Shown: in pieces, positions 1-64,000 of the stretch
How positions within the stretch are numbered: the first letter of the stretch is position 1
How the letters are laid out: every line of letters starts with the position of its first letter
Source: Marivivens aquimaris
Lineage (GTDB): Bacteria > Pseudomonadota > Alphaproteobacteria > Rhodobacterales > Rhodobacteraceae
Length of the DNA stretch: 64,000 nucleotides
Assembly: GCF_015220045.1 (NCBI RefSeq)
Contig: NZ_JADBGB010000001.1
Location: forward strand, 496,001 to 560,000
Reading direction: 5' to 3'
Translations under genes and position numbers: made by a program
The notes under the pieces: generated by a model
Seen by the model: only the letters and a program-made list of their open reading frames with translations
Database searches by the model: none
What the model was told of the DNA's origin: nothing

Positions 1-899
1 GCGGCATCGGTCCGGCATACGAAGACAAAGTGGGCCGCCGTTCGGTTCGCGTGGCCGACCTCGCTGACGATGCGACGCTCGAAGCCCGCGTCGACCGCGC
101 GCTGCTGCACCACAACGCGCTGCGCAAAGGTTTGGGCATGGAGCCTGTCGACCGTGACGCGCTGATCGCACAGCTCAAAGAGATCGCTCCGTCGGTTCTC
201 GAATTCGCCGCTCCCGTTTGGAAGGTTCTGAACGAGAAGCGCAAAGCCGGTAAGCGTATCCTGTTCGAAGGTGCTCAGGGCGCGCTGCTCGACATCGACT
301 TCGGCACCTATCCGTTCGTCACCTCGTCGAACGTGATCGCAGGTCAGGCCGCAACCGGTGTCGGCATCGGCCCGGGTTCGATCGACTACGTCCTCGGCAT
401 CGTCAAAGCCTACACCACCCGCGTGGGTGAGGGTCCGTTCCCGACCGAACTGCACGACGAAGACGGTCAGCGTCTGGGCGAGCGCGGCCACGAGTTCGGC
501 ACCACCACGGGCCGCAAGCGCCGCTGTGGCTGGTTCGACGCCGCTCTGGTCCGTCAGACCTGCGCGACTTCGGGCATCACCGGTATCTCGCTGACCAAGC
601 TGGACGTTCTGGACGGCTTCGAGACGCTGAAAATCTGCGTGGGCTACGACCTCGACGGCAAACAACTCGACTATCTGCCGACCGCTGCGGACGAGCAGGC
701 ACGCTGCACCCCGATCTACGAAGAAATGCCGGGCTGGTCGGAATCGACCGAAGGCGCTCGTTCGTGGAACGACCTGCCGGCCAACGCCATCAAGTACGTC
801 AAGCGCGTCGAAGAGCTGATCGAGTGCCCCGTTGCGCTTCTGTCGACCTCGCCGGAGCGTGAAGACACCATCCTCGTCACCGACCCGTTCGCTGACTGA
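1..899 (+). CDS. purA: Adenylosuccinate synthetase, C-terminal part (5' end outside window)
   Basis: PurA joins IMP and aspartate using GTP to give adenylosuccinate, the first committed step from IMP to AMP in the cytoplasm. The reading frame is open from base 3 and runs to TGA at 897-899, giving about 298 residues, roughly the last 70% of a usual 430-residue enzyme. Family signatures are present: [16 protein letters not shown] at the left edge, [38 protein letters not shown], the [13 protein letters not shown] loop and the base-recognition segment [10 protein letters not shown]. The start codon and N-terminal P-loop lie upstream of the window. The stop overlaps the ATG of the DUF2842 gene by one base, so the two are probably cotranscribed. 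Confidence 0.97.
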
Positions 900-1153
900 T
901 GGACTACAAGCGTCGCAAACGGCTGGCGCTCCTGATCCTGCTGGTCGGGATGCCGGCCTATGTGATCTTCGCGGTGACGGTCATGTCCAACATCGACCGT
1001 TTCCCGAAGTGGGTTGAGCTGCCGACATATATCTTCCTCGGCCTTGCGTGGGCCCTGCCGTTCCGCTGGGTGTTCCTCGGCATCGGCAAAGAGGATCCGG
1101 ACAAAGAAAAAGAAAACGCCGCGGCCAGTTTGGTCCGCGGCGTTTTCCTTTAG
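899..1153 (+). CDS. DUF2842 small membrane protein
   Basis: An 84-residue protein with two hydrophobic segments (about residues 9-28 and 41-63) separated by a short loop with a conserved-looking RFPKW motif, followed by a charged lysine/glutamate-rich tail. It matches the DUF2842 family of small alphaproteobacterial inner-membrane proteins; no function is known. Its ATG overlaps the purA stop (TGATG), which implies translational coupling. Its last dozen codons are also a transcription terminator hairpin, so the C-terminal sequence may be constrained by RNA structure as much as by protein. It ends tail to tail with the receptor-like gene on the other strand, overlapping by four bases. Confidence 0.85.
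   Translation: MDYKRRKRLALLILLVGMPAYVIFAVTVMSNIDRFPKWVELPTYIFLGLAWALPFRWVFLGIGKEDPDKEKENAAASLVRGVFL
1115..1148. terminator. Bidirectional terminator inside the 3' end of the DUF2842 gene
   Basis: AACGCCGCGG (1115-1124) pairs perfectly with CCGCGGCGTT (1135-1144), and CCA/TGG can extend the stem inward. The plus side continues into TTTTCC. The bases before the left arm are A-rich (1101-1116), so the minus strand also gets a U-rich tail. It can therefore stop both the purA-DUF2842 transcript and the converging chemosensory operon. Confidence 0.85.
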
Positions 1154-2148
1154 AACAGTTCGATCTTGAGATCGGCTTCGCTGGAATCGGAGCTCAGGTT
1201 GGAGGCGTTTCCGCCCTCGAGGTGGACCCTTCGCTGCGAGTACATGACATATTTGTCCGACAGCTGCCGGATCAGATCGTCCACGCCTTCGCGGATGTCC
1301 GCAGAGAGGTCACGGTCGCGGATGAATTTGTTCATCGCGCGGAGCATCTCGTCGATGGTCTCGGCCTGCTGGCGAATGACGTCGCCGTTCTGTGCGCAGG
1401 ACAGCGCCTCGCGAATGGAGCCTTCGATGTTGTTGGCCGTCGCGCGCTTTTCTTCCTGCTGCATCGAGTTCAGTTCGATGAGCTGTTCGAAGTTCGTCGT
1501 CACGTCGCCAACGCTACTGCGCGCCTTTTTGAGCGTGTTGGTTTGCGAATCCAGCCGCTCCAGCACGCCGCTGCGATAGCGGAAATCGCCCTTGCTCTCC
1601 GACTGGCTGGTGTAGACGCTGAGTTCGGTCAGCACTTCGTCCACGATGGGGCCAAGGCGTTCGGTGATCTCTGCGGTTTCATTGGCAAGGCGACGCACCT
1701 CGCCCGAGATGACGGCGAATTCCTTTCCGACCGAACCGGCGCGGGCAGAAGCGATGGTGGCATTGATCGCGATGATCTTGATCTCGCGGCTGAAACTTTC
1801 GACGCTTTGCAGCTCGTAGCGCATACTGTCGATCGACTTGGCAATCGTTGCCATGGTCTGACGGGATGCGGTGATTTCCGCACGGACGCGTTCACCCACT
1901 GCAATCGCGTCGGCCAGATCGGCCTCAAGCGCGCGCTGATCCTCGCGGTAGGACTGCGCCATGGTGTCGAGGTTGCCCAAGTGCGCGACGGCGGCGTCGG
2001 TCTTTTCACGCTCCTCGATGATCTTGTCTTCGATGTCGTGGAGATACCGCATGAAGCTCATCGAGCATTCGTTGGTCTCGTGCGCGATGTTCTTGGTGAG
2101 ATTGCTCAGCAAGTCGATCAGACGGGGGAGGTGCTCTTTCATAGACAT
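1150..2148 (-). CDS. Soluble receptor-like (MCP signalling domain) protein, last gene of chemosensory operon
   Basis: About 332 residues with no membrane segment or obvious sensor domain. It is largely helical, with one methyl-accepting receptor hairpin tip at about residues 121-158 (IKIIAINATIASARAG, then FAVISGEVRRLANE). The tip keeps the NA-I-ARAG and FAV-EVR-LA framework, but the acidic residues usual in IEAARAGE are replaced (IASARAGS), so coupling to CheA may be altered. An ATG seven codons further upstream is possible, but ATG at 2146-2148 is preceded by AAGAGGGAACC, a good ribosome-binding site, and is preferred. It lies directly after the second CheY gene. In R. sphaeroides-like systems soluble receptors sense cytoplasmic state; which signal this one reads is not visible. 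Confidence 0.8.
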   Translation of the reverse strand: MSMKEHLPRLIDLLSNLTKNIAHETNECSMSFMRYLHDIEDKIIEEREKTDAAVAHLGNLDTMAQSYREDQRALEADLADAIAVGERVRAEITASRQTMATIAKSIDSMRYELQSVESFSREIKIIAINATIASARAGSVGKEFAVISGEVRRLANETAEITERLGPIVDEVLTELSVYTSQSESKGDFRYRSGVLERLDSQTNTLKKARSSVGDVTTNFEQLIELNSMQQEEKRATANNIEGSIREALSCAQNGDVIRQQAETIDEMLRAMNKFIRDRDLSADIREGVDDLIRQLSDKYVMYSQRRVHLEGGNASNLSSDSSEADLKIELF

Positions 2149-2161
2149 GGTCGGTTCCCTC

Positions 2162-2533
2162 TTACCCATTTGGCAGCAACTTTTTCAGAACGGTGTCCAG
2201 CTGTTGATGATCGACCGGCTTGGTCAGCCAGCCGGTCGCGCCGGCCTGCTTGGCCTGATCGCGGCGTTCCTGCTGGGTGTCGGTCGTCAGCACCAGCATC
2301 GGAATAAAACGGAACTGCGGCTGCTGGCGTAGGAAGCCGATCAACTGCGCGCCGTTCTTTCCTGGCATGTGGAAGTCGGTGATGACCATCTTGGGCTGCA
2401 CGCCGGTACGCAGCTTTGCCACGGCATCTTCGGCGCTATCGGCCGTCAGCGTGGTATGGCCGAACCGCTTGAGCAGCGCGTCCATGCTCATCAGAACTGT
2501 GGGGCTATCATCAACGATGAGGATCAGTGCCAT
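2162..2533 (-). CDS. CheY-like single-domain response regulator
   Basis: A 123-residue receiver domain and nothing else. The acidic pocket (D8, D9), phosphoacceptor D53 in VITDFHMPGKNG, the conserved T83/T84 and K105 in LTKPVD are all present, so it should be phosphorylated by the neighbouring CheA. It sits 11 bases after the STAS gene and just before the receptor-like gene. With no output domain it acts by protein contact, either on a motor or other effector or as a phosphate sink. It is the second CheY of the operon (the other is at 5120-5506). Which of the two is the output and which the sink cannot be told from sequence. Confidence 0.9.
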   Translation of the reverse strand: MALILIVDDSPTVLMSMDALLKRFGHTTLTADSAEDAVAKLRTGVQPKMVITDFHMPGKNGAQLIGFLRQQPQFRFIPMLVLTTDTQQERRDQAKQAGATGWLTKPVDHQQLDTVLKKLLPNG

Positions 2534-2544
2534 TCCTTAACCTT

Positions 2545-2790
2545 TTATACCTGCTTGACCGAGTGAGGCTTGTTGAAGACCGAGCGCCAGTCGCCCGTGT
2601 CTTCTGCCCCTTTGACGGGCATTCCCGATGCCACCACGATTTGAACGACAGCGGTGTGTGCGGACGTACAGTCAGTTACGTCGAGCACCGCGTCTGTGTT
2701 AGCGACCATCCACGGATGGAGTTGGTCGATATCCGTTATGTCGACGTGCCCTTCAAACACCGCCGCTTCGGGTGTCAGTGATATTGGCAT
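2545..2790 (-). CDS. Small STAS-domain protein of the chemosensory operon
   Basis: An 81-residue protein whose core (strand, then a DVTDCTSAHTAVVQ segment leading into a helix) resembles a compact, diverged STAS/anti-anti-sigma fold. The usual phosphorylatable serine/threonine after the aspartate loop is represented by T42/S43. It overlaps the end of cheA by 16 bases, a strong sign of translational coupling. STAS proteins in chemosensory operons are thought to bridge CheA/CheY phosphorylation to a partner protein; that role here is inferred from context only. The domain call rests on pattern similarity and could be wrong, but the reading frame, coupling and operon position make it a real gene. 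Confidence 0.7.
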   Translation of the reverse strand: MPISLTPEAAVFEGHVDITDIDQLHPWMVANTDAVLDVTDCTSAHTAVVQIVVASGMPVKGAEDTGDWRSVFNKPHSVKQV

Positions 2791-5123
2791 TCGATCATCT
2801 CCCGTAGGTTCAGGGCGAGCAGGATGGAGCCGTCGCCCAAAAGCGCCGTGCCCGCGTACATCTGATGTCCGCTCAGAACGCCGGTCATCGGTTTGACGAT
2901 GGCGTCCACGCCCGGATGGAATTTGTCGACCACGAGGCCGGATTCATGGCCGTCCACATCGACCACCATGACGCTGAGCGTCTGGGGCTCCTCGATGTCG
3001 GGGCATTCGAACAGATCGCGCAGGCGCACCAGCGGAATGAGGCGGTCGCGCAGGACGACCATTTCCGCGTTGCGGTGGCGGCGGATTTTGGCGGGGTCGA
3101 TCTTCTGGCTTTCGACAACGCTATCGACAGGCACACCGTAGAGGCCATCGCCAACCTCGACCATCATCAGGCGCTGGACGGCCATCGAAAGCGGCAGCGA
3201 GAGCGTCACGGTGGTGCCGAAGCCCTGTTCGCTGTCGATGCCGATCTGGCCGCCCATGCGGCGCACCATGCTGCCGACCGAGTCCATGCCGACGCCGCGG
3301 CCCGACAGGTCGGAGACCTCTTCCTTCGTCGACAGGCCAGGGAGGAACACCAGTTGCAGCGCTTCGCTGCGGGACATGTTGGCGGCCTTTTCCTGATCGA
3401 CCAGTCCGCGCTCGACCGCTTTGGTCAGCACGCGGTCTACGTCGATGCCCTTACCATCATCGGAGATTTCGAGAACGACGTTCTCTTCCTTGTGGTAAGC
3501 GCGGATACGGATCGTTCCCTGACGCGGCTTTCCTGCCTGTTCGCGGGTCTTGGGGTCTTCAATGCCGTGGTCGATTGAATTGCGGATGAGGTGAACCACG
3601 GGTTCGGACAGCTCGTCCACGATTGCTTTGTCCGCCTCGGTGTCTTCGCCATCGACGAGGTACTGGATGTCCTTGCCCAGCTTGCGCGACAGGTCGCGGA
3701 CGAGGCGATTGAAGCGGCTGAGGATATTGCCGACAGGCACCATGCGGATGTGCATGATCGCCGCCTGAAGCTCTTCGGCGATGCGGTTGATCGTGTTGTG
3801 CTGCGATTTGATCTCGCGCACCAGATCACCCGCGTTGTCGGCAGCTTCTGCCTTTTGGGCAAGGAAAGGCATTGCGTTCTTGGCCACGATCAACTCGCCT
3901 GCGAGGTTCATCAGCGTATCGACCCGTTCTGCATCGACGCGCAAATGGCTGCTGGCGCGGGGGGAGGGCGTGCTGACGGCGGGGCTGGCAATCTCGGCGG
4001 GCGTATCCTCCGGCGGTTGAGGCTGCTGCGGCTCAGGCACGGCGGCGATGGGTTCGCCGAGCGGGGCAAAGGGCTCGTCGTCTGGGGTATCCACGACAGC
4101 GACAGTGCCGCCAGCCATCTCGACCTCGATGTCGTGTATCCAGTGCTCCAGCGCCTCGCGCAGCGACGCGGTGTCATGGACAGGCTTGGTACAAACGGCA
4201 CTGAGTTCCAGCGCGTGGGTCAGACGCTCCAGCACCTGATCGATGCTTTCAAGGCACTTGCGCTCCGAGATGTCGTGCTGTTCGGAGGCGAGCAGTTCTT
4301 TCTGCGATGCCAGCAGCTTCGTCGCCATTTCTCTGAGCGCAGCATCGGGTTCGGGCGCGGCCTCCTCGGTGGCAGGAGCCTCGGTCAGGCCGATGGTCTG
4401 AATGCTGATCTCGCTCGCGACATATGAGAAGTGGTCTTGTACCTCTGCGGGGCTGGCGTTGGAAACGACGAGGAAGCCAATCTGCACAATGAACGGATCA
4501 ATGGCGTCGAGTTCGGGCCAGCTTTCGGGCTCCTGTATCTGCATCCATAGCAGGCCAGGCGTTTTAAGCACGTTCTGAAGCGGGTCGTCGCCGGTGAAGA
4601 ATGCATTGGGCGACGGCAGGTAGGTGACGAAGGTCAGACCCTCTTCCGCACCGGGCAGGGGCGGGACGCCCTCGGGCCATGCGTCGAACGCGGGCGTGGC
4701 TTCGTCCGTGTCCTCTGCCTCCACCTCGTCCGCCGAGCCGTCCTCAAGCTGCAAACGCAGGCGGCGGCTGAGTTCGGCGCTCGTGTCCTCGGCGCCTGCT
4801 GGCAGGCTTTCTGTCGCGTCGATCTGGTCCAGCCATTCGACAAGCCGGTCGAGCATTTCGAGCAGTAGGTCCGCGATGTCCGAGTTGAAGCGCACGTCGC
4901 CGGCACGCACGGCGTCCAGAAGGTCTTCGCCTGCGTGAACCGTACTGGTCAGCGGTTTGAATTCGAACAGACCCGATGCGCCCTTGATCGTGTGGACGGC
5001 GCGGAAAAGCTCGTCGATCTGCGCCTTGTTTGAGCTGTCGTTTTCAAGATCGAGAAGGCAGCGCGACGCGGCCTCGATCAGATCGCGGCACTCGGAGACA
5101 AATTGTTCGAGAAGCGAATTCAT
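2775..5123 (-). CDS. cheA: Chemotaxis histidine kinase CheA
   Basis: A 782-residue CheA that autophosphorylates in response to receptors and passes phosphate to CheY and CheB. Domains in order: Hpt/P1 at about 1-105 with H44 in FRAVHTIKGASGLF; an acidic linker; a P2-like domain at about 150-245; a second linker rich in Pro and Glu (350-392); P3 dimerisation at about 393-470; P4 ATPase at about 475-640 with the N box (N515, H519 in LIRNSIDHG), G1 box ISDDGKGID and G2 box SGRGVGMDSV; and a CheW-like P5 at about 645-782. All catalytic motifs are intact. It overlaps cheY upstream by four bases and the STAS gene downstream by 16, inside one operon. Confidence 0.97.
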   Translation of the reverse strand: MNSLLEQFVSECRDLIEAASRCLLDLENDSSNKAQIDELFRAVHTIKGASGLFEFKPLTSTVHAGEDLLDAVRAGDVRFNSDIADLLLEMLDRLVEWLDQIDATESLPAGAEDTSAELSRRLRLQLEDGSADEVEAEDTDEATPAFDAWPEGVPPLPGAEEGLTFVTYLPSPNAFFTGDDPLQNVLKTPGLLWMQIQEPESWPELDAIDPFIVQIGFLVVSNASPAEVQDHFSYVASEISIQTIGLTEAPATEEAAPEPDAALREMATKLLASQKELLASEQHDISERKCLESIDQVLERLTHALELSAVCTKPVHDTASLREALEHWIHDIEVEMAGGTVAVVDTPDDEPFAPLGEPIAAVPEPQQPQPPEDTPAEIASPAVSTPSPRASSHLRVDAERVDTLMNLAGELIVAKNAMPFLAQKAEAADNAGDLVREIKSQHNTINRIAEELQAAIMHIRMVPVGNILSRFNRLVRDLSRKLGKDIQYLVDGEDTEADKAIVDELSEPVVHLIRNSIDHGIEDPKTREQAGKPRQGTIRIRAYHKEENVVLEISDDGKGIDVDRVLTKAVERGLVDQEKAANMSRSEALQLVFLPGLSTKEEVSDLSGRGVGMDSVGSMVRRMGGQIGIDSEQGFGTTVTLSLPLSMAVQRLMMVEVGDGLYGVPVDSVVESQKIDPAKIRRHRNAEMVVLRDRLIPLVRLRDLFECPDIEEPQTLSVMVVDVDGHESGLVVDKFHPGVDAIVKPMTGVLSGHQMYAGTALLGDGSILLALNLREMIECQYH

Positions 5124-5506
5124 GGCAGCTCCTTCGGTACGAGCAGCTTCAGCAGGATCGCGATATCGTCCGGTGTCGCGGGTTTGATGAGGTAGTGGTT
5201 GGCGCCGGCGGCGTAGGCTTTGTCCTGATCGACAAGCTGCGCTTCGGTGGAGATCATGACAGCCGGAATGTGGCCGAGCGTTTCGGACTGGCGGGCGGTC
5301 TTGATGAACGTGTAGCCGTCCATCACCGGCATGTTCACATCGACGAACATCACGTCGACGTGGGTCTCCAGCGCCTTTTCCAGCGCCTCGACACCGTTTT
5401 CCGCTTCGACGGTTTCCCAGCCCTGCTGCTCCACCAGTGCACGGTGATACATCCGGACAGTTGTCGCATCATCGACGATGAGTGCTTTGAGTTTGCGTGT
5501 CGTCAT
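5120..5506 (-). CDS. cheY: CheY-like response regulator
   Basis: A 128-residue lone receiver domain with the acidic pair D12-D13, phosphoacceptor D56 in FVDVNMPVMDG, the switch residue in MISTE and K109 in LIKPAT. Overlaps of four bases with both cheR (upstream) and cheA (downstream) place it firmly in the operon and suggest stoichiometric translation with CheA. It is the more canonical of the two CheY proteins. Whether it reaches a flagellar motor, a pilus motor or another effector is open, because no motility structural genes lie in the window. Confidence 0.93.
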   Translation of the reverse strand: MTTRKLKALIVDDATTVRMYHRALVEQQGWETVEAENGVEALEKALETHVDVMFVDVNMPVMDGYTFIKTARQSETLGHIPAVMISTEAQLVDQDKAYAAGANHYLIKPATPDDIAILLKLLVPKELP

Positions 5507-6345
5507 GAGCTTGGCCTCTGATAGACGATCGACTCGGGGAACCGTCTGACCTGAAAAAGGGAAGTCATGCGGCTGATACTCTCGGAGTGGCCGAGGAACA
5601 GGAAACCTCCCGGATTGAGCGCGTCGAACAGCGCGTTGATGGCGAGTTGGCGTGACTTATCATCGAAGTAGATGAGCAAGTTCCGGCAGAAGATGACGTC
5701 GTATCCGCGCAGTTTCCGGCAGTCGTCGCGGTTGGACAGGTTCATGCGGAACAGGTGTACAGCTTCGCGGATGTCGTCAGAAATCTGGTAACGGCCACCG
5801 CTGAGCGACGTGAAATTGCGCTTGAGCACATCGGGCGGCAGGTACTGGACACTGCGGCGGCTGTAGATGCCTTCAAGCGCGCGATCGAGCACGTCGGTGT
5901 CGATATCGGCGCCTTCCAGCTCCACATCATAGGTCGCGAGCCCTGGCCAGTTTTCCATAAGCTGGAGGGCGATCGAATACGGCTCCTCACCCGTCGAGCT
6001 GGGCAGGGACAGGATGCGCAGCGGGCGGTCCGCATTACGATCGGAACGGGCCAGTTCGTTCATCACGTGGGAAGTGAGAGTCTTGAACTGGTGTTCCTCG
6101 CGATAGAAGTAGGTTTCGTTCACCGTCATGACGTTGACGATGTTCTGGAATTCTTTCTGACTGGACTCGAAGCGGAGCGAGATGAAGTAGTCGCGGAACG
6201 ATTTCGCTCCTGTCTCTTCGATCCGCTTCAGCAGGCGCTTGTCGACGAAATAGCGTTTGCTTTCATCGAATTCGATGCCGGTCTTCTTGTAGAAGTACTC
6301 GCAGAAAACATCGAAGTCCTGTTTGCTCAGTGTCAGGACGCTCAT
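5503..6345 (-). CDS. cheR: Chemoreceptor glutamate methyltransferase CheR
   Basis: A 280-residue S-adenosylmethionine-dependent methyltransferase that methylates receptor glutamates during adaptation. The N-terminal all-helical domain (about 1-75) is followed by the Rossmann-type catalytic domain. The SAM motif is present as PSSTGEEPYSIA, a variant of the usual GCSTGEEPYS, and the later motifs VIFCRNLLIYFD and LFLGHSES are normal. No C-terminal pentapeptide-binding insertion is obvious. Four-base overlaps with the HEAT gene (6342-6345) and cheY (5503-5506) show operon coupling. Its substrates are probably the two soluble receptors encoded at the ends of the same operon. Confidence 0.95.
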   Translation of the reverse strand: MSVLTLSKQDFDVFCEYFYKKTGIEFDESKRYFVDKRLLKRIEETGAKSFRDYFISLRFESSQKEFQNIVNVMTVNETYFYREEHQFKTLTSHVMNELARSDRNADRPLRILSLPSSTGEEPYSIALQLMENWPGLATYDVELEGADIDTDVLDRALEGIYSRRSVQYLPPDVLKRNFTSLSGGRYQISDDIREAVHLFRMNLSNRDDCRKLRGYDVIFCRNLLIYFDDKSRQLAINALFDALNPGGFLFLGHSESISRMTSLFQVRRFPESIVYQRPSS

Positions 6346-6968
6346 ATAGGTCCCTCTGAGTGAATGGCTTTGATGCGGTCGATGGCGTGGTTCGTGGCGA
6401 ATTGCAGATAGGCATCGCCGCTGAAGCGTTCGATGACGGCTTCGAGCACGGGAAGTTCATTGATGCTGCCGATCTCGCTCAGGCGGTCCACGGCGACGCC
6501 GACGACGTTCGGGTTGTCCTCGGTTTCCAGCAGAACGCCGAGCCATTCGGGCGCGTCCGAGATCGTTAGCAGGCGGATGATGTCGACGGCCATAATGCGC
6601 ACATCGGCATCGGCGTCGATCAGCAGTTTCTTGACCTTCTGGGCCGACCGCTCCGGCATCTGCTGGAGGGCATAGACAGCCTCGTTGCGGCGTTCGGCTT
6701 CGTCACCGCGCAGTTTCGCGATGAAGGTGTCGACGACCTTCGGGGAGTCCAGCGAGATCAGCGAGTTGATGATGGCTTCGCGAACCGCGGGCGTGTCTTC
6801 TTCTTCCAGACGGTCGACGAGCGCAGACAGGGCGGCCTTGCGTCCATAGAGCGCCACAGCAGCTTCGCGTCGGCGGTTCGCGTCGGGGCTGGACAGTTCT
6901 TTCTTTGCTTCCACGGTCGAAAGGTCGTCGACACCGGTATCGTTATCGCGCTGGGATTTGACTAGCAT
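6342..6968 (-). CDS. HEAT-repeat protein between cheB and cheR
   Basis: A 208-residue helical-repeat protein. About five repeat units of some 30 residues are visible, for example AVREAIINSLISLDSPKVVD and ADVRIMAVDIIRLLTI, typical of HEAT/PBS-lyase-like scaffolds. The start is placed at ATG 6966-6968 because it overlaps the cheB stop (ATGCTAG) and has GGAGG eight bases upstream; an in-frame ATG 36 bases further up lies inside cheB without such a site. HEAT proteins recur in non-flagellar or accessory chemosensory operons, where they are thought to be protein-protein adaptors. The partner here is unknown, though position suggests CheB, CheR or a receptor. Confidence 0.85.
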   Translation of the reverse strand: MLVKSQRDNDTGVDDLSTVEAKKELSSPDANRRREAAVALYGRKAALSALVDRLEEEDTPAVREAIINSLISLDSPKVVDTFIAKLRGDEAERRNEAVYALQQMPERSAQKVKKLLIDADADVRIMAVDIIRLLTISDAPEWLGVLLETEDNPNVVGVAVDRLSEIGSINELPVLEAVIERFSGDAYLQFATNHAIDRIKAIHSEGPI

Positions 6969-8053
6969 TTCGACCTCCGTATCGGCGCGACCATTCCAAG
7001 CCACCGCTTCATTTGTTCAGGGATGTCCTCTGCATCCAGCACGACGGTTGCGCCGTCCTTTTCGATCAGTTTGCCGGGCATTCCGAAGACAGCAGAACTG
7101 TCCTCCGACTGTGCAATCGTCACGCCACCGCGCTGGTGGATCTGCGCCATTTCGGTCGATCCGTCGTCACCCATGCCAGTCAGCATCACGCCGATCAGGT
7201 TCTTGGCATCAATCTTGTCGAGCGCCGTCATGACCATTCGCGACACGCTGGGGTGCCACGGGAATTGCGGATCAGAGGGGACTGGTTCGGCCATGATCCT
7301 GTTGAACTTGCGGTTCACGACCACGTCGCGGCCACCAGCGGCGAGGTAGACCTTGCCCGCCGCCAGAGGCATAGGCTCTGTCACTTCGATCACGTCCATT
7401 GGGCAGGCGGCATCAAGGCGCTGGGCAAACGTCGTGGTGAATTTCGGCGGCATGTGCTGCGCGATCAGGATCGGCATTGGGAAGGGGCCGCTGATCTGTT
7501 CGAGGATGTGTTGCACGATGCCAGGACCGCCTGTGGAGCTGCCGATCAGCAGCAACTCGGCGCGCGGACGGGCGAGGTTCAGGCGGCGGCTCTGCGCGGG
7601 CGTTTCCTGCTGGGCATTGCGATTGGCCGCAATACCGCGCGCCTCGCGGGTGCGGCGGGACGCAGACGCGTCATAGGCAGAGCGGATCTTGCGATGCAGT
7701 TCATCGACCACGGAGCTGAGGTCCACCGACACCGTACCGTCAGGTTTGGCCACAAAATCCACAGCGCCGAGTTCCAGCGCCTCGAATGTCGCGGCGGTGC
7801 CTTTGTCGGTCAGCGAGGACAACATGATTACAGGCGTTTTCCGCCGCTCCATGATGTGCGCAAGGCAGGTCAGCCCGTCCATCTTGGGCATGTTGATGTC
7901 CATCGTGATGACATCGGGCTGGAACTGTTCAAGCTTCTCCAAGGCGTCTTCGCCGTCGCGCGCGAATGTAATTTCGATATCGCGCTCGCCCGCGAAACTC
8001 TCGCGGAGAACGCGCCGCATCAGTGCAGAGTCCTCTACGAGTAGCAGCCTCAT
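6962..8053 (-). CDS. cheB: Chemoreceptor glutamate methylesterase CheB
   Basis: A 363-residue protein with an N-terminal receiver (phosphoacceptor D52 in ITMDINMPKMDG, K103 in VAKPDG), a linker of about 40 residues, and a C-terminal methylesterase domain from about residue 165. The catalytic triad can be read: S173 in GSSTGGP, H200 in AQHMPP and D297 in LTGMGDDG. It removes methyl groups, or deamidates glutamines, on receptors when phosphorylated by CheA, opposing CheR. It overlaps the triple-CheW gene by four bases and the HEAT gene by seven. Confidence 0.96.
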   Translation of the reverse strand: MRLLLVEDSALMRRVLRESFAGERDIEITFARDGEDALEKLEQFQPDVITMDINMPKMDGLTCLAHIMERRKTPVIMLSSLTDKGTAATFEALELGAVDFVAKPDGTVSVDLSSVVDELHRKIRSAYDASASRRTREARGIAANRNAQQETPAQSRRLNLARPRAELLLIGSSTGGPGIVQHILEQISGPFPMPILIAQHMPPKFTTTFAQRLDAACPMDVIEVTEPMPLAAGKVYLAAGGRDVVVNRKFNRIMAEPVPSDPQFPWHPSVSRMVMTALDKIDAKNLIGVMLTGMGDDGSTEMAQIHQRGGVTIAQSEDSSAVFGMPGKLIEKDGATVVLDAEDIPEQMKRWLGMVAPIRRSKC

Positions 8054-9627
8054 GCCTTGGCATCCCCTGCCTGAAGTTCGTCCGCGTTCAGCACGTCGAA
8101 GGCCGAGCTTTCGAGGACCAGCACCATCGACTTGCCGCCATGCGCCTTGGCGACATGCTTCACAAAGCGGGCGGCTTCGGAGTTGAGGGCAGGCGGGTCG
8201 GTGAGTTCGTTGCGGGTGACGCGTAGCACTTCGGTGACGCTGTCGACGATGTAGCCGGTCATCACGCCGTCGCTGTTCAGAACGATGATCCGTTGGCGTT
8301 CGCTCCGCTCGCAGGGGGCGAGGTGGAAATAGCGCCGCATGTCGATCACCGGCAGAACCATGCTGCGCAGGTTGATGATGCCTGCGACCTCGGCTTGGGC
8401 CTTGGGCACTTCGACGAACTGTTCGGGCAGGCGGATGATTTCCTGCACAGCGTGGATACTGATCCCGAAGTCTTCTTTGGCGAGTTTGAAGACGACGAGC
8501 TGTACGTCTTCGAGGTCTGCTGCGTCTGCCGATGTGTTCATATCGTCATCCTCCACAGTCTGTTCGGTCATTTCGGTCGAGATTGCGCTCATGGCCTTTT
8601 CGGCTTCGGACAGATCCACGCCGCTGATGCTTTCCCCAGCCGACAGAACCGACACGAGCCGCTGGCCGCCGTCGAGTTTGCAGATGCATTCGATCTCGTT
8701 CGCGCCGTGGCGTTTGACCCCTTCGGGCACGTCATCGACCAGATCGCGCGGGACGCGGAGCACTTCGCGAACGCGGTCCACGATCATGCCGACACGGCGG
8801 TAACCGTCACCGTCCTTGATCTGGAGGACGACAACGCGATTGCTGTCCTTCTGTTCGGTCCGCGCTTGGCCAAGGCAGTCGCGCAGGCTCACCAGCGGCA
8901 AAACGCGGTCGCGCAGTGTGCAAAGCCCCACAACGCTGAACGGCGCGTTCGGCACTTCGGCGATCTGGGTCGGGACGCGCACAATCTCGTCAACGTCAGC
9001 AAGGTTGAAGGCGTATTCCTCCTCGCCGATCAGCAGGGACACGATCTGGAGGACATCGTCTTGGACTTCCTCGGTGTCAGTCGTCTCGGTGGCTTTGCCG
9101 ACCTTGCCGGACGAACGCCCCGTCGAGCCGCCAACGACTTCTTTCACCTGAAGCTCTGGCAGACGGCCAGGATCGAAAAGCTGCACGAGGTCATGATCGT
9201 TGAAGTTCTTCACCACCCCGCTGAGTAGCTTGGAGTCGATTGTCTTCTCGACGGCGTCGACGTTTTCGATGCGATCGACGGGGACGTTCAGCACTTCGGC
9301 AACGCGGTCTACGACCAGTCCGACCTTCATGCCGTCATCGACCACCAGAACCCGCGAAGCATCGCTGGTCTCTTTGTGCTCCACGCCGAGCATGGAGCGC
9401 AGATCGAAGACTGGCAGAACTTCACCGCGCAGATTGGCAAGGCCGAGCATACTCGGCGGCGCCATCGGAACACGGGCGAGGGCGGGTACGCGAATGATTT
9501 CCTGCACAAGGTCGATCGAGAACGCGAAAATCTCTTCTCGGATCAGAAAGCTCACGAACTGTCTGACCGACGAAAGCTGGCTCTCGTCGAGGTCGGCTTC
9601 GATGGTATTCGAGTCCTGCTTGGCCAT
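8050..9627 (-). CDS. Triple CheW-domain coupling protein
   Basis: A 525-residue protein made of three CheW domains in tandem, at about 20-155, 190-335 and 373-510, joined by acidic linkers. Each repeats the family pattern: an opening strand (FVSFLIREEIFAF, IVSLLIGEEEYAF, LVVFKLAKEDFGI), then V-EIIRVP or a variant, a GL-NLRG-VLPV-DLR type segment (GLANLRGEVLPVFDLR, GLCTLRDRVLPLVSLR, GIINLRSMVLPVIDMR) and the VD-V-EVL motif. CheW bridges receptors and CheA P5 in the array; a single CheW is about 160 residues, so this is a threefold fusion. It lies between the receptor and cheB. No separate cheW is present in the operon, so it probably supplies all coupling. Confidence 0.93.
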   Translation of the reverse strand: MAKQDSNTIEADLDESQLSSVRQFVSFLIREEIFAFSIDLVQEIIRVPALARVPMAPPSMLGLANLRGEVLPVFDLRSMLGVEHKETSDASRVLVVDDGMKVGLVVDRVAEVLNVPVDRIENVDAVEKTIDSKLLSGVVKNFNDHDLVQLFDPGRLPELQVKEVVGGSTGRSSGKVGKATETTDTEEVQDDVLQIVSLLIGEEEYAFNLADVDEIVRVPTQIAEVPNAPFSVVGLCTLRDRVLPLVSLRDCLGQARTEQKDSNRVVVLQIKDGDGYRRVGMIVDRVREVLRVPRDLVDDVPEGVKRHGANEIECICKLDGGQRLVSVLSAGESISGVDLSEAEKAMSAISTEMTEQTVEDDDMNTSADAADLEDVQLVVFKLAKEDFGISIHAVQEIIRLPEQFVEVPKAQAEVAGIINLRSMVLPVIDMRRYFHLAPCERSERQRIIVLNSDGVMTGYIVDSVTEVLRVTRNELTDPPALNSEAARFVKHVAKAHGGKSMVLVLESSAFDVLNADELQAGDAKA

Positions 9628-9696
9628 TTCTGGTCTCCCGATATCTCTCCGGTGGGGCAGAAGGACCTTGCCCTCCGACCTGCCGAACTCGATGGA

Positions 9697-11637
9697 TTAG
9701 CGAAGCTGAAGTTCGTCCGCGCTGGCGGCAATGTTGTCGATCGCGATGGACAGTTCCTCGGCACCCTTGCCTTGCTCGGTCGCCGCGATGGACGCCTGAT
9801 TGGCGGCGGTCTGCGCTTGCTCTGCGGCGGCGGCGATCTGCTCCATGCCCTGCTTGCCGGTGGTGATCGCCTCGAGGATTTCGTCGCTGGAGGTGAGGAT
9901 ATCGGTGTTACCCTCAAGCACGAAAGCCATGTCGCGCGATACGGTTTCGAGCAACTGGGTCGTGCCCTTGGCGCGCTCGACTTCGGCCAGCGAATTCTCG
10001 GCGGTTTCCATCAGGTCAAGGCGCACGTTGACGATCTGGTCCTGAATGCCTTTGACCATGTCCTTGATGTCGTCGGCGTTCTTCTGGGCATCCTCGGCGA
10101 GGTTCTGGATGTCGGTCGACACAACGGCAAAGCCTTTGCCGTATTCGCCTGCGCGGGCCGCTTCGACGGCGCCGTTGACGGCCAGCATATTGGTCTGGAT
10201 CGCCACGTTGGCAATCGCGTCGACGATCTTGTCGATGCGGCGGCTCACGACTTCGAGTTCCTGAATTTCGGTGACCGACTGTTTGCCGGTTGTCATCGCT
10301 TCGGTGACGCCTGCGATGACCTTCGCGATACCTTCGCGGTTCTCGATTAGAAGCGAATTGATCGCCTCGCCTTTGGTCAGTGCGTCTTGGGCATTTGACT
10401 TGGCGAGCTTGGCGTTGGTTTCGATCTGGGTGATGCCAGCGACCGCTTCTTCGACCGAAGACGACTGGAGCGTTGCGGTATCGAGGATCTGCGAGATTGC
10501 CGTAGAGATTTCGGTGCTGGCGCGGTTCATCTCTTCGATGGTGGAGGCCAGTTCTTCGGATGCAGCGGCAAGCTCCTCCGACGATTTGCTGATGTCCGCC
10601 GAGGTGCTGAGATCTTCTGCAATCTCTACCAGTTCGCTCGTCGCGCGTTCAGCTTCCTGAAGAGCTTCGGACTGGTTGGCAACACTCTTCGCGGCCTGTT
10701 CGGCACCTGCGGATTGCTCTTCGGCGGCGGCGGCAATTTGCTCGGCGCCCTTCAATGCCTGTTCTGCTGCCGCGCCCATTTCACCTGCGTTGGACGCCAG
10801 CGTTTCTGCACCGGATTTGATAGCCTCCATGTCATCACGGATCTGGCTCAGGTTATCGGTGATCGTGCGACACTTCGCGACTTCCTCGGCGGCGGTCGCA
10901 GCAGCATTGCCGACAGCGCCGGCGAGCACGTTGGCTTTGTCCTGAATATTGCGCACCAGTTCGTCGATGTCGGTCGCGTTGCGCTCTGACGCTTCGGCGA
11001 GTTTGCGTACGGTGTCGGCGACAACGGCAAAGCCCTTGCCGTGCTTGCCTGCGCGGGCGGCTTCGATCGCTGCGTTGAGCGCGAGAAGGTTTGTCTGGTC
11101 CGCAATGCGGATGACCTGATTGACGGCCTCGATGACGTTCTGCGCCTGATTTTCGAGGTCCTTCATCAACTCGACCGATGCCTGCTGACGCTTTGAGCCC
11201 GCATCCACGTTCTCGATGAGGCCAGTCACACTGCGGTCGGCATCGGCGATGACCATCTGAAGACGCTGGGTGAGTTCAAGAGACTTCTCGGCTGCTTTGG
11301 CCTGAAGGCTCACGCGGCGGTTCACCTGCGTCATCGCAGCGGCGCTTTCCTCACTGGCAGAGGCGGCCTGAACGGCGCCAGAAGCGATCTGCTGCATCGC
11401 ATTGGATAGTTCCTCCGTCGCGGCACTGGCTTCCTGAACGCCCGCGCTGAGTTCTGCGCATGCGGCGGCGATGTTGTCGGCGGACTGCTTCTGTTTAGCG
11501 ACGGTGCGAGCACGTTGGCGCTTGAGGTCGACGTTTTCGGTTGCCCGCTTCGATGCGACGGTCGTCGTTGCGCTGGGCTTTGCTTTAGCGACCGGCGTGC
11601 CGGCAGCAGAAGTTGCTTTTTGCTTCACGAGCGCCAT
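9697..11637 (-). CDS. Soluble chemoreceptor with two signalling tips
   Basis: A 646-residue receptor with no signal peptide, membrane span or recognisable ligand-binding domain; it should be cytoplasmic. The first 50 residues are basic and disordered-looking. Two complete hairpin tips are present exactly 300 residues apart: [20 protein letters not shown] (tip at about 176-214) and [20 protein letters not shown] (about 476-514), each flanked by Ala/Gln/Glu-rich heptad helices that could carry methylation sites. The protein therefore looks like two fused signalling domains rather than one receptor. It is the first gene of the operon, with GGAGG eleven bases before its ATG, and is followed after 69 bases by the triple CheW. 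Confidence 0.9.
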
Positions 11638-11816
11638 CCGATGATCCTCCGCGTTGGCGTATGCTGAGGCAAAGATCGCGCGGTAGCGCTCACGCTTTGC
11701 CGTTCAGTCGCTTAATCGGAGAATTGGGCGCAACTTTTTAGAGAACTACGCTTTTGGCCAGTCGGGTAGCGAGCGGACCATTTGGCTAACCTCAAGAGAT
11801 GGGAAGCCGTTTAAAG

Positions 11817-11842
11817 GGATTAATCACTGTTTCGGATTAATC
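11817..11842. promoter_or_regulatory. Paired GGATTAATC motifs upstream of the chemosensory operon
   Basis: GGATTAATC occurs at 11817-11825 and again at 11834-11842, 17 bp apart. Each contains the palindrome GATTAATC. A further TTAA lies at 11811-11814. Repeated TTAA cores near chemotaxis genes in this group recall CtrA sites, but the spacing does not fit the TTAA-N7-TTAA consensus, so the binding protein is unknown. Confidence 0.35.
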
Positions 11843-11901
11843 GTCAAAATGGGCCGGACGGTCCAATTGGTGGGTTCGAGACCGGATTTCTGTGAGGTCA
11901 T

Positions 11902-11937
11902 AATACCAGAAGGGCGCCCGTAGGCGCCCTTGGTATT
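11902..11937 (-). terminator. Hairpin terminator of the 623-residue protein gene
   Basis: AATACCA (11902-11908) and AGGGCGCC (11911-11918) pair with GGCGCCCT (11923-11930) and TGGTATT (11931-11937) around a CGTA loop, with two unpaired bases on one side. It lies 19 bases beyond the stop of the minus-strand gene. The U tract on that strand is short and interrupted (TATTATG), so termination may be partial and allow read-through into the chemosensory operon. Confidence 0.6.
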
Positions 11938-11956
11938 TGAATTTGTTTATTGATTC

Positions 11957-13828
11957 TCAGCCGCGAGCGACTTTCTTTTCTGAACTAAATCGCGACTGGC
12001 TCGAAATTTCGAATCGTCCGCTGCGGACTTTGACGATGCGGCCCTGACGGAGCAGGGTGCCCCAAGCGCGCAGGCTGTCTTCGCGGGTGAACTCGCTATC
12101 GCTCATCACCTCGCGCAGGCGCCACATCACTTGCGGACGCGAGAAGTCCTCGATGCCGTCGAAGAAGCTGATGTGGGCAGCCGCCGCTTCGATCATCTCG
12201 GTCAGGCCGCTTGCGCCGGTTTCCAGCACGAACTCTGCAAACGCCTGCTTAGCGCCGGTGCTGGCCTGGACAGCGGCTTCCGATGCCACAACGCGGCGCG
12301 GACGAACCGGAGCAACTGCGGCCGGAGCCGGAGCAGGCTTAGGCTGTGCGACCGGAGCAGGTGCCTCTTCGGCATCCACACGCTGCGAGGCAACGAGCTT
12401 CAGCGGAGCAGGCGACTTGCGTTCCGGCGCGGTCGGTTTCTGCGGCGTTTCGGCAGCAGGGCGGACAGCGGCGGTCAGATCGTCGCGGAACGCTTTGTCG
12501 TGGTCCTCGCCGCCTGCCAGCGCGTCACCCATCTTGCGGGCAGCTTCGGTCTGGGCAACAGCCGCCTTGAGGTGGCTGAGGGTCTGGCGGCGACGGTCGG
12601 TTTCCGGTGCGCTGATTTCAGCGTCGGCCTTGGACAGCAAGCGCGTCAGCTGGTCGTCCTGATCGTCCATGAGGCTGCGGCCACCGTAGGCGACATCGTC
12701 GTAATCGTCGTCTTCATCCTCGTCATCGTCGAGAAGGAAGGCATTTTCGGCGTCCTCGTCAGCTTCGCCTTCTTCGTCGATCTCGGCCAGTTCACGGAGA
12801 AGGTCCGCGTCTTCCTCGTTCGACAGGCTCAGGCCTTCGAGATCGAAGTCATCCAGACCGTCGAGGTCAGCTTGGTTGAATTCGTCCTCTTCGGGCTCTT
12901 CAACCCGCGGCTCTTCGATCTCAGCGACGTCTTCGGTGATTTCGGGCTCTGCCTGGACCGGAGCTTCGAGGATCATCGGTTCTTCTTCGACAACCGGCTG
13001 CTCTGCGACCGGTTCTTCGATTTTTTCTTCCACCGGCTCGGCAGCTTTGCGGGCAACCTGCTGTTCAAGAGTGCCGTCTTTCAGAGCCTTCTCGAAATCG
13101 GCGCGCTTCATACGAACAACGCGGGGCTGCGGACGCGGGGCGGCGGCAGGTTCGTCGGCCGGAGCGTTGATCGCTTCGGCTTCGGCAGCGGCCTTGGCGG
13201 CAGCGGCACGAATTTTTTCGTTGCGGGTCTCGATGTCCGGCTGGCGCGGCGCTTCGGTCTCGGTCGCTTCGATGACGGACGACAGGTCGATGTCGTCTTC
13301 TTCAGAAGCGTCCTCGATATACTCGGGCGCAGCGGGCTTCGCAGCCTGCTGACCGACAACCGAGCGCAGACGCTGGAGGCGCTGTGCCACCGATTCCGTT
13401 TGCGGTTTGGGCGCAGGAGCGGGCTCTTCCACGACCTCCGGTTCCGGCTGCTCTGCCACAGGTTCGGGCTGAGGTTCCGGCGCCGGAGCAGGCGTGGCTG
13501 CTTCCACCGGCGTTTGCACCGGAGGCTGCTGCACGGGCTGTTCCGCGGGCATTTCACTGGAGCCTGCAAGGGCCGCCGCGGGTCGTAGAACGATCCCCGA
13601 TTGTTCCATGCGTGCTTCGACGCGGCGCGCAATTTCCTTTTCCGCGATGCGGGTTAGCATTTCCGCATCGGGCGTCGGAGGCTCCGCCCCGAAGTATCTG
13701 TCTCCCGCCGCAAGATCGCGGAAGTACTCCGCGATGGCCTTCATCGTGTCGAAAGAGTCGTCAAACCCTTCCAGTGTGCACGAGAAAGTGCCGTATGAGA
13801 CGGTTAAAATCTTACTCGATTCAACCAT
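11957..13828 (-). CDS. Large acidic Ala/Pro/Glu-rich protein, conserved ends, function unknown
   Basis: A 623-residue protein in three parts. The first 75 residues (starting MVESSKILTVSYGTFSC) look folded and conserved, with a segment TMKAIAEYFRDLAAGDRYFG. Residues about 80-530 are low-complexity, rich in Pro, Ala, Glu and Gln, with a very acidic stretch around 345-375 (LLDDDEDEDDDYDD). Residues about 535-610 form a second compact region (FAEFVLETGASGLTEMI to TLLRQGRIVKVRSGRFEI) that could be a winged-helix-like fold. No signal peptide or membrane span. I recall similar proteins in other Rhodobacterales carrying uninformative or loosely 'chemotaxis' names; I would not assign a function. It precedes the chemosensory operon on the same strand, separated by a leaky-looking terminator. 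Confidence 0.8.
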   Translation of the reverse strand: MVESSKILTVSYGTFSCTLEGFDDSFDTMKAIAEYFRDLAAGDRYFGAEPPTPDAEMLTRIAEKEIARRVEARMEQSGIVLRPAAALAGSSEMPAEQPVQQPPVQTPVEAATPAPAPEPQPEPVAEQPEPEVVEEPAPAPKPQTESVAQRLQRLRSVVGQQAAKPAAPEYIEDASEEDDIDLSSVIEATETEAPRQPDIETRNEKIRAAAAKAAAEAEAINAPADEPAAAPRPQPRVVRMKRADFEKALKDGTLEQQVARKAAEPVEEKIEEPVAEQPVVEEEPMILEAPVQAEPEITEDVAEIEEPRVEEPEEDEFNQADLDGLDDFDLEGLSLSNEEDADLLRELAEIDEEGEADEDAENAFLLDDDEDEDDDYDDVAYGGRSLMDDQDDQLTRLLSKADAEISAPETDRRRQTLSHLKAAVAQTEAARKMGDALAGGEDHDKAFRDDLTAAVRPAAETPQKPTAPERKSPAPLKLVASQRVDAEEAPAPVAQPKPAPAPAAVAPVRPRRVVASEAAVQASTGAKQAFAEFVLETGASGLTEMIEAAAAHISFFDGIEDFSRPQVMWRLREVMSDSEFTREDSLRAWGTLLRQGRIVKVRSGRFEISSQSRFSSEKKVARG

Positions 13829-13948
13829 TACAAGGCTCTTTGTTTTCTACCTTCACTGACATTGACCACTAATTGGTTCTCAATCCGGAACGTAAACGCG
13901 ATAACAAAGGTGTAATTTTAGGGCAATTTGAGGGCGGACCATTAAATC

Positions 13949-14626
13949 GTGAACAATCCCGGCGAAAATATACACATTGTTTCCTATTCGGAGCCAATAA
14001 CGCTGGTTGGCGGCGCTGATTGTCGACAGCGCGACCTCGAAACCGCTTTTAATCTTGCTCCGGTAGTTATCGCAGCGGACGGCGGTGCGGAGCAAGTATT
14101 GGCATCCGGACGACTGCCGGAGCGTGTTATCGGCGATCTTGATAGCCTTAAAGATAATCTGCATCGCCGACTTGGCAATATTATCGAGCATGTCGAGGAA
14201 CAGGAGTTCACCGATTTCGAGAAGTGCCTACTTAGGGTAGATGCGAGTCGCGTTCTTGCCGTCGGCTTCATGGGCGGTCGGATTGATCACCAGCTGTCTG
14301 TCCTCAATGTCATGGCCAAACACATGCCGCGGATCATCGTGACGCTGAGCGCCGACGACGTGTCTGTCATGGTCTCTCAGGAAATTGCGTTCGATTTGCC
14401 CGCAGGAACGCGGCTTTCGTTGATGCCCGTCGGGGAGTGCCGTGCGTGGACCGAAGGACTTCGCTGGGATTTGGACGGACAAGTGATGAAGCCAGACGGG
14501 TTTCTGAGTGCATCCAATATGGTGGACGGCCCCGTGCGCATTCGTGCCGAGGGGCCGGTCCTTCTGGTGTTGCCGTCAGAGCATTTGCATGTGCTCTGGG
14601 ACGCGCTCAGCAGTTGGGAACGTTGA
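13949..14626 (+). CDS. thiN: Thiamine pyrophosphokinase
   Basis: A 225-residue enzyme that transfers pyrophosphate from ATP to thiamine, giving thiamine diphosphate directly in the salvage route. The family motifs are AADGGAEQVL, VIGDLDSL, EFTDFEKCL (acidic metal-binding residues) and GGRIDHQLSVL in the catalytic domain (about 1-130), followed by the beta-rich thiamine-binding domain. The start is GTG at 13949-13951; I see no better ATG before the conserved region. It is divergent from the 623-residue gene across about 120 bp and overlaps the end of sdaA tail to tail by 20 bases. No thiamine riboswitch (THI box) is visible upstream. Confidence 0.88.
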   Translation: MNNPGENIHIVSYSEPITLVGGADCRQRDLETAFNLAPVVIAADGGAEQVLASGRLPERVIGDLDSLKDNLHRRLGNIIEHVEEQEFTDFEKCLLRVDASRVLAVGFMGGRIDHQLSVLNVMAKHMPRIIVTLSADDVSVMVSQEIAFDLPAGTRLSLMPVGECRAWTEGLRWDLDGQVMKPDGFLSASNMVDGPVRIRAEGPVLLVLPSEHLHVLWDALSSWER

Positions 14627-15980
14627 CGGCGAGGCCGCCAAGCGACGTTTCCTTATACTTCGCGTGCATGTCGTTGCCGGTCTGGCGCATCGTTTCAATG
14701 GCGGCGTCCAGCGGAACAAGGTGTGTGCCGTCGCCGCGCAGGGCGAGGGAGGCGGCGGACACGGCCTTGATCGCGCCGAGGCCGTTGCGTTCGATGCAAG
14801 GCACCTGAACCAGACCGCGCACGGGGTCGCAGGTCATGCCAAGGTGGTGTTCGAGCGCGATTTCAGCGGCGTTCTCGATTTGCTCGGGCGTGCCACCCAT
14901 CACGGCGCACAGGCCCGCAGCAGCCATGGCGGAGGCGCTGCCGACTTCGGCCTGACATCCGCACTCAGCACCAGAGATGGACGCGTTGTACTTGATGAGG
15001 CCGCCGATCGCGGCAGCGGTCAGCAGGAACTCGGGGATCTTCGACGAGACAGCGCCCGGTACGTGGTCGAGCCAGTAGCGCACCACGGCAGGCATCACGC
15101 CCGCAGCGCCGTTGGTCGGCGCGGTGACGACCTGACCGCCTGCGGCGTTTTCTTCGTTCACGGCCATCGCGTAGGCGGCCATCCAGTCGTTGGCGACGTG
15201 AGGCGCGACCATGTTCAGTCCGCGCTCTGCCATCAGCTCATCATGGATACCCTTAGCGCGGCGCTTCACATTCAGACCGCCCGGCAGGATGCCGTCCGTG
15301 GTCAGGCCGCGGTCGATGCAGTCGTTCATCACCTGCCAGATGCGGCTGACGCCCTGATCGAGCTCGTTCACGCGGCGGCGCGAGGTTTCGTTCTTCTGCT
15401 TCATCTGCGCGATGGTCAGTCCGCTTTCCGCAGCCATATCAAGCATCTCTTTGGCGCTTTTGAACGGGAACGGAACGGCGGGGCCGTCGTCAGTATCCTT
15501 GCCTTGCTCCAGTTCCGAGGCCGTCAGAACAAAGCCGCCACCGACCGAGTAGTAGGTCTCTTCGACAATCGTATCGCCCTGCGCATCGAGGCCGCTGATG
15601 ACCATGCCGTTGGCGTGGCCGGGCAGGTTGGGGCCGTAGTCAAAGACGATGTCGGTCTTGGGATCGAAGGCCAGCGGGGGCAGGCCATCGACGTGGATGA
15701 CCTTTTCCTTGCGGAGACGCTCCAGTTCGGCTTCCGCCTTTTCGGCATCATAAGTGTCAGGCAGGAAGCCCGCGAGGCCGAGGATCGTGGCGCGGTCGGT
15801 CGCGTGGCCGACGCCGGTGAAGGCCAGCGAGCCGTGCAGCGAAGCTTTGACGCCATGCACGTTGAACGGCTGGGCGCGTAGGAAATCGAGGAAGCGTGCG
15901 CCGGCAACCATCGGACCCATCGTGTGGGAAGATGACGGGCCAACACCCACTTTGAACATATCGAAAACGGAGAGGAACAT
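14607..15980 (-). CDS. sdaA: L-serine ammonia-lyase (iron-sulfur type)
   Basis: A 457-residue one-chain enzyme that deaminates L-serine to pyruvate and ammonia with a [4Fe-4S] cluster instead of PLP. The N-terminal beta domain begins SVFDMFKVGVGPSSSHTMGP. The alpha domain carries the cluster cysteines, read as C342 in GAECGCQ, C384 in GMTCDPVRG and C395 in VQVPCIERNG, matching known SdaA ligands. Length is normal for the fused form. It directly follows the glutathione transferase gene on the same strand (the TAA is followed at once by this ATG), so they are probably cotranscribed. Its 3' end overlaps thiN on the other strand. Confidence 0.96.
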   Translation of the reverse strand: MFLSVFDMFKVGVGPSSSHTMGPMVAGARFLDFLRAQPFNVHGVKASLHGSLAFTGVGHATDRATILGLAGFLPDTYDAEKAEAELERLRKEKVIHVDGLPPLAFDPKTDIVFDYGPNLPGHANGMVISGLDAQGDTIVEETYYSVGGGFVLTASELEQGKDTDDGPAVPFPFKSAKEMLDMAAESGLTIAQMKQKNETSRRRVNELDQGVSRIWQVMNDCIDRGLTTDGILPGGLNVKRRAKGIHDELMAERGLNMVAPHVANDWMAAYAMAVNEENAAGGQVVTAPTNGAAGVMPAVVRYWLDHVPGAVSSKIPEFLLTAAAIGGLIKYNASISGAECGCQAEVGSASAMAAAGLCAVMGGTPEQIENAAEIALEHHLGMTCDPVRGLVQVPCIERNGLGAIKAVSAASLALRGDGTHLVPLDAAIETMRQTGNDMHAKYKETSLGGLAVNVPNC

Positions 15981-16652
15981 TTAGATGGCGCTCCCTTCGG
16001 GCGGCGTCGGGTAGGAAGGTGAAGAAAACGGTGTCTTGCCCAGTCCTTCGGCCAATGCGGCGCGAATGGCGGAGGGGCGCTCCTCGAAACCGAGGCAGAA
16101 TTCATGAAGCCGCGGCCAGCGCGTCAGATCAAACCACGCGGTGTGGTCCTGCGGGTAGAGCGCCAGCCACCTAAGCATCGGAGCTGCGTAGCACGACAGG
16201 GCCGAGGTCTTCGCAAGGTCGGGACCATTTTCAAGGATCGTCAGCAATTCCGCAATCCGCGTCTTGGTCATATCGCGCAAAGGTTCATGTGCGGGCGAGA
16301 ACTTCTCGGGATAGAAAAGCATCCGCAGGGCAGGGTGCAGCGTGTTCGCCAGCCACAGCAGCCATTTCAGAAAGTCTGCGCGTTCAGGGCTATCCACCGC
16401 CGGAGCCATCGCGCCGTGACGGTCAGCGAGCCACAGCAGAATTGCTGCAGTTTCGAACATCACGCCATCCGGCGCTTCCAGCACGGGGATCAGGCCATTG
16501 GGATTGAGCTTCAGGTAGCTTTCGGACTTCTGCTCTTTGGCGCTTCGGTCGACCAGCACGGTCTCATACGCCAGGCCCAGCTCCTCCAGCATCAGCCGGA
16601 CGCAAAGTGAGGCGTTATCAGGTGCATAGTGGAGGCGGTACGCTGTCGTCAT
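15981..16652 (-). CDS. Glutathione S-transferase family protein
   Basis: A 223-residue protein with a thioredoxin-like N-terminal domain (about 1-80: YRLHYAPDNASLCVRLMLEE, then LNPNGLIPVLEAPDG and the glutathione-binding ETAAILLWLADRHG) and an all-helical C-terminal domain. ATG at 16650-16652 is chosen because the conserved strand follows at once; an earlier in-frame start would add 44 residues with no family similarity. Substrate unknown; the S/C near residue 14 may be the catalytic thiol contact. It lies immediately upstream of sdaA and divergent from rpiA across 155 bp that must hold both promoters. Confidence 0.9.
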   Translation of the reverse strand: MTTAYRLHYAPDNASLCVRLMLEELGLAYETVLVDRSAKEQKSESYLKLNPNGLIPVLEAPDGVMFETAAILLWLADRHGAMAPAVDSPERADFLKWLLWLANTLHPALRMLFYPEKFSPAHEPLRDMTKTRIAELLTILENGPDLAKTSALSCYAAPMLRWLALYPQDHTAWFDLTRWPRLHEFCLGFEERPSAIRAALAEGLGKTPFSSPSYPTPPEGSAI

Positions 16653-16807
16653 AGGGCAGAGTGTATCAGCGAAGTGGCGGCCCAAACGTCGGATTGCGAC
16701 GTTGGTTTCGGGAATTGCGCCCTGAGGGCTGACGTTTTTGAATTTGTCAGGCTTATCACAACACGACGAAACACCTATAAGCACCGTGAATCCATGAGAG
16801 GTGCCCT

Positions 16808-17596
16808 ATGTCCATTGATCTGTCGCCCATTGATAAGGCCAAGTTCGTCGCTGCAAAGCGCGCTGCACAATATGTCGAGAGCGGCATGAAAGTCGGTCTG
16901 GGTACTGGCTCCACCGCGTCGTGGCTGGTCAAATGTCTGGGCGAAATGGTCCGTGACGAAGGGCTGAAGATCCAAGGCGTGCCGACCTCTTCGCGCACCG
17001 CTGCACTGGCCCGCGAAGTCGGGATCGAGGTCATCTCGCTCGACGAGGCCAAGTGGCTGGACATCTGTATCGACGGTGCTGACGAGTTCGACCCGAACCT
17101 GAACCTGATCAAAGGCGGCGGCGGTGCCCACCTTCAGGAAAAGATCGTTGCGACGGCCTCGGACCAGATGATCGTCATCACCGATGCGTCGAAGTCCGTT
17201 GAGACGCTGGGTGCTTTCCCGCTGCCGCTCGAAGTTATTCCGTTCGGCTGGCAGACCACGAAGACCATCGTTGAAGAAGCGCTGGTCGGTATGGACGTGC
17301 TGGGCCGCAACGTGTCGCTGCGTATGAACGGCGATGCGCCCTACGTCACCGACGAAGGCAACCATATCCTCGACCTGCACCTCAACCGGATCGGTAACGC
17401 CCGCCAGCTCAGCCTTGTGCTGAACCAGATTCCGGGCGTGGTCGAAAACGGTCTCTTCATCGATATCTGCGATGCCGTTGTTATCGGCTACGGCGATGGC
17501 CGCGCAGAAGTGCGCGACATCAATAACGGCACGGTCGACGAGACGAAGTTCGACTTCCTCGCCGAAGACAATATCTTTGGTGACGTTGCAGAGTAA
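16808..17596 (+). CDS. rpiA: Ribose-5-phosphate isomerase A
   Basis: A 262-residue enzyme interconverting ribose 5-phosphate and ribulose 5-phosphate in the pentose phosphate pathway. The family motifs are present: the phosphate loop GLGTGSTASW, the catalytic DGADEFDPNLNLIKGGGGAH segment (D, D and K of the active site) and EKIVATAS. The C-terminus is about 30 residues longer than E. coli RpiA, as in other alphaproteobacteria. An AGAGGTG sequence before the ATG serves as ribosome-binding site. It is followed by gor in the same direction after 89 bp, a pairing that would link NADPH-forming flux with glutathione reduction. Confidence 0.97.
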   Translation: MSIDLSPIDKAKFVAAKRAAQYVESGMKVGLGTGSTASWLVKCLGEMVRDEGLKIQGVPTSSRTAALAREVGIEVISLDEAKWLDICIDGADEFDPNLNLIKGGGGAHLQEKIVATASDQMIVITDASKSVETLGAFPLPLEVIPFGWQTTKTIVEEALVGMDVLGRNVSLRMNGDAPYVTDEGNHILDLHLNRIGNARQLSLVLNQIPGVVENGLFIDICDAVVIGYGDGRAEVRDINNGTVDETKFDFLAEDNIFGDVAE

Positions 17597-17605
17597 GCGC
17601 CGGGC

Positions 17606-17638
17606 GTGTGCGTGTGGGCAGATTGACCAGACGCACAC
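17606..17638 (+). terminator. Possible hairpin after rpiA
   Basis: GTGTGCGT (17606-17613) can pair with ACGCACAC (17631-17638) around a 17-base loop. There is no U tract, so it is at best a weak terminator or a 3' end-stabilising hairpin between rpiA and gor. Confidence 0.3.
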
Positions 17639-17685
17639 CTGATTACACATGCAAGCCAACTGATATTTAACGAGCGGAGCAACTC

Positions 17686-19038
17686 ATGTCCTTTGATTAC
17701 GACCTCTTTGTCATCGGGGGCGGTTCTGGTGGTGTGCGCGCTGCACGCGTGGCATCCCAAGCAGGCGCCAAAGTCGCGCTGGCCGAAGAAGACCGCATGG
17801 GCGGCACCTGCGTTATTCGCGGCTGTGTCCCGAAGAAACTGATGGTCTTCGCATCCGAGTACCATGACATCGTCGAAGACGCGAAAGCCTACGGTTGGGA
17901 GCTGGAGCACGGCGAGTTCAACTGGGGTCTGTTCCGCGGCCACATGCACAAAGAACTCGACCGTCTTGAGGGTATCTATCGCAACATCCTCAAGAACAAC
18001 GATGTGACGACCTACAACGCCCGCGCGACGCTGAAGGACGAGCACACCGTTTCGCTGTCGACCGGTGAAGAAATCACCGCAAAGCACATCCTGATCGCCG
18101 TCGGCGGCCAGCCGGTGCGTCCGGACCTGCCGAATGCCGAACTGGGCATGGTATCGAACGACATCTTCCTGATGGAGGAGATGCCGAGCAAAATCCTTAT
18201 CATCGGCGGCGGCTACATCGCTTGTGAATTTGCAGGCATCCTTAACGGACTCGGTGTCGATGTGACCCAGTTCTATCGCGGTGCGCAGATCCTGCGCGGC
18301 TTCGACGAAGAAGCTCGCGGCCTCATCGCAGACCAGATGCGCGAAAAGGGCATCAACCTGCACTGCGGCACCAACATCCTCGAGATGGAAAAGCGTGACG
18401 GCAAGATCTGGGTGAAGGGCACCAATGGCGAAGACACCTACGATCAGGTGCTGTTCGCGACGGGCCGTGCGCCGATGACCGACAACCTCGGCCTCGATAA
18501 AGTGGGCGTAGAAACCGGCCGTCATGGCGAGATCAAAGTCGACGAATACAGCCAGACCAACATTCCGTCGATCTACGCTGTGGGCGATGTGACCGACCGC
18601 GTCCAGCTGACCCCCGTCGCGATCCGCGAAGCGATGGCTTTTGTCGAGACCGTATTCAACGGCAACCCGACCAGCCCTGACCACGACCTGATCCCGTCGG
18701 CAGTCTTTACCCAGCCGGAATTCGGCACCGTGGGCCTCAGCGAAGAAGCCGCGCGCGAGCAGGAGCCGATCGAGGTCTACTCGACCAGCTTCCGTCCGAT
18801 GCAGACCTTGTTCGCAGGTCGCCCCGACCGTGTTCTCATGAAACTCATTGTATCGCAGGAGACCCGCAAGGTTCTGGGCTGTCACATCGTCGCACCGCAC
18901 GCGGGCGAGATGATCCAGATTGCAGGCATCGCGGTGAAGATGGGGGCGACAAAAGAGGATTTCGACCGCGTCTGTGCCGTGCACCCCACGATGGCCGAAG
19001 AGCTCGTTACGATGAAGACTCCGACCCGAACTGCTTGA
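17686..19038 (+). CDS. gor: Glutathione reductase
   Basis: A 450-residue flavoprotein disulfide reductase that reduces glutathione disulfide with NADPH. The FAD-binding GGGSGGVRAA begins at residue 11; the redox pair is C42/C47 in GGTCVIRGCVPKK, which fits glutathione reductase rather than lipoamide dehydrogenase (GGTCLNVGCIPSK). The NADPH domain shows IIGGGYIACEFAGIL, and the C-terminal interface carries the catalytic histidine in CAVHPTMAEE. A GAGCGGAGC ribosome-binding site precedes the ATG. Together with the nearby glutathione transferase it suggests a local redox-defence grouping. Confidence 0.96.
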   Translation: MSFDYDLFVIGGGSGGVRAARVASQAGAKVALAEEDRMGGTCVIRGCVPKKLMVFASEYHDIVEDAKAYGWELEHGEFNWGLFRGHMHKELDRLEGIYRNILKNNDVTTYNARATLKDEHTVSLSTGEEITAKHILIAVGGQPVRPDLPNAELGMVSNDIFLMEEMPSKILIIGGGYIACEFAGILNGLGVDVTQFYRGAQILRGFDEEARGLIADQMREKGINLHCGTNILEMEKRDGKIWVKGTNGEDTYDQVLFATGRAPMTDNLGLDKVGVETGRHGEIKVDEYSQTNIPSIYAVGDVTDRVQLTPVAIREAMAFVETVFNGNPTSPDHDLIPSAVFTQPEFGTVGLSEEAAREQEPIEVYSTSFRPMQTLFAGRPDRVLMKLIVSQETRKVLGCHIVAPHAGEMIQIAGIAVKMGATKEDFDRVCAVHPTMAEELVTMKTPTRTA

Positions 19039-19111
19039 ATTTTCCCCGCGCATTCCCAATTGTGAATAGGACTGCCCCGCGAGGGGTGCTTATAGGGAAT
19101 GAACGAGGTTT

Positions 19112-20287
19112 ATGGCTGGAAACAACGGAGGCCCTTGGGGCGGCGGAGGAAACCGCGGTGGTTCGAACGGCGGCGATGACAAAGATCGCCAGCGTCCGAA
19201 CGGCGGTCGCCGCCCGAACGAAGGGCAAGCCCCCGAGATTGATCAACTGTTCAACAAGGGTCGTGACCGCCTGCGCGTACTGATGGGCGGCGACAACGGC
19301 CGCACCGGTAACGGCGGCGGCGGTTTTGGCGGAGGCAACTCCGGCGGACCCAAGCTCACAGGTGCAACCATCGGAATCGGCGCAGTTGTTGCCGTGCTTA
19401 TCTGGGGCGCTGCGTCGTTCTACACGGTGCGCCCCGAACAGCAGTCCGTCGAGCTGTTTCTGGGCGAATTCAGTGACACCGGCCAACCGGGTCTGAACTT
19501 TGCTCCGTGGCCGCTGATCACCCACGAAGTACGTTCGGTCACCACCGAAAACACCATCGATATCGGTGCGCAGTCGACCGGCGAAGACACCGGCCTGATG
19601 CTGACCGGTGACGAGAACATCGTGGACATCGACTTCCAGGTTGTGTGGAAGATCAAGGATCTGCCAGCCTTCATGTTCAACCTTGCCGACCCCGAAGCGA
19701 CGATTGCTGCCGTGGCCGAATCCGCCATGCGTGAAATCGTGGCCCAGTCGGAGCTGGCACCGATCCTCAACACCGAACGTGGTGTGATCCAGACCCGCCT
19801 GACAGAGATGGTTCAGTCGACCCTCGACAGCTACGACAGTGGCGTCGATATCGTCCGTATCAACCTCGACCGCGTTGACCCGCCGCAGCCGGTTATCTCG
19901 TCGTTCTTCAAGGTGCAGGACGCCGAACAGGAACGTGCGCGTCTCCAGAACGTTGCGGACAAGTACTCGAACCAGGTTGTCGCTGAAGCACGCGGTCAGG
20001 CCGCTCAGGACCTCGAAGAGGCCGAAGCGTACCGTGCCCGCGTAACCAACGCCGCGCAGGGTGAGGCCAGCCGCTTCACCTCGATCCTTGCCGAGTATCA
20101 GGCATCGCCGGACGTGACCCGCCGCCGCATGTACCTTGAAACGATGGAAGAGCTGCTTCAGTCGGTTGACCTGATGATCCTCGACCAGCCTGAGGGCGAA
20201 GGGCAGGGCGTCGTGCCTTACCTTCCGCTGAACGAGCTGCGCAGCAATAACGCCAACCGAACCACCGAAGAAGGAGGGTCCAACTAA
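19112..20287 (+). CDS. hflK: HflK, FtsH-regulating membrane protein
   Basis: A 391-residue membrane protein that with HflC forms large SPFH cages around the FtsH protease. The first 80 residues are Gly/Asn-rich and disordered (repeated GGGN type), followed by a single membrane span at about 88-108 and the periplasmic SPFH domain (YTVRPEQQSVELFLGEF, TGDENIVDIDFQVVW) and a long Ala/Glu-rich helix. It overlaps hflC by one base (TAATG), and hflC overlaps the DUF2065 gene, so the three form one transcription unit, the usual arrangement in this group. Confidence 0.96.
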   Translation: MAGNNGGPWGGGGNRGGSNGGDDKDRQRPNGGRRPNEGQAPEIDQLFNKGRDRLRVLMGGDNGRTGNGGGGFGGGNSGGPKLTGATIGIGAVVAVLIWGAASFYTVRPEQQSVELFLGEFSDTGQPGLNFAPWPLITHEVRSVTTENTIDIGAQSTGEDTGLMLTGDENIVDIDFQVVWKIKDLPAFMFNLADPEATIAAVAESAMREIVAQSELAPILNTERGVIQTRLTEMVQSTLDSYDSGVDIVRINLDRVDPPQPVISSFFKVQDAEQERARLQNVADKYSNQVVAEARGQAAQDLEEAEAYRARVTNAAQGEASRFTSILAEYQASPDVTRRRMYLETMEELLQSVDLMILDQPEGEGQGVVPYLPLNELRSNNANRTTEEGGSN

Positions 20288-21162
20288 TGCGTAAGGCATA
20301 TGTAGCTCTCGGCGCGCTGGTCGTAGCAGGCGTCATCGCAGCTTCGTCGATCTTCATCGTCGACGAACGTGAAAAAGCTCTCGTCCTCCAGTTCGGTCAG
20401 ATCGTTGGCGTGAAGGAAGAGCCCGGTATCGGGTTCAAAATCCCGCTCATTCAGGAAGTCGTCAAATACGATGACCGCATTCTGAGCCGTGACATGGCTG
20501 CTCTAGAAGTCATCGCATCGGACAGCCGCCGCATCGAAGTCGATGCCTTCGCGCGCTACCGTATCGCGGACGTCGAGGACTTCCGCCGTGCAACGGGTTC
20601 GGGTGGTGAGCGTCAGGCATCCAACCGCCTCGATTCGATCCTGCGTACCGCGATCCGTAAGGTTCTGGGTACCGTGTCGTCGGCTGAAATCCTGTCGAGC
20701 GACCGTGACGCACTCATGCAGCTTATCCGCGATGTTGCGGCACCTGAAGCCGACTCGCTTGGCCTCCAGCTGATTGATGTACGCCTCAAGCGTACCGACC
20801 TTCCGCCGGAGAACCTCGAGAAGACCTATGAGCGGATGATCGCTGAACGAGAACGTGAAGCGGCAGACGAGATCGCTCGTGGTAATGAAGCCGCTCAACG
20901 GATTCGCGCCGGGGCTGACCGTACGGTGACCGAACTTGTTTCGGATGCTCAACGTCAGGCCGAGATCATCCGCGGTGAGGCTGACGCCGAACGGACACGG
21001 ATCTTTGCAGAGGCCTACGGGTCAGACGCGGAGTTCTTCGATTTCTATCGTTCGTTGCAGGCCTATCGCCGTGCGCTGGAAGGCGGGAATACGTCGATGG
21101 TGCTCACGCCGGATAGCGACTTCTTCAGCTATCTGGAATCTGCAACGGGAAACGCTGAATGA
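20287..21162 (+). CDS. hflC: HflC, FtsH-regulating membrane protein
   Basis: A 291-residue partner of HflK: an N-terminal membrane anchor (about 5-24), the SPFH/band-7 domain (VDEREKALVLQFGQIVG, then a VEVDAFARYRI-like region) and a coiled-coil helix in the last third rich in Glu, Arg and Ala. It has the same fold and topology as HflK but no disordered leader. The one-base overlap with hflK and four-base overlap with the DUF2065 gene indicate translational coupling, in line with the equimolar HflK/HflC complex. Confidence 0.96.
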   Translation: MRKAYVALGALVVAGVIAASSIFIVDEREKALVLQFGQIVGVKEEPGIGFKIPLIQEVVKYDDRILSRDMAALEVIASDSRRIEVDAFARYRIADVEDFRRATGSGGERQASNRLDSILRTAIRKVLGTVSSAEILSSDRDALMQLIRDVAAPEADSLGLQLIDVRLKRTDLPPENLEKTYERMIAEREREAADEIARGNEAAQRIRAGADRTVTELVSDAQRQAEIIRGEADAERTRIFAEAYGSDAEFFDFYRSLQAYRRALEGGNTSMVLTPDSDFFSYLESATGNAE

Positions 21163-21341
21163 TTTTGATGCTGCTGCAAGCTGCGGCTGGTGTACTGATC
21201 GTAGAGGGGCTGGCGTACGCGCTGGCCCCTAAACTAGTTGAGCAGATGCTCGAACAGATGCGGGAAGTCCCGCTCGAACGTCGTCGCTGGATAGGACTTG
21301 TGTCCTTCGCGGCGGGTCTTATCGTCCTCACCCTCTTATAA
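21159..21341 (+). CDS. DUF2065 small membrane protein
   Basis: A 60-residue protein with two hydrophobic helices (about 2-22 and 43-60) joined by an amphipathic, charged loop (EQMREVPLERRRW). It matches DUF2065 (YjeT type), small membrane proteins often encoded behind hflC in proteobacteria. The ATG overlaps the hflC stop by four bases. A function has not been established; the gene order suggests a part in, or control of, the HflKC-FtsH complex. Confidence 0.85.
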   Translation: MILMLLQAAAGVLIVEGLAYALAPKLVEQMLEQMREVPLERRRWIGLVSFAAGLIVLTLL

Positions 21342-21472
21342 CGAGCCGGCGACCGGATTTCACACCCTGTTGAGACTTATGTTTCAAGGGTTGAGTGGAC
21401 GGCCCCCTTGCTTAGAGTCCTGTCATAACGGGGCGTTTGGGGGCCCCGCTCAAATGGACAAGGAGAGTCCCT

Positions 21473-22927
21473 GTGAAATCGAATGCCTTTGCGCTTGATC
21501 GCCGGACCGGTGGCCAAAACTCACTCATGGCCCTGTTTCTGGCGGCATTTTTTGTGCTGACGCAGGCAGTCGCCGGACAGGCTCAGGACAATCGCCCTGT
21601 GTCGTTCGCCGATCTGGCTGATCGCGTCAGCCCCGCAGTGGTGAACATCACCACTTCGACGATGGTTTCGACCAATATGGACGGCCAACCCGGAATGCCG
21701 GGCAGCCCGTTCGAAGAGTTCTTCAAAGATTTCCAGAACCAGGGTCCGCAGCGTTCGTCTGCACTCGGTTCGGGCTTTGTCATTTCGCCTGACGGCTACA
21801 TTGTGACCAACAACCACGTCATCGAAGGCGCGGACGAGATCCAGATCGAGTTCTTTCCGGGTGGTGAAGACCCGCTCGAAGCTGTTCTGATCGGTACCGA
21901 CCCGAACACCGACATCGCGCTGCTGAAGGTCGAAGCGACCGATCTGCATTATGTTTCGTTCGGCGACAGCGACGCCGCCCGTGTTGGCGACTGGGTCATG
22001 GCCGTGGGTAACCCACTTGGTCAGGGCTTCTCGGTTTCGGCCGGTATCGTTTCGGCCCGTAACCGCGAGCTTTCGGGCACCTATGACGACTACATCCAGA
22101 CTGACGCCGCGATCAACCGTGGTAACTCAGGCGGCCCGCTGTTCAACATGGACGGTGACGTTGTTGGCGTGAACACTGCGATCCTGTCGCCGAACGGCGG
22201 TTCGATCGGTATCGGTTTCTCGATGGCGTCGAACGTTGTGACCAAGGTTGTCGACCAGCTTCAGGAGTTCGGTGAAACCCGCCGCGGCTGGCTCGGTGTC
22301 CGCATTCAGGATGTCTCGCCCGATATGGTCGACGCGATCGACGGTCTGCAATCGGTCGCCGGTGCGCTCGTGACTTCGGTTCCTGAAGGCCCTGCAATGG
22401 AAGCCGGTGTTGAAGCTGGTGACGTCATCCTCACCTTCGATGGCCGCGAAGTCGCCGACACCCGCGAACTGGTCCGCATCGTGGCCGACTCGCCGGTTGG
22501 TGCCGAAGTGGTCATGAACGTCCTGCGTGACGGTGAGAACGTCGAGCTGACCGTTGTGCTCGGTCGCCGCGAAGAAGCCCAAGGCGCCATCCCCGCATCG
22601 GCAGAGAACCCGAAGGGTGCTCCGTCGACCGGTGAAGTGCTCGGCCTGATGCTTTCGGCTGTCAACGAAGATGCAATCGCCCAGTTCGACCTCGACCCGC
22701 AGACCGAAGGCCTCGTCATCGTTGGTGTCGATCCGATGTCTGATGCTGCTGAGAATGGTCTCCAAGTCGGTGACGTTATCACCGAAGCTGGCCAGATGGC
22801 CGTATCGTCTGTCGCCGAGTTCGAAGATCGTGTTGCCGCTGCGAAGGACGAAGGCCGCAAGTCGCTGCTGATCCTCGTCAATCGCGACAACATGGCCCGC
22901 TTCCTCGCGCTCAGCCTCGTCGAGTAA
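21473..22927 (+). CDS. degP: DegP/Do-type periplasmic serine protease
   Basis: A 484-residue HtrA-family protease and chaperone for misfolded envelope proteins. The start is taken as GTG 21473, eight bases behind AAGGAGA; an in-frame ATG at 21437 lacks a ribosome-binding site. A signal peptide (hydrophobic LMALFLAAFFVL, cleavage near AGQAQD) sends it to the periplasm. The catalytic triad is readable in this numbering: H115 in VTNNHVIEGAD, D147 in NTDIALLKV and S219 in RGNSGGPLF. Two PDZ domains follow (from about 265 and 375). It lies downstream of hflKC, grouping envelope proteolysis genes. The 131-bp gap before it is likely to hold its own promoter. A clear terminator follows. Confidence 0.95.
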   Translation: MKSNAFALDRRTGGQNSLMALFLAAFFVLTQAVAGQAQDNRPVSFADLADRVSPAVVNITTSTMVSTNMDGQPGMPGSPFEEFFKDFQNQGPQRSSALGSGFVISPDGYIVTNNHVIEGADEIQIEFFPGGEDPLEAVLIGTDPNTDIALLKVEATDLHYVSFGDSDAARVGDWVMAVGNPLGQGFSVSAGIVSARNRELSGTYDDYIQTDAAINRGNSGGPLFNMDGDVVGVNTAILSPNGGSIGIGFSMASNVVTKVVDQLQEFGETRRGWLGVRIQDVSPDMVDAIDGLQSVAGALVTSVPEGPAMEAGVEAGDVILTFDGREVADTRELVRIVADSPVGAEVVMNVLRDGENVELTVVLGRREEAQGAIPASAENPKGAPSTGEVLGLMLSAVNEDAIAQFDLDPQTEGLVIVGVDPMSDAAENGLQVGDVITEAGQMAVSSVAEFEDRVAAAKDEGRKSLLILVNRDNMARFLALSLVE

Positions 22928-22947
22928 CCGACCCACATATCTTCCTG

Positions 22948-22979
22948 AAAGGGCGCCCGTTGCGGCGCCCTTTCTTTTT
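22948..22979 (+). terminator. Rho-independent terminator of degP
   Basis: AAAGGGCGCC (22948-22957) pairs perfectly with GGCGCCCTTT (22964-22973) around a six-base loop, followed by CTTTTT. Position 20 bases after the stop codon. Confidence 0.93.
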
Positions 22980-23135
22980 GCGCGAACGGGGCGTATGAGG
23001 AGGGCGGCTCCGGTAGCCAGCCGTCCGCGCCTTCGGGTGGGGTGAATACCGGATATCTCAGCTTTTTTGCCCCTATGACGCGGCGGATTGGCAATGCGGA
23101 CACCTCCGAACGACCCGCGTCCCGCAGGGACAAAG

Positions 23136-23570
23136 ATGAACTATCAAGACCTTACCCCCGTTTTCGCCACAGCGCCGACGCTGAAACTTCGTGCCCGCCG
23201 TTTGCGCGAAGGGACCGAGATGACCCACGCAGAATCGCTTGAGGCTCTCGCCCACGAATACGGTCTCAAAGACTGGAACACGTTGGCAGCCAAGGCCGCG
23301 CCCGAGCCGACCTTGCATGGCCTCAGCGCAGGTGACCGCATCGCGGGTCACTACATGAGCAAGCCGTTCACCGGCGTTATCAAAGGCCTGCGCAGCTCGT
23401 TCGCGGGCGTAGTGCATCACATCGTCATTCGTTTCGACGAACCCGTCGACGTATCGAAATCGGCTTTGATGCAGATCCCGCGTCAGCAGATCCAGTTCGA
23501 GATCAATGATGACGGCATCACGGATGGGCACACATCCGACGGTGTACCCTATCTGTTGCTGGAGCTTTAA
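23136..23570 (+). CDS. Small conserved protein, glyoxalase-related domain type
   Basis: A 144-residue protein. The start is ATG 23136 with AGGGA eight bases before it; an earlier in-frame ATG adds 16 residues without a ribosome-binding site. The N-terminal 55 residues (LKLRARRLREGTEMTHAESL, EALAHEYGLKDWNTLAA) match a helical segment shared by proteins annotated as glyoxalase-superfamily-related; the second half is a small beta domain. No metal-binding residues of a true glyoxalase are evident. Function unknown. It meets the lipoprotein gene tail to tail with a four-base overlap. The 155 bp between the degP terminator and this gene show nothing else I can name. Confidence 0.75.
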   Translation: MNYQDLTPVFATAPTLKLRARRLREGTEMTHAESLEALAHEYGLKDWNTLAAKAAPEPTLHGLSAGDRIAGHYMSKPFTGVIKGLRSSFAGVVHHIVIRFDEPVDVSKSALMQIPRQQIQFEINDDGITDGHTSDGVPYLLLEL

Positions 23571-24088
23571 ATCCCGAGCTCTTCGCTCGTCAGCGGCACG
23601 AGGCCAAGCTCTCGTGCCGTGCGGATATCCAGCAGCGGACTATCGAGGCCCTGCTGCCGCTGATAGCTGCGAATGGCGTCAGTCGTGCGGCTGTCCAGAA
23701 TGCCGTCAATCTCTCCACGGAAGTGGCCACGCACGGTCAGCGCCCGCTGGAGCGACGCCACGAACGGCGCGTCCATGCTGTCAGGGCAGACGGACTCGAA
23801 TAGAACCTCGCGCCGTTCGCGCACGATACGTTGGCGCGTCACGGTGCGATAGGCGGCGGGGGCAACCACGGTGCCATCGGTATGTACCTCGGCGGGCTGT
23901 ACCATGACGTGTTCGGTCACAGTTTCCAGCACCGCAGGGGTCACGTCGCGCCCATAGCAGTGACCTTCGGAATCGTGACTGATTTGCGCGTCGGCAAAGG
24001 GCGGGGGATTCGACAAAGGCGGCAACCCGTCCGCGCAAGCAGCCAGTACCGGACCCGCAAGTGCGATCAGATAGGCGGGAATTCTCAT
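23567..24088 (-). CDS. Lipoprotein with peptidoglycan-binding domain
   Basis: A 173-residue protein with a signal sequence ending in the lipobox VLAAC (C18), so it should be a lipidated envelope protein. Residues about 35-100 contain a TPAVLETVTEHVMVQPAE-type segment seen in small Rhodobacterales lipoproteins of unknown role. Residues about 108-165 form a PG_binding_1 three-helix domain (SLQRALTVRGHFRGEIDG, DAIRSYQRQQGL). It probably tethers the outer membrane or a complex to the cell wall. It ends against the preceding plus-strand gene with a four-base overlap and is divergent from the ferredoxin gene. Confidence 0.85.
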   Translation of the reverse strand: MRIPAYLIALAGPVLAACADGLPPLSNPPPFADAQISHDSEGHCYGRDVTPAVLETVTEHVMVQPAEVHTDGTVVAPAAYRTVTRQRIVRERREVLFESVCPDSMDAPFVASLQRALTVRGHFRGEIDGILDSRTTDAIRSYQRQQGLDSPLLDIRTARELGLVPLTSEELGI

Positions 24089-24211
24089 GGCTGCTCTGCT
24101 TTGCCTCTTGTTTCGAATACCTTAGCCGACTTTGGCTGCCTCAGGCAAATTTTACGCGATCCGTTGAAACCTACCTATCGAGGGCTGGCGAACGACGCGC
24201 GTTATACCTAG

Positions 24212-24567
<356 letters not shown>

Positions 24568-24568
<1 letters not shown>

Positions 24569-25260
24569 TGCGTCTCGCTGCGCTCCTTCTTTTGCTGCCA
24601 GGCATTGCACAGGCAGAAGTACAGGGGGCGCAGCTACTCGCGCCGACGACCCGTTACGGGCATGGGGCGCTGACGAATGGTGAATACGCCATTCTCGAAG
24701 TCGAGACCGATAGCGGCTCGTACCAGTTCTCGTTCCTTGATGGTGTGTTCGAAGACGAAGCGCCGAGGTTGTTCGATCTGAACGGCGACGGCAATCCCGA
24801 AGTCATCACGGTCCGCAGCGACGAAACCGTGGGCGCGATGATCGACATCTACGGCGAGCTACCGGACGGCTCGGTCGCTGGCGTCCTGCGCTCACCGCCC
24901 GTTGGGCAGAAATACCGTTGGTATGCGGTTGCTGGCATGGGCGATTTCGACGGTGATGGTGCGGTTGAGGTGGCCTTCGTCGACCGTCCGCACCTCGCTA
25001 AGACCTTGCAGATCGCGCAGGTCGACGAGGTTGACGGGACGTGGACTTGGACGCCTGAAGCGTCGATTGCCAACCTGACAAATCACAAAATCCAGACGCC
25101 TCATATCGAGGGCGGCGTGGATTGCGACGGCACGCTGTGGCTCGCGAACGGCGCGTGGACGCGGATCATGCAGGTGACGTTCAACGGCACGGAGTACGTT
25201 GCGACGGACGCCGGCGCCTATGACGCCGCCACCCTTGCGGATAACTCAAACTGCGAGTGA
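24568..25260 (+). CDS. Secreted FG-GAP/VCBS-like repeat protein
   Basis: A 230-residue protein with a clear signal peptide (RLAALLLLLPGIAQA, cut before EVQG), so periplasmic or secreted. Two calcium-loop-like repeats are visible, FDLNGDGNPEVITV and GDFDGDGAVEVAFVD, as in FG-GAP/VCBS beta-propeller blades; the size suggests half a propeller or a dimer. The start at 24568 overlaps the ferredoxin stop and places the signal peptide at the N-terminus; the frame is open further upstream, but that part is only a shadow of the ferredoxin gene. Function unknown. It ends against cobS with a 15-base overlap. Confidence 0.8.
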
Positions 25261-26013
25261 CGCCATCACGATCAGCGCGGCGATCTCGCTGATCTGCTGG
25301 GTCGCGCCGAGGACGTCTCCTGTCTGACCGCCGATTTTGTTCATCGCGATCTTGCTGCACCCGAGCGTTAGAAGCGCGAGCACGACAAACAGCATGATGG
25401 CTGCCCACGGTGCGCAGAGCACAGCCACACCGAGGCCGATGATCAGCGCGCCGCCAAAGACTTCCTTGGGCGGACGACCGACGCTGTGAGACAGGCCATT
25501 GCCGCGTGCGTTGTCATGCCAGTGCATTAGCGCCACCATCGGCACGCGCGAGGTCGCGGCGGCAACCAGCAAAACGCCCCAGAGGTGGCCGAGCGTCATC
25601 AGATAGGACAAGGCCACAAACCGTGCGAGCAGGCTGAAGCCGAGCGCGAGAACGCCGTAAGTGCCGATGCGGCTGTCTTTCATGATCTCCAGTCGGCGCT
25701 CGACCGTCCAGCCACCCCAGAAGCCATCAGCTACGTCCGCCAGACCGTCTTCGTGCATTGCGCCCGTGACGACGACCTGCACCGCGATGACGATGAGCGC
25801 TGCGATGTTGACGGGAACGCCCAGCCATAGCGCAATGCTACCGGCCAGCGCGGCGCAGAACGCGGCGGCTAGTCCGGCGATGGGGTAGGCCCATGCGGCC
25901 AAGGCACCACGGCTGAACTCTTCATCGGCGAGCTTGACGGGCAGGCGGGTCAGGAGTGCAATGGCGATCAGGACATCACGCGGCGCGAAGCGCTTCATGT
26001 CGGCATTTGGCAT
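25246..26013 (-). CDS. cobS: Adenosylcobinamide-GDP ribazoletransferase (cobalamin synthase)
   Basis: A 255-residue membrane enzyme that joins adenosylcobinamide-GDP to alpha-ribazole (phosphate) in the last assembly steps of cobalamin. The hydrophilic active-site motif [16 protein letters not shown] sits between membrane helices, followed by KDSRIGTYG and, near the end, [15 protein letters not shown], both CobS hallmarks. The upstream bases contain GAAAGGTCA twice in tandem, giving two possible ribosome-binding sites. It is divergent from cobT, whose product makes the alpha-ribazole phosphate that CobS uses, across 76 bp. I find no B12 riboswitch between them. Confidence 0.95.
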
Positions 26014-26089
26014 CGGTGTGACCTTTCTGACCTTTCATTTGTTGGCACGAGAGTTATTGAAGAGCGATCAAGACTTCAATGAGGACGAC

Positions 26090-27106
26090 ATGGGCACCCC
26101 ATTTTCCAATCTGAACGAGTTCCGTGATATTCTCGCACAGTTTTCCGCGATCGATACGGCAGCGATGGACGGGGCCGTTGCCCGCAACGCTATGCTGACG
26201 AAACCGGGCGGTGCGCTCGGACGGCTCGAAGAGATTGCGATCTGGTATGCAGGCTGGCGCGGCAACCCGCGCCCCGCGCTGGAAAAGCCCCAAGTCATCG
26301 TTTTTGCCGGCAACCACGGCGTCTGCGCCAAGGGCGTTTCGGCGTTCCCGCCGGAAGTCACGGTGCAGATGGTCGCGAACTTCGAACATGGCGGCGCAGC
26401 CATCAACCAGTTGTCCAAAGCGTTTGGCGCAGAGATGTCGGTCGTTCCGCTCGACCTCGACACCCCGACTGCCGACTTTTCCGAAGGTCCGGCGATGACC
26501 GAGGATGAAGTCGTCGCCGCGCTGTCCGCCGGATGGGACGCCGTGAACCCTGACGCCGACCTGCTGGTCGTCGGAGAGATGGGCATCGGTAACACCACAG
26601 CCGCCGCTGCCGTGGCCTATGCGCTCTACGGCGGCGAAGCCGAAGAGTGGGTTGGTCGCGGAACGGGCGTCGATAACGCTGGCCTGAAGCGCAAGACACG
26701 CGTGGTCGAAATGGGCATCCGTGCGAACCCTTCCACCAAGGAAGACGCGCTCGAAGCGCTGCGCTGCGTGGGTGGACGCGAACTGGCTGGCATGACCGGC
26801 GCGATTGCTGCTGCCCGCTATTACCGCATCCCTGTTATCCTCGACGGCTTCATCTGCACGGCGTCTGCTGCGGTGCTTGAAGTCGCTGCCGAAGGCGCGC
26901 TGGATCACTGCATTGCGGGCCACGTCAGCGCAGAGGCCGCGCATCCGCGTCTACTGGAAAAACTGAATAAACAGCCGCTGCTCGCGCTCGGCCTCCGTCT
27001 GGGCGAAGGCTCGGGCGCGGCGTTGGCGATTGGCGTGCTGAAAGGCGCGATCGCCTGCCACTCGGGCATGGCGACGTTCGACGAAGCAGGCGTCTCGGAC
27101 GGTTAA
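26090..27106 (+). CDS. cobT: Nicotinate-nucleotide--dimethylbenzimidazole phosphoribosyltransferase
   Basis: A 338-residue enzyme that makes alpha-ribazole 5'-phosphate from dimethylbenzimidazole and nicotinate mononucleotide for the lower ligand of cobalamin. Family motifs: [54 protein letters not shown] and the C-terminal [12 protein letters not shown] that carries the catalytic glutamate. ATG at 26090 is preferred (GAGGA seven bases upstream); the frame is open for 52 codons further but those overlap cobS. It ends against the Kef-type gene, the two TAA stops sharing the centre of a palindrome. Confidence 0.95.
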
Positions 27107-27118
27107 CCGTCCGCCTGC
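27086..27118. terminator. Palindrome carrying both stop codons of cobT and the antiporter gene
   Basis: CGGACGGTTAACCGTCCG (27096-27113) is a perfect 18-bp inverted repeat. Its central TTAA provides the TAA stop of both convergent genes. GCAGG (27086-27090) and CCTGC (27114-27118) extend the stem across a five-base bulge. With no U tract it is not a standard terminator, but it could protect both 3' ends. Confidence 0.5.
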
Positions 27119-29034
27119 GGGGATTTGGGAGCGTCGCTCTTGCGGGGCTCCCCGATCTTGTCCTTCATCTGCTGCACAGCGCGTTCGCGGCTCTCGATCG
27201 ATAGTTCAAGCTCCGAATTCAGTTCCTGCGCCTTCTTCATGTAGGCGCCGTTCTGGGTCGGCGGCAGGTCGGGGCGCCACAGTTCGGCTAGTTCTTTCAT
27301 CATCGAACGGTCGTGATGATAGAACACGGCCTCGGCCTCGGCGGCCTCGTATTCCGACAGTCCTAGATTTTCGAGCGCATAGCGACCTGCGCGGAGCGAG
27401 CTGTCGAACAACTCGCGCACGATGTCATCCGCGCCAGCCGCGTATAGCTCATAAACATGCTGACGGTCCCGCGCGCGGGCGACGATGTGAATGTCGGGGC
27501 GCATCTTGCGCGCGTCCTTGACCAGCTTCGTCGCTTTCTCGCGGCCATCGACTGCAACAACGAGCACCTTGGCCGATTGAATGCCTGCGGCTTTGAGCAG
27601 ATCAGGGCGGGTGGGGTCGCCAAAGAAGCCCTTGAACCCGAACTTGCGCATCATCTGCACGGTTTCGAGGTCGGAATCGAGGATCACGGTCGAGAAGCCT
27701 GCACTTTGCACAAGGCGGTTCACGATCTGCCCGAAACGACCGATGCCCGCAATGATGACGGTGCCCTGTTCGTCGATGTGGTCAGCGGCGACTTCTTCGG
27801 TATCGGTCAGGTTCAGCTTCTTGCGGCGGTGTTCGTAGAAGATGAACAATAGCGGTGTGATGAGCATCGACAGTGCGATAATCAGGATCAGCTTTTGCCC
27901 GAGGCCCGGCGACAGCGCACCGAGGCCAAGCGCGAAGGATACGAGGACGAAGCCGAATTCGCCCGCCTGACCGAGGCTCAGCGCGAAGAGCCAGCGGTTC
28001 TCCGACCGCAGTCGCCAGAAGGTCGCGAGGGCGTAGAGGATACCAACCTTTACTGCGATCAAAAGCAACGTCAGCGACATGATCCGCACCGGATCGGCAA
28101 AGAACGCACCAACGTCAAAACCAGCGCCGACGGTGATGAAGAACAGGCCGAGCAGCAGACCCTTGAACGGTTCAAGGTCCGACTCCAGTTCGTGGCGGAA
28201 CTCGGAGTTCGCCAAGACCACGCCGGCAAGGAACGTACCCAACGCGGGGGAGAGGCCCACCATCTCCATCAGGACCGCAATTGCGACGACCATGAGAAGC
28301 GCCAGCGCAGTATACATCTCGCGCAGCTTGGCTTGGTGGATGTAGCGGAACACGGGCTTGGTCAGGAAGACGCCCGCAAGGATGATCGCCAGCACAGCGC
28401 CGAGCGTCACCAGCGTGACGCCCCAAGCGGGAAGGCCCTCGACCAACGAAAACGCTGCGTGGTGTTCGGTGCTGTCCTGAGCCCGTAGCATCGAACCGTC
28501 GGGCGAGAAGTGCACCAGTTGCTTGGTTGCGAGCAGCGGCAGGAGCGCCAGCATCGGGATCACCGCGATATCCTGCGTGAGCAGCACTGCGAACACGTTG
28601 CGCCCGCCCTGCGTTTGAACGAGGTTCTTTTCCGTCAATGTTTGCAGGACGATAGCGGTCGAGGATAGCGCGAGGATCATGCCGATCGCGATGGAGTCGA
28701 ACAACGTCTCGTTCATCAGATACGCCAGACCCGTCAGCGCTGCACCGGTCAACAGCACCTGCATCCCGCCGAGGCCCAAGAGCTTTAGCCTCATGTCCCA
28801 GAGAGTGCGCGGGGTAAGCTCCAGACCGATCAGGAACAGCATCATCACTACGCCGAATTCGGCAAAGTGCTGAAGGTCCTCACTTTCATTTCCGACAAGG
28901 CCAAAGATCGGGCCGATCACGATCCCCGCCGCGAGGTAACCAAGGACGGACCCAAGGCCGAGACGGGCTGCGAGGGGGACTGCAATGACTGCGGCGCCGA
29001 GGTAAATCGTCGCCTGAAAAAGGAAGGAATCCAT
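27103..29034 (-). CDS. Kef-type monovalent cation:proton antiporter with TrkA-N domain
   Basis: A 643-residue CPA2-family transporter. Residues 1-400 form about a dozen membrane helices with family motifs ([47 protein letters not shown] with the ion-path aspartate D155). A cytoplasmic RCK/TrkA-N domain at about 424-540 has the nucleotide loop GIGRFG. Such proteins exchange potassium or sodium for protons under nucleotide or glutathione-adduct control. KefB/KefC of E. coli are the closest well-known type, but the subfamily cannot be fixed by eye. The last 60 residues are a charged helical tail. Confidence 0.9.
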
Positions 29035-29112
29035 ATGTCGGACCGTCTGTAATCGTTACCTGAAACAGTAACATGAATGCGGGAATGTCGAAATCTGTCC
29101 CTAGGTCGCGGG

Positions 29113-31257
29113 TCAGTCGGGCATCGTCAGGCCGTAAAGTCGGCCTCGTTTGCTGAAGTTAAGGGCGGTTTCGCTAATCGCCGTAACCTGACCACCGTCC
29201 AGCGTATCGCCTACCGAAACAGTCGTGATGCTACCGTTGGACAGGCGCACCACGGCAATGCGCGAACTGTTGGTGCCGCGCGTACCGAGAAGCAGCATGT
29301 TCCGCAGGCTCACGGCGTTGTCTTCAGTCGCGGCAGCGGCCACGCCGCCGGCAACCGGTCCGGTCGGCGCCATGACGGATTGCTGCGGTGTCTGGATGAC
29401 GGGGCGGGTGGCTGCGGCGACGATCTGGTCGAAATTGCTCGGACGACGGCGCGGCCCCATCGCGCTTTCAACGGCGAGCGCGGTCGCACTCTCCAACGGA
29501 TCGGGCGCATTGGCGATGGCTTCGGCAAGGGCGGCGATCTCGGCCTCTTCCTCGCTCTCCAACTCGTCCGCAAAGGCAGCTGCAAGGTCAGCTGGGCGGG
29601 CACGCGGGGCAGGGTAGATTGGCCCCGAAAGGTCCACTTCCTCGTCGCTCTCAGGACGTTCGGCAGGGCGCAGCGCAGAGATCGGGACACCGCCTGAGGT
29701 CACTTGCGGTTCTGCCGGTTCCTGCGGAGCGGTTGCCTCGGCGGGCATCTCCGCGGCGGCGAGTTCGACCTCTGGCTCGGCGGTTTCTTCGGCGATCTCG
29801 CCAGAGCCCGGACGCAGGCGGGGTGCATCGACGATAGCGGCCAAAGGCGCGGGGATTTCCGGATCAGTAGGACGGAAGCGCGGAATCACGTCGGGTGCGC
29901 GGGCGTAGACCATGACGCCCGTCGGCATCATCGTCCCCTCGGCCGACGCAAGGATGAAGCCGCGTTCGTCGCGGGGGTAGGTCGAGCCTGCGGGCGGCGG
30001 CGTCATTTGGAGCGGCAGCGCAGGATCGGCCTGAGCGCTCGTCAGTACGATCTCCGACTGGTCTGGCACACCGATGGTGTCGACTGTGGCGACGTTGAAC
30101 GCAAAATCCTCGCTGCGCGGCGTCAGCGGCAATCGCGGCGCACGCTGCCATACGCGGGTCAGTTCGTACTGCGCCTCCGCCTCGGCGGGTGAGAGCGGGC
30201 GGCTGCCCTCGGGTAATTCCACGCGCAGATTGGTTTCCGGCAAGTCGACCGGCGGAAGGAGTTCGGTTTCCTCGACTTCCGCGATGTCTGCCTCGATCTC
30301 GTCGTCTACTGACGGCTCGTCGACCACTTCGGCAATCGCCTGCTCGGTCGTATCCCGACCGAAGAGGGCAGAGACCTTTTCGGGATTGAACGCTGCCCAT
30401 GCGCCGACGGCAGCGAGGAAGATCAGAAGGATGGCCAGCAGAACTGCCATCAACCCCGGACGCATGGTCGAACGAGGCAAGGCCGCAGTGCCGGTGGCCG
30501 GTTCAGGGTCGCTCGGCGCGGAAAAATCGGTGACAGGTACGGCTGTAATCCGCGGCTTCGGCGTCTCACTGGCCGGAGTTGGGGCCGCCGCTGCGACGCC
30601 CGACATGCGAATGGCAGAGGGGCTCTGCCGTTTGGTGGCCTCGGGCTCAGGCTTGTTGCGACTGCTGAAGACCACCTGCGGCGCGGGGTCTTCGACCGGC
30701 GCTTCGGCGGGTTTGTCTTCGACCTTGCCAACAACGACCACAGGCACGGGATCGCGTTCGATCACTTCGCCTTTGGTGATCAGCGCATCGGCCAATGCGG
30801 TACGCCCGAAGAACGGCTCGCCGTTAAATGTGCCGGCCTCCGGCACCGCCGCAAAACAGACCGCATCGAACCCATGTTCGAGCGCGAACCCCTCCGCTTC
30901 GGTCAGGGTCTCCTTGGCAACGGCGGCCACGTAGGTGACGCCTTCGCCGCGGCTGTAATCGACCTTCAGCTCATCGCGCGAATAGGGCGTCGTGCCGTCC
31001 AACTCTGCAAAAATAGCGTCTTCATCGGCAGTCGCATCACGAAGGCTGAGATATTTGATCTGGTCATTCGGGATCAGGATTTTGACGCGGGCAGGCCCGT
31101 CCGACAGGCGCTCGGCCTTCAGGCGCAGATCCTCGAGCGCCGTATCCATCCCGTCCGCGCCGAACGCAGCTTCGCCAACAAGAAGCCAGCCGTCCTGGCT
31201 GCGCTGGAGTAGGCGGATGCCCTCAAACGATAGGGATAGAGCGAAATTCGGTGTCAT
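29113..31257 (-). CDS. Bitopic protein with GspL/PilM-like and GspC/PilP-like ends
   Basis: A 714-residue protein with one membrane span at about 268-290 (MAVLLAILLIFLAAVGAWAA). The cytoplasmic part begins ALSLSFEGIRLLQR and has RVKILIPNDQIKYLSL and ELDGTTPYSRDELKVDY, a pattern like the actin-like domain of GspL/PilM proteins (about 1-165), then a Pro/Ala linker. The periplasmic part is long, acidic and Pro-rich (300-645) and ends in about 65 residues (RIAVVRLSNGSITTVSVGD, LDGGQVTAISETALNF) resembling the HR domain of GspC/PilP. This joins two normally separate secretion/pilus parts in one chain. No other secretion or pilus genes are nearby. Both homologies are by pattern only. It is divergent from the SIMPL gene. 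Confidence 0.75.
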   Translation of the reverse strand: MTPNFALSLSFEGIRLLQRSQDGWLLVGEAAFGADGMDTALEDLRLKAERLSDGPARVKILIPNDQIKYLSLRDATADEDAIFAELDGTTPYSRDELKVDYSRGEGVTYVAAVAKETLTEAEGFALEHGFDAVCFAAVPEAGTFNGEPFFGRTALADALITKGEVIERDPVPVVVVGKVEDKPAEAPVEDPAPQVVFSSRNKPEPEATKRQSPSAIRMSGVAAAAPTPASETPKPRITAVPVTDFSAPSDPEPATGTAALPRSTMRPGLMAVLLAILLIFLAAVGAWAAFNPEKVSALFGRDTTEQAIAEVVDEPSVDDEIEADIAEVEETELLPPVDLPETNLRVELPEGSRPLSPAEAEAQYELTRVWQRAPRLPLTPRSEDFAFNVATVDTIGVPDQSEIVLTSAQADPALPLQMTPPPAGSTYPRDERGFILASAEGTMMPTGVMVYARAPDVIPRFRPTDPEIPAPLAAIVDAPRLRPGSGEIAEETAEPEVELAAAEMPAEATAPQEPAEPQVTSGGVPISALRPAERPESDEEVDLSGPIYPAPRARPADLAAAFADELESEEEAEIAALAEAIANAPDPLESATALAVESAMGPRRRPSNFDQIVAAATRPVIQTPQQSVMAPTGPVAGGVAAAATEDNAVSLRNMLLLGTRGTNSSRIAVVRLSNGSITTVSVGDTLDGGQVTAISETALNFSKRGRLYGLTMPD

Positions 31258-31418
31258 GGTACGGGCTTAGCACGTTAGGTCGGTCCGGCAAATGTAAACG
31301 CCCCACAACTGACAGGCTATAGCAACTTCCCGCCCACACAAAGATTTTAATCGCGCGCCTCTTTCCCGCATTTGCGGCGCGCATAGGTTAGTGGTCAGAA
31401 CAGGGAAGAGGATATTCC

Positions 31419-32135
31419 ATGAACGCCTTTCTGACACTTGCCTCCGCTGGCCTGATTGCAAGCGCGCCGCTCGTCGTGACCGCGCAGGATGCTCAAGCCG
31501 GTACACTGACGACAACGGGTATGGCCCAAGTCGAAGCCCCCGCCGATATGGCCACCGTGACCCTCGGCGTAGAGGCGCAGGGTGCAACCTCGGGCGAGGT
31601 GCTCGACAGCACCAGCGAAGCCGCCGAGGCGATCCTCGCTGCGCTTAAGGAAAACGGTATCGCCACTGACGACATCCGGACCGGCTCTGTCTCGCTCATC
31701 CCGCGTTATGGCAACCGTGAGGACGGGTCGATGGATTTTGGTGAAATCCGTGGCTACTCGGCGTCGAACACCGTCACCTTCGACGTGCATGATCTGACCA
31801 CCCTCGGCGATCTGATCTCCGAAGTTGTCGGCAGCGGCGCGAATACTCTACAAGGCGTCAGCTTCGGCCTCGATGACGATCAGGATCTACGCGATCAGGC
31901 CCGCACTGACGCTGTTCAGGACGCTATGCGCCGCGCTCAGGTACTGGCGGAGGCTGCAAGCATCACTCTGGGCGGCATCCAGTCGATCGTAGATGGCGAT
32001 GCGGGCTACAACGGCGGTCCGTCCCCGATGTACCGGATGTCGGCAGCCGACGCGCCCGAGCGCTCGGTCCCGTTGGAGCCCGGAAACATCACGGTCACCC
32101 AGTCGGTGACGATGAGCTGGACGATCGGCGAATAA
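31419..32135 (+). CDS. SIMPL (DUF541) domain periplasmic protein
   Basis: A 238-residue protein with a signal peptide (LTLASAGLIASAPLVVTAQ, cut near AQA). The mature part is a SIMPL/DUF541 domain: LTTTGMAQVEAPADMATVT, then GYSASNTVTFDVHDLTTLG, QDLRDQARTDAVQDAM and a C-terminal ITVTQSVTMSW. E. coli YggE, of this family, lowers oxidative stress by an unclear route. The ATG has GAGGA about seven bases upstream. It is followed by a hairpin repeat that separates it from the convergent DXD protein gene. Confidence 0.9.
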   Translation: MNAFLTLASAGLIASAPLVVTAQDAQAGTLTTTGMAQVEAPADMATVTLGVEAQGATSGEVLDSTSEAAEAILAALKENGIATDDIRTGSVSLIPRYGNREDGSMDFGEIRGYSASNTVTFDVHDLTTLGDLISEVVGSGANTLQGVSFGLDDDQDLRDQARTDAVQDAMRRAQVLAEAASITLGGIQSIVDGDAGYNGGPSPMYRMSAADAPERSVPLEPGNITVTQSVTMSWTIGE

Positions 32136-32155
32136 GCCGCGTCCGCTTCATTCTG

Positions 32156-32195
32156 ATAAAAATACCTCGGGGGCGCGGGGGCAGCGCCCCCGCAC
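32156..32195. repeat. Intergenic palindromic repeat, copy 1
   Basis: AAATACCTCGGGGG followed by the perfect stem GCGGGGGC (32175-32182) / GCCCCCGC (32186-32193) with loop AGC. It is the reverse orientation of the CCCCGGGATATTT family found at 39331 and 61800, and lies between two convergent genes, where it can act as a two-way transcription barrier. Confidence 0.65.
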
Positions 32196-33185
32196 TCACC
32201 GCATCCAGAAGCCGTTAGCCTTGATCTTGTTGCGGATCTGTTGTTCGCGGTGGGGTAGGTCGTTCTGATCGAAAAGCGCACGCACTTTCTCGCCGCGGCC
32301 CTGATAGACCATGCGTTTGATCGGCTCGTGCGATTTCAGCACCTTCTTGACCTTATTGGGGCTGGTAACCCGTCCCAAAACGTCGATCACCTGATCGCTT
32401 TCGCGCGCATAGAGCAGCGGGAACATGCGGTAATGACAGGTAACGTCGCCATCCAGCCCGTCCAGTTCCGGTCCCGGACGTCCGCCGCCCAGCGAGTGGA
32501 TGACCAGCGGCAGCACGACCTGATCGAGCCACGGATCGAGTGACTGTACGACGAGCTCGTCAGGGCGATTGTCGCGCACATCCAGCGCCCATTTCAGGAA
32601 CCGTTCGCGGAAGACCGCTGGGTCTTTGTAGAAGAACCAGCCTGCGTTGAAATAAAGGTAGCGTCGCCAGTATTCGTCCGGCTGCGATAGGTCGAGCGAG
32701 CTATCGAAATCCAGCTCGAACCGGTCGTAAAGCGACTTCCAGATCGCGGTGTAGCCGTCCCAGTAAAGCTCTTCCTGCGGCCACGTCCCTTCGCGGCGCA
32801 TAGAGGCGGACGGACGGTCGAAGTCGATGTCCAGCTTCGCCAGATCGTCGAGGATCAGCGTGTCGGTGTCGAAGAACATGAACGGCTCGCCCTCGGGCAG
32901 GACGCTCAGACCTTCGATCTTGTTGCCGTAGGGATAGGCCTCTCCGAAATGGCGGCTCTCGAACGGCAGGATTTCAGCACCCAGATCCACCAGCGCGGCG
33001 CGAACATCCGCGTTCATCGTCGGATCGAAGCTCCACTTCGGTCCCGGCTGCGGTTCGGCAACGATCAGACGGCCTTTGAAGTTCGGCGACATTTCGCGAA
33101 GCGACGCGGCAAAGAGAACGGCCTCGTACGACAGGCGTCCCTTCTGGCCGACGATCATGATGTTGAAATCGGAGGATTTTGTCAT
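32196..33185 (-). CDS. DXD-motif protein, probable glycosyltransferase-like fold
   Basis: A 329-residue cytoplasmic protein. The N-terminal half looks like a nucleotide-sugar fold (FNIMIVGQKGRLSYEAVLFA) with FMFFDTDTLILDDL, a DXD motif typical of GT-A glycosyltransferases, and later YLYFNAGWFFYKDP, QSLDPWLDQVVLP and CHYRMFPLLYA. I recall similar proteins in Rhodobacterales listed only as hypothetical. The start is ATG 33183-33185, because the conserved fold begins right after it; a start 78 bases upstream is open but adds unlikely sequence. No polysaccharide genes surround it. Substrate unknown. Confidence 0.75.
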   Translation of the reverse strand: MTKSSDFNIMIVGQKGRLSYEAVLFAASLREMSPNFKGRLIVAEPQPGPKWSFDPTMNADVRAALVDLGAEILPFESRHFGEAYPYGNKIEGLSVLPEGEPFMFFDTDTLILDDLAKLDIDFDRPSASMRREGTWPQEELYWDGYTAIWKSLYDRFELDFDSSLDLSQPDEYWRRYLYFNAGWFFYKDPAVFRERFLKWALDVRDNRPDELVVQSLDPWLDQVVLPLVIHSLGGGRPGPELDGLDGDVTCHYRMFPLLYARESDQVIDVLGRVTSPNKVKKVLKSHEPIKRMVYQGRGEKVRALFDQNDLPHREQQIRNKIKANGFWMR

Positions 33186-33309
33186 GAGCCTAGTCGTAGG
33201 CCCATTTCGCTCGATCGGGAAGAGTGTTTCGGCAATCAGCGCATTGCCGCAAAGCGTCAACATCAGCCGCTAAGCTGTTGTTGAGAACCACCATTTTCGA
33301 AGAGGAAAG

Positions 33310-33393
33310 TGGTGGGCGACCCTGGAATCGAACCAGGCATGGGTCTCCCCGGCGGAGTTACAGTCCGCTGCCGCACCTTGCAGCACGTCGCCC
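33310..33393 (-). tRNA. tRNA-Tyr (GTA), CCA encoded
   Basis: The acceptor arms GGGCGAC (5' end at 33393) and GTCGCCC pair perfectly, followed by discriminator A and an encoded CCA (33310-33312). The anticodon stem-loop GCGGA-CTGTAAC-TCCGC shows GTA. The long variable arm, needed for bacterial tRNA-Tyr, and a GGTTCGATTCC T-arm are present. Confidence 0.95.
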
Positions 33394-33424
33394 GTCAGAG
33401 GCATCAGCCTCGTCTGTGGGGCGC

Positions 33425-33453
33425 TGTCTAAGGCTGAGTGCAGGGAGCGTCAA
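33425..33453 (-). promoter_or_regulatory. Promoter of tRNA-Tyr
   Basis: On the minus strand TTGACG (33448-33453) is followed after exactly 17 bases by TAGACA (33425-33430), a good housekeeping -35/-10 pair about 30 bases before the tRNA. Confidence 0.65.
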
Positions 33454-33537
33454 CACCAAAATTTATAGAAATGTCATTGGGCTTGTTACTCGCCGCACTT
33501 CGTCGCATGTAGAGGTAAGCAAACAAGGGATTCCGAC

Positions 33538-34317
33538 ATGAAAAAGCCCAAGTGGGTTATCGAAAAAGAGCAAGCCAAACGCGCTGCGGCAAGCGAAACC
33601 GTCTGGCTCTTCGGTCTGCACGCCGTTCGTGATGCATTGATGAATCCGGCGCGTGAGCGTCTGCGACTCGTGGTGACGAAAAATGCCGAAGCCAAACTGG
33701 CCGATGCCATCGCGCAATCGGGCATGGAGCCGGAGATTTCGGACCCTCGCAAATTCGCAGCTCCCATTGATCCTGAATCGGTCCACCAAGGTGCGGCGCT
33801 CGAAGTCAAACCGCTCGACTGGGGCTCGCTCGAAGATGCGTCGATGCGCGAAGGTTCGGGACCTGCTCGAATCGTCCTACTCGACCGCGTGACCGATCCG
33901 CATAACGTCGGTGCGATCCTGCGTTCGGCGGAAGTATTCGGTGCCCGTGCCGTGGTAGGCGTCCAGCGTCACTCCGCTCCTGAAACCGGCTCGCTGGCGA
34001 AGACCGCGAGCGGTGCGCTTGAACGCCAGCCTTATCTGCGTATCCGGAACCTCGCCGATGGCATCGAGGAGCTGCAGAAGCTCGGCTACTACGTGGTCGG
34101 CCTCGACGGTGAAGCCACCCAGACCATCGAAGAGGCGCTCGAAGGCCGCACGGATCGTCCGGTCGCGTTGGTCCTCGGTGCCGAAGGCCCTGGCCTGCGC
34201 GAGAAGACCAAGGAGACCGTGGATGCGCTCGTGCGTATCGACTTTGCAGGTGGCTTCGGTTCGCTCAACGTCTCCAACGCCGCGGCTGTCGCGCTATATG
34301 CCGCGCGCGCTAAGTAA
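33538..34317 (+). CDS. rlmB: 23S rRNA 2'-O-methyltransferase, TrmH/SpoU family
   Basis: A 259-residue SPOUT methyltransferase. The N-terminal substrate-binding domain (VWLFGLHAVRDALMNP) is followed by the knotted SAM domain with the three SpoU motifs: DRVTDPHNVGAILRSAEVFG, LVLGAEGPGLR and GSLNVSNAAAVALY. The domain order fits RlmB, which methylates G2251 of 23S rRNA; another TrmH-type target cannot be excluded. AAGGGAT before the ATG is the ribosome-binding site. It is divergent from tRNA-Tyr, and is followed by a structured region and terminator. Confidence 0.9.
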   Translation: MKKPKWVIEKEQAKRAAASETVWLFGLHAVRDALMNPARERLRLVVTKNAEAKLADAIAQSGMEPEISDPRKFAAPIDPESVHQGAALEVKPLDWGSLEDASMREGSGPARIVLLDRVTDPHNVGAILRSAEVFGARAVVGVQRHSAPETGSLAKTASGALERQPYLRIRNLADGIEELQKLGYYVVGLDGEATQTIEEALEGRTDRPVALVLGAEGPGLREKTKETVDALVRIDFAGGFGSLNVSNAAAVALYAARAK

Positions 34318-34359
34318 CTGCCTCTCATCACAAAAACATGAGCGGCCTTTAAAGATCAC

Positions 34360-34431
34360 GGAACGCGCTTACATCAGTGAATATCGGAGGGGAGCGGAAC
34401 ACCCCCTCACCGACTCACTGTCCCTCGTTCC
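34360..34431 (+). ncRNA. Nested hairpin upstream of the CoA-binding gene: candidate riboswitch/leader or small RNA
   Basis: Four pairings nest inside one another: GGAAC (34360-34364) with GTTCC (34427-34431); CAGTGA (34375-34380) with TCACTG (34415-34420); TCG (34384-34386) with CGA (34411-34413); GAGGGG (34387-34392) with CCCCTC (34403-34408). The apical loop is AGCGGAACAC. Nine bases later comes a strong terminator whose U run ends 14 bases before the next start codon. The layout fits a leader with attenuator or a short terminated RNA. It matches no class I can name. Confidence 0.5.
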
Positions 34432-34440
34432 ACAACTTTT

Positions 34441-34477
34441 AGCGCCCTCGGTTTTTGTTCACCTAGGGCGCTTTTTT
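34441..34477 (+). terminator. Terminator directly before the CoA-binding gene
   Basis: AGCGCCCT (34441-34448) pairs with AGGGCGCT (34464-34471) around a 16-base loop, followed by TTTTTT. Only 14 bases, holding GCGGAGG, separate it from the ATG at 34492. Confidence 0.88.
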
Positions 34478-34491
34478 ATGGCGGAGGTCCA

Positions 34492-34938
34492 ATGCCCCAA
34501 CCTGTCGATGATACCCTGATCCGTGACGTTCTGGGCAATGCCCGCACCATTGCCGTGGTGGGTGCATCCGCCAAAGAAGAACGCCCCAGCAATTTTGTCG
34601 CCGCCTTCCTGCAAAGCAGGGGCTACCGCATTATTCCGGTAAACCCTGGTTTGGCGGGGCAGGAGCTACTGGGCGAAACCGTCTACGGCACGCTCGCGGA
34701 TATTCCGCACGACGTGGACATGATCGACGTGTTTCGCAAATCGGACGCCGTGCCTGCCATCGTCGATGAAGCGCTAGAGCGTTGGCCCGACCTTAAATCG
34801 GTCTGGATGCAGATCGGCGTGCAGAACGATGAAGCGGCTGACAAGGCCGAAGCGCGTGGCGTGAAGGTTGTGCAGAACCGTTGCCCGAAAGTGGAATTCC
34901 CGCGCCTCTTCGGAAGCGCGAAAGTCTCCGAGCTTTAA
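34492..34938 (+). CDS. CoA-binding domain protein (YccU type)
   Basis: A 148-residue single-domain Rossmann protein. TIAVVGASAKEERPSN near the N-terminus is the nucleotide-binding loop, followed by VAAFLQSRGYRIIPVNPG, DMIDVFRKSDAVP and VWMQIGVQNDEA, the pattern of the CoA_binding_2 family. Such proteins bind CoA or acyl-CoA in vitro, but their cellular role is uncertain. GCGGAGG lies seven bases before the ATG, right behind a terminator, so expression probably depends on read-through or anti-termination. It ends against hisE with a four-base overlap. Confidence 0.9.
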   Translation: MPQPVDDTLIRDVLGNARTIAVVGASAKEERPSNFVAAFLQSRGYRIIPVNPGLAGQELLGETVYGTLADIPHDVDMIDVFRKSDAVPAIVDEALERWPDLKSVWMQIGVQNDEAADKAEARGVKVVQNRCPKVEFPRLFGSAKVSEL

Positions 34939-35240
34939 CGCGAGGCTTTTTCGGCGATGCCGGACTGGTGCGTGCGGCGGTCCAGTTCGGCTTCGATGTC
35001 GGCCAGCGTGATGTCGCGCGCAGCGCACATCACGAGCAGGTGGTAGAGGCTGTCGGCCGCTTCAGAAATCAGGCCGTCACGGTTGCCCTTGGCGGCTTCG
35101 ATGATCGCCTCGATGGCTTCCTCACCGAATTTCTCCGCACATTTCTCCGGACCTTTGGCGAACAGTTTCGCAGTCCACGAGCTTTCGGGATCCGCGCCTT
35201 TGCGCGACTGGATGGTCTTGTCGAGATCGTAGATGGACAT
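34935..35240 (-). CDS. hisE: Phosphoribosyl-ATP pyrophosphatase
   Basis: A 101-residue all-alpha MazG-like enzyme that hydrolyses phosphoribosyl-ATP to phosphoribosyl-AMP in histidine synthesis. Family features: an N-terminal LDKTIQSRKGADPESSWTAK, then KCAEKFGEEAIEAIIEA with the metal-binding acidic residues and SEAADSLYHLLVM. ATG at 35238-35240 overlaps the hisF stop by one base. It is the last gene of the hisA-orf-hisF-hisE unit. Confidence 0.96.
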   Translation of the reverse strand: MSIYDLDKTIQSRKGADPESSWTAKLFAKGPEKCAEKFGEEAIEAIIEAAKGNRDGLISEAADSLYHLLVMCAARDITLADIEAELDRRTHQSGIAEKASR

Positions 35241-35998
35241 CAGAGCCTCACCGGAATGCCAGCGGCAGCCATGTGAGCCTTGGCCTCGCCGATTGTGTAA
35301 GTGCCGAAGTGGAAGATGGACGCTGCCAGAACCGCCGATGCGCCGCCTTCGGTGACGCCTTCGACAAGGTGATCGAGGTTGCCCACGCCGCCAGATGCGA
35401 TGACAGGAATATCGACCGCGTCGGAGATCGCTTTGGTCAGCGGCAGGTTGAAGCCCGCTTTGGTCCCGTCGCGGTCCATGGAAGTCAGCAGCAATTCGCC
35501 CGCGCCTTTCTCCATCGCGGTGATCGCGAATTCGACAGCGTCGATGCCGGTCGGTTTGCGGCCACCGTGGGTGAAGATTTCCCAACGACCCGGCTCAACC
35601 GTCTTTGCGTCGATGGCGCAGACGATGCACTGCGAGCCGAAGCGCATGGCGGCATCGGTCAGCACGTCGGGGTCAGCGACAGCCGCAGAGTTGAAGGACA
35701 CCTTGTCAGCGCCAGCGAGCAACAGAGCGCGCACATCGTTGTGGGTCCGAACGCCGCCGCCGACGGTGAGGGGCATGAAGCACGCCTCTGCCGTGCGGGT
35801 CACCAGATCAAACATCGTGCCGCGGTTTTCGTGGGTTGCGTGGATGTCGAGGAAACACAGCTCGTCTGCGCCAGCAGCGTCGTATGCCTTGGCCGCTTCG
35901 ACCGGATCACCGGCGTCGATCAGGTCAACGAAGTTGACCCCTTTGACCACGCGCCCGTCGGCAACGTCGAGGCAGGGAATGATCCGTGTTTTCAACAT
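35240..35998 (-). CDS. hisF: Imidazole glycerol phosphate synthase, cyclase subunit
   Basis: A 252-residue beta/alpha barrel that, with HisH, turns PRFAR and glutamine-derived ammonia into imidazole glycerol phosphate and AICAR. The catalytic aspartates lie in [15 protein letters not shown] (D11) and [13 protein letters not shown] (about D130). Phosphate-binding loops VGGGVRTH and IASGGVGN are intact. GGAGA precedes the ATG. Overlaps hisE by one base; 61 bases separate it from the upstream small membrane protein gene. Confidence 0.97.
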
Positions 35999-36059
35999 GG
36001 CAAGCTCTCCGGCTGGAATTGCCTCAGTCTGTAAAGGGCAGGGGCGGTCGATGCAACGA

Positions 36060-36350
36060 TCACTGCTTGCGGCGGCGCAAGATCAGGAAGTCGACCAGCA
36101 GCAGGACGGCGAGAAAGGCGATCAGAACACCGCCGACAGGGATCGTCGCAATGCCGAGCCAACCGAGCATCGTGGCGAAGGTGAGCGTTGGTCCCCAGTC
36201 GGAGCCGCCGATCATGCAGACCTCGACGGAATTCTCGCTCAGGCTACAGTCGAAGATATTGGCGACCGCGATGCCCCAGATGAGGGACACCAGTGGAAGT
36301 GCACAAATAGCGATGCCTACGATCAGGATGATGTAGGCCGCCTTCTTCAA
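36060..36350 (-). CDS. Small two- or three-span membrane protein inside the his operon
   Basis: A 96-residue protein of unknown function. Hydrophobic segments lie at about 5-31, 54-70 and 72-91, with a hydrophilic loop carrying C35 and C45 ([19 protein letters not shown]) that would face the periplasm and could form a disulfide. The C-terminus is basic (RRRKQ), as for an inside tail. It starts with TTG overlapping the hisA TGA by four bases (TTGA), so it would be translated by coupling to hisA. It does not resemble any histidine enzyme. Confidence 0.7.
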
Positions 36351-37069
36351 GCTTTCAGCACTTTCAGCGCTTCGCCCAGATCAATCGCGCCATCATAGAG
36401 CGCGCGGCCCGAGATTGCGCCGTTCAGCGGTGCGCCGCAGTTCTTCAGGTTCTGAAGGTCTTCGATCGACGACACGCCGCCCGACGCGATGACCGGAATG
36501 GAGACGGCATTGGCGAGCGCGGCGGTCTCTTCGACGTTCGGGCCCTGCATCGCGCCATCACGATTGATGTCGGTGTAGATGATCGCGGCCACGCCTGCGT
36601 CCTCGAACGAACGGGCGAGGTCAGTGGCGTTCACGTTGGTTTCTTCGGCCCAGCCTTTGGTTGCGACCATGCCTTTGCGCGCGTCGATTCCAACTGCAAC
36701 GTGACCGGGGAATGCCTTGGCCGCTTCACGCACCAGATCGGGATTTTCGACCGCTACGGTGCCAAGGATCACGCGCTGGAGGCCCTTATCGAGCCAGCGT
36801 TCGATGGTCGCCATATCGCGGATACCACCGCCGAGCTGGGCGGGCACCTTGCATTGCTTCAAGATCTCTTCGACCGGCGCGGCATTGACGGGCTCGCCCG
36901 CGAATGCGCCGTTCAGGTCGACGAGGTGGAGCCATTCACAGCCCGCGTTCACGAACTCCAGCGCCTGCGCGGCGGGGTTTTCGTTGAAGACCGTAGCCTG
37001 ATCCATTTCGCCTTTGTAGAGGCGCACTGCGTTACCGTCTTTGAGGTCGATAGCGGGGTAGAGGATCAT
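36347..37069 (-). CDS. hisA: Phosphoribosylformimino-5-aminoimidazole carboxamide ribotide isomerase
   Basis: A 240-residue beta/alpha barrel that isomerises ProFAR to PRFAR in histidine synthesis. It starts [12 protein letters not shown] with the catalytic aspartate D8 and has D130-type [15 protein letters not shown] and the phosphate loops LGGGIRD and IASGGVSS. The start is set at the second ATG (37067-37069): AAAGG lies about nine bases before it but touches the first ATG, and the family normally starts here. It leads the hisA-orf96-hisF-hisE unit. Confidence 0.95.
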
Positions 37070-37200
37070 GCGAGGCATCCTTTCAAACTATGTTGGCGCC
37101 GTTATGCACGGGTGACGGCAGAATGCAACGAACCCAACGTCACGCTTGTCCAGAATCACCGTTCGCGCTCAGGCTGACGGCAGTTATGGGAGGAACCATT

Positions 37201-37584
37201 ATGAAGAAATTTGCACTTGCCGCGATGATGGCTGTCGGCCTCGCCGGCGCTGCCGCCGCTGACCCGATTGAAGGCACCTGGCAGACGCAGCCCGACGACG
37301 GCGCGTTCGCATTCGTCGAAATCAGCCCGTGCGGCCCCGCCTATTGCGGCGTGATCGCCCGCACCTTCAATGACAGCGGTGAGTACCAGTCCGAAAACAT
37401 CGGCCGACAGCTGGTGATCGACATGGTCCCGCAGGGGAACGGTGAATATCGTGGCAATGTCTGGCGTCCGTCGAACAACAAGATCTACATAGGCAAAATC
37501 AACCTGAACGGCGACCAGATGGAGCTGAAGGGTTGCATCGCTGGCGGTCTGCTGTGCTCGGCCCAGAATTGGGTTCGTCGCTAA
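37201..37584 (+). CDS. DUF2147 periplasmic protein
   Basis: A 127-residue protein with a signal peptide (KKFALAAMMAVGLAGAAAA, cut before DPIEG). The mature part is a DUF2147 beta-barrel-like domain: PIEGTWQTQPDDGAFAFVEI, GVIARTF, WRPSNNKIYIGKINLNGD and ELKGCIAGGLLCSAQNW. The cysteines (about C42/C47 and C113/C119) are arranged for disulfides. GGGAGGAACC lies before the ATG. It is the only plus-strand gene within the his cluster. Function unknown. Confidence 0.85.
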   Translation: MKKFALAAMMAVGLAGAAAADPIEGTWQTQPDDGAFAFVEISPCGPAYCGVIARTFNDSGEYQSENIGRQLVIDMVPQGNGEYRGNVWRPSNNKIYIGKINLNGDQMELKGCIAGGLLCSAQNWVRR

Positions 37585-37608
37585 GCCAAATACCTACCGC
37601 TCAATGAA

Positions 37609-37644
37609 AATGCGCCGCGATCAACTCGCGGCGCATTCGTTTTT
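37609..37644. terminator. Bidirectional terminator between the DUF2147 gene and orf104
   Basis: AATGCGCCGCGA (37609-37620) pairs perfectly with TCGCGGCGCATT (37626-37637) around TCAAC. GTTTTTG follows on the plus strand. The minus strand reads into TTTTCATTG, so it also serves the convergent 104-residue gene. Confidence 0.92.
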
Positions 37645-37656
37645 GAGTGGCAGTGT

Positions 37657-37971
37657 TCAGGCTACTGCGCTTGCGTTGCTTTGCCGTGCGAATGACACTG
37701 GCATATGCGAAAGGCGCTTTGCCTCTGCGATTTCACCAATAGCCAGCCTGATATTGCGTACGTCCGGATGGACCAACGCGCGGCGACGCGCACCGTCTTT
37801 CCATTGGAACGACACAAGCAGGTTGTCGTCATCAAGCCAACGCACGAAAACAGGTGCGTCGGTGAGATAGCCGAGCCTCAGAAGCACTGCGAGGTGGTAG
37901 GCCACCATATCGTCCAGTATTTCATGTTGGTCAGCATAGGCCTTGTAGGCCACGATCGAACGATCGCCCAT
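37657..37971 (-). CDS. Small unknown protein downstream of hisH
   Basis: A 104-residue soluble protein without recognised domain. It starts GDRSIVAYKAYADQHEILDD, continues through VAYHLAVLLRLGYLTDAPVF and a strand-rich FVRWLDDDNLLVSFQWKDGA, and ends in a short helical region. GGGGAGGAG six bases before the ATG is one of the best ribosome-binding sites in the region, which is the main reason to accept it as a gene. It lies 63 bases behind hisH on the same strand and ends at the shared terminator. Confidence 0.65.
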   Translation of the reverse strand: MGDRSIVAYKAYADQHEILDDMVAYHLAVLLRLGYLTDAPVFVRWLDDDNLLVSFQWKDGARRRALVHPDVRNIRLAIGEIAEAKRLSHMPVSFARQSNASAVA

Positions 37972-38034
37972 GGTCTCCTCCCCATTGTCCTACAATGGAA
38001 GGATACTCACCCTAATGAAACAATATTACAACTG

Positions 38035-38676
38035 CTAAGGCTTCCACGACAGGAAATTGGCGATGAGCCGCAGTCCCGTAGCCTGGCTTTTCTCGGGGTG
38101 GAACTGGGTGCCGATGACGTTGTCGCGTCCGACAATGGCAGTGATATCACCGGCATAGTCGACGTGGGCGATGCGCTCGGCAGGGTTTTTGACCCGCATA
38201 TGATAGCTGTGCACAAAATAGGCATGATCGCCGGTGGCGATGCCGTCGAGCACAGGGTGCGGGTTGTCTATGACAAGGTCGTTCCAACCCATGTGGGGTA
38301 CTTTGAGCGACTCGTCCGAGGGGGCGATCTTGACGATATCGCCGCCGATCCAGTCGAAGCCCGCGGTCTCTTCGTACTCGTGCCCCGTGGTCGCAAGCAT
38401 CTGCATCCCGACGCAGATGCCGAGGAACGGCTTGCCGCCCTTGGTCACGGCCTCATTGATCGCCTCTGCCAGACCGCCCATGTCGCTGAGCGCCTTGCGG
38501 CACGCCGGAAACGCGCCATCGCCGGGCAGGACGATGCGGTCGGCTTTGGCCACGACGTCAGGCTCGGATGTGACCACGACAGTGCCGTGGCCAGCCTCGT
38601 TTGCCATACGCTCGAATGCCTTCTGGGCCGAGTGCAGGTTCCCGCTGTCGTAGTCTACAAGCGCGATAAGGCTCAT
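38035..38676 (-). CDS. hisH: Imidazole glycerol phosphate synthase, glutamine amidotransferase subunit
   Basis: A 213-residue class I amidotransferase that releases ammonia from glutamine for HisF. The nucleophile is C88 in [11 protein letters not shown]; the catalytic H193 and E195 are in [10 protein letters not shown], and the oxyanion region PGDGAF is present. Its ATG overlaps the hisB stop by four bases. Confidence 0.97.
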
Positions 38677-39260
38677 AGCGCACCCTTGGTCGAGGGCAGG
38701 GCGGCCGACATGCGCGGGTCGGTCTCGACCGCCATGCGCAGCGCTTTGGCAAGTGCTTTGAAGGCGGCTTCGGCGATGTGGTGGCTGTTCACGCCGTGCA
38801 CGAGGTCGACGTGCAGCGTGATGCCGCCGTGCAGGCTGATCGCTTGGAAAAACTCGCGTACCAGTTCAGTGTCGAAGGTGCCGATTTTCGACGCGGTGAA
38901 GGGGCAGTTCCAGACAAGGTAGGAGCGGCCCGACAGATCGAGTGCGCAGCGGACCTGCGTGTCATCCATCGCCAGAGCGAAGTGACCGTAACGGTTGATG
39001 CCCTTCTTGTCGGCCAGCGCTTTGACCAGCGCCTGACCGATGGCGATGCCGGTGTCTTCGACGGTGTGGTGGTCGTCGATGTGGTAGTCACCCTTGGCGC
39101 GGATGGTCATGTCGATCAGCGAGTGACGCGACAACTGGTCCAGCATGTGGTCGAAGAAACCAACGCCGGTCTGGTTGTCGTAAGTGCCCGTGCCGTCGAG
39201 GTTGATTTCGACCTCGATGGACGTTTCGGACGTGGAACGCGTGATCTTTGCGGTGCGCAT
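38673..39260 (-). CDS. hisB: Imidazoleglycerol-phosphate dehydratase
   Basis: A 195-residue monofunctional dehydratase that converts imidazole glycerol phosphate to imidazole acetol phosphate. The two metal-binding histidine motifs [10 protein letters not shown] and [14 protein letters not shown], and [16 protein letters not shown], are diagnostic. No phosphatase domain is fused. First gene of the hisB-hisH unit; its promoter must lie in 39261-39330, between it and the repeat. Confidence 0.97.
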
Positions 39261-39330
39261 GGGGCCTCCGGATAATGCTCAGCGGCTTATAGAACGGGGC
39301 AGGGGCAAGGCCAAGCTTTTCTGGGGGACA

Positions 39331-39391
39331 GGGGCGCTGCCCCTCTTGGCCTGCGGCCAATTCACCCCGGGATATTTTCGGCACAAAGGTG
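39331..39391. repeat. Intergenic palindromic repeat, copy 2
   Basis: GGGGCGCTGCCCC hairpin, TTGGCCTGCGGCCAA hairpin, then the CACCCCGGGATATTT core and GGCACAAAGG. Bases 39331-39377 are identical to 61800-61846 over 47 positions. It stands between hisB and the tRNA-Gly terminator. Confidence 0.85.
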
Positions 39392-39404
39392 AGGGAGCGC
39401 GGGG

Positions 39405-39442
39405 CCGGAAAACAAAAGCGGCGCCCGAAGGCGCCGCGTTTT
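39405..39442. terminator. Terminator of the tRNA-Gly array
   Basis: GCGGCGCC (39418-39425) and GGCGCCGC (39430-39437) form a perfect stem around CGAA. The minus strand continues into CTTTTGTTTTCC, and the plus strand into GTTTTG. It begins nine bases past the CCA of the last tRNA-Gly. Confidence 0.85.
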
Positions 39443-39445
39443 GAT

Positions 39446-39520
39446 TGGAGCGGGCGAGGCGATTCGAACGCCCGACCCTAACCTTGGCAAGGTTATGCTC
39501 TACCCCTGAGCTACGCCCGC
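39446..39520 (-). tRNA. tRNA-Gly (GCC), copy 3 in transcription order
   Basis: Acceptor GCGGGCG / CGCCCGC, discriminator T, encoded CCA. Anticodon stem-loop TAACC-TTGCCAA-GGTTA gives GCC; T-arm contains GTTCGAATC. Identical to the other two copies. Confidence 0.97.
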
Positions 39521-39556
39521 ACCTGAGCTTTGACCTTACGGTCCGGGGTCTGACAT

Positions 39557-39631
39557 TGGAGCGGGCGAGGCGATTCGAACGCCCGACCCTAACCTTGGCA
39601 AGGTTATGCTCTACCCCTGAGCTACGCCCGC
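39557..39631 (-). tRNA. tRNA-Gly (GCC), copy 2 in transcription order
   Basis: Same 75-base sequence as its neighbours with encoded CCA (39557-39559). It is 36 bp from copy 3 and 18 bp from copy 1. Confidence 0.97.
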
Positions 39632-39649
39632 ACCGTTGTCAGACCGAAA

Positions 39650-39724
39650 TGGAGCGGGCGAGGCGATTCGAACGCCCGACCCTAACCTTGGCAAGGTTAT
39701 GCTCTACCCCTGAGCTACGCCCGC
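39650..39724 (-). tRNA. tRNA-Gly (GCC), copy 1 in transcription order
   Basis: Same 75-base sequence with encoded CCA (39650-39652). It is closest to the promoter at 39742-39770 and so is the first tRNA of the tricistronic transcript. Confidence 0.97.
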
Positions 39725-39741
39725 ACCGTTTCGGTGGGCGT

Positions 39742-39770
39742 GAGATATGAAAACGCGGGGGTGGCTGCAA
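39742..39770 (-). promoter_or_regulatory. Promoter of the tRNA-Gly operon
   Basis: Minus-strand TTGCAG (39765-39770) and TATCTC (39742-39747) are separated by exactly 17 bases, with the tRNA starting 18 bases further. A C-rich discriminator region follows, as is common for stable RNA promoters. Confidence 0.65.
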
Positions 39771-39780
39771 GGGGAAAATA

Positions 39781-39812
39781 GCGTAAGCGCCGAAAATTTT
39801 TGGCGCTTACGC
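39781..39812. promoter_or_regulatory. 32-bp near-perfect palindrome upstream of the tRNA-Gly promoter
   Basis: GCGTAAGCGCC (39781-39791) and GGCGCTTACGC (39802-39812) are perfectly complementary, and the ten bases between them (GAAAATTTTT) are also palindromic except for one G/T pair. It lies 10 bp upstream of the -35 element. It could be an operator, an UP-like element, or part of a second barrier behind pyc. Confidence 0.45.
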
Positions 39813-39833
39813 GGTGGAGGCTACGGCCGGAAA

Positions 39834-39859
39834 TGAAAAAGGCGCCCGAGGGCGCCTTT
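39834..39859 (-). terminator. Terminator of pyruvate carboxylase gene
   Basis: AAAGGCGCC (39838-39846) pairs with GGCGCCTTT (39851-39859) around CGAG; on the minus strand it runs into TTTTTCATT. The stem starts four bases beyond the pyc stop. Confidence 0.9.
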
Positions 39860-39862
39860 CAC

Positions 39863-42800
39863 TTATTCGAACTCGATCAGGAGGTCTTTGGCGTCGATCT
39901 GCCCGCCCGGTTGGACGTGCACCGCTTTGACGGTGGCGTCCCTGTCGGCGTGAATGCCTGTCTCCATCTTCATCGCTTCGATGGTCAGGAGGAGGTCGCC
40001 TTCTTTGACTTCCTTACCTGCCTGCGCTGCGACGGAAGCCACAACGCCCGGCATCGGCGCGCCGACGTGGTTCGGGTTGCCGAGTTCGGCCTTCGCGCGA
40101 ACAACAGTCGTGCCTGCAGCTGCGCGGTTCGGCACGCGGATGGTGCGGGGCTGGCCGTTGAGTTCGAAGAACACTTTGACCTCGCCCTTGTCGTCCATTT
40201 CCGACACGGCTTGCATACGGATTTCGAGGGTCTTGCCCGGATCGATTTCCGCGCTGATCTCCTCGCCCGGCTCCATACCGTAGAAGAAGGTCTTCGTGGG
40301 CAGGGTGCGAACAGGACCGTAGGTTTTGTGACGGCCCATATAGTCGAGGAAGACTTTGGGGTACATCAGATAGCCGTTGAGGTCCTCGTCATCGACGGTT
40401 TTGCCTTCGAGCTGCTTGGACAGATCCGCGCGGGTGGCTTCCAGATCGACCGGAGCAAGATGCTTACCTGGACGGTCGGTGATCGGAGTTTCGCCCTTGA
40501 GGATCTTGTTCTGTAATGTTTCCGGCCAGCCGCCCGGCGGTTGACCGAGGCTGCCCTTCATCATGTCGATCACCGAGTCGGGGAACACAACGTCGGTGTT
40601 CGCGTCCTCGACCTGCTCGCGGGTCAGGTTCTGGCTGACCATCATGAGGGCCATGTCGCCGACAACCTTGGACGACGGGGTCACTTTGACGATATCGCCG
40701 AACATCATGTTCACGTCGGCATAGGCCTGAGCGACCTCGTGCCAGCGTTCTTCGAGGCCAAGGCTGCGCGCCTGTGCCTTGAGGTTGGTGAACTGACCGC
40801 CCGGCATTTCGTGCAGGTAGACCTCGGAGGCAGGCGACTGGAGGCCCGACTCGAAGGCGCGGTAGTGTTCGCGAACCTGTTCCCAGTAGTTCGAAATCTC
40901 GCGGATCGCCGCGATATCGAGGCCGGTGTCACGGTCGCCGCCACGGGTGGCTTCGACGATGGAGCCGAGGGTCGGTTGCGAAGTGTTTCCCGACAGAGCG
41001 TCCATGGCCGCGTCCACGACGTCCACGCCAGCTGCCGAAGCGGCCAGAATGGTGGCGATCGAAGCGCCCGAGGTGTCGTGCGTGTGGAAGTGGATCGGCA
41101 GGCCGACTTCTTCCTTCAGCGCGGTGATCAGCTGGGTTGCAGCGGCGGGCTTCAGGAGGCCGGCCATGTCCTTGAGGCCAAGGATGTGCGCACCGGCTTT
41201 CTCAAGCTCTTTGGCCATGCCGACATAGTACTTGATGTCGTACTTCGAGCGCGCCGGATCGAGAAGGTCGCCGGTGTAGCAGACGGTGCCTTCACACAGC
41301 TTGCCCGAGTCGATGACGGAGTCCATCGCGACGCGCATGTTCTCGACCCAGTTGAGCGAGTCGAACACACGGAACACGTCGACGCCGGATTCGGCGGCTT
41401 GCTTGACGAAGGCCTGAACCACGTTGTCGGGGTAGTTGGTGTAGCCAACGCCGTTCGACGCACGCAGAAGCATCTGCGTCATGATGTTCGGCATCGCTTC
41501 GCGGATGTCGCGCAGGCGCTGCCACGGGCATTCCTGCAGGAAGCGGTAGGCCACGTCGAAGGTCGCGCCGCCCCAGCATTCGACCGAGAACAGCTGCGAC
41601 ATCTTCTGCGAATAGGTCGGTGCCACGCGGATCATGTCGATCGAGCGCATACGGGTCGCGAGCAGCGACTGGTGGCCGTCACGCATCGAAGTGTCGGTGA
41701 TGAGCAGCTGGTTCTGCTGCTTCATCCACTTTACGACCGCCGCCGGCCCAAGAGTATCGAGGATCGTGCGGGTGCCGTTCGGCGGAGTGAAGGTGCCCGC
41801 GAGCACGGGGGCTTTCGGCGGCTTCACGTCAGCAGGCGGGCGCGGACGGTTCTGCGTTTCCGGATGACCGTTCACGGTGATGTCCGCGATGTAGGTCAGG
41901 ATCTTGGTCGCACGGTCCTTGCGCTTCTTGAAGTTGAAGAGCTCGGGCGTCGTGTCGATGAACTTCGTGGTGTATTCGTTCGACAGGAACGTCTTGCTTT
42001 TCAGCAGGTTGATCACGAAGTCGATGTTGGTGGATACGCCGCGGATACGGAATTCGCGCAGGGCGCGGTCCATACGTGCAATCGCCATTTCTGGCGTGGG
42101 CGCACGTGCGGTGACCTTGGTCAGCAGCGAGTCGTAGTAACGGGTGATGACAGCGCCCGAATAGGCGGTGCCGCCGTCGAGACGGATGCCCGGACCGGTG
42201 GCCGAACGGTAGGTCTGGATACGGCCGTAGTCGGGGATGAAGTTGTTCGACGGGTCTTCGGTGGTGACGCGGCATTGGAGTGCGTGACCGTCGAGCTGAA
42301 CGTCGTACTGGCTCGCGCAGCCGGTCGCCTCAACAAGGCTCTTGCCTTCGGCGATCAGGATCTGCGCACGAACGATGTCGATGCCGGTGACTTCTTCGGT
42401 GACGGTGTGTTCCACCTGAACGCGCGGGTTCACCTCGATGAAGTAGAACTCGCCCGAGTCCATATCCATCAGGAATTCGACAGTACCTGCGCACTCGTAA
42501 TTGACGTGCTGACAGATTTTTTTGCCGAGGTTGCAGAGGTGTTCGCGCTGGGTGTCGGTCAGATAGGGGGCAGGAGCCCGCTCGACGACCTTCTGGTTGC
42601 GGCGCTGGACCGAGCAGTCACGTTCCCACAGGTGGTAGATCTTGCCATGCTTGTCACCGAGGATCTGTACCTCGACGTGACGGGCGCGGATGATCATCTT
42701 TTCGAGGTAGCCTTCGCCGTTACCAAATGCGGCTTCAGCTTCGCGGCGTCCTTCGAGGACCTTGGTTTCCAGCTCGCCTTCGGATTCGATCGGGCGCATG

Positions 42801-43309
42801 CCGCGACCGCCGCCGCCCCACGATGCTTTGAGCATCAGCGGGTAACCGATTTCAGCGGCCTCGGCGCGGATCGCGTCCATGTCGTCGCCCAGAACCTCGG
42901 TTGCCGGAATGACCGGAACGCCAGCCTCGATGGCGACCTTACGGGCACTGGCCTTGTCGCCAAGTTCGCGCATGGTTTCGGCGCGCGGACCGATGAAGGT
43001 GATGCCGGCTTCGGTGCAGGCGTCCACGAACTCTGGGTTCTCCGACAGGAGACCGTAGCCCGGGTGGATCGCGTCGGCGCCCGAAAGTTTGGCAACACGA
43101 ATAATCTCAGGAATGGAAAGATAGGCGGCAACGGGACCAAGTCCCTCACCGATGCGGTACGCTTCGTCTGCCTTGAAACGGTGCAGACCGAGCTTGTCCT
43201 CCTCGGCATAGACCGCGACGGTCTTTTTGCCCATTTCGTTCGCAGCCCGCATGATGCGAATTGCGATCTCCCCACGGTTGGCAACAAGAATTTTCTTGAA
43301 ATCGGCCAT
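39863..43309 (-). CDS. pyc: Pyruvate carboxylase
   Basis: A 1148-residue single-chain biotin enzyme that carboxylates pyruvate to oxaloacetate, refilling the TCA cycle. Order: biotin carboxylase (about 1-455; ILVANRGEIAIRIMRAANEM, ATP-grasp loop KASWGGGGRGMR, EVNPRVQVEHTVTEE), carboxyltransferase (about 530-800; MRDGHQSLLATRMRS, ECWGGATFDVAYRF, HTHDTSG), the allosteric/tetramerisation linker, and the biotinyl domain with K1114 in EAMKMET. Length and order are standard. An unterminated 180-bp region upstream (43310-43492) separates it from the exporter gene. Confidence 0.98.
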   Translation of the reverse strand: MADFKKILVANRGEIAIRIMRAANEMGKKTVAVYAEEDKLGLHRFKADEAYRIGEGLGPVAAYLSIPEIIRVAKLSGADAIHPGYGLLSENPEFVDACTEAGITFIGPRAETMRELGDKASARKVAIEAGVPVIPATEVLGDDMDAIRAEAAEIGYPLMLKASWGGGGRGMRPIESEGELETKVLEGRREAEAAFGNGEGYLEKMIIRARHVEVQILGDKHGKIYHLWERDCSVQRRNQKVVERAPAPYLTDTQREHLCNLGKKICQHVNYECAGTVEFLMDMDSGEFYFIEVNPRVQVEHTVTEEVTGIDIVRAQILIAEGKSLVEATGCASQYDVQLDGHALQCRVTTEDPSNNFIPDYGRIQTYRSATGPGIRLDGGTAYSGAVITRYYDSLLTKVTARAPTPEMAIARMDRALREFRIRGVSTNIDFVINLLKSKTFLSNEYTTKFIDTTPELFNFKKRKDRATKILTYIADITVNGHPETQNRPRPPADVKPPKAPVLAGTFTPPNGTRTILDTLGPAAVVKWMKQQNQLLITDTSMRDGHQSLLATRMRSIDMIRVAPTYSQKMSQLFSVECWGGATFDVAYRFLQECPWQRLRDIREAMPNIMTQMLLRASNGVGYTNYPDNVVQAFVKQAAESGVDVFRVFDSLNWVENMRVAMDSVIDSGKLCEGTVCYTGDLLDPARSKYDIKYYVGMAKELEKAGAHILGLKDMAGLLKPAAATQLITALKEEVGLPIHFHTHDTSGASIATILAASAAGVDVVDAAMDALSGNTSQPTLGSIVEATRGGDRDTGLDIAAIREISNYWEQVREHYRAFESGLQSPASEVYLHEMPGGQFTNLKAQARSLGLEERWHEVAQAYADVNMMFGDIVKVTPSSKVVGDMALMMVSQNLTREQVEDANTDVVFPDSVIDMMKGSLGQPPGGWPETLQNKILKGETPITDRPGKHLAPVDLEATRADLSKQLEGKTVDDEDLNGYLMYPKVFLDYMGRHKTYGPVRTLPTKTFFYGMEPGEEISAEIDPGKTLEIRMQAVSEMDDKGEVKVFFELNGQPRTIRVPNRAAAGTTVVRAKAELGNPNHVGAPMPGVVASVAAQAGKEVKEGDLLLTIEAMKMETGIHADRDATVKAVHVQPGGQIDAKDLLIEFE

Positions 43310-43429
43310 AGTCCAGCGGCTCCCCTTTGCAGTCGCAGCAAAGATTTATGAAGTTTAAGTGACCGCGTAAACCATATAATTCTAAGGCTGTTAGCGATAA
43401 CAGAAAATCTTTGCTACCTATTGAATTGC

Positions 43430-43466
43430 AAATATGCAAACGCCCCAACGCAAAGTCGGGGCGTTT
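43430..43466 (-). terminator. Terminator of the exporter gene
   Basis: AAACGCCCC (43438-43446) pairs with GGGGCGTTT (43458-43466) around an 11-base loop. On the minus strand it is followed by GCATATTTGC, a weak U tract. Confidence 0.7.
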
Positions 43467-43492
43467 CTTCGTATTAAGCTAACACGAGGCGC

Positions 43493-44998
43493 TTACTCAG
43501 CAACCGGAACCTGCCTGTTTTTCAACGGGATCTCTTCCAGTATGAGTGCCATCACGAAGCCGACCGCTCCGAGGCCCGCAGCGATCCAGAAGATCGGGTG
43601 GATCGCCTGAGCAACTGCCTCTCCGACTTGGGCCTGCATATCGACCGGAAGATTTTTCAGCATTTGCGGTCCGATCTCGCCCGCGATCTCCATATCAGCG
43701 CCCAGGGCGGTCCCCATGCGGGCCGCAAAGATGGTGCCGAAGAGCGCGACAGCCAGCGAACCACCGACCTGACGGAACATCAGGCCAGCTGCAGTTGCGG
43801 TGCCCATGACCTCGCGGCTGACGGCGTTCTGAACCGCAGTGGTGATGACCGGGAAGATACTACCCATGCCGGCGCCGAAGATAGCGAGGTAAACAGCGAA
43901 CAGTGCGTTCGGGGTGTCGGGGCCGATGGTCGACAGCAGCAGCATGCCGATCATGATGAACGACGTGCCGAGCAGCGGCAGGAGGCGGTAGCGGCCCGTG
44001 CGGCCCATGTAGCGACCGGCAGTGGTCGATGCGAGCAGAATGCCGAAGGTCATCGGAACGAGCAGCCAGCCCGAAACGGTCGGGGACACGCCCTTGGCGA
44101 CCTGAAGGTAGATCGGCAGGAAGGTGACGCCGCCGAACATGGCCGCACCAACAATAAAGCCCATCGCGCTGGTGACCCAGAAGACGTTCATCTTGAACAG
44201 GCCAAGCGGGAGGAGCGGCTCGGGTGCTCGGCGCTCGATCATGACGAAAGCGATCAGCGATACAACTGCCAGCACGATCAACGCGATCAGCGAAGGAGAT
44301 GTCCAGCCAAGCTGCGAGCCAAGGGAAGTTGCCAGCGTCAGCGAGCCCAGGGTCAGCGACAGGGTTAGTGCACCCAGCCAGTCGATCTTGTGCTTCACGC
44401 GGCGACCGGTCGGTTTGAACGCGATAGCGAAGCCAACGACGGCAAGCACGCCGAACGGGATGTTGATGTAGAAAATCCAGTGCCAGGTGAACGCTTCGAC
44501 GAACCAGCCACCAAGCAACGGACCAACAACCGATGCGACCGAGAACACGGCGGCAAAAAGGCCCTGAACACGGCCGCGTTCACGCGGCGGAATGACGTCG
44601 CCGATAACCGACAACGCAAGAACGAAGAGGCCGCCGCCGCCAAGACCTTGGAGAGCGCGGGCCAGAATAAGGAATGTCATGCTGTTGGCGATACCGCAAA
44701 GCGCGGAGCCGAGCAGGAAAAGACCAACGGAGACAAAAACAGTGTTCCGGCGACCATAGAGGTCACCGATTTTTCCATAAAGCGGCGCAACAATGGTCGA
44801 GGCCAGAATGTAGGAGGTGACGACCCAAGACAGATGTTCGACGCCGCCGAGGTCGGCGACGATCGTTGGAAGGGCGGTGGAGACGATTGTCTGATCGAGC
44901 GCCGCGAGAAGCAGCAGCGTACCGATCGACATGATGATGAGGTTCCGCGAGGCGGGGCGCTCATTCTCGTCCGATACATTAACGTTTGTAGAAGTCAT
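43493..44998 (-). CDS. MFS exporter, DHA2 (EmrB/QacA) family
   Basis: A 501-residue drug:proton antiporter with about 14 hydrophobic segments. Family signatures: LDQTIVSTALPTIVADLGG in the first helix (motif D1), GKIGDLYGRRNTVF (motif A) and ALQGLGGGGLFVLALSVIGD (motif B/C region). Such proteins expel hydrophobic or amphipathic compounds; the substrate cannot be told. It is divergent from a MarR-type repressor across 135 bp that contains a palindromic operator and overlapping promoters, the standard arrangement for inducible efflux. Confidence 0.93.
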   Translation of the reverse strand: MTSTNVNVSDENERPASRNLIIMSIGTLLLLAALDQTIVSTALPTIVADLGGVEHLSWVVTSYILASTIVAPLYGKIGDLYGRRNTVFVSVGLFLLGSALCGIANSMTFLILARALQGLGGGGLFVLALSVIGDVIPPRERGRVQGLFAAVFSVASVVGPLLGGWFVEAFTWHWIFYINIPFGVLAVVGFAIAFKPTGRRVKHKIDWLGALTLSLTLGSLTLATSLGSQLGWTSPSLIALIVLAVVSLIAFVMIERRAPEPLLPLGLFKMNVFWVTSAMGFIVGAAMFGGVTFLPIYLQVAKGVSPTVSGWLLVPMTFGILLASTTAGRYMGRTGRYRLLPLLGTSFIMIGMLLLSTIGPDTPNALFAVYLAIFGAGMGSIFPVITTAVQNAVSREVMGTATAAGLMFRQVGGSLAVALFGTIFAARMGTALGADMEIAGEIGPQMLKNLPVDMQAQVGEAVAQAIHPIFWIAAGLGAVGFVMALILEEIPLKNRQVPVAE

Positions 44999-45042
44999 AG
45001 GAATCCTTTCGGCCCGAGGGAGGGGCGGGCCTTCAAGGGTAA

Positions 45043-45104
45043 TTTCTAGGTCTTTGGCAACTATATGTCAAGCGCACATAAATGTGCGCGGCATATAGTT
45101 GACA
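45043..45104. promoter_or_regulatory. Divergent promoters and operator of the exporter/MarR pair
   Basis: Minus strand: TTGACA (45066-45071), 17-bp spacer, TAGAAA (45043-45048) for the exporter. Plus strand: TTGACA at 45099-45104 with a poor -10 near 45122. Between the two -35 boxes lies the perfect palindrome GCGCACATAAATGTGCGC (45072-45089), flanked by AACTATAT (45059-45066) and ATATAGTT (45093-45100), also complementary. A repressor bound here would block both promoters. Confidence 0.75.
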
Positions 45105-45133
45105 TGCGCAGAATGATGTAGCAAATCACACAT

Positions 45134-45703
45134 ATGAACAATTGCGCCCGTTTCCCCGAAGATTATCAGTCCAGTGTACGTGCTCTCATGGCGGAGCTCG
45201 GCTTCAGTCCCGAAGTGGTTGAGGCCATGCTTCAGTTCGATGCGGCCAACTTCACTTGGCACCGGATCGCGACCAAAGGCGATGTCCCGACCCGTATCCT
45301 CGACGAGATTGGGCTCGACATTGATCCGATCCAGTTCTCCGCAATGGCTGCCATCAACCGCATCAGCTGGGGCATAGGTCGCGATGCGCCCGAGCAGGTG
45401 ACAATCGGGGCGCTGGCAGAAGAAATGAATATCGACCCTTCGCGGGCGAGTCGGATTGCCTCCGACCTCATTTCGCGCGGGTTGGTGATGCGTCAGGCGG
45501 CGCAGGACGATGGGCGCAAGTCCATTCTGGTGCTGACCGACGAGGCTCGCACGGCCTTCCGCCAATACAAAGAAGTCAAATGGCGCAAGCAGTTAGAGAT
45601 TTTCCAAGGCTGGTCCGACGAGGAAATCCAGAGCTTCACTGCGCTCTATGAACGCTTCGTTGGCGGCTTACGCAGAATTTACACCGAGAGTGCCGAAAGC
45701 TAG
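45134..45703 (+). CDS. MarR-family transcriptional regulator
   Basis: A 189-residue regulator with a winged-helix core at about 65-150: VTIGALAEEMNIDPSRASRI is the recognition helix region and GLVMRQAAQDDGRKSILVLT the wing. The N-terminal 60 residues are longer than usual for MarR and may form part of the ligand pocket or dimer interface. It probably represses the divergent exporter and itself through the palindrome at 45059-45100. No ribosome-binding site precedes the ATG, and the only -10-like sequence ends about seven bases before it, so the mRNA may be leaderless. Confidence 0.88.
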   Translation: MNNCARFPEDYQSSVRALMAELGFSPEVVEAMLQFDAANFTWHRIATKGDVPTRILDEIGLDIDPIQFSAMAAINRISWGIGRDAPEQVTIGALAEEMNIDPSRASRIASDLISRGLVMRQAAQDDGRKSILVLTDEARTAFRQYKEVKWRKQLEIFQGWSDEEIQSFTALYERFVGGLRRIYTESAES

Positions 45704-45758
45704 AACATAAGTCGAACAGACGCTTTCAAATCGCGAGCGGCTCCGCTATTTATAGTGT

Positions 45759-48167
45759 ATGAGCAGCTTCTCCGATGATGACGCCTTCGAGGCGGCCGAA
45801 ATGTCCCTGTCGCAGCGTGCCATGATGGGCGCGCGCCCGAACCAGCAAGCCAACTACATGGATGGCCTCAACCCCGCCCAGCGCGAGGCGGTCGAGGCTC
45901 TCGATGGTCCGGTCCTCATGCTGGCTGGTGCGGGGACGGGCAAAACCAAGGCACTGACGACGCGGATCGCGCATCTGCTCGTTACCGGCAAAGCCCGCCC
46001 GAACGAAATCCTGTCGGTCACATTTACCAATAAAGCTGCCCGCGAGATGAAAGACCGAGTCGGTCGTTTGCTCGGCGAAACGGTCGAGGGGATGCCGTGG
46101 CTCGGCACGTTCCACTCCATCTGCGTGAAGCTGCTGCGCCGTCACGCGGAACTGGTGGATTTGAAATCGAACTTCACTATTCTCGACACCGACGACCAGA
46201 TCCGCTTGATGAAGCAGTTGATTGTTGCGTCGGGCATGGACGAGAAACGTTGGCCTGCACGCCAGCTCGCCGGCATCATCGACGGCTGGAAAAACCGCGC
46301 GTGGACGCCGGAGCAGGTGCCGACCGCAGAGGCTGGCGCGTTCGACCGTCAGGCCGTGCGCCTTTATACGGAATACCAGTCGCGCCTGCGGGATTTGAAT
46401 GCCGTCGATTTTGGTGACCTGCTGCTGCACATGGTCACGATCTTCCAGCGGCATCAGGATATTCTTCAGCAATACCAGCGGTATTTCCGCTACGTGCTCG
46501 TGGACGAATACCAGGATACCAACGTTGCGCAGTACCTCTGGCTGCGCCTGTTGGCCTCGTCGCACAAGAACATCTGTTGCGTCGGTGACGACGACCAGTC
46601 GATCTATGGCTGGCGCGGCGCCGAAGTAGGCAACATCCTCCGGTTCGAGAAAGACTTCCCCGGTGCGACCGTCATCCGCCTCGAACAGAACTACCGCTCG
46701 ACCCATCACATTCTGGCCGCTGCCTCGGGCGTGATTGCGGGCAACAAGGGCCGCTTGGGCAAAACGCTCTGGACCGACCGTGAAGATGGCGAGAAGGTTC
46801 GCTTGATCGGGCATTGGGACGGCGAGGAAGAAGCCCGCTGGGTCGGTGAGGAAATCGAATCCATGCAGCGCGGCACACGGGGGATGGAGCCGGTGTCTCT
46901 CGACGACATGGCCATTCTGGTCCGCGCCTCGCACCAGATGCGCGCGTTCGAGGACCGTTTTCTGACCATCGGCCTGCCGTACCGCGTCATTGGCGGTCCG
47001 CGTTTCTACGAGCGTTTGGAAATCCGCGACGCGATGGCCTATTTCCGCCTAGCTGTTTCGCAGGACGACGATCTGGCGTTCGAGCGCATCGTGAACACAC
47101 CTAAACGCGGCCTCGGTGACAAAGCCGTCCAGACGATCCAGCGCATGGCGCGGTCGAATGGCGTTTCGCTTGTCGAAGGCGCGCGGCTCTGTGTGCAGAC
47201 CGGCGCGATCAAAGGTAAAGGCGGCAAGGCGCTGGGCGAGTTGGTCATCGGCCTCGACCGTTGGCACCAACAGGTTGTCGCGGAATCGGACACCCACATC
47301 GAAACCGCAGAGATGATTCTGGACGAGTCGGGCTACACGACGATGTGGCAGAACGACAAAACGCCCGAAGCAGGGGGGCGTCTGGAAAACCTCAAGGAAC
47401 TTATCAAGGCGCTGGAGAACTTCGACAATCTCCAAGGCTTCCTCGAACACGTTGCGCTGATCATGGACAACGAATCCGAGGATATGGAGGAGAAGGTCAG
47501 CATCATGACGCTCCACGCGGCGAAGGGCCTTGAATTCCCTGCCGTGTTCCTGCCGGGGTGGGAGGACGGTCTGTTCCCGTCCCAACGCTCGATGGACGAG
47601 AGCGGAATGAAGGGACTCGAGGAGGAACGCCGTCTCGCCTACGTCGGCATCACTCGGGCCGAAGCAGTCTGCACGATCTCCTTTGCGGCCAATCGCCGCG
47701 TATACGGGCAATGGCAGAGCCAGTTGCCGAGCCGTTTCATTGACGAGCTGCCTGAAGAAAACGTCGAAGTCCTTACCCCTCCGGGTCTCTACGGCGGAGG
47801 ATATGGCGCGGCCGGAATGTCGATGAACGCGTCACCTGCGTTCTCTATGGCCAGAGAATCAACGATATTCGAGAAAGCTTCAAAAGCCGACGTCTACAAC
47901 TCGCCTGGCTGGAAGCGGATGCAGAACCGCAATCAGGGCCCGCGCGGCATGTCCCAACCCATCGAGGCGAGGGGGCTAACCATTGATGCAACAGCAACTT
48001 CTTCATTTACGATTGGCGATCGGGTATTCCACCAGAAGTTCGGATATGGTGAAGTAGTGGATATCGAGGGGGACAAGCTCGGTATCGAATTCGACAAGGC
48101 AGGATCGAAAAAGGTCGTCGCCAAGTTTATCGTACCGGCTGGTCAAGAGAACGACGTTCCATTTTAG
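45759..48167 (+). CDS. uvrD: UvrD/PcrA-type superfamily 1 DNA helicase
   Basis: An 802-residue 3'-5' helicase of nucleotide excision and mismatch repair. Motifs in order: Q motif LNPAQREAVEAL, Walker A AGAGTGKTKAL (GTGKT at 59-63), Ia TFTNKAAREMK, II VDEYQDTN, III GDDDQSIYGWRGA, IV LEQNYRS, V IMTLHAAKGLEF and VI EERRLAYVGITRAE. The C-terminal 60 residues form the Tudor-like region (FTIGDRVFHQKFGYGEVVDI) that binds RNA polymerase in PcrA/UvrD. The N-terminus has about 35 additional polar residues. Confidence 0.96.
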   Translation: MSSFSDDDAFEAAEMSLSQRAMMGARPNQQANYMDGLNPAQREAVEALDGPVLMLAGAGTGKTKALTTRIAHLLVTGKARPNEILSVTFTNKAAREMKDRVGRLLGETVEGMPWLGTFHSICVKLLRRHAELVDLKSNFTILDTDDQIRLMKQLIVASGMDEKRWPARQLAGIIDGWKNRAWTPEQVPTAEAGAFDRQAVRLYTEYQSRLRDLNAVDFGDLLLHMVTIFQRHQDILQQYQRYFRYVLVDEYQDTNVAQYLWLRLLASSHKNICCVGDDDQSIYGWRGAEVGNILRFEKDFPGATVIRLEQNYRSTHHILAAASGVIAGNKGRLGKTLWTDREDGEKVRLIGHWDGEEEARWVGEEIESMQRGTRGMEPVSLDDMAILVRASHQMRAFEDRFLTIGLPYRVIGGPRFYERLEIRDAMAYFRLAVSQDDDLAFERIVNTPKRGLGDKAVQTIQRMARSNGVSLVEGARLCVQTGAIKGKGGKALGELVIGLDRWHQQVVAESDTHIETAEMILDESGYTTMWQNDKTPEAGGRLENLKELIKALENFDNLQGFLEHVALIMDNESEDMEEKVSIMTLHAAKGLEFPAVFLPGWEDGLFPSQRSMDESGMKGLEEERRLAYVGITRAEAVCTISFAANRRVYGQWQSQLPSRFIDELPEENVEVLTPPGLYGGGYGAAGMSMNASPAFSMARESTIFEKASKADVYNSPGWKRMQNRNQGPRGMSQPIEARGLTIDATATSSFTIGDRVFHQKFGYGEVVDIEGDKLGIEFDKAGSKKVVAKFIVPAGQENDVPF

Positions 48168-48230
48168 GTTCGTTGAACGCTCGTTCCTCTTGGTGTTGTG
48201 AAGAGTAATTTGTAATGAGGTTAATTAGTC

Positions 48231-48776
48231 ATGGAATTGACTGAGCGGCAGAAAGCCGCGCTTGAACAGGCAATGTACCAGTTCTGGTCGCGCGGCGTAG
48301 ACGACACTTCCTATAACGTATTGGTCGAAGCGACGGGCATGAGCCGTAAGGCGCTCTACGCGACTTGGCCGGAGAAAGAGCTTCTCGTCCGTCAGACGAT
48401 GAAGCTTTACCGCGACACGGTGCTGAGTTCGCTGACCGACGTGCTGGCCAATCCTTCGCAGGATGCGGTCCGTGCGTTCTGGGACGTGGCAGAAGCGGCA
48501 GCGGTTCCTGGTTGGCCAGGGTGCTATTTGTTGCGGTCGGCGACAGGCGAGTTGCGCAAAGATCCGGAAATTGTCGCGATGTACGATGAGTTTGTGCAAA
48601 CGATCCGCAAGGGCATCGCAGAATCGGTGCGCCGCCGCGTGAACGATCCCGATGTGACGGCGACGCAAGCCGTGGCGCTTCTGAACTTCCTCACTGATCT
48701 GGCGTCGCAGCAGGCGCCGGAATCGGCGCTGCGTCCAGTGTTGAACGCAGGCCGTGCGGCTTGTGCCGTTCAGTGA
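48231..48776 (+). CDS. TetR-family transcriptional regulator
   Basis: A 181-residue repressor-like protein. The N-terminal helix-turn-helix is at about 5-55 (ALEQAMYQFWSRGVDDTSYN, LVEATGMSRKALYATWPEKE), with the usual F/Y-x-G pattern of TetR recognition helices. The C-terminal domain (60-181) is helical and variable, as expected for ligand binding. It overlaps the 3' end of the lysE-type gene tail to tail by seven bases. Its target may be itself or an unlinked gene, as no divergent partner is adjacent (63 bp after uvrD). Confidence 0.9.
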   Translation: MELTERQKAALEQAMYQFWSRGVDDTSYNVLVEATGMSRKALYATWPEKELLVRQTMKLYRDTVLSSLTDVLANPSQDAVRAFWDVAEAAAVPGWPGCYLLRSATGELRKDPEIVAMYDEFVQTIRKGIAESVRRRVNDPDVTATQAVALLNFLTDLASQQAPESALRPVLNAGRAACAVQ

Positions 48777-49372
48777 TGTGTCAGAATCGGGATGATCGTC
48801 GCTACGAGCAGTAGCGCCATCGTCACGTTGAAAATCCGAAGACGCACGGGCGTCGACAGAAAACGGCGGGCTTGGACACCAAGGCCCGCCCAGAACATGA
48901 TGGCGGGGAAGTTGGTGCACATAAACACCAGCGCCACGGCCAGAACCTGCAACGGCGTTTCGTCCGCCGTGTAGTTCGTGATGGCCGTAATCGCCATCAT
49001 CCAACCCTTCGGGTTCACCCACTGGAAAGCTGCGGCCTGAAAGAAGGTCAGCGGCTTGCCTTTGCTTTCCGGTTCCTTCGGCGAGGTCGGTGCGGCGGTC
49101 GCGATCTTGAACGACAGGTACAGGAGGTACGCGATGGAGCCCCATTTCATAATGAATTGAAGGGTCGGGAAGGCTTCGTATATTTTCACCAGCCCGAGGC
49201 CGAGCACGATGATCAGGAAGCTGTGGCCAAGGCCCACGCCGAGCAGGTGAGGTACAGAGCGGCGAAGGCCGAAATTCGCGCCCGACGCCATAAGCATCAT
49301 GTTGTTCGGGCCGGGGGTGATCGAGCTGACGAATGCAAAGCCGATCAGGGAGAGGAGGAGTTGGTAAGTCAT
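48770..49372 (-). CDS. LysE/RhtB-family amino-acid exporter
   Basis: A 200-residue membrane protein with six hydrophobic segments. The signature is at the start: YQLLLSLIGFAFVSSITPGPNN, that is the F-x-x-SITPGPNN motif of LysE/RhtB, plus GVGLGHSFLIIVLGLGL and a QWVNPKGWMMA motif in the second half. ATG 49370-49372 fits the family start; an ATG eight codons earlier is also open. It probably exports an amino acid or derivative. It is divergent from an Lrp-type regulator, its likely controller. Confidence 0.92.
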   Translation of the reverse strand: MTYQLLLSLIGFAFVSSITPGPNNMMLMASGANFGLRRSVPHLLGVGLGHSFLIIVLGLGLVKIYEAFPTLQFIMKWGSIAYLLYLSFKIATAAPTSPKEPESKGKPLTFFQAAAFQWVNPKGWMMAITAITNYTADETPLQVLAVALVFMCTNFPAIMFWAGLGVQARRFLSTPVRLRIFNVTMALLLVATIIPILTHH

Positions 49373-49398
49373 AATGGCGGAAAATACGCGTCTCATCG

Positions 49399-49446
49399 CG
49401 CAATGGGATTGCGTAATTGTGCAGCCGCCGGGTAAATTCGCAATGT
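49399..49446. promoter_or_regulatory. Operator candidate between lysE-type gene and lrp
   Basis: CGCAATGGGATTGCG (49399-49413) is a perfect 6+6 inverted repeat with a GGG centre, and CGCAAT recurs at 49439-49444 just before the lrp ATG. It lies in the 74-bp divergent gap, as expected for an Lrp/AsnC-type site. Confidence 0.5.
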
Positions 49447-49899
49447 ATGACGGATTTAGACAGCATAAGCCGCAAGATATTGCGCGAACTCACCAGAGAT
49501 GGGCGGATCAGTAATTTGGCACTGGCCGAGAAAGTCGGGCTGTCTCCGTCTGCCTGTCTGCGCCGTGTGCAGGAGCTGGAAAAGCGCGGGGTTATCAAGG
49601 GTTACCGCGCGCGGCTCGATGCGAAGCAGACCGGCCGCGGATTTGCTGTCTACGTGGCTGTCGGCCTGTCAGAACATTCGCAGAAATCCCAGCGTGACTT
49701 CGAAACCGCGATGTCCCGCGCACCCGAAGTGACGGAATGCCACAACATCGCAGGGGCGTTCGAATACCTCCTGCGGGTCGAAGTGGCCGATCTGGACGCC
49801 TATAAGTCCTTCCACACCGATACACTCGGCATCGTCCCGCATGTGCGTTCGATCACCAGCTACATGGTGATGGAAACGACGAAGGACGACCGCGGCTAA
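49447..49899 (+). CDS. Lrp/AsnC-family transcriptional regulator
   Basis: A 150-residue regulator with an N-terminal helix-turn-helix (LDSISRKILRELTRDGRISN, LALAEKVGLSPSACLRRVQEL) and a C-terminal RAM ligand/oligomerisation domain (about 70-140). ATG 49447 gives the canonical MTDLDSISRKIL start; 10 more codons are open upstream. It is divergent from the LysE-type exporter and probably induces it in response to an amino acid. Confidence 0.93.
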   Translation: MTDLDSISRKILRELTRDGRISNLALAEKVGLSPSACLRRVQELEKRGVIKGYRARLDAKQTGRGFAVYVAVGLSEHSQKSQRDFETAMSRAPEVTECHNIAGAFEYLLRVEVADLDAYKSFHTDTLGIVPHVRSITSYMVMETTKDDRG

Positions 49900-49940
49900 C
49901 CGCGACCCGATTTCAAAAAAGATGTCCTGAAAATAGAAAA

Positions 49941-49973
49941 CGGCGACACCCGGGAGGAGGAGGGGTGTCGCCG
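49941..49973 (-). ncRNA. CcsR-type hairpin 9 (distal, terminator)
   Basis: Stem CGGCGACACCC (49941-49951) / GGGTGTCGCCG (49963-49973), 11 bp, no mismatch; loop 49952-49962. Followed on the minus strand by TTTTCTATTTTC. Confidence 0.9.
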
Positions 49974-49982
49974 CTCTATTCG

Positions 49983-50014
49983 GCGAATGCTCAGGGAGGA
50001 GGAAGAGCACCCGC
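49983..50014 (-). ncRNA. CcsR-type hairpin 8
   Basis: TGCTC (49988-49992) pairs with GAGCA (50005-50009); GCG/CGC extend it across a 2x2 internal loop. It is the weakest stem in the array. Loop 49993-50004. Confidence 0.8.
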
Positions 50015-50019
50015 TTTGG

Positions 50020-50053
50020 GAGGATCCGGCAGGGAGGAGGAGAGCCGGACCTC
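50020..50053 (-). ncRNA. CcsR-type hairpin 7
   Basis: GAGG plus TCCGGC (50020-50030, A50024 bulged) pair with GCCGGA plus CCTC (50044-50053), 10 bp; loop 50031-50043. Confidence 0.85.
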
Positions 50054-50057
50054 GGAT

Positions 50058-50092
50058 GCGAAGCGCTCAGGGAGGAGGAGAGAGCGGTTCGC
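50058..50092 (-). ncRNA. CcsR-type hairpin 6
   Basis: GCGAAGCGCTC (50058-50068) pairs with GAGCGGTTCGC (50082-50092) at 10 of 11 positions; loop 50069-50081. Confidence 0.85.
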
Positions 50093-50107
50093 AATTCTAT
50101 TTAGGGT

Positions 50108-50144
50108 GCGGTGACACTCAGGGAGGAGGAGCGAGTGTCACCGC
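50108..50144 (-). ncRNA. CcsR-type hairpin 5
   Basis: GCGGTGACACTC (50108-50119) pairs perfectly with GAGTGTCACCGC (50133-50144), 12 bp, the longest stem; loop 50120-50132. Confidence 0.9.
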
Positions 50145-50152
50145 CAGTTTCA

Positions 50153-50179
50153 CGACCCTAGGGAGGAGGAGAAGGGTCG
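50153..50179 (-). ncRNA. CcsR-type hairpin 4
   Basis: CGACCCT (50153-50159) pairs with AGGGTCG (50173-50179); GTTTC and GGAAC outside it can add pairs. Loop 50160-50172. Confidence 0.85.
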
Positions 50180-50198
50180 GAACCTTTTGTTTCGAAAG

Positions 50199-50232
50199 GC
50201 GGCAGCTCCAGGGAGGAGAAAGGAGCTGCCGC
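50199..50232 (-). ncRNA. CcsR-type hairpin 3
   Basis: GCGGCAGCTCC (50199-50209) pairs perfectly with GGAGCTGCCGC (50222-50232), 11 bp. The loop (50210-50221) is the only one that lacks the first C of the motif (UCUCCUCCC). Confidence 0.88.
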
Positions 50233-50239
50233 TTTTTTC

Positions 50240-50274
50240 ACGATCCTCCACAGGGAGGAGGAGGGGAGGATCGT
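50240..50274 (-). ncRNA. CcsR-type hairpin 2
   Basis: ACGATCCTCC (50240-50249) pairs perfectly with GGAGGATCGT (50265-50274), 10 bp; loop 50250-50264 has one additional CCU. Confidence 0.9.
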
Positions 50275-50277
50275 TAG

Positions 50278-50307
50278 CGGAACTTCAGGGAGGAGGAAGA
50301 AGTTCCG
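50278..50307 (-). ncRNA. CcsR-type hairpin 1 (proximal to DUF1127 gene)
   Basis: CGGAACTTC (50278-50286) pairs perfectly with GAAGTTCCG (50299-50307), 9 bp; loop 50287-50298. It begins 12 bases after the DUF1127 stop. Confidence 0.9.
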
Positions 50308-50319
50308 AAGTCTATTCTT

Positions 50320-50538
50320 TTAGTTCGCGCCGTAGGCGGCTTCGATAGCGACGCCCTTGATCATTGCGCGGGCGATGCCCAGGTCGTTCAGTTCGCGATC
50401 CGAGAGCTTTTCCAGCTCAACCATCGTAGCGCGGTACAGTTTGAACTTGGCAAAGCGGTCGGCCAAGGTGGCGCTCAGGTTCGAAACCGAACCGAAGAAG
50501 TTAAAGCCAGTGGCGCGTGCGTCGTTTGCGTATGCCAT
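50320..50538 (-). CDS. ccaF1: DUF1127 small basic protein, CcaF1-like
   Basis: A 72-residue protein. Residues about 30-70 are the DUF1127 domain (YRATMVELEKLSDRELNDLG, IARAMIKGVAIEAAYG), an arginine- and lysine-containing helical motif. In R. sphaeroides the DUF1127 protein CcaF1 is encoded directly upstream of CcsR1-4, is cotranscribed with them, binds RNA and affects their maturation. The same order here, with the hairpin array 12 bases behind the stop, supports the same role; the symbol is given on that basis. It is divergent from mrp. Confidence 0.88.
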   Translation of the reverse strand: MAYANDARATGFNFFGSVSNLSATLADRFAKFKLYRATMVELEKLSDRELNDLGIARAMIKGVAIEAAYGAN

Positions 50539-50600
50539 TTTCGTCTCTCATCCTTTGCTGCTCGGGCAGCGTCGTCTTTTTCGTTTTTGCCGTTTCCGGC

Positions 50601-50631
50601 GCTTAGCGACTTGCGCTGTTGTTGAACTCAA
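50601..50631 (-). promoter_or_regulatory. Possible promoter of the DUF1127-hairpin transcript
   Basis: Minus-strand TTGAGT (50626-50631) and CTAAGC (50601-50606) are 19 bases apart (18 if GCTAAG is used). A heat-shock-type sigma factor drives the R. sphaeroides locus, and these boxes are loosely compatible with that, but the match is weak. Confidence 0.3.
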
Positions 50632-50819
50632 TTTGCGTTTTTTGCTGCGACTGCACAATTGGGACTTTGGTCAATGCCGCCATGCAGCGAGTGCATGGGA
50701 AAGCATGTCGCTTTACGCATAACTGTTGCATTGGGCGGGTAGGTGGACCGGTTTGTCTTGAATCTCGGGCATTTACGCGCTTGGTTGCGCAGGAAACAGG
50801 CAAACCGATGGAGGCCCTC

Positions 50820-51908
50820 ATGGCTCTGGATAAGGCCCGCGTCACCGAAATTCTGCAATCGGTCTCTGTGCCGGGTGGCGGGAATCTGGTTTCCCGCGAT
50901 CTCGTGCGTGCCCTTTTAGTTGCAAAGGACCAGATTCGATTCATCATTGAGGCGTCTTCGCCGCAAGAAGCGCAGAATCTCGAAGGTGTTCGCGTTGCGG
51001 CCGTCGCTGCCGTCGAGTCGGAATCGGGCGGCGTTCCCGTCACAGCCATTCTGACTGCGCATGGCCCCGCTGCCGCCGCGCCGACCCAGCAACAACAAGC
51101 TCCGAACCTCAAGATCGGTCGTCACCCGACGCCCCAGCAGGGCGGTCCGCAGGGCGTGCCGGGAATCAAGCGCATCATTGCGATCGGTTCGGGCAAGGGC
51201 GGCGTCGGCAAATCGACCGTTTCGTCGAACCTTGCGGTGGCGCTCGCGAAGCAGGGTAAGAAGGTCGGCCTGCTCGACGCTGATATATATGGTCCCAGCC
51301 AGCCGCGCATGATGGGTGTCAGCGGGAAGCCCACTTCTAAAGACGGCGAGAATATCGACCCGCTCACCGCGCACGGTGTCACTGTTATGTCTATCGGCTT
51401 CATGGTCGAGGAGGACAAAGCCGTCATCTGGCGCGGTCCGATGCTGATGGGCGCGCTGCAACAGCTGCTGGGGCAGGTGAAGTGGGGCGAGCTCGACGTT
51501 CTTCTGATCGACCTGCCGCCGGGAACGGGTGATATCCAGCTGACCCTTTGCCAGCGCACTAACCTTACCGGCGCTATAGTAGTGTCGACTCCGCAGGATG
51601 TGGCGCTGCTGGATGCGCGCAAGGCGCTCGATATGTTCTCTACGCTCAAAACGCCGGTTCTGGGCCTGATCGAGAATATGTCGGTCTTCCATTGTCCGAA
51701 CTGCGGTCACGAGAGCCACATCTTCGGCCATGGTGGTGTCGCTGCTGAAGCGGACAAACTGGGCGTTCCGCTGCTGGGCGCTCTGCCCATCGACCTTGAT
51801 ACCCGTCTGGCAGGCGACAGCGGTACGCCAGTCGCTGCGAAAGAGGGGCCGATGGCCGACCATTATAATGCGATCGCCAAGCGGCTCGTTGACGGCGGGA
51901 TCGTCTGA
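50820..51908 (+). CDS. mrp: Mrp/NBP35-type iron-sulfur carrier ATPase
   Basis: A 362-residue P-loop protein that carries and delivers iron-sulfur clusters. The N-terminal MIP18-like domain (about 1-80) is followed by the ATPase domain with [20 protein letters not shown] (deviant Walker A), [14 protein letters not shown] and [13 protein letters not shown], and the cluster-binding CxxC in [13 protein letters not shown] 50820 is chosen for the GGAGG six bases upstream; the frame stays open for 67 more codons, but that part has no family similarity. It is followed by a hairpin and a 734-bp non-coding stretch. Confidence 0.95.
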
Positions 51909-51937
51909 CCCACTCTCTATGTATCTGGAACTTTCTG

Positions 51938-51975
51938 GGCCGCTCGTGAACAACGGGCGGCCTTCGTCATTTCGG
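51938..51975 (+). terminator. Probable terminator of mrp
   Basis: GGCCGCTCGT (51938-51947) pairs with ACGGGCGGCC (51953-51962), including one G-U pair, around GAACA. The following TTCGTCATTT is a weak U tract. Confidence 0.6.
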
Positions 51976-51979
51976 GGTC

Positions 51980-51994
51980 TGGAACCGTCTGGAA
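51980..51994. promoter_or_regulatory. TGGAA-N5-TGGAA direct repeat upstream of mraZ
   Basis: TGGAACCGTCTGGAA is a direct repeat with a 10-bp period. The same unit recurs inverted at 52302-52316 (also 10 bp apart) and 52333-52337. MraZ binds short direct repeats with this period (TGGGN-N5) in other bacteria, so these are candidate MraZ boxes with an altered core. Confidence 0.35.
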
Positions 51995-52040
51995 CTCGCC
52001 GCGAAAAATGCGGGGGATCTGCGCGAACAGCATGGAACTC

Positions 52041-52056
52041 GATTCACGTACGAATC
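52041..52056. promoter_or_regulatory. Paired GANTC (CcrM) sites
   Basis: GATTC (52041-52045) and GAATC (52052-52056) flank ACGTAC, forming an imperfect palindrome. GANTC is the target of the cell-cycle methylase CcrM in alphaproteobacteria; two sites 11 bp apart in a cell-division promoter region may carry methylation-dependent control. Confidence 0.4.
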
Positions 52057-52178
52057 ACTGCGGCGTGAATAAATACCTCAAAAACAAGAACATAAGCAGA
52101 ACATGGAGTGGGGTGAGGTGTGTCCATCATGCACCACAAAAAATTCTATGAACTTTCTGGAACCTACCACGCGCTGCG

Positions 52179-52187
52179 TTATCCACA
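52179..52187 (+). promoter_or_regulatory. Consensus DnaA box
   Basis: TTATCCACA, an exact match to the high-affinity DnaA box. Single copy in this gap, so a regulatory site is more likely than an origin. Confidence 0.5.
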
Positions 52188-52551
52188 GGGTGCTGCACTA
52201 AATATGGGGTGAAAATTGCCCAACCTGCCCATATGGGGCGTAACCCACTATTCCGTGATGTTGGCGTTGGCCCCGTGATCGGCCCGAACTATCCCACTGA
52301 GTTCCATGTGGTTCCAATTTATGGTTGCTCGGTTCCATCACATTTGGCACAAACAAGACATCGGAAGTGAGTTGGTAACGACTAAGCGGGACAAAGACCC
52401 AAAAGGGCGCAGATCCCAGCGGTAAAACAATAAAACCAGAGCAGGTTTCATACAGGCAGCCACTCACTTCCAAACAAGAAGATCCGGCGCGCGAGCGAGC
52501 AGACATCCCCCCAGGTGGCGCGCGTTGTCGGACATCCCGCGAGGGACGATG

Positions 52552-52588
52552 ACGGCGGATCGGGCTTGGCAGTAGCTCGATCCGCCGT
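52552..52588 (+). terminator. Strong hairpin in the mraZ leader
   Basis: ACGGCGGATCG (52552-52562) pairs perfectly with CGATCCGCCGT (52578-52588) around a 15-base loop and is followed by TCGTCTTTC. It lies 55 bases before mraZ and could be a terminator or attenuator for transcripts entering the division cluster. Confidence 0.5.
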
Positions 52589-52642
52589 TCGTCTTTCAGG
52601 GCCCGAAAGGGCAGGCAGGTAAGCAAAAGAGGCCGCAGGCAA

Positions 52643-53143
52643 GTGATCCACTCGTTCGAAGGCGAGCACTACCAGAAAGTCGACCGGAAGGGCCGTATGT
52701 CCGTTCCGGCTGATTTTCGTCGTGAGCTTGCCTTGGGTGATGCGGATGCCGAAGTGCGCGGCACGGTCCGTATGAAGATCGTCTACGGCCAACACCTCAA
52801 AGAACATGTCGCTGTCTACCCGATGGACGAATACCAGCGCATCGTCGAAGACATCTATGCGATGCCGCGCTCCAAAGCGCGCGACCAGAAGCGCCTGTCG
52901 CAGCTTTTCGTGACCAAATCGCTCACGATCGAAGCCGACAAGGATGGCCGCGTCATTCTCAATAAGACCATTCGCGACAAGCTCGGCATCGAAGAGGGCG
53001 AGATCTATTTCCGCGGCGGTGTCGGGAACTTCGAAATGTGGAACGCGGAGCACTTCCGCGAGACTGTCGAAGCCGATATCGACGAATGGCTGGACGAGCA
53101 GGACGAGGACTTCGATCCGCTCGAACTGCTGGGAGGCGAATAA
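52643..53143 (+). CDS. mraZ: MraZ, transcriptional regulator of the division cluster
   Basis: A 166-residue protein with two AbrB/SpoVT-like beta domains. The first repeat shows EGEHYQKVDRKGRMSVPADF; the second TKSLTIEADKDGRVILNKTI. In other bacteria MraZ forms a ring and represses the dcw promoter through direct repeats. The start is GTG 52643; the family's usual short N-terminus (before GE-YQKVD-KGR) fits. It is separated from rsmH by no gap (TAA immediately followed by ATG) and heads an eight-gene run. Confidence 0.95.
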   Translation: MIHSFEGEHYQKVDRKGRMSVPADFRRELALGDADAEVRGTVRMKIVYGQHLKEHVAVYPMDEYQRIVEDIYAMPRSKARDQKRLSQLFVTKSLTIEADKDGRVILNKTIRDKLGIEEGEIYFRGGVGNFEMWNAEHFRETVEADIDEWLDEQDEDFDPLELLGGE

Positions 53144-54112
53144 ATGTCCGCTCCAGACAAACCCCACATTCCCGTTTTATTGAGACCGCTTATCAAGGCG
53201 GTCTCTCCTGTCTCTGGCACATGGCTTGACGGCACCTTCGGGGCAGGGGGCTACACCCGTGCTCTGCTCGAAGCGGGCGCCGACAAAGTCATCGGTGTCG
53301 ACCGCGATCCGCTGGCGTTCGAAATGGCGTCGGGCTGGGTTGGCGACTACGGCGACCGTCTGGAAATGGTCGAGGGTACGTTCTCCGAAATGGACAGCTA
53401 TGCCACCGGCCTTGACGGTGTTGTGCTCGATCTAGGCGTGTCGTCCATGCAGCTCGATCTGGCGGAGCGCGGCTTTTCGTTCATGAAGGACGGCCCGCTC
53501 GATATGCGGATGAGCCAGTCTGGCACCTCGGCTGCCGACCTCTGCAACGAGCTGGAAGAGGCCGAACTGGCCGACATCATTTACCTCTACGGTGAAGAGC
53601 GCGCGAGCCGCCGCATCGCCAAAGCTATCGTGCAGGCGCGCCCGATCCACACCACGCTGCAACTGGCTAAGCTCGTCGAAAGCTGCCTGCCGCGCCCCAA
53701 ACCCGGCCAGAGCCACCCCGCGACCCGCACGTTCCAAGCACTCCGCATCGCGGTGAACGACGAGTACGGACAACTGTTCGAAGGCCTTCTGGCCGCGGAG
53801 CGTGCGCTCCGCCCTGGTGGTCTGCTGGCTGTCGTGACCTTCCATTCGGTCGAAGACCGCATGACCAAGCGTTTCTTCCAAGCGCGTTCGGGCCGTACGG
53901 CCAACGCCAACCGCTACGCGCCGGTCATCGAAAAAGACAAACCTGCATTCGAGATGGTCGAGAAGAAGGCCATCGGTCCGGACGATCAGGAACTCGAAGA
54001 AAACCCGCGTTCACGTTCAGCCAAGCTGCGCGTGGCGCGCCGCACCGATGCACCGGGCGGGGAAATCGACAAGGCGTCACTCGGGATGCCACTTCGGAAA
54101 GGTGAGCGTTAA
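53144..54112 (+). CDS. rsmH: 16S rRNA (cytosine-1402-N4)-methyltransferase
   Basis: A 322-residue SAM methyltransferase (MraW). Motifs: [13 protein letters not shown] at the start, [19 protein letters not shown] (SAM loop), [20 protein letters not shown] and [18 protein letters not shown]. It modifies the ribosomal P site. It directly abuts mraZ and overlaps ftsL by one base (TAATG). Confidence 0.97.
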
Positions 54113-54465
54113 TGCGTAGTCTGCTTTATGTGATGACCGCACTTGGCGTAATCGGACTGGCCTTCTGGGCCTATCAGGAAAACTACCGCACGCAGGACTC
54201 GCTCAAGGAAGTCCGCCAACTGAACCGTCAGATCGCGTCGGCCAACGCGCGTCTACGGATGCTTCAGGCAGAGTGGGCGTACCAGAACCGTCCTGACCGT
54301 TTGCGTGACCTTGCCGAACTGAACTTCGACCGTCTTGGTCTTCTGCCGCTGATGCCTGATGGCTTTGGCCGCGTCGATCAGGTGGCGTTCCCGATGGTTC
54401 TGCCGAGCGAACTTGGCCGCGTGATCGAAGTCTCGAGCGACGGTGATGCAGAGGTGACAGAATGA
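54112..54465 (+). CDS. ftsL: Cell division protein FtsL
   Basis: A 117-residue bitopic protein: one membrane span at about 4-21 (LLYVMTALGVIGLAFWAY), then a coiled-coil helix (about 30-60; DSLKEVRQLNRQIASANARL) and a C-terminal DRLGLLPLMPDGFGRV region. Size, topology and position between rsmH and ftsI identify it, as the sequence itself is poorly conserved. It belongs to the FtsQLB complex, which activates FtsWI septal synthesis. Confidence 0.92.
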   Translation: MRSLLYVMTALGVIGLAFWAYQENYRTQDSLKEVRQLNRQIASANARLRMLQAEWAYQNRPDRLRDLAELNFDRLGLLPLMPDGFGRVDQVAFPMVLPSELGRVIEVSSDGDAEVTE

Positions 54466-56249
54466 GCCGCCGTATTCCACTCCGCCCGCTGGCCCGTATC
54501 ATTCAGGCCCGCCAGAGCGGCGAAAACCCCGATGCGATCGAGGCAGAGAACCGCCGCATCCGTCACGAAGCCATGCGCGACAGTGCCCGCGCCCGCGCCG
54601 AGAGCCGTCTCATGGTTCTGGGCGCTTTCTTCTTTTGTGCATTCGCCGCCATCGTCTTCAAAATGGGTGTCATCGGGGCGAGCCTGCCCGAGGAATCGCA
54701 AGTCAGCCTGTCGGGCGGTGAGCCGATCCTGTCCGCGCGCGCCGATATCGTCGACCGTCAGGGCCGTATCCTCGCGACCAACTTCGACACCTATTCCGTC
54801 TACGCCCAGCCCCAGGACATGGTCGATCCGGTTCACGCCGCTGACGAGCTTTTCCGCATCTTCCCTGACCTCGACCACGAGCGTCTGGTCGCGGACTTCA
54901 CCGGCAACCGTAAATTCGTCTGGATTCGGCGCCAGATCAGCCCCGAGCAGATGCAGGCCGTCCACGATATCGGCGATCCGGGCATTCTGTTCGGCCCGCG
55001 CGAGATGCGCATCTACCCGAACGGCCCGTTGGCCAGCCATATCCTCGGCGGTGCGAGCTATGGTCGCGAGGCTGTAAACACTGCCGAAGTCATCGGCATT
55101 GCTGGTGTCGAGCGCACTTTCGACGAATTCCTCCGCGATCCCGCCAACGAAGGCGCGCCGCTGGAACTGTCGATCGACCTCACCGTCCAGTCCGCGATGG
55201 AGCGTGTGCTTCAAGGCGGGATGATGCTGATGAATGCCAAAGGTGCGGCAGCCGTCCTGATGGACGCCCACACCGGCGAGATCATGGCGATGGCATCGCT
55301 GCCCGATTTCGACCCGAACGACCGTCCCGCCGTGCTGACCACGGGCGACCAGTCCGACAGTCCGCTGTTCAACCGCGCTGTTCAGGGCGTCTATGAACTT
55401 GGCTCAACGTTCAAGATTCTGGCCGTCGCGCAGGGCCTCGAAATGGGCCTTATCGATCCCGATACCATGATCCAGACCTCGCCCGGCATCCGCATGGGCG
55501 GCTTTACGATCAACGACTTCCACAGCTATGGCGCGCAGAACTCTGTCACCGATGTCATCGTCAAATCGTCGAACATCGGCACCGCCCACATTGCAGAGCT
55601 GATCGGCCCCGATAACCAGCGCAACTTCCTCAAGTCGCTGGGTATCCTCGATGTCTCGCCCGTCGAACTGGGTGAAGCAGGCGCAGGCCGTCCGCAGCTT
55701 CCGCGTCAGTGGGGCCCGCTGGAGACCATGACGATCTCCTACGGCCACGGCGTCGCAGCGTCCCCGCTGCACCTCGCTTCGGCCTATGCCACCATCGCGA
55801 ACGGCGGCCATCTGGTGCAGCCGACGCTGATGCGCGGCGGTAACCCGATCCCCGGTGAGCGGATTATGTCCGAAGAAACCGCAGCCGCGTCGCTGTCGAT
55901 GCTGCGTCAGGTTGTAACCCGCGGTACCGCGTCCTTTGGTGAGGTCGCAGGCTACGAAGTTGCTGGCAAAACCGGTACCGCAGACAAGGTCAAACCGACC
56001 GGCGGATACTATGATGACAAGGTGATCGCGACCTTTGCGTCGGTCTTTCCTGCTTCCGATCCGAAGTACGTTTTGGTCGTCACGCTGGACGAACCCGTCG
56101 ACACCACCAGCAGCGAGCCGCGCCGCACCGCGGGTTGGACCGCCGTACCCGTCGCCGCAGAGCTGATCCGCCGCGTCGGACCGCTGCTCGGCCTACGTCC
56201 GCAGATTGATAATCCGCTACTAACTGGTGTATCGCTGACCTCAAACTAA
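54462..56249 (+). CDS. ftsI: Septal peptidoglycan transpeptidase FtsI (PBP3)
   Basis: A 595-residue class B penicillin-binding protein. One membrane anchor at about 50-70, the N-terminal pedestal (about 80-230) and the transpeptidase domain with S315-K318 in ELGSTFKI, S369-N371 in KSSNIG and K503-T-G in AGKTGTADK, all intact. It cross-links septal cell wall in the periplasm. Four-base overlap with ftsL. Confidence 0.97.
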   Translation: MSRRIPLRPLARIIQARQSGENPDAIEAENRRIRHEAMRDSARARAESRLMVLGAFFFCAFAAIVFKMGVIGASLPEESQVSLSGGEPILSARADIVDRQGRILATNFDTYSVYAQPQDMVDPVHAADELFRIFPDLDHERLVADFTGNRKFVWIRRQISPEQMQAVHDIGDPGILFGPREMRIYPNGPLASHILGGASYGREAVNTAEVIGIAGVERTFDEFLRDPANEGAPLELSIDLTVQSAMERVLQGGMMLMNAKGAAAVLMDAHTGEIMAMASLPDFDPNDRPAVLTTGDQSDSPLFNRAVQGVYELGSTFKILAVAQGLEMGLIDPDTMIQTSPGIRMGGFTINDFHSYGAQNSVTDVIVKSSNIGTAHIAELIGPDNQRNFLKSLGILDVSPVELGEAGAGRPQLPRQWGPLETMTISYGHGVAASPLHLASAYATIANGGHLVQPTLMRGGNPIPGERIMSEETAAASLSMLRQVVTRGTASFGEVAGYEVAGKTGTADKVKPTGGYYDDKVIATFASVFPASDPKYVLVVTLDEPVDTTSSEPRRTAGWTAVPVAAELIRRVGPLLGLRPQIDNPLLTGVSLTSN

Positions 56250-56266
56250 CCGAGGGAGCCCTGCAT

Positions 56267-57769
56267 ATGAGCGGCACAGAGAAGACATGTTCGCTAGCAG
56301 ACCTCGGTCTGACCGCGCAGGGCGCTAAAGAAGCTGTCATCAAAGCCATCACCATCGACAGCCGCGAGGTCATGCCGGGCACGTTATTCGCCGCATTGCC
56401 AGGCAGTGCTGTCCATGGCGCAACCTTCACCGACGCTGCCATTGCTAACGGTGTCAGCGCCATTCTCACGGATGCCGAGGGCGCAAAGATCGCCGCGCCC
56501 GCCGTTGAAGGCACCGACATTGCGCTGGTGATCGCCGAAGATCCGCGCGCCACGCTGGCGCAGACCGCCGCGCTTTGGTTCGGGCCGCAGCCTGGTGTCA
56601 TGGTAGGCGTGACTGGCACCAACGGCAAAACCTCGGTCGCGAGCTTCTGCCGTCAGATCTGGACGCACATGGGTCTGGAGGCTGTAAACGTCGGCACCAC
56701 TGGTGTTGAGGGCGCATGGACCCATCCGCTCCGACACACCACACCCGACCCGATCACGCTGCAAAGGGTGCTGGCTGATGCGGCCCAAAACGGTGTCACC
56801 CACGCCGCGATGGAGGCATCTTCGCACGGCCTCGACCAGCGCCGCCTTGATGGGGTGATCCTGTCCTCGGCTGGCTTCACGAACTTCACCCAAGACCACC
56901 TCGACTATCACGAGACCTTCGAGGCCTACTTCGACGCCAAGATGGGTCTTTTCACTCGCGTCCTTCAGCCCGAAGGCACCGCCGTTGTGAACCTCGACGA
57001 CCCGAAGGGGGCCGAGGTTGCCGCGACCGCCGAAGCGCGCGGCCAGGAAGTCATCGGCGTTGGCCGCGCTAAAGGTGCCCGCCTGCGTCTGCTCGCCCAG
57101 CGTTTCGACTCGACAGGGCAGGAGGTCCGTTTCGACTGGCAGGGCAGCGTCCATATGGTGCGCCTCAACCTGATCGGCGGGTTTCAAGCCGAGAACGTTT
57201 TGCTGGCTGCAGGTCTGGTCATCGGCGCTGGTGCTGATGCTGAAGAGGTTTTCGCGACCCTGCCGCACCTCACCACCGTGCGCGGGCGTATGCAGCTCGC
57301 CGCGACCCGCGACAACGGCGCTGCGGTGTTTATCGATTATGCTCACACGCCCGATGCGGTTGAAACCGTGCTCGAAGCGATCCGCCCGCACGTCATGGGC
57401 CGCATCATTGCCATTGTCGGCGCTGGCGGTGACCGTGACAAAACCAAACGCCCGCTCATGGGCGGCGCTGCCGCGCGTCTGGCTGACGTCGTCATCGTGA
57501 CCGACGACAATCCGCGCACCGAAGACCCCGCCACCATTCGCGCTGCGGTTATGGAAGGGGCAACTGCCGAAAAATCCACCGATGTTTTCGAAATCGGTGA
57601 CCGTGCCGAGGCGATTTTGCGCGGGGCGGACATGCTTCAGCCCGGAGACGCGCTACTTGTCGCGGGCAAGGGACACGAGACCGGCCAGATCGTCGGCACC
57701 GATGTCCTCCATTTTGACGATGCCGAAGTTGCGTCGCAGGCCGTTCTGGCGCTTGACGGAAAGATTTGA
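56267..57769 (+). CDS. murE: UDP-N-acetylmuramoyl-tripeptide synthetase (meso-diaminopimelate type)
   Basis: A 500-residue Mur ligase adding the third peptide residue to UDP-MurNAc-Ala-Glu. ATP loop VTGTNGKTSVASFC, substrate region TTPDPITLQ, carbamylated-lysine region near SSAGFTNFTQDHLDYH, and the amino-acid pocket DDNPRTEDP, the DNPR signature of meso-diaminopimelate enzymes. GAGGGAGCC lies before the ATG, 17 bases after ftsI. Confidence 0.96.
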   Translation: MSGTEKTCSLADLGLTAQGAKEAVIKAITIDSREVMPGTLFAALPGSAVHGATFTDAAIANGVSAILTDAEGAKIAAPAVEGTDIALVIAEDPRATLAQTAALWFGPQPGVMVGVTGTNGKTSVASFCRQIWTHMGLEAVNVGTTGVEGAWTHPLRHTTPDPITLQRVLADAAQNGVTHAAMEASSHGLDQRRLDGVILSSAGFTNFTQDHLDYHETFEAYFDAKMGLFTRVLQPEGTAVVNLDDPKGAEVAATAEARGQEVIGVGRAKGARLRLLAQRFDSTGQEVRFDWQGSVHMVRLNLIGGFQAENVLLAAGLVIGAGADAEEVFATLPHLTTVRGRMQLAATRDNGAAVFIDYAHTPDAVETVLEAIRPHVMGRIIAIVGAGGDRDKTKRPLMGGAAARLADVVIVTDDNPRTEDPATIRAAVMEGATAEKSTDVFEIGDRAEAILRGADMLQPGDALLVAGKGHETGQIVGTDVLHFDDAEVASQAVLALDGKI

Positions 57770-59217
57770 TGACTGACGTTCTCTGGACCGCGGATGATGC
57801 CGCCAAAGCAACTGGCGGCACGTCCACCGCCGACTGGCAGGCAACTGGCGTCTCCATCGACACCCGTACATTGAAGCCGGGCGATCTGTTCGTTGCCCTA
57901 AAAGCTGCCCGTGACGGCCATGAGTTTGTCTCGCAGGCGCTGGAGAAGGGCGCCGCTGCTGCGCTTGTCACGCACCGCCCCGAAGGCGTTGCCGAGGATG
58001 CGCCGCTGCTAGTCGTGGATGACGTGCTGAGGGGCCTCGAAGACCTCGGCCGCGCTGCTCGCGCCCGTACCAAGGCGCGCGTTGTGGCTGTAACCGGATC
58101 GGTCGGCAAAACCTCGACCAAAGAAATGCTCCGCACCGCGCTTGCGCCGCAGGGCAAAACCCACGCCGCCGAGGCCAGTTATAACAACCATTGGGGCGTG
58201 CCGCTGACGCTGGCCCGTATGCCTGCTGACACCCGCTATGCCGTCATTGAAATCGGCATGAGCAACCCCGGAGAGATCGAGCCGCTCGCCCGCATGGCCC
58301 GCCCGCACGTCGCGATGGTGACCACCGTTGCTGCCGTTCACCTCGAAGCGTTCGAGAACGTCGAAGGCATCGCCATTGAGAAGGCCAGCATCGTCAAAGG
58401 GCTGGAGGCAAACGGCGTCGCAGTCCTGAACGGCGACCTCGACACCTCGCACATCCTGATCGACGCCGCGAAAGAGCAGGGCGCAAAGGTAGTGACCTTC
58501 GGCCAGAACGCGGGCAACCATCACCGCATGTTGGACGTGCGCATTCGCGAAGGGCATACCGTCGGCTGTGCCCGCGCGTGGCGCACGCCCATTCTGATCA
58601 AAGTCGGCACCGAAGGCCGCCACTTTGCAGTGAACGCGCTGGGCGTCGTGGCTGCGATGTCTGCACTCGGCGCTGACCGCGTGCGCGGCCTGATGGACCT
58701 TGCAGAGTGGGCACCGCCCGCAGGCCGCGGTATGATCGAGCAGATCCACCTCGATACCGCGCGCTCGGGTGAATACTTTGACCTGCTCGACGATGCGTTC
58801 AACGCCAACCCGACCTCGCTGTCGGCCAGCCTCGAAGTGCTCGCTTCGCGCCAGCCGCGCGATGGCTGCGGACGCAAAGTCCGTGGCCGCCGCGTTGCGA
58901 TCCTCGGCGATATGCTGGAACTCGGAACTGATGAAGCCGCGATGCATGCCCGCATGGCCGATGACCCGTCGATGGCCGACGTCGACGTTGTCCATTGCGC
59001 CGGCCCGCTGATGCGCCACTTGTTCGAGGCTTTGCCCGAAGACCAGCGCGGTCACTACACGAAAACCGCGCAAGATATGCTCCAAGACGTCTCGCGGCTC
59101 GTCGACACCGGCGATGTCGTGCTCGTCAAAGGCTCCAAAGGCAGCAAGATCAGCCTTGTCGTTGACGCGCTGCGCAAATTGGGGCAACGCAGAACAACCA
59201 CCGACCACGAAGGCTGA
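57769..59217 (+). CDS. murF: UDP-N-acetylmuramoyl-tripeptide--D-alanyl-D-alanine ligase
   Basis: A 482-residue Mur ligase adding D-Ala-D-Ala to complete the UDP-MurNAc pentapeptide. ATP loop VTGSVGKTSTKEML, EASYNNHWGVPLTLARMPAD (substrate region), EIGMSNPGEI and the C-terminal DAFNANPTSLSASLEVL and LGDMLELG motifs. ATG 57769 overlaps the murE stop (TGATG) by one base; a TTG one codon earlier is possible but less likely. Confidence 0.96.
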   Translation: MTDVLWTADDAAKATGGTSTADWQATGVSIDTRTLKPGDLFVALKAARDGHEFVSQALEKGAAAALVTHRPEGVAEDAPLLVVDDVLRGLEDLGRAARARTKARVVAVTGSVGKTSTKEMLRTALAPQGKTHAAEASYNNHWGVPLTLARMPADTRYAVIEIGMSNPGEIEPLARMARPHVAMVTTVAAVHLEAFENVEGIAIEKASIVKGLEANGVAVLNGDLDTSHILIDAAKEQGAKVVTFGQNAGNHHRMLDVRIREGHTVGCARAWRTPILIKVGTEGRHFAVNALGVVAAMSALGADRVRGLMDLAEWAPPAGRGMIEQIHLDTARSGEYFDLLDDAFNANPTSLSASLEVLASRQPRDGCGRKVRGRRVAILGDMLELGTDEAAMHARMADDPSMADVDVVHCAGPLMRHLFEALPEDQRGHYTKTAQDMLQDVSRLVDTGDVVLVKGSKGSKISLVVDALRKLGQRRTTTDHEG

Positions 59218-59223
59218 ACCGAC

Positions 59224-60306
59224 ATGCTGTACCTTCTGACCGCTCTCTCCGACGGCGGCGATTTCTTCAACCTGTTCCGGTACATCACCTTCCGCGCTGG
59301 CGGAGCTTTCCTGACCGCGCTGCTGTTCGGCTTCATGTTTGGCCGTCCGCTGATCGACGTGCTGCGCCGCAAACAGGGCAAGGGCCAGCCGATCCGCAGC
59401 GACGGCCCCGAAGCGCACCTCGCCAAGGTCGGCACCCCCACGATGGGCGGTCTGCTGATCGTCGGCGCACTCGCGTTCTCGACGCTGCTCTGGGCGCGCC
59501 TTGATAATGCGTTCGTGCTGCTGACCCTCTTCGTCACGCTGTCCTACGCAGCGATCGGTTTCGCCGACGACTATTCCAAGGTGAGCAAGCAATCGACCGA
59601 CGGCGTGTCGGGCAAAGTCCGCCTGATCATCGGCTTCGCGGTTGCTGCTATCGCGGGCTACTGGGCTGCGGCCTACCACCCTGCTGACCTCACAAACCAG
59701 CTCGCGCTGCCTGTCTTCAAGAACACGCTCATCAACCTCAGCTGGCTCTTCGTACCCTTCGCGATGCTCGTCATCGTCGGCGCCGCCAACGCTGTAAACT
59801 TCACCGATGGCCTCGACGGCCTCGCAATCATGCCCGTCATGATCGCGGCCGGCACCTTCGGTATCATCGCCTATATCGTCGGTCGCTCGGACTTCACCGA
59901 ATACCTCGATGTCCACTACGTGCCCGACACGGCGGAAATCACAGTGTTCTGCGCCGCGCTGATCGGCGGTGGCCTCGGCTTCCTGTGGTACAACGCACCG
60001 CCCGCCGCGGTCTTTATGGGCGACACCGGCTCGCTGGCTCTGGGCGGCGCACTCGGCTCAATCGCCGTTGCCACCAAGCACGAGATCGTCCTCGCCATCG
60101 TCGGCGGCCTTTTCGTGATGGAGACCCTCTCGGTCATCATTCAGGTGCTCTACTTCAAACGGACCGGTAAGCGCGTGTTCCTCATGGCGCCAATCCATCA
60201 CCACTACGAAAAGAAGGGCTGGTCCGAGCCGCAGATCGTGATCCGGTTCTGGATCATCTCGCTGATCCTCGCCATGATCGGCCTCGCGACGCTTAAAGTG
60301 CGCTGA
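59224..60306 (+). CDS. mraY: Phospho-N-acetylmuramoyl-pentapeptide-transferase
   Basis: A 360-residue membrane enzyme with about ten helices that transfers phospho-MurNAc-pentapeptide to undecaprenyl phosphate, making lipid I. Signatures: [24 protein letters not shown] (catalytic acidic pair), [24 protein letters not shown] and the cytoplasmic [12 protein letters not shown] loop. It begins six bases behind murF. A two-hairpin repeat separates it from murD. Confidence 0.97.
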
Positions 60307-60326
60307 GCCGCCTTTCACTTTGACCT

Positions 60327-60368
60327 AAATACCTTGGGGGAGCCCCGCAGGGGCGGGGGCAAAGCCCC
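60327..60368. repeat. Intergenic palindromic repeat, copy 3
   Basis: AAATACCTTGGGGG followed by two small hairpins, GCCCC-GCA-GGGGC and GGGGC-AAA-GCCCC. It has the same layout as copy 1 (32156) but lies inside a codirectional operon between mraY and murD, where it may cause partial termination or processing. Confidence 0.6.
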
Positions 60369-60398
60369 TATCCGCCCGCAGATTTTACGGAGTGCCGG

Positions 60399-61799
60399 AT
60401 GATCCCTGTTCGTGGATACGAGAACCAGACCGTCGCGATCCTCGGCCTTGGCCGTTCGGGGCGGGCGACCGCAAAGGCGCTTATGGCTGGCGGCGCGACG
60501 GCCGTCGCTTGGGATGACAACCCCGCCGCGCGTGAAGCGGCAGAGGCTGAGGGCATCACCATTCGCGACCTCTCGCGTCAGGGCGCGTTTCTGGATGTGA
60601 GCTGCCTTGTAGTCTCGCCTGGTATTCCGCACCTCTATCCGACGCCCAATGCCGTCGTTGCTGCCGCTTGGGATGCGAATGTGCCGGTCGACAACGACAT
60701 CGGTCTGTTCTTCCGTTCTTTTGCCTCCCGCGATTGGGACGAATTCGACCAGCCGCCACGCGTGGTGGCGGTCACTGGTTCGAACGGTAAGTCGACGACT
60801 TCGGCGCTCATTCACCACATTCTGACCGAGGCCGGTAAGCCCGCGCAGCTTGCTGGAAACATCGGTCGCGGTGTGTTCGATATCGACCCTGCCAGCGATG
60901 GCGAGATTGTGGTGCTGGAGCTGTCTTCCTACCAGACCGAGCTTGCCCGTTCGCTGACGCCTGACATCGCGGTGCTGACGAACCTGTCGCCCGATCACCT
61001 TGATCGTCATGCGGGGATCGGAGGCTACTTTGCCGCCAAGCGCCGCCTTTTTGCCGAAGGCGCGCCGGACCGCAATATCATCGGCGTCGACGAGATCGAG
61101 GGTCGTTTCCTCGCCAACCAGCTGTCCGAGGCTCAGGGCGATGACCGCGTTCTGCGCATCTCGAACACGCGCAAACTAGACGATGCCGGTTGGACCGTTT
61201 TCGCCCGCAAAGGCTTTTTGTCCGAGTGGCGTAAAGGCCGCCAGATCGGCAGCATCGACCTGCGCGAGATTGCGGGACTGCCGGGCGCCCATAATCATCA
61301 GAACGCCTGTGCAGCCTATGCCGTTTGCCGGTGCCTTGGACTGGGTCCAAAGCAGATCGAGGAAGGGATGCGGAGCTATGGCGGCCTGCCGCACCGTTCG
61401 CAGCTTGTCGGCGAAAAAGACGGCGTGACTTTCGTCAACGACTCCAAAGCGACCAACGTGGAAAGCGCGGCAAAGGCGTTGCAAGCGTTCAAGCGTATCC
61501 GTTGGATTTGCGGCGGCCTTGAGAAAGAGGGCGGGCTGGACGGCCTGCTGCCGCATGTTGGTTCGGTTGCCAAAGCCTACGTCATCGGCCGCGAGGCGGC
61601 TGCCTTCGCGATGAAGCTCAAGGACGTCGAGACCGAAGTTTGCACCACGATGGAGAACGCGGTCGCATTGGCAACTGCCGAGGCCGAAGAGGGTGACACG
61701 GTGCTGCTCGCGCCTGCTTGCGCGAGTTTCGACCAGTACAACAGCTTTGAAAAGCGGGGCGAGGATTTCATCGCTCAGGTCGCAAAGGTCACCGGCTGA
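60399..61799 (+). CDS. murD: UDP-N-acetylmuramoylalanine--D-glutamate ligase
   Basis: A 466-residue Mur ligase adding D-glutamate to UDP-MurNAc-L-alanine. UDP-binding N-domain ([20 protein letters not shown]), ATP loop [39 protein letters not shown] and [17 protein letters not shown] at the end, all normal. It is the last dcw gene here; ftsW, murG and murC, which often follow, are not present before the strand switch at 61800. Confidence 0.97.
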
Positions 61800-61860
61800 G
61801 GGGCGCTGCCCCTCTTGGCCTGCGGCCAATTCACCCCGGGATATTTGAGGCACAAAGGCA
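61800..61860. repeat. Intergenic palindromic repeat, copy 4
   Basis: GGGGCGCTGCCCC and TTGGCCTGCGGCCAA hairpins followed by the CACCCCGGGATATTT core, identical to 39331-39377 over 47 bases. It starts at the base after the murD stop and ends seven bases before the dnaE2 stop, between convergent genes. Confidence 0.85.
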
Positions 61861-61867
61861 GGCGCGG

Positions 61868-64000
61868 CTAGTGGAAGTCGCGGCTCTTGGGAATGATGCG
61901 GACATCGCGCGGATGGCGCTGCGGGAGAGGGCGGTTTACTTCGTCCGCGCGTGACATCGGTGCGGGCATGTTTTCGGGCGCGAGCCTTTGGAGTGCATCC
62001 GAGCGGTCCACCAGATGTTCGGCGACGATGTGGATGATCTCGCCCTCCCGCTGGACATATCCGTGCACTTCGAGGAGGCGGGCCTGCATGATGGTTTTGC
62101 GGTAAGCCTCCATCACTTTGGGCCAGACGACGATGTTGGCGACGCCGGTTTCGTCTTCGGTCGTGATGAAGCACACGCCTTTCGCCGATCCGGGGCGTTG
62201 TCGGATCAGTACGAGGCCCGCGAGTTTTACCTTTTGCCATGGCCGTGTGTGCATCAGGTCGGTGCTCGACAGGTAGCGCTGCTTGGTCAGGCTGCGGCGC
62301 AAGAAAGCCATCGGGTGCGCTTTGAGCGAGAGGCGCAGCGTCTGGTAATCGGCGACGACCTGTTCGCAGACGGGCATTTCGGGCAGCGCGACGGCGGGTT
62401 CCTGTCCTTCGTCGCGGGTTTCGCGGAACAGCGGCAGATCGGGCGCGTCGTAGAGTGATTTCGCTTCCCACAGCGCTTGCCGTCTGTCGATGAAGAGCGA
62501 GCGCATGGCGTCTGCTTCGGCCAGTTTGCGGATGTGTGCGGCGCTGATGCCAGCCTCTTGGAGGGATTTCACGTCTCGGAACGGGTGCTGGCGCGCGGCA
62601 ACGAGCCGCTGGGCCGCCGCTTGGGGCAGGCCACTGATCTGTCGCATCCCGAGGCGCACCGCGAAGGCATTACCATAGGGTTCGAGCGTGTTGTCCCATT
62701 GCGAGTAATTCACGTCGATGGGTAGCACGGTGACATTGTGCTCGCGCGCATCGCGGACGATCTGGGCGGGGGCATAGAAGCCCATTGGCTGCGAGTTCAG
62801 GAGCGCCGCGCAGAAGGCCGCCGGATAATGGCATTTCAGCCAGCTCGACACATAGACCAACTGGGCAAAGCTGGCGGCGTGGCTTTCGGGGAAACCGTAT
62901 TCGCCAAAGCCCTTGATCTGGTCAAAGCAGCGGCGGGCGAACTCTTCCTGATAGCCGCGGCGCACCATGCGGCCGACCATTTTGTCCTGTAGTTTCTCGA
63001 TGGTGCCGCGACTGCGGAAAGTGGCCATAGCTTTGCGCAACTCGTTCGCTTCGGCCGGAGAGAACTCCGCCGCTTCAATCGCGATCTTCATCGCCTGTTC
63101 CTGAAAGATTGGCACGCCGTAGGTCCGTCCGAGAATGTTGCGCAGCTCGTCCGCGTTATGGGGCGGCGCGGGGGACGGGTAGATGATCGGCTCCTCGCCG
63201 TTCCGACGCTTGAGGTAGGGGTGCACCATGTCGCCCTGAATGGGGCCGGGGCGGACGATGGCGACCTCCACCACGAGGTCGTAGAATTCGCGTGGGCGCA
63301 GACGCGGCAGCATGTTCATCTGCGCGCGGCTCTCGACCTGAAACACCCCGACGCTATCGCCGCGGCAGAGCATCTGGTAGACGCGCGGGTCCTCTTTGGG
63401 CGTCGTGGCCAGCGTGAAGTGCCGATCGTAATGCGCTGAAATAATGTCATAACATTTGCGGATGCAGGTCAGCATTCCCAGCGCGAGGATGTCGACCTTG
63501 AGGATGCCGAGCGCGTCGATGTCGTCCTTGTCCCACTCGATAAAACTGCGGTCCGCCATCGCACCGTTGCCGATGGGGACCGTTTCGGTCAGGGGGCGTT
63601 CGGTGAGGATAAAGCCGCCGACGTGCTGCGACAGGTGGCGCGGCATTCCGATCAGTTGGCGGGCAATGATGATCGTGCGGCGCAGCAGCGGGTCGGACAG
63701 GTTGAGGCCCGCTTCGTTCAGATGCTTTTCACCGATGTCGGTCCCCCACGATCCCCACACGGTACGCGCAATGGCATTGGTCACATCCTCCGAGAGGCCC
63801 ATGACCTTGCCCACCTCGCGGATGGCTGAACGCGGACGGTAGTGGATCACCGTGGCGCACAGCCCCGCGCGGTCGCGTCCGTATTTGCTGTAGATATGCT
63901 GGATGACCTCCTCGCGCCGCTCGTGCTCGAAATCGACGTCAATATCGGGCGGCTCCTTGCGTTCCTCGCTGATGAAACGCTCGAAAAGAAGCTGGTGCTG
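61868..64000 (-). CDS. dnaE2: Error-prone DNA polymerase DnaE2/ImuC, C-terminal part (5' end outside window)
   Basis: The frame is open to the right edge, giving 710 residues, roughly the last two thirds of a usual 1050-1100-residue enzyme. The start codon is outside. Near the edge lies the polymerase metal site [18 protein letters not shown] with its two catalytic aspartates, then [39 protein letters not shown], the helix-hairpin-helix region and an OB domain ([20 protein letters not shown]). Length and the MPRLRP-type motifs point to DnaE2 (ImuC), the damage-induced translesion polymerase, rather than replicative DnaE1. imuA and imuB normally lie upstream, beyond the window. Confidence 0.93.

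Follow-up and report, generated by a model that had tools for sequence, protein, structure and literature searches.

The systems closest to the locus considered here are the CIN1 loci, in which DUF1127 genes are found with CcsR-like RNAs, and the small RNAs of the cuckoo or alpha-r14 family. In R. sphaeroides the CIN1 locus is described as having an RpoHI/RpoHII promoter and as being processed by RNase E, and CcaF1, an RNA-binding protein, is described as taking part with RNase E in the processing of the ccaF1-CcsR transcript (PMC10253847). CcsR maturation is also reported to be hindered by more CcaF1 (PMC8307010), and set against the processing role this leaves the sign of the CcaF1 effect ambiguous. 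The published RpoHI/HII promoter of rsp_0557, a DUF1127 gene of R. sphaeroides, has TTG at -35 and TAT at -12 (PMC10673084).

Alpha-r14 RNAs are described as three hairpins with an identical CCUCCUCCC and variable stems (PMC10746234), and cuckoo motifs as sets of two to four hairpins (PMC4504443). SmelA075 is given three hairpins and SmelA099 four, while R. sphaeroides RSs0680a is given two stem-loops with the motif in each (PMC3927594). For NfeR1, the reported mode of action is mRNA silencing at the translation initiation region, with three motifs that are redundant (PMC7143759).

A related array is found in Marivivens aquimaris, within a 64,000-nucleotide stretch of DNA that is called the window throughout. 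The minus strand from 50307 to 49938 carries nine hairpins, H1 through H9 (Table 1), each of which leaves a CTCCTCCC core unpaired; the 5' bases of these cores lie at 50295, 50260, 50218, 50168, 50128, 50077, 50039, 50001 and 49959. The loop sequence is CCUCCUCCC in eight of the nine and UCUCCUCCC in H3 or, taken as a 9-mer, CCTCCTCCC in eight and TCTCCTCCC in H3 (50218). The H3 9-mer is one base off the other eight and is absent from the other six genomes of the genus; CCTCCTCCC occupies H3 in the nearest of these, G150, where DUF1127 is 97% identical. Stems had been put at 7-12 bp in the sequence-only reading that this analysis followed up, a range that becomes 9-14 base pairs once all enclosing pairs are counted, with predicted energies of -12.5 to -26.1 kcal/mol. 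The most stable hairpins are H3, H5 and H9 (-23.2 to -26.1 kcal/mol; the rest, -12.5 to -17.4), and the stems of these three share the 5' start GCGGYRRC. The stems, at first called unrelated, are indeed divergent yet paired, but the common opening of H3, H5 and H9 means that they are not wholly unrelated.

Table 1. Positions in the window of the hairpin array, its upstream gene and the associated sequence elements
Feature	Position	Strand	Remark
TTGTGC, candidate -35 (TTG), RpoH-type promoter	50653..50658	-	conserved in 77/80 loci
PhaR-like palindrome CTGCATGGCGG	50677..50687	-	one mismatch to CTGCNNNGCAG
CGCAAATT at -10 place	50630..50637	-	weak in window; CCCATGTT in Cereibacter johrii
DUF1127 gene, 72 aa, CcaF1-like	50320..50538	-	Pfam PF06568 E = 7.2e-9
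Rfam RF02344 ar14 match spanning H1-H3	50194..50313	-	72.9 bits
Rfam RF02344 ar14 match spanning H7-H9	49936..50059	-	68.8 bits
Hairpin H1	50278..50307	-	predicted unit A
Hairpin H2	50240..50274	-	predicted unit A
Hairpin H3, GC-rich stem, loop variant UCUCCUCCC	50199..50232	-	predicted end of unit A
Hairpin H4	50146..50185	-	predicted unit B
Hairpin H5, GC-rich stem	50108..50144	-	predicted end of unit B
Hairpin H6	50057..50093	-	predicted unit C
Hairpin H7	50020..50053	-	predicted unit C
Hairpin H8	49983..50014	-	predicted unit C
Hairpin H9, GC-rich stem, same loop core, then TTTTCTATTTT	49930..49976	-	intrinsic-terminator-like

Chance and low complexity were ruled out by shuffling as the source of the array. 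The minus strand of the window holds 10 copies of the 8-mer core, nine of them in the array, and 20 dinucleotide shuffles of the whole window strand gave a mean of 1.45 and a maximum of 5. For the 410-nt array the predicted folding energy is -178.2 kcal/mol, to be compared with a shuffle mean of -108.8 (sd 5.6, n = 60; z = -12.5). When the 4.05 Mb genome was searched for exact core pairs spaced 14-44 nt, the array locus alone was returned, as eight overlapping pairs, and the backward-pattern control returned none. Cores, folds and shuffles thus bear out the initial description of nine minus-strand hairpins with a near-invariant loop. The span first assigned to the feature, 49927-50538, does hold the array but takes in the DUF1127 gene as well. 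A plus-strand reading frame over the array (49987-50277) was taken as an artefact of the repeated motif.

Elsewhere in the window, positions 52100-52640 form the stretch before mraZ, where the UpsM sRNA of R. sphaeroides (mraZ 5' UTR) is reported to sit (PMC7866481), and the minus strand at 39449-39724 carries three tandem tRNA genes with identical Rfam scores.

Both RF02344 matches in the window pass the gathering threshold of 58.8 bits; a search of the whole genome returned three matches, the third of which (44.3 bits) lies below it. Directly upstream of the array, on the same strand, is a DUF1127 gene, as its PF06568 match confirms. Its protein is mildly basic (pI 8.1; nine K+R, eight D+E), with Marivivens donghaensis HF1 as its best titled match (97% over 72 aa). 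H9 together with TTTTCTATTTT looks like a Rho-independent terminator at the 3' end of the array. The order of DUF1127 gene, hairpins and U-rich tail, and the kinship with ccaF1-CcsR, had been read correctly. The sequence that marks every loop of the cuckoo family, CCUCCUCCC, is found in eight of nine loops in the window and 60 of 61 in the genus. Judged by its sequence, the array is a member of the cuckoo/alpha-r14 family (RF02344), in a CIN1-type DUF1127 arrangement.

With ccaF1-CcsR1-4 (CIN1) the window shares the DUF1127 gene, the downstream anti-Shine-Dalgarno (aSD) hairpins and the terminator, and with two Cereibacter CIN1-type relatives it shares a divergent mrp upstream and the TTGTGC element. 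This comparison rests on the sequences of the Cereibacter relatives, C. johrii and C. ovatus, which we take to be close to R. sphaeroides. The hairpins of C. johrii form four pairs with 31-39 nt between pairs, whereas those of the window, where gaps are short, are predicted to fall into sets of 3, 2 and 4; the loop of the terminator-like hairpin is two mismatches off the motif in C. johrii, whereas that of the window carries it. The alpha-r14/cuckoo RNAs NfeR1, SmelA075 and SmelA099 resemble the window array in having CCUCCUCCC in each loop and variable stems, but they are described with two to four hairpins per RNA rather than nine, and NfeR1 with a sigma-70 promoter (PMC4504443, PMC3927594, PMC10746234, PMC7143759). 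Alpha-r8/MmgR of Sinorhizobium meliloti likewise combines a PhaR site with an aSD motif rich in C (UUUCCUCCCU), but is described as three stem-loops with the motif in the first loop only and no tandem array (PMC7143759). All told, the window locus is a well conserved further example of a described locus type, and its discovery value is modest.

The constancy of the loops can be followed within the genus, for which seven genomes, the window's own included, were compared. A matching DUF1127 gene is found in all seven; six have nine hairpins in the same order and one, G153, has seven. The 9-mer is CCTCCTCCC in 60 of the 61 hairpins and TCTCCTCCC in one, and every hairpin has at least eight enclosing pairs. 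In a MAFFT alignment of the six nine-hairpin genomes, G153 being left out, linkers differ most per site (0.44), followed by the upstream region (0.35), the coding sequence (0.27), stems (0.23), loop positions outside the core (0.09) and the core itself (0.04). The figure for the core includes misaligned H1 sites, and its constancy is partly built in, the hairpins having been located by the exact 8-mer. The 5' arms show a mean identity of 59% to those of the window and yet retain pairing. When each hairpin was slid by up to two bases either side for best fit, a procedure that favours pairing, the stem pairs of the window and five genomes comprised 298 that were the same, 117 changed on both sides, 35 changed on one side and 29 broken; the corresponding pair cells of the unfitted alignment numbered 336, 51, 49 and 52. 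It had been proposed from the sequence that the loop is under selection as RNA, and the question of whether loops vary as freely as stems in relatives was put to these alignments; the outcome was the opposite, and the proposal is supported.

A wider survey covered 80 titled loci, which are the best 80 of 236 DUF1127 protein matches and a non-random sample. These contain 656 exact hairpins and 39 candidates with one or two mismatches, among which the first motif base is changed most (24 of 52 mismatches). A GCGGYR-like 5' arm is present in 113 of the 203 strong hairpins, in 50 of the 175 of middling stability and in 24 of the 276 weak ones, so stem sequence is not entirely unconstrained. At 75 of the 80 loci mrp lies divergent and upstream of the DUF1127 gene; no mrp was detected at the other five (L107, L122, L134, L154 and L158). 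Record titles do not follow the genus consistently, as the loci titled Paradonghicola geojensis (L093) and uncultured Rhodobacteraceae (L091) look the same as those of Marivivens genus members.

Loops follow the gene at all 80 loci, with the first required within 250 nt of the gene and each next one within 160. Their number ranges from 3 to 26: 3 (2 loci), 4 (9), 5 (3), 6 (13), 7 (7), 8 (17), 9 (11), 10 (4), 11 (4), 13 (3), 14 (4), 15 (1), 17 (1) and 26 (1). L095, titled Marivivens sp. Ww150, has 11, and the C. johrii and C. ovatus loci have eight hairpins each, two of the entries (L139 and L140) being the same stretch of one C. johrii strain on two contigs. Given this range, the idea that nine is an exceptional count was rejected. 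RSs0680a is presumably CcsR1. With its two stem-loops (PMC3927594) and the eight hairpins of the Cereibacter loci in mind, the earlier statement that nine is more than twice CcsR1-4 turns out to have compared hairpins with RNAs. In our reading, the nine of the window amount to eight hairpins and a terminator in which the motif is present as well.

The largest array encountered, in Alexandriicola marinus (L145 / L063, G146), has 26 aSD hairpins in succession downstream of its DUF1127 gene and is largely made up of repeats of a three-hairpin unit of ~140 nt. Across the family, a CTCCTCCC pair was found in 126 of 150 genomes, the window's own included, by a scan for the exact pattern in which some genomes also gave control matches and single matches may be chance. 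In a class-wide sample all four genomes of the same family matched (again including the window's own), as did 22 of the 237 other genomes, most of them with a single match; more than one was counted in G158 (5), G256 (3), G223 (2) and G227 (7, control 13). A phage origin was rejected, as none of 38 viral-contig DUF1127 relatives has clustered loops. Copy number is an evolving trait of the cuckoo array family, at 3-26 in the surveyed loci.

Array and gene do not always occur together. Among the matches listed, 31 array regions were picked independently of DUF1127 and searched for DUF1127 frames with an HMM of the genus proteins; a frame lies upstream of the first loop in 24 and not in seven, one of the surveyed arrays (L065) having it downstream of the loops. 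In L060, L061 and L069 (6, 10 and 8 loops) no recognisable DUF1127 frame was found, and these three of the seven keep a TTGTGC element, placed 84-191 nt ahead of loop one. No DUF1127 match was found at the two-hairpin loci L086 and L087. A TTGTGC-type element is present at 24 of 32 array loci. As such loci show, the array can stand without DUF1127, and neither partner is constant. The other DUF1127 genes of the genus (L049-L058) have no CTCCTCCC within 1200 nt downstream.

Hairpin stability and spacing give some indication of how the array is divided. Using the 656 hairpins of the 80 loci, two of which have fewer than five pairs, the more stable hairpin was found to lie upstream at 83 of 101 gaps of at least 20 nt and at 155 of 468 gaps shorter than 15 nt. 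The hairpin before a gap and the one after it have mean energies of -16.9 and -20.8 for gaps under 8 nt (n = 409), -23.7 and -16.3 for 8-14 nt (n = 59), -23.8 and -14.4 for 15-24 nt (n = 10), and -21.4 and -17.2 for at least 25 nt (n = 96), and the strong-before-long-gap sign is seen in 41 of the 52 loci with long gaps. Gaps after stable hairpins would mark the predicted ends of separate RNAs. In the orthologue nearest the window, L090, the two widest gaps (13 and 14 nt) come after H3 and after H5 and divide the array into units of 3, 2 and 4. The stem order in G153 (weak, weak, strong, weak, weak, weak, strong) is what loss of the H4-H5 unit would leave. Taken together, stability and spacing point to about three RNAs (3+2+4 hairpins), with a GC-rich hairpin at the end of each; cutting into nine RNAs, which the sequence-only reading had left open, is disfavoured by this grouping. 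Across the loci as a whole, A/U-richness is not a feature of the long linkers (AT 0.40; short linkers, 0.63), so an RNase E-like linker signature is limited to the window's own linkers, where it is visible by eye.

The best explanation, which we consider likely, is that this is a CIN1-type locus whose RpoH-like transcript is cut into about three anti-SD RNAs that repress many mRNAs under stress. The DUF1127 gene, the same-strand cuckoo/alpha-r14 array and the terminator-like last hairpin can be read from the sequence, and the remaining steps are inferred. A single transcript from an RpoH-like promoter would span the gene and the array, and cleavage of this precursor in the linkers after H3 and H5 would yield about three RNAs of 3, 2 and 4 hairpins, with a GC-rich hairpin shielding the 3' end of each. 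Each loop would present CCUCCUCCC, complementary to strong Shine-Dalgarno sequences, such that under stress the RNAs could hold down translation of a wide range of mRNAs, and repetition of the loop would increase dose and redundancy. The loop resembles the 3' end of 16S rRNA. DUF1127 would probably affect processing, though the arrangement can do without it. In the genome, GGAGGAG-N3-12-ATG occurs at 97 sites, compared with 23 for the backward pattern, eight of the 97 being one repeated 15-mer, GGAGGAGCGCCTATG, perhaps part of a repeated element; the sites show that matching SD sequences exist but do not mark them as targets, and the excess may only reflect general SD usage.

Several other readings have to be weighed, and the likelihoods attached to them overlap, as they are not mutually exclusive. 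That the array stays one polyvalent RNA, acting as a sponge that takes up SD-like sequences, Hfq or further RNAs, is partly compatible with the best explanation and, taken on its own, unlikely. Compact arrays with short gaps do exist (the window, Limimaricola, and Alexandriicola with 26), and an RNA sponge of Caulobacter is reported to pair with the related C-rich motif UUUCCUCCCU of alpha-r8 sRNAs (PMC12559287), but the strong hairpins before long gaps and weak ones after them point to separate ends. A decoy that titrates SD sequences is possible; the mode reported for NfeR1 is silencing of mRNAs where translation starts (PMC7143759).

It is quite unlikely that the loop serves mainly as a protein-binding site, for instance for DUF1127 itself, with base pairing secondary. 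CcaF1 is published as an RNA-binding protein (PMC10253847), and a fixed loop on free stems would suit such a site. The DUF1127 protein of the window is only mildly basic (pI 8.1), however, arrays without a recognisable DUF1127 frame exist, and the motif is complementary to SD sequences.

A role in cis, in which the hairpins stabilise the DUF1127 mRNA or regulate its translation, seems very unlikely. Hairpins do lie behind the gene at every one of the 80 loci, though these were chosen via the DUF1127 protein; against this, L060, L061 and L069 share the promoter element in the absence of a recognisable frame, L086 and L087 likewise lack one, the DUF1127 leader AAAGGATGAGAGACGAAA has no GGAGG, and a cis role would leave the loops free to vary. 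A mobile or expanding repeat with no function of its own, as the copied three-hairpin unit behind the 26 loops of Alexandriicola marinus might suggest, can practically be dismissed, given a single locus in the genome (exact pair search), synteny of that locus in relatives, and loops that are retained while stems covary.

The preferred explanation of a processed anti-SD transcript invokes an RpoH-like promoter, our reading of the sequence before DUF1127 and a weak one in the window. The TTGTGC element is extended to TTGTGC-N4-GCAG in 74 of the 77 loci that bear it. The -10 candidate, 21 bases on from the first TTGTGC base, reads CCCATGTT in C. johrii; the window has CGCAAATT there. Heat-shock-sigma control of the array is plausible from the conserved TTG element.

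A second conserved element lies further upstream. The published PhaR site of R. sphaeroides is CTGCNNNGCAG (PMC12542648), and this sequence occurs within 260 nt upstream at 49 of 79 loci, where 100 shuffles gave a mean of 0.7 and a maximum of 3 and the region from -700 to -440 gave 2 of 79. The form CTGCNNNGCRG occurs at 61 of the 79 (shuffles, mean 1.2, maximum 4; far region, 7). L134 was dropped from these counts for want of upstream sequence, and the loci are related by descent, so the counts overstate independence. Both elements are present at 62 loci, and the distance from the start of the palindrome to TTGTGC is 28-29 nt at 51 of these and 20-21 nt at the remaining 11. The five loci with no detected mrp have such a palindrome too, so it belongs to the DUF1127 gene and not to mrp. 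A point against the PhaR reading is that Cereibacter, the closest to the species in which the PhaR site was defined, has CCGCATGGCAG instead.

The palindrome is not confined to DUF1127 loci. Some two-hairpin cuckoo loci lie away from the main array: L086 and L087, which have no DUF1127 match, and L035, probably a copy of L087 in one and the same genome. In all three, C(C/T)GCNNNGCAG precedes the first loop core by exactly 71 nt. The 15-mer TGCACCGCAGCATTA of L087 recurs in CAATTGTGCACCGCAGCATTA, the mmgR site of S. meliloti, which is listed among the sites that PhaR binds efficiently. The TTGTGC-N4-GCAG block, however, spans one base more than the mmgR site, which weighs against the PhaR reading. 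Palindromes at these three loci are more independent evidence than those of the DUF1127 loci. The looser pattern C(C/T)GCNNNGC(A/G)G, used with no shuffle control, is found within 520 nt at 28 of 32 array loci, and among the other DUF1127 genes of the genus (L049-L058) CTGCNNNGCRG occurs within 300 nt in seven of ten, exactly in five, a count with no control of its own.

The genome of the window has its own phaR (PF07879, 98.9 bits) and a phaP (PF09361, 27.3 bits against a cut-off of 24.9) that is preceded by three exact palindromes. The naming of PhaR targets by motif alone was ruled out, the motif being common in this genome (138 sites, compared with 103 for the backward pattern), and the case for PhaR rests instead on position and conservation. 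No PhaR link to DUF1127, CcsR or arrays of this kind was found in the literature searched, which comprised titles and abstract openings and few subscription papers.

The conserved upstream palindrome suggests a possible link of the array to carbon-storage control. A fuller version of this idea, which we put forward tentatively and hold to be somewhat doubtful, is that cuckoo arrays of Rhodobacteraceae are directly controlled by PhaR, the PHB-granule sensor, on an RpoH-type promoter, so that carbon storage and stress would together release them. The strength of the response would be set by gain and loss of two- to four-hairpin cassettes (3 to 26 loops), and other DUF1127 genes would fall in the same regulon. 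If this is true, the PhaR-like site before arrays with and without a DUF1127 frame would tie carbon storage to a broad anti-SD stress response.
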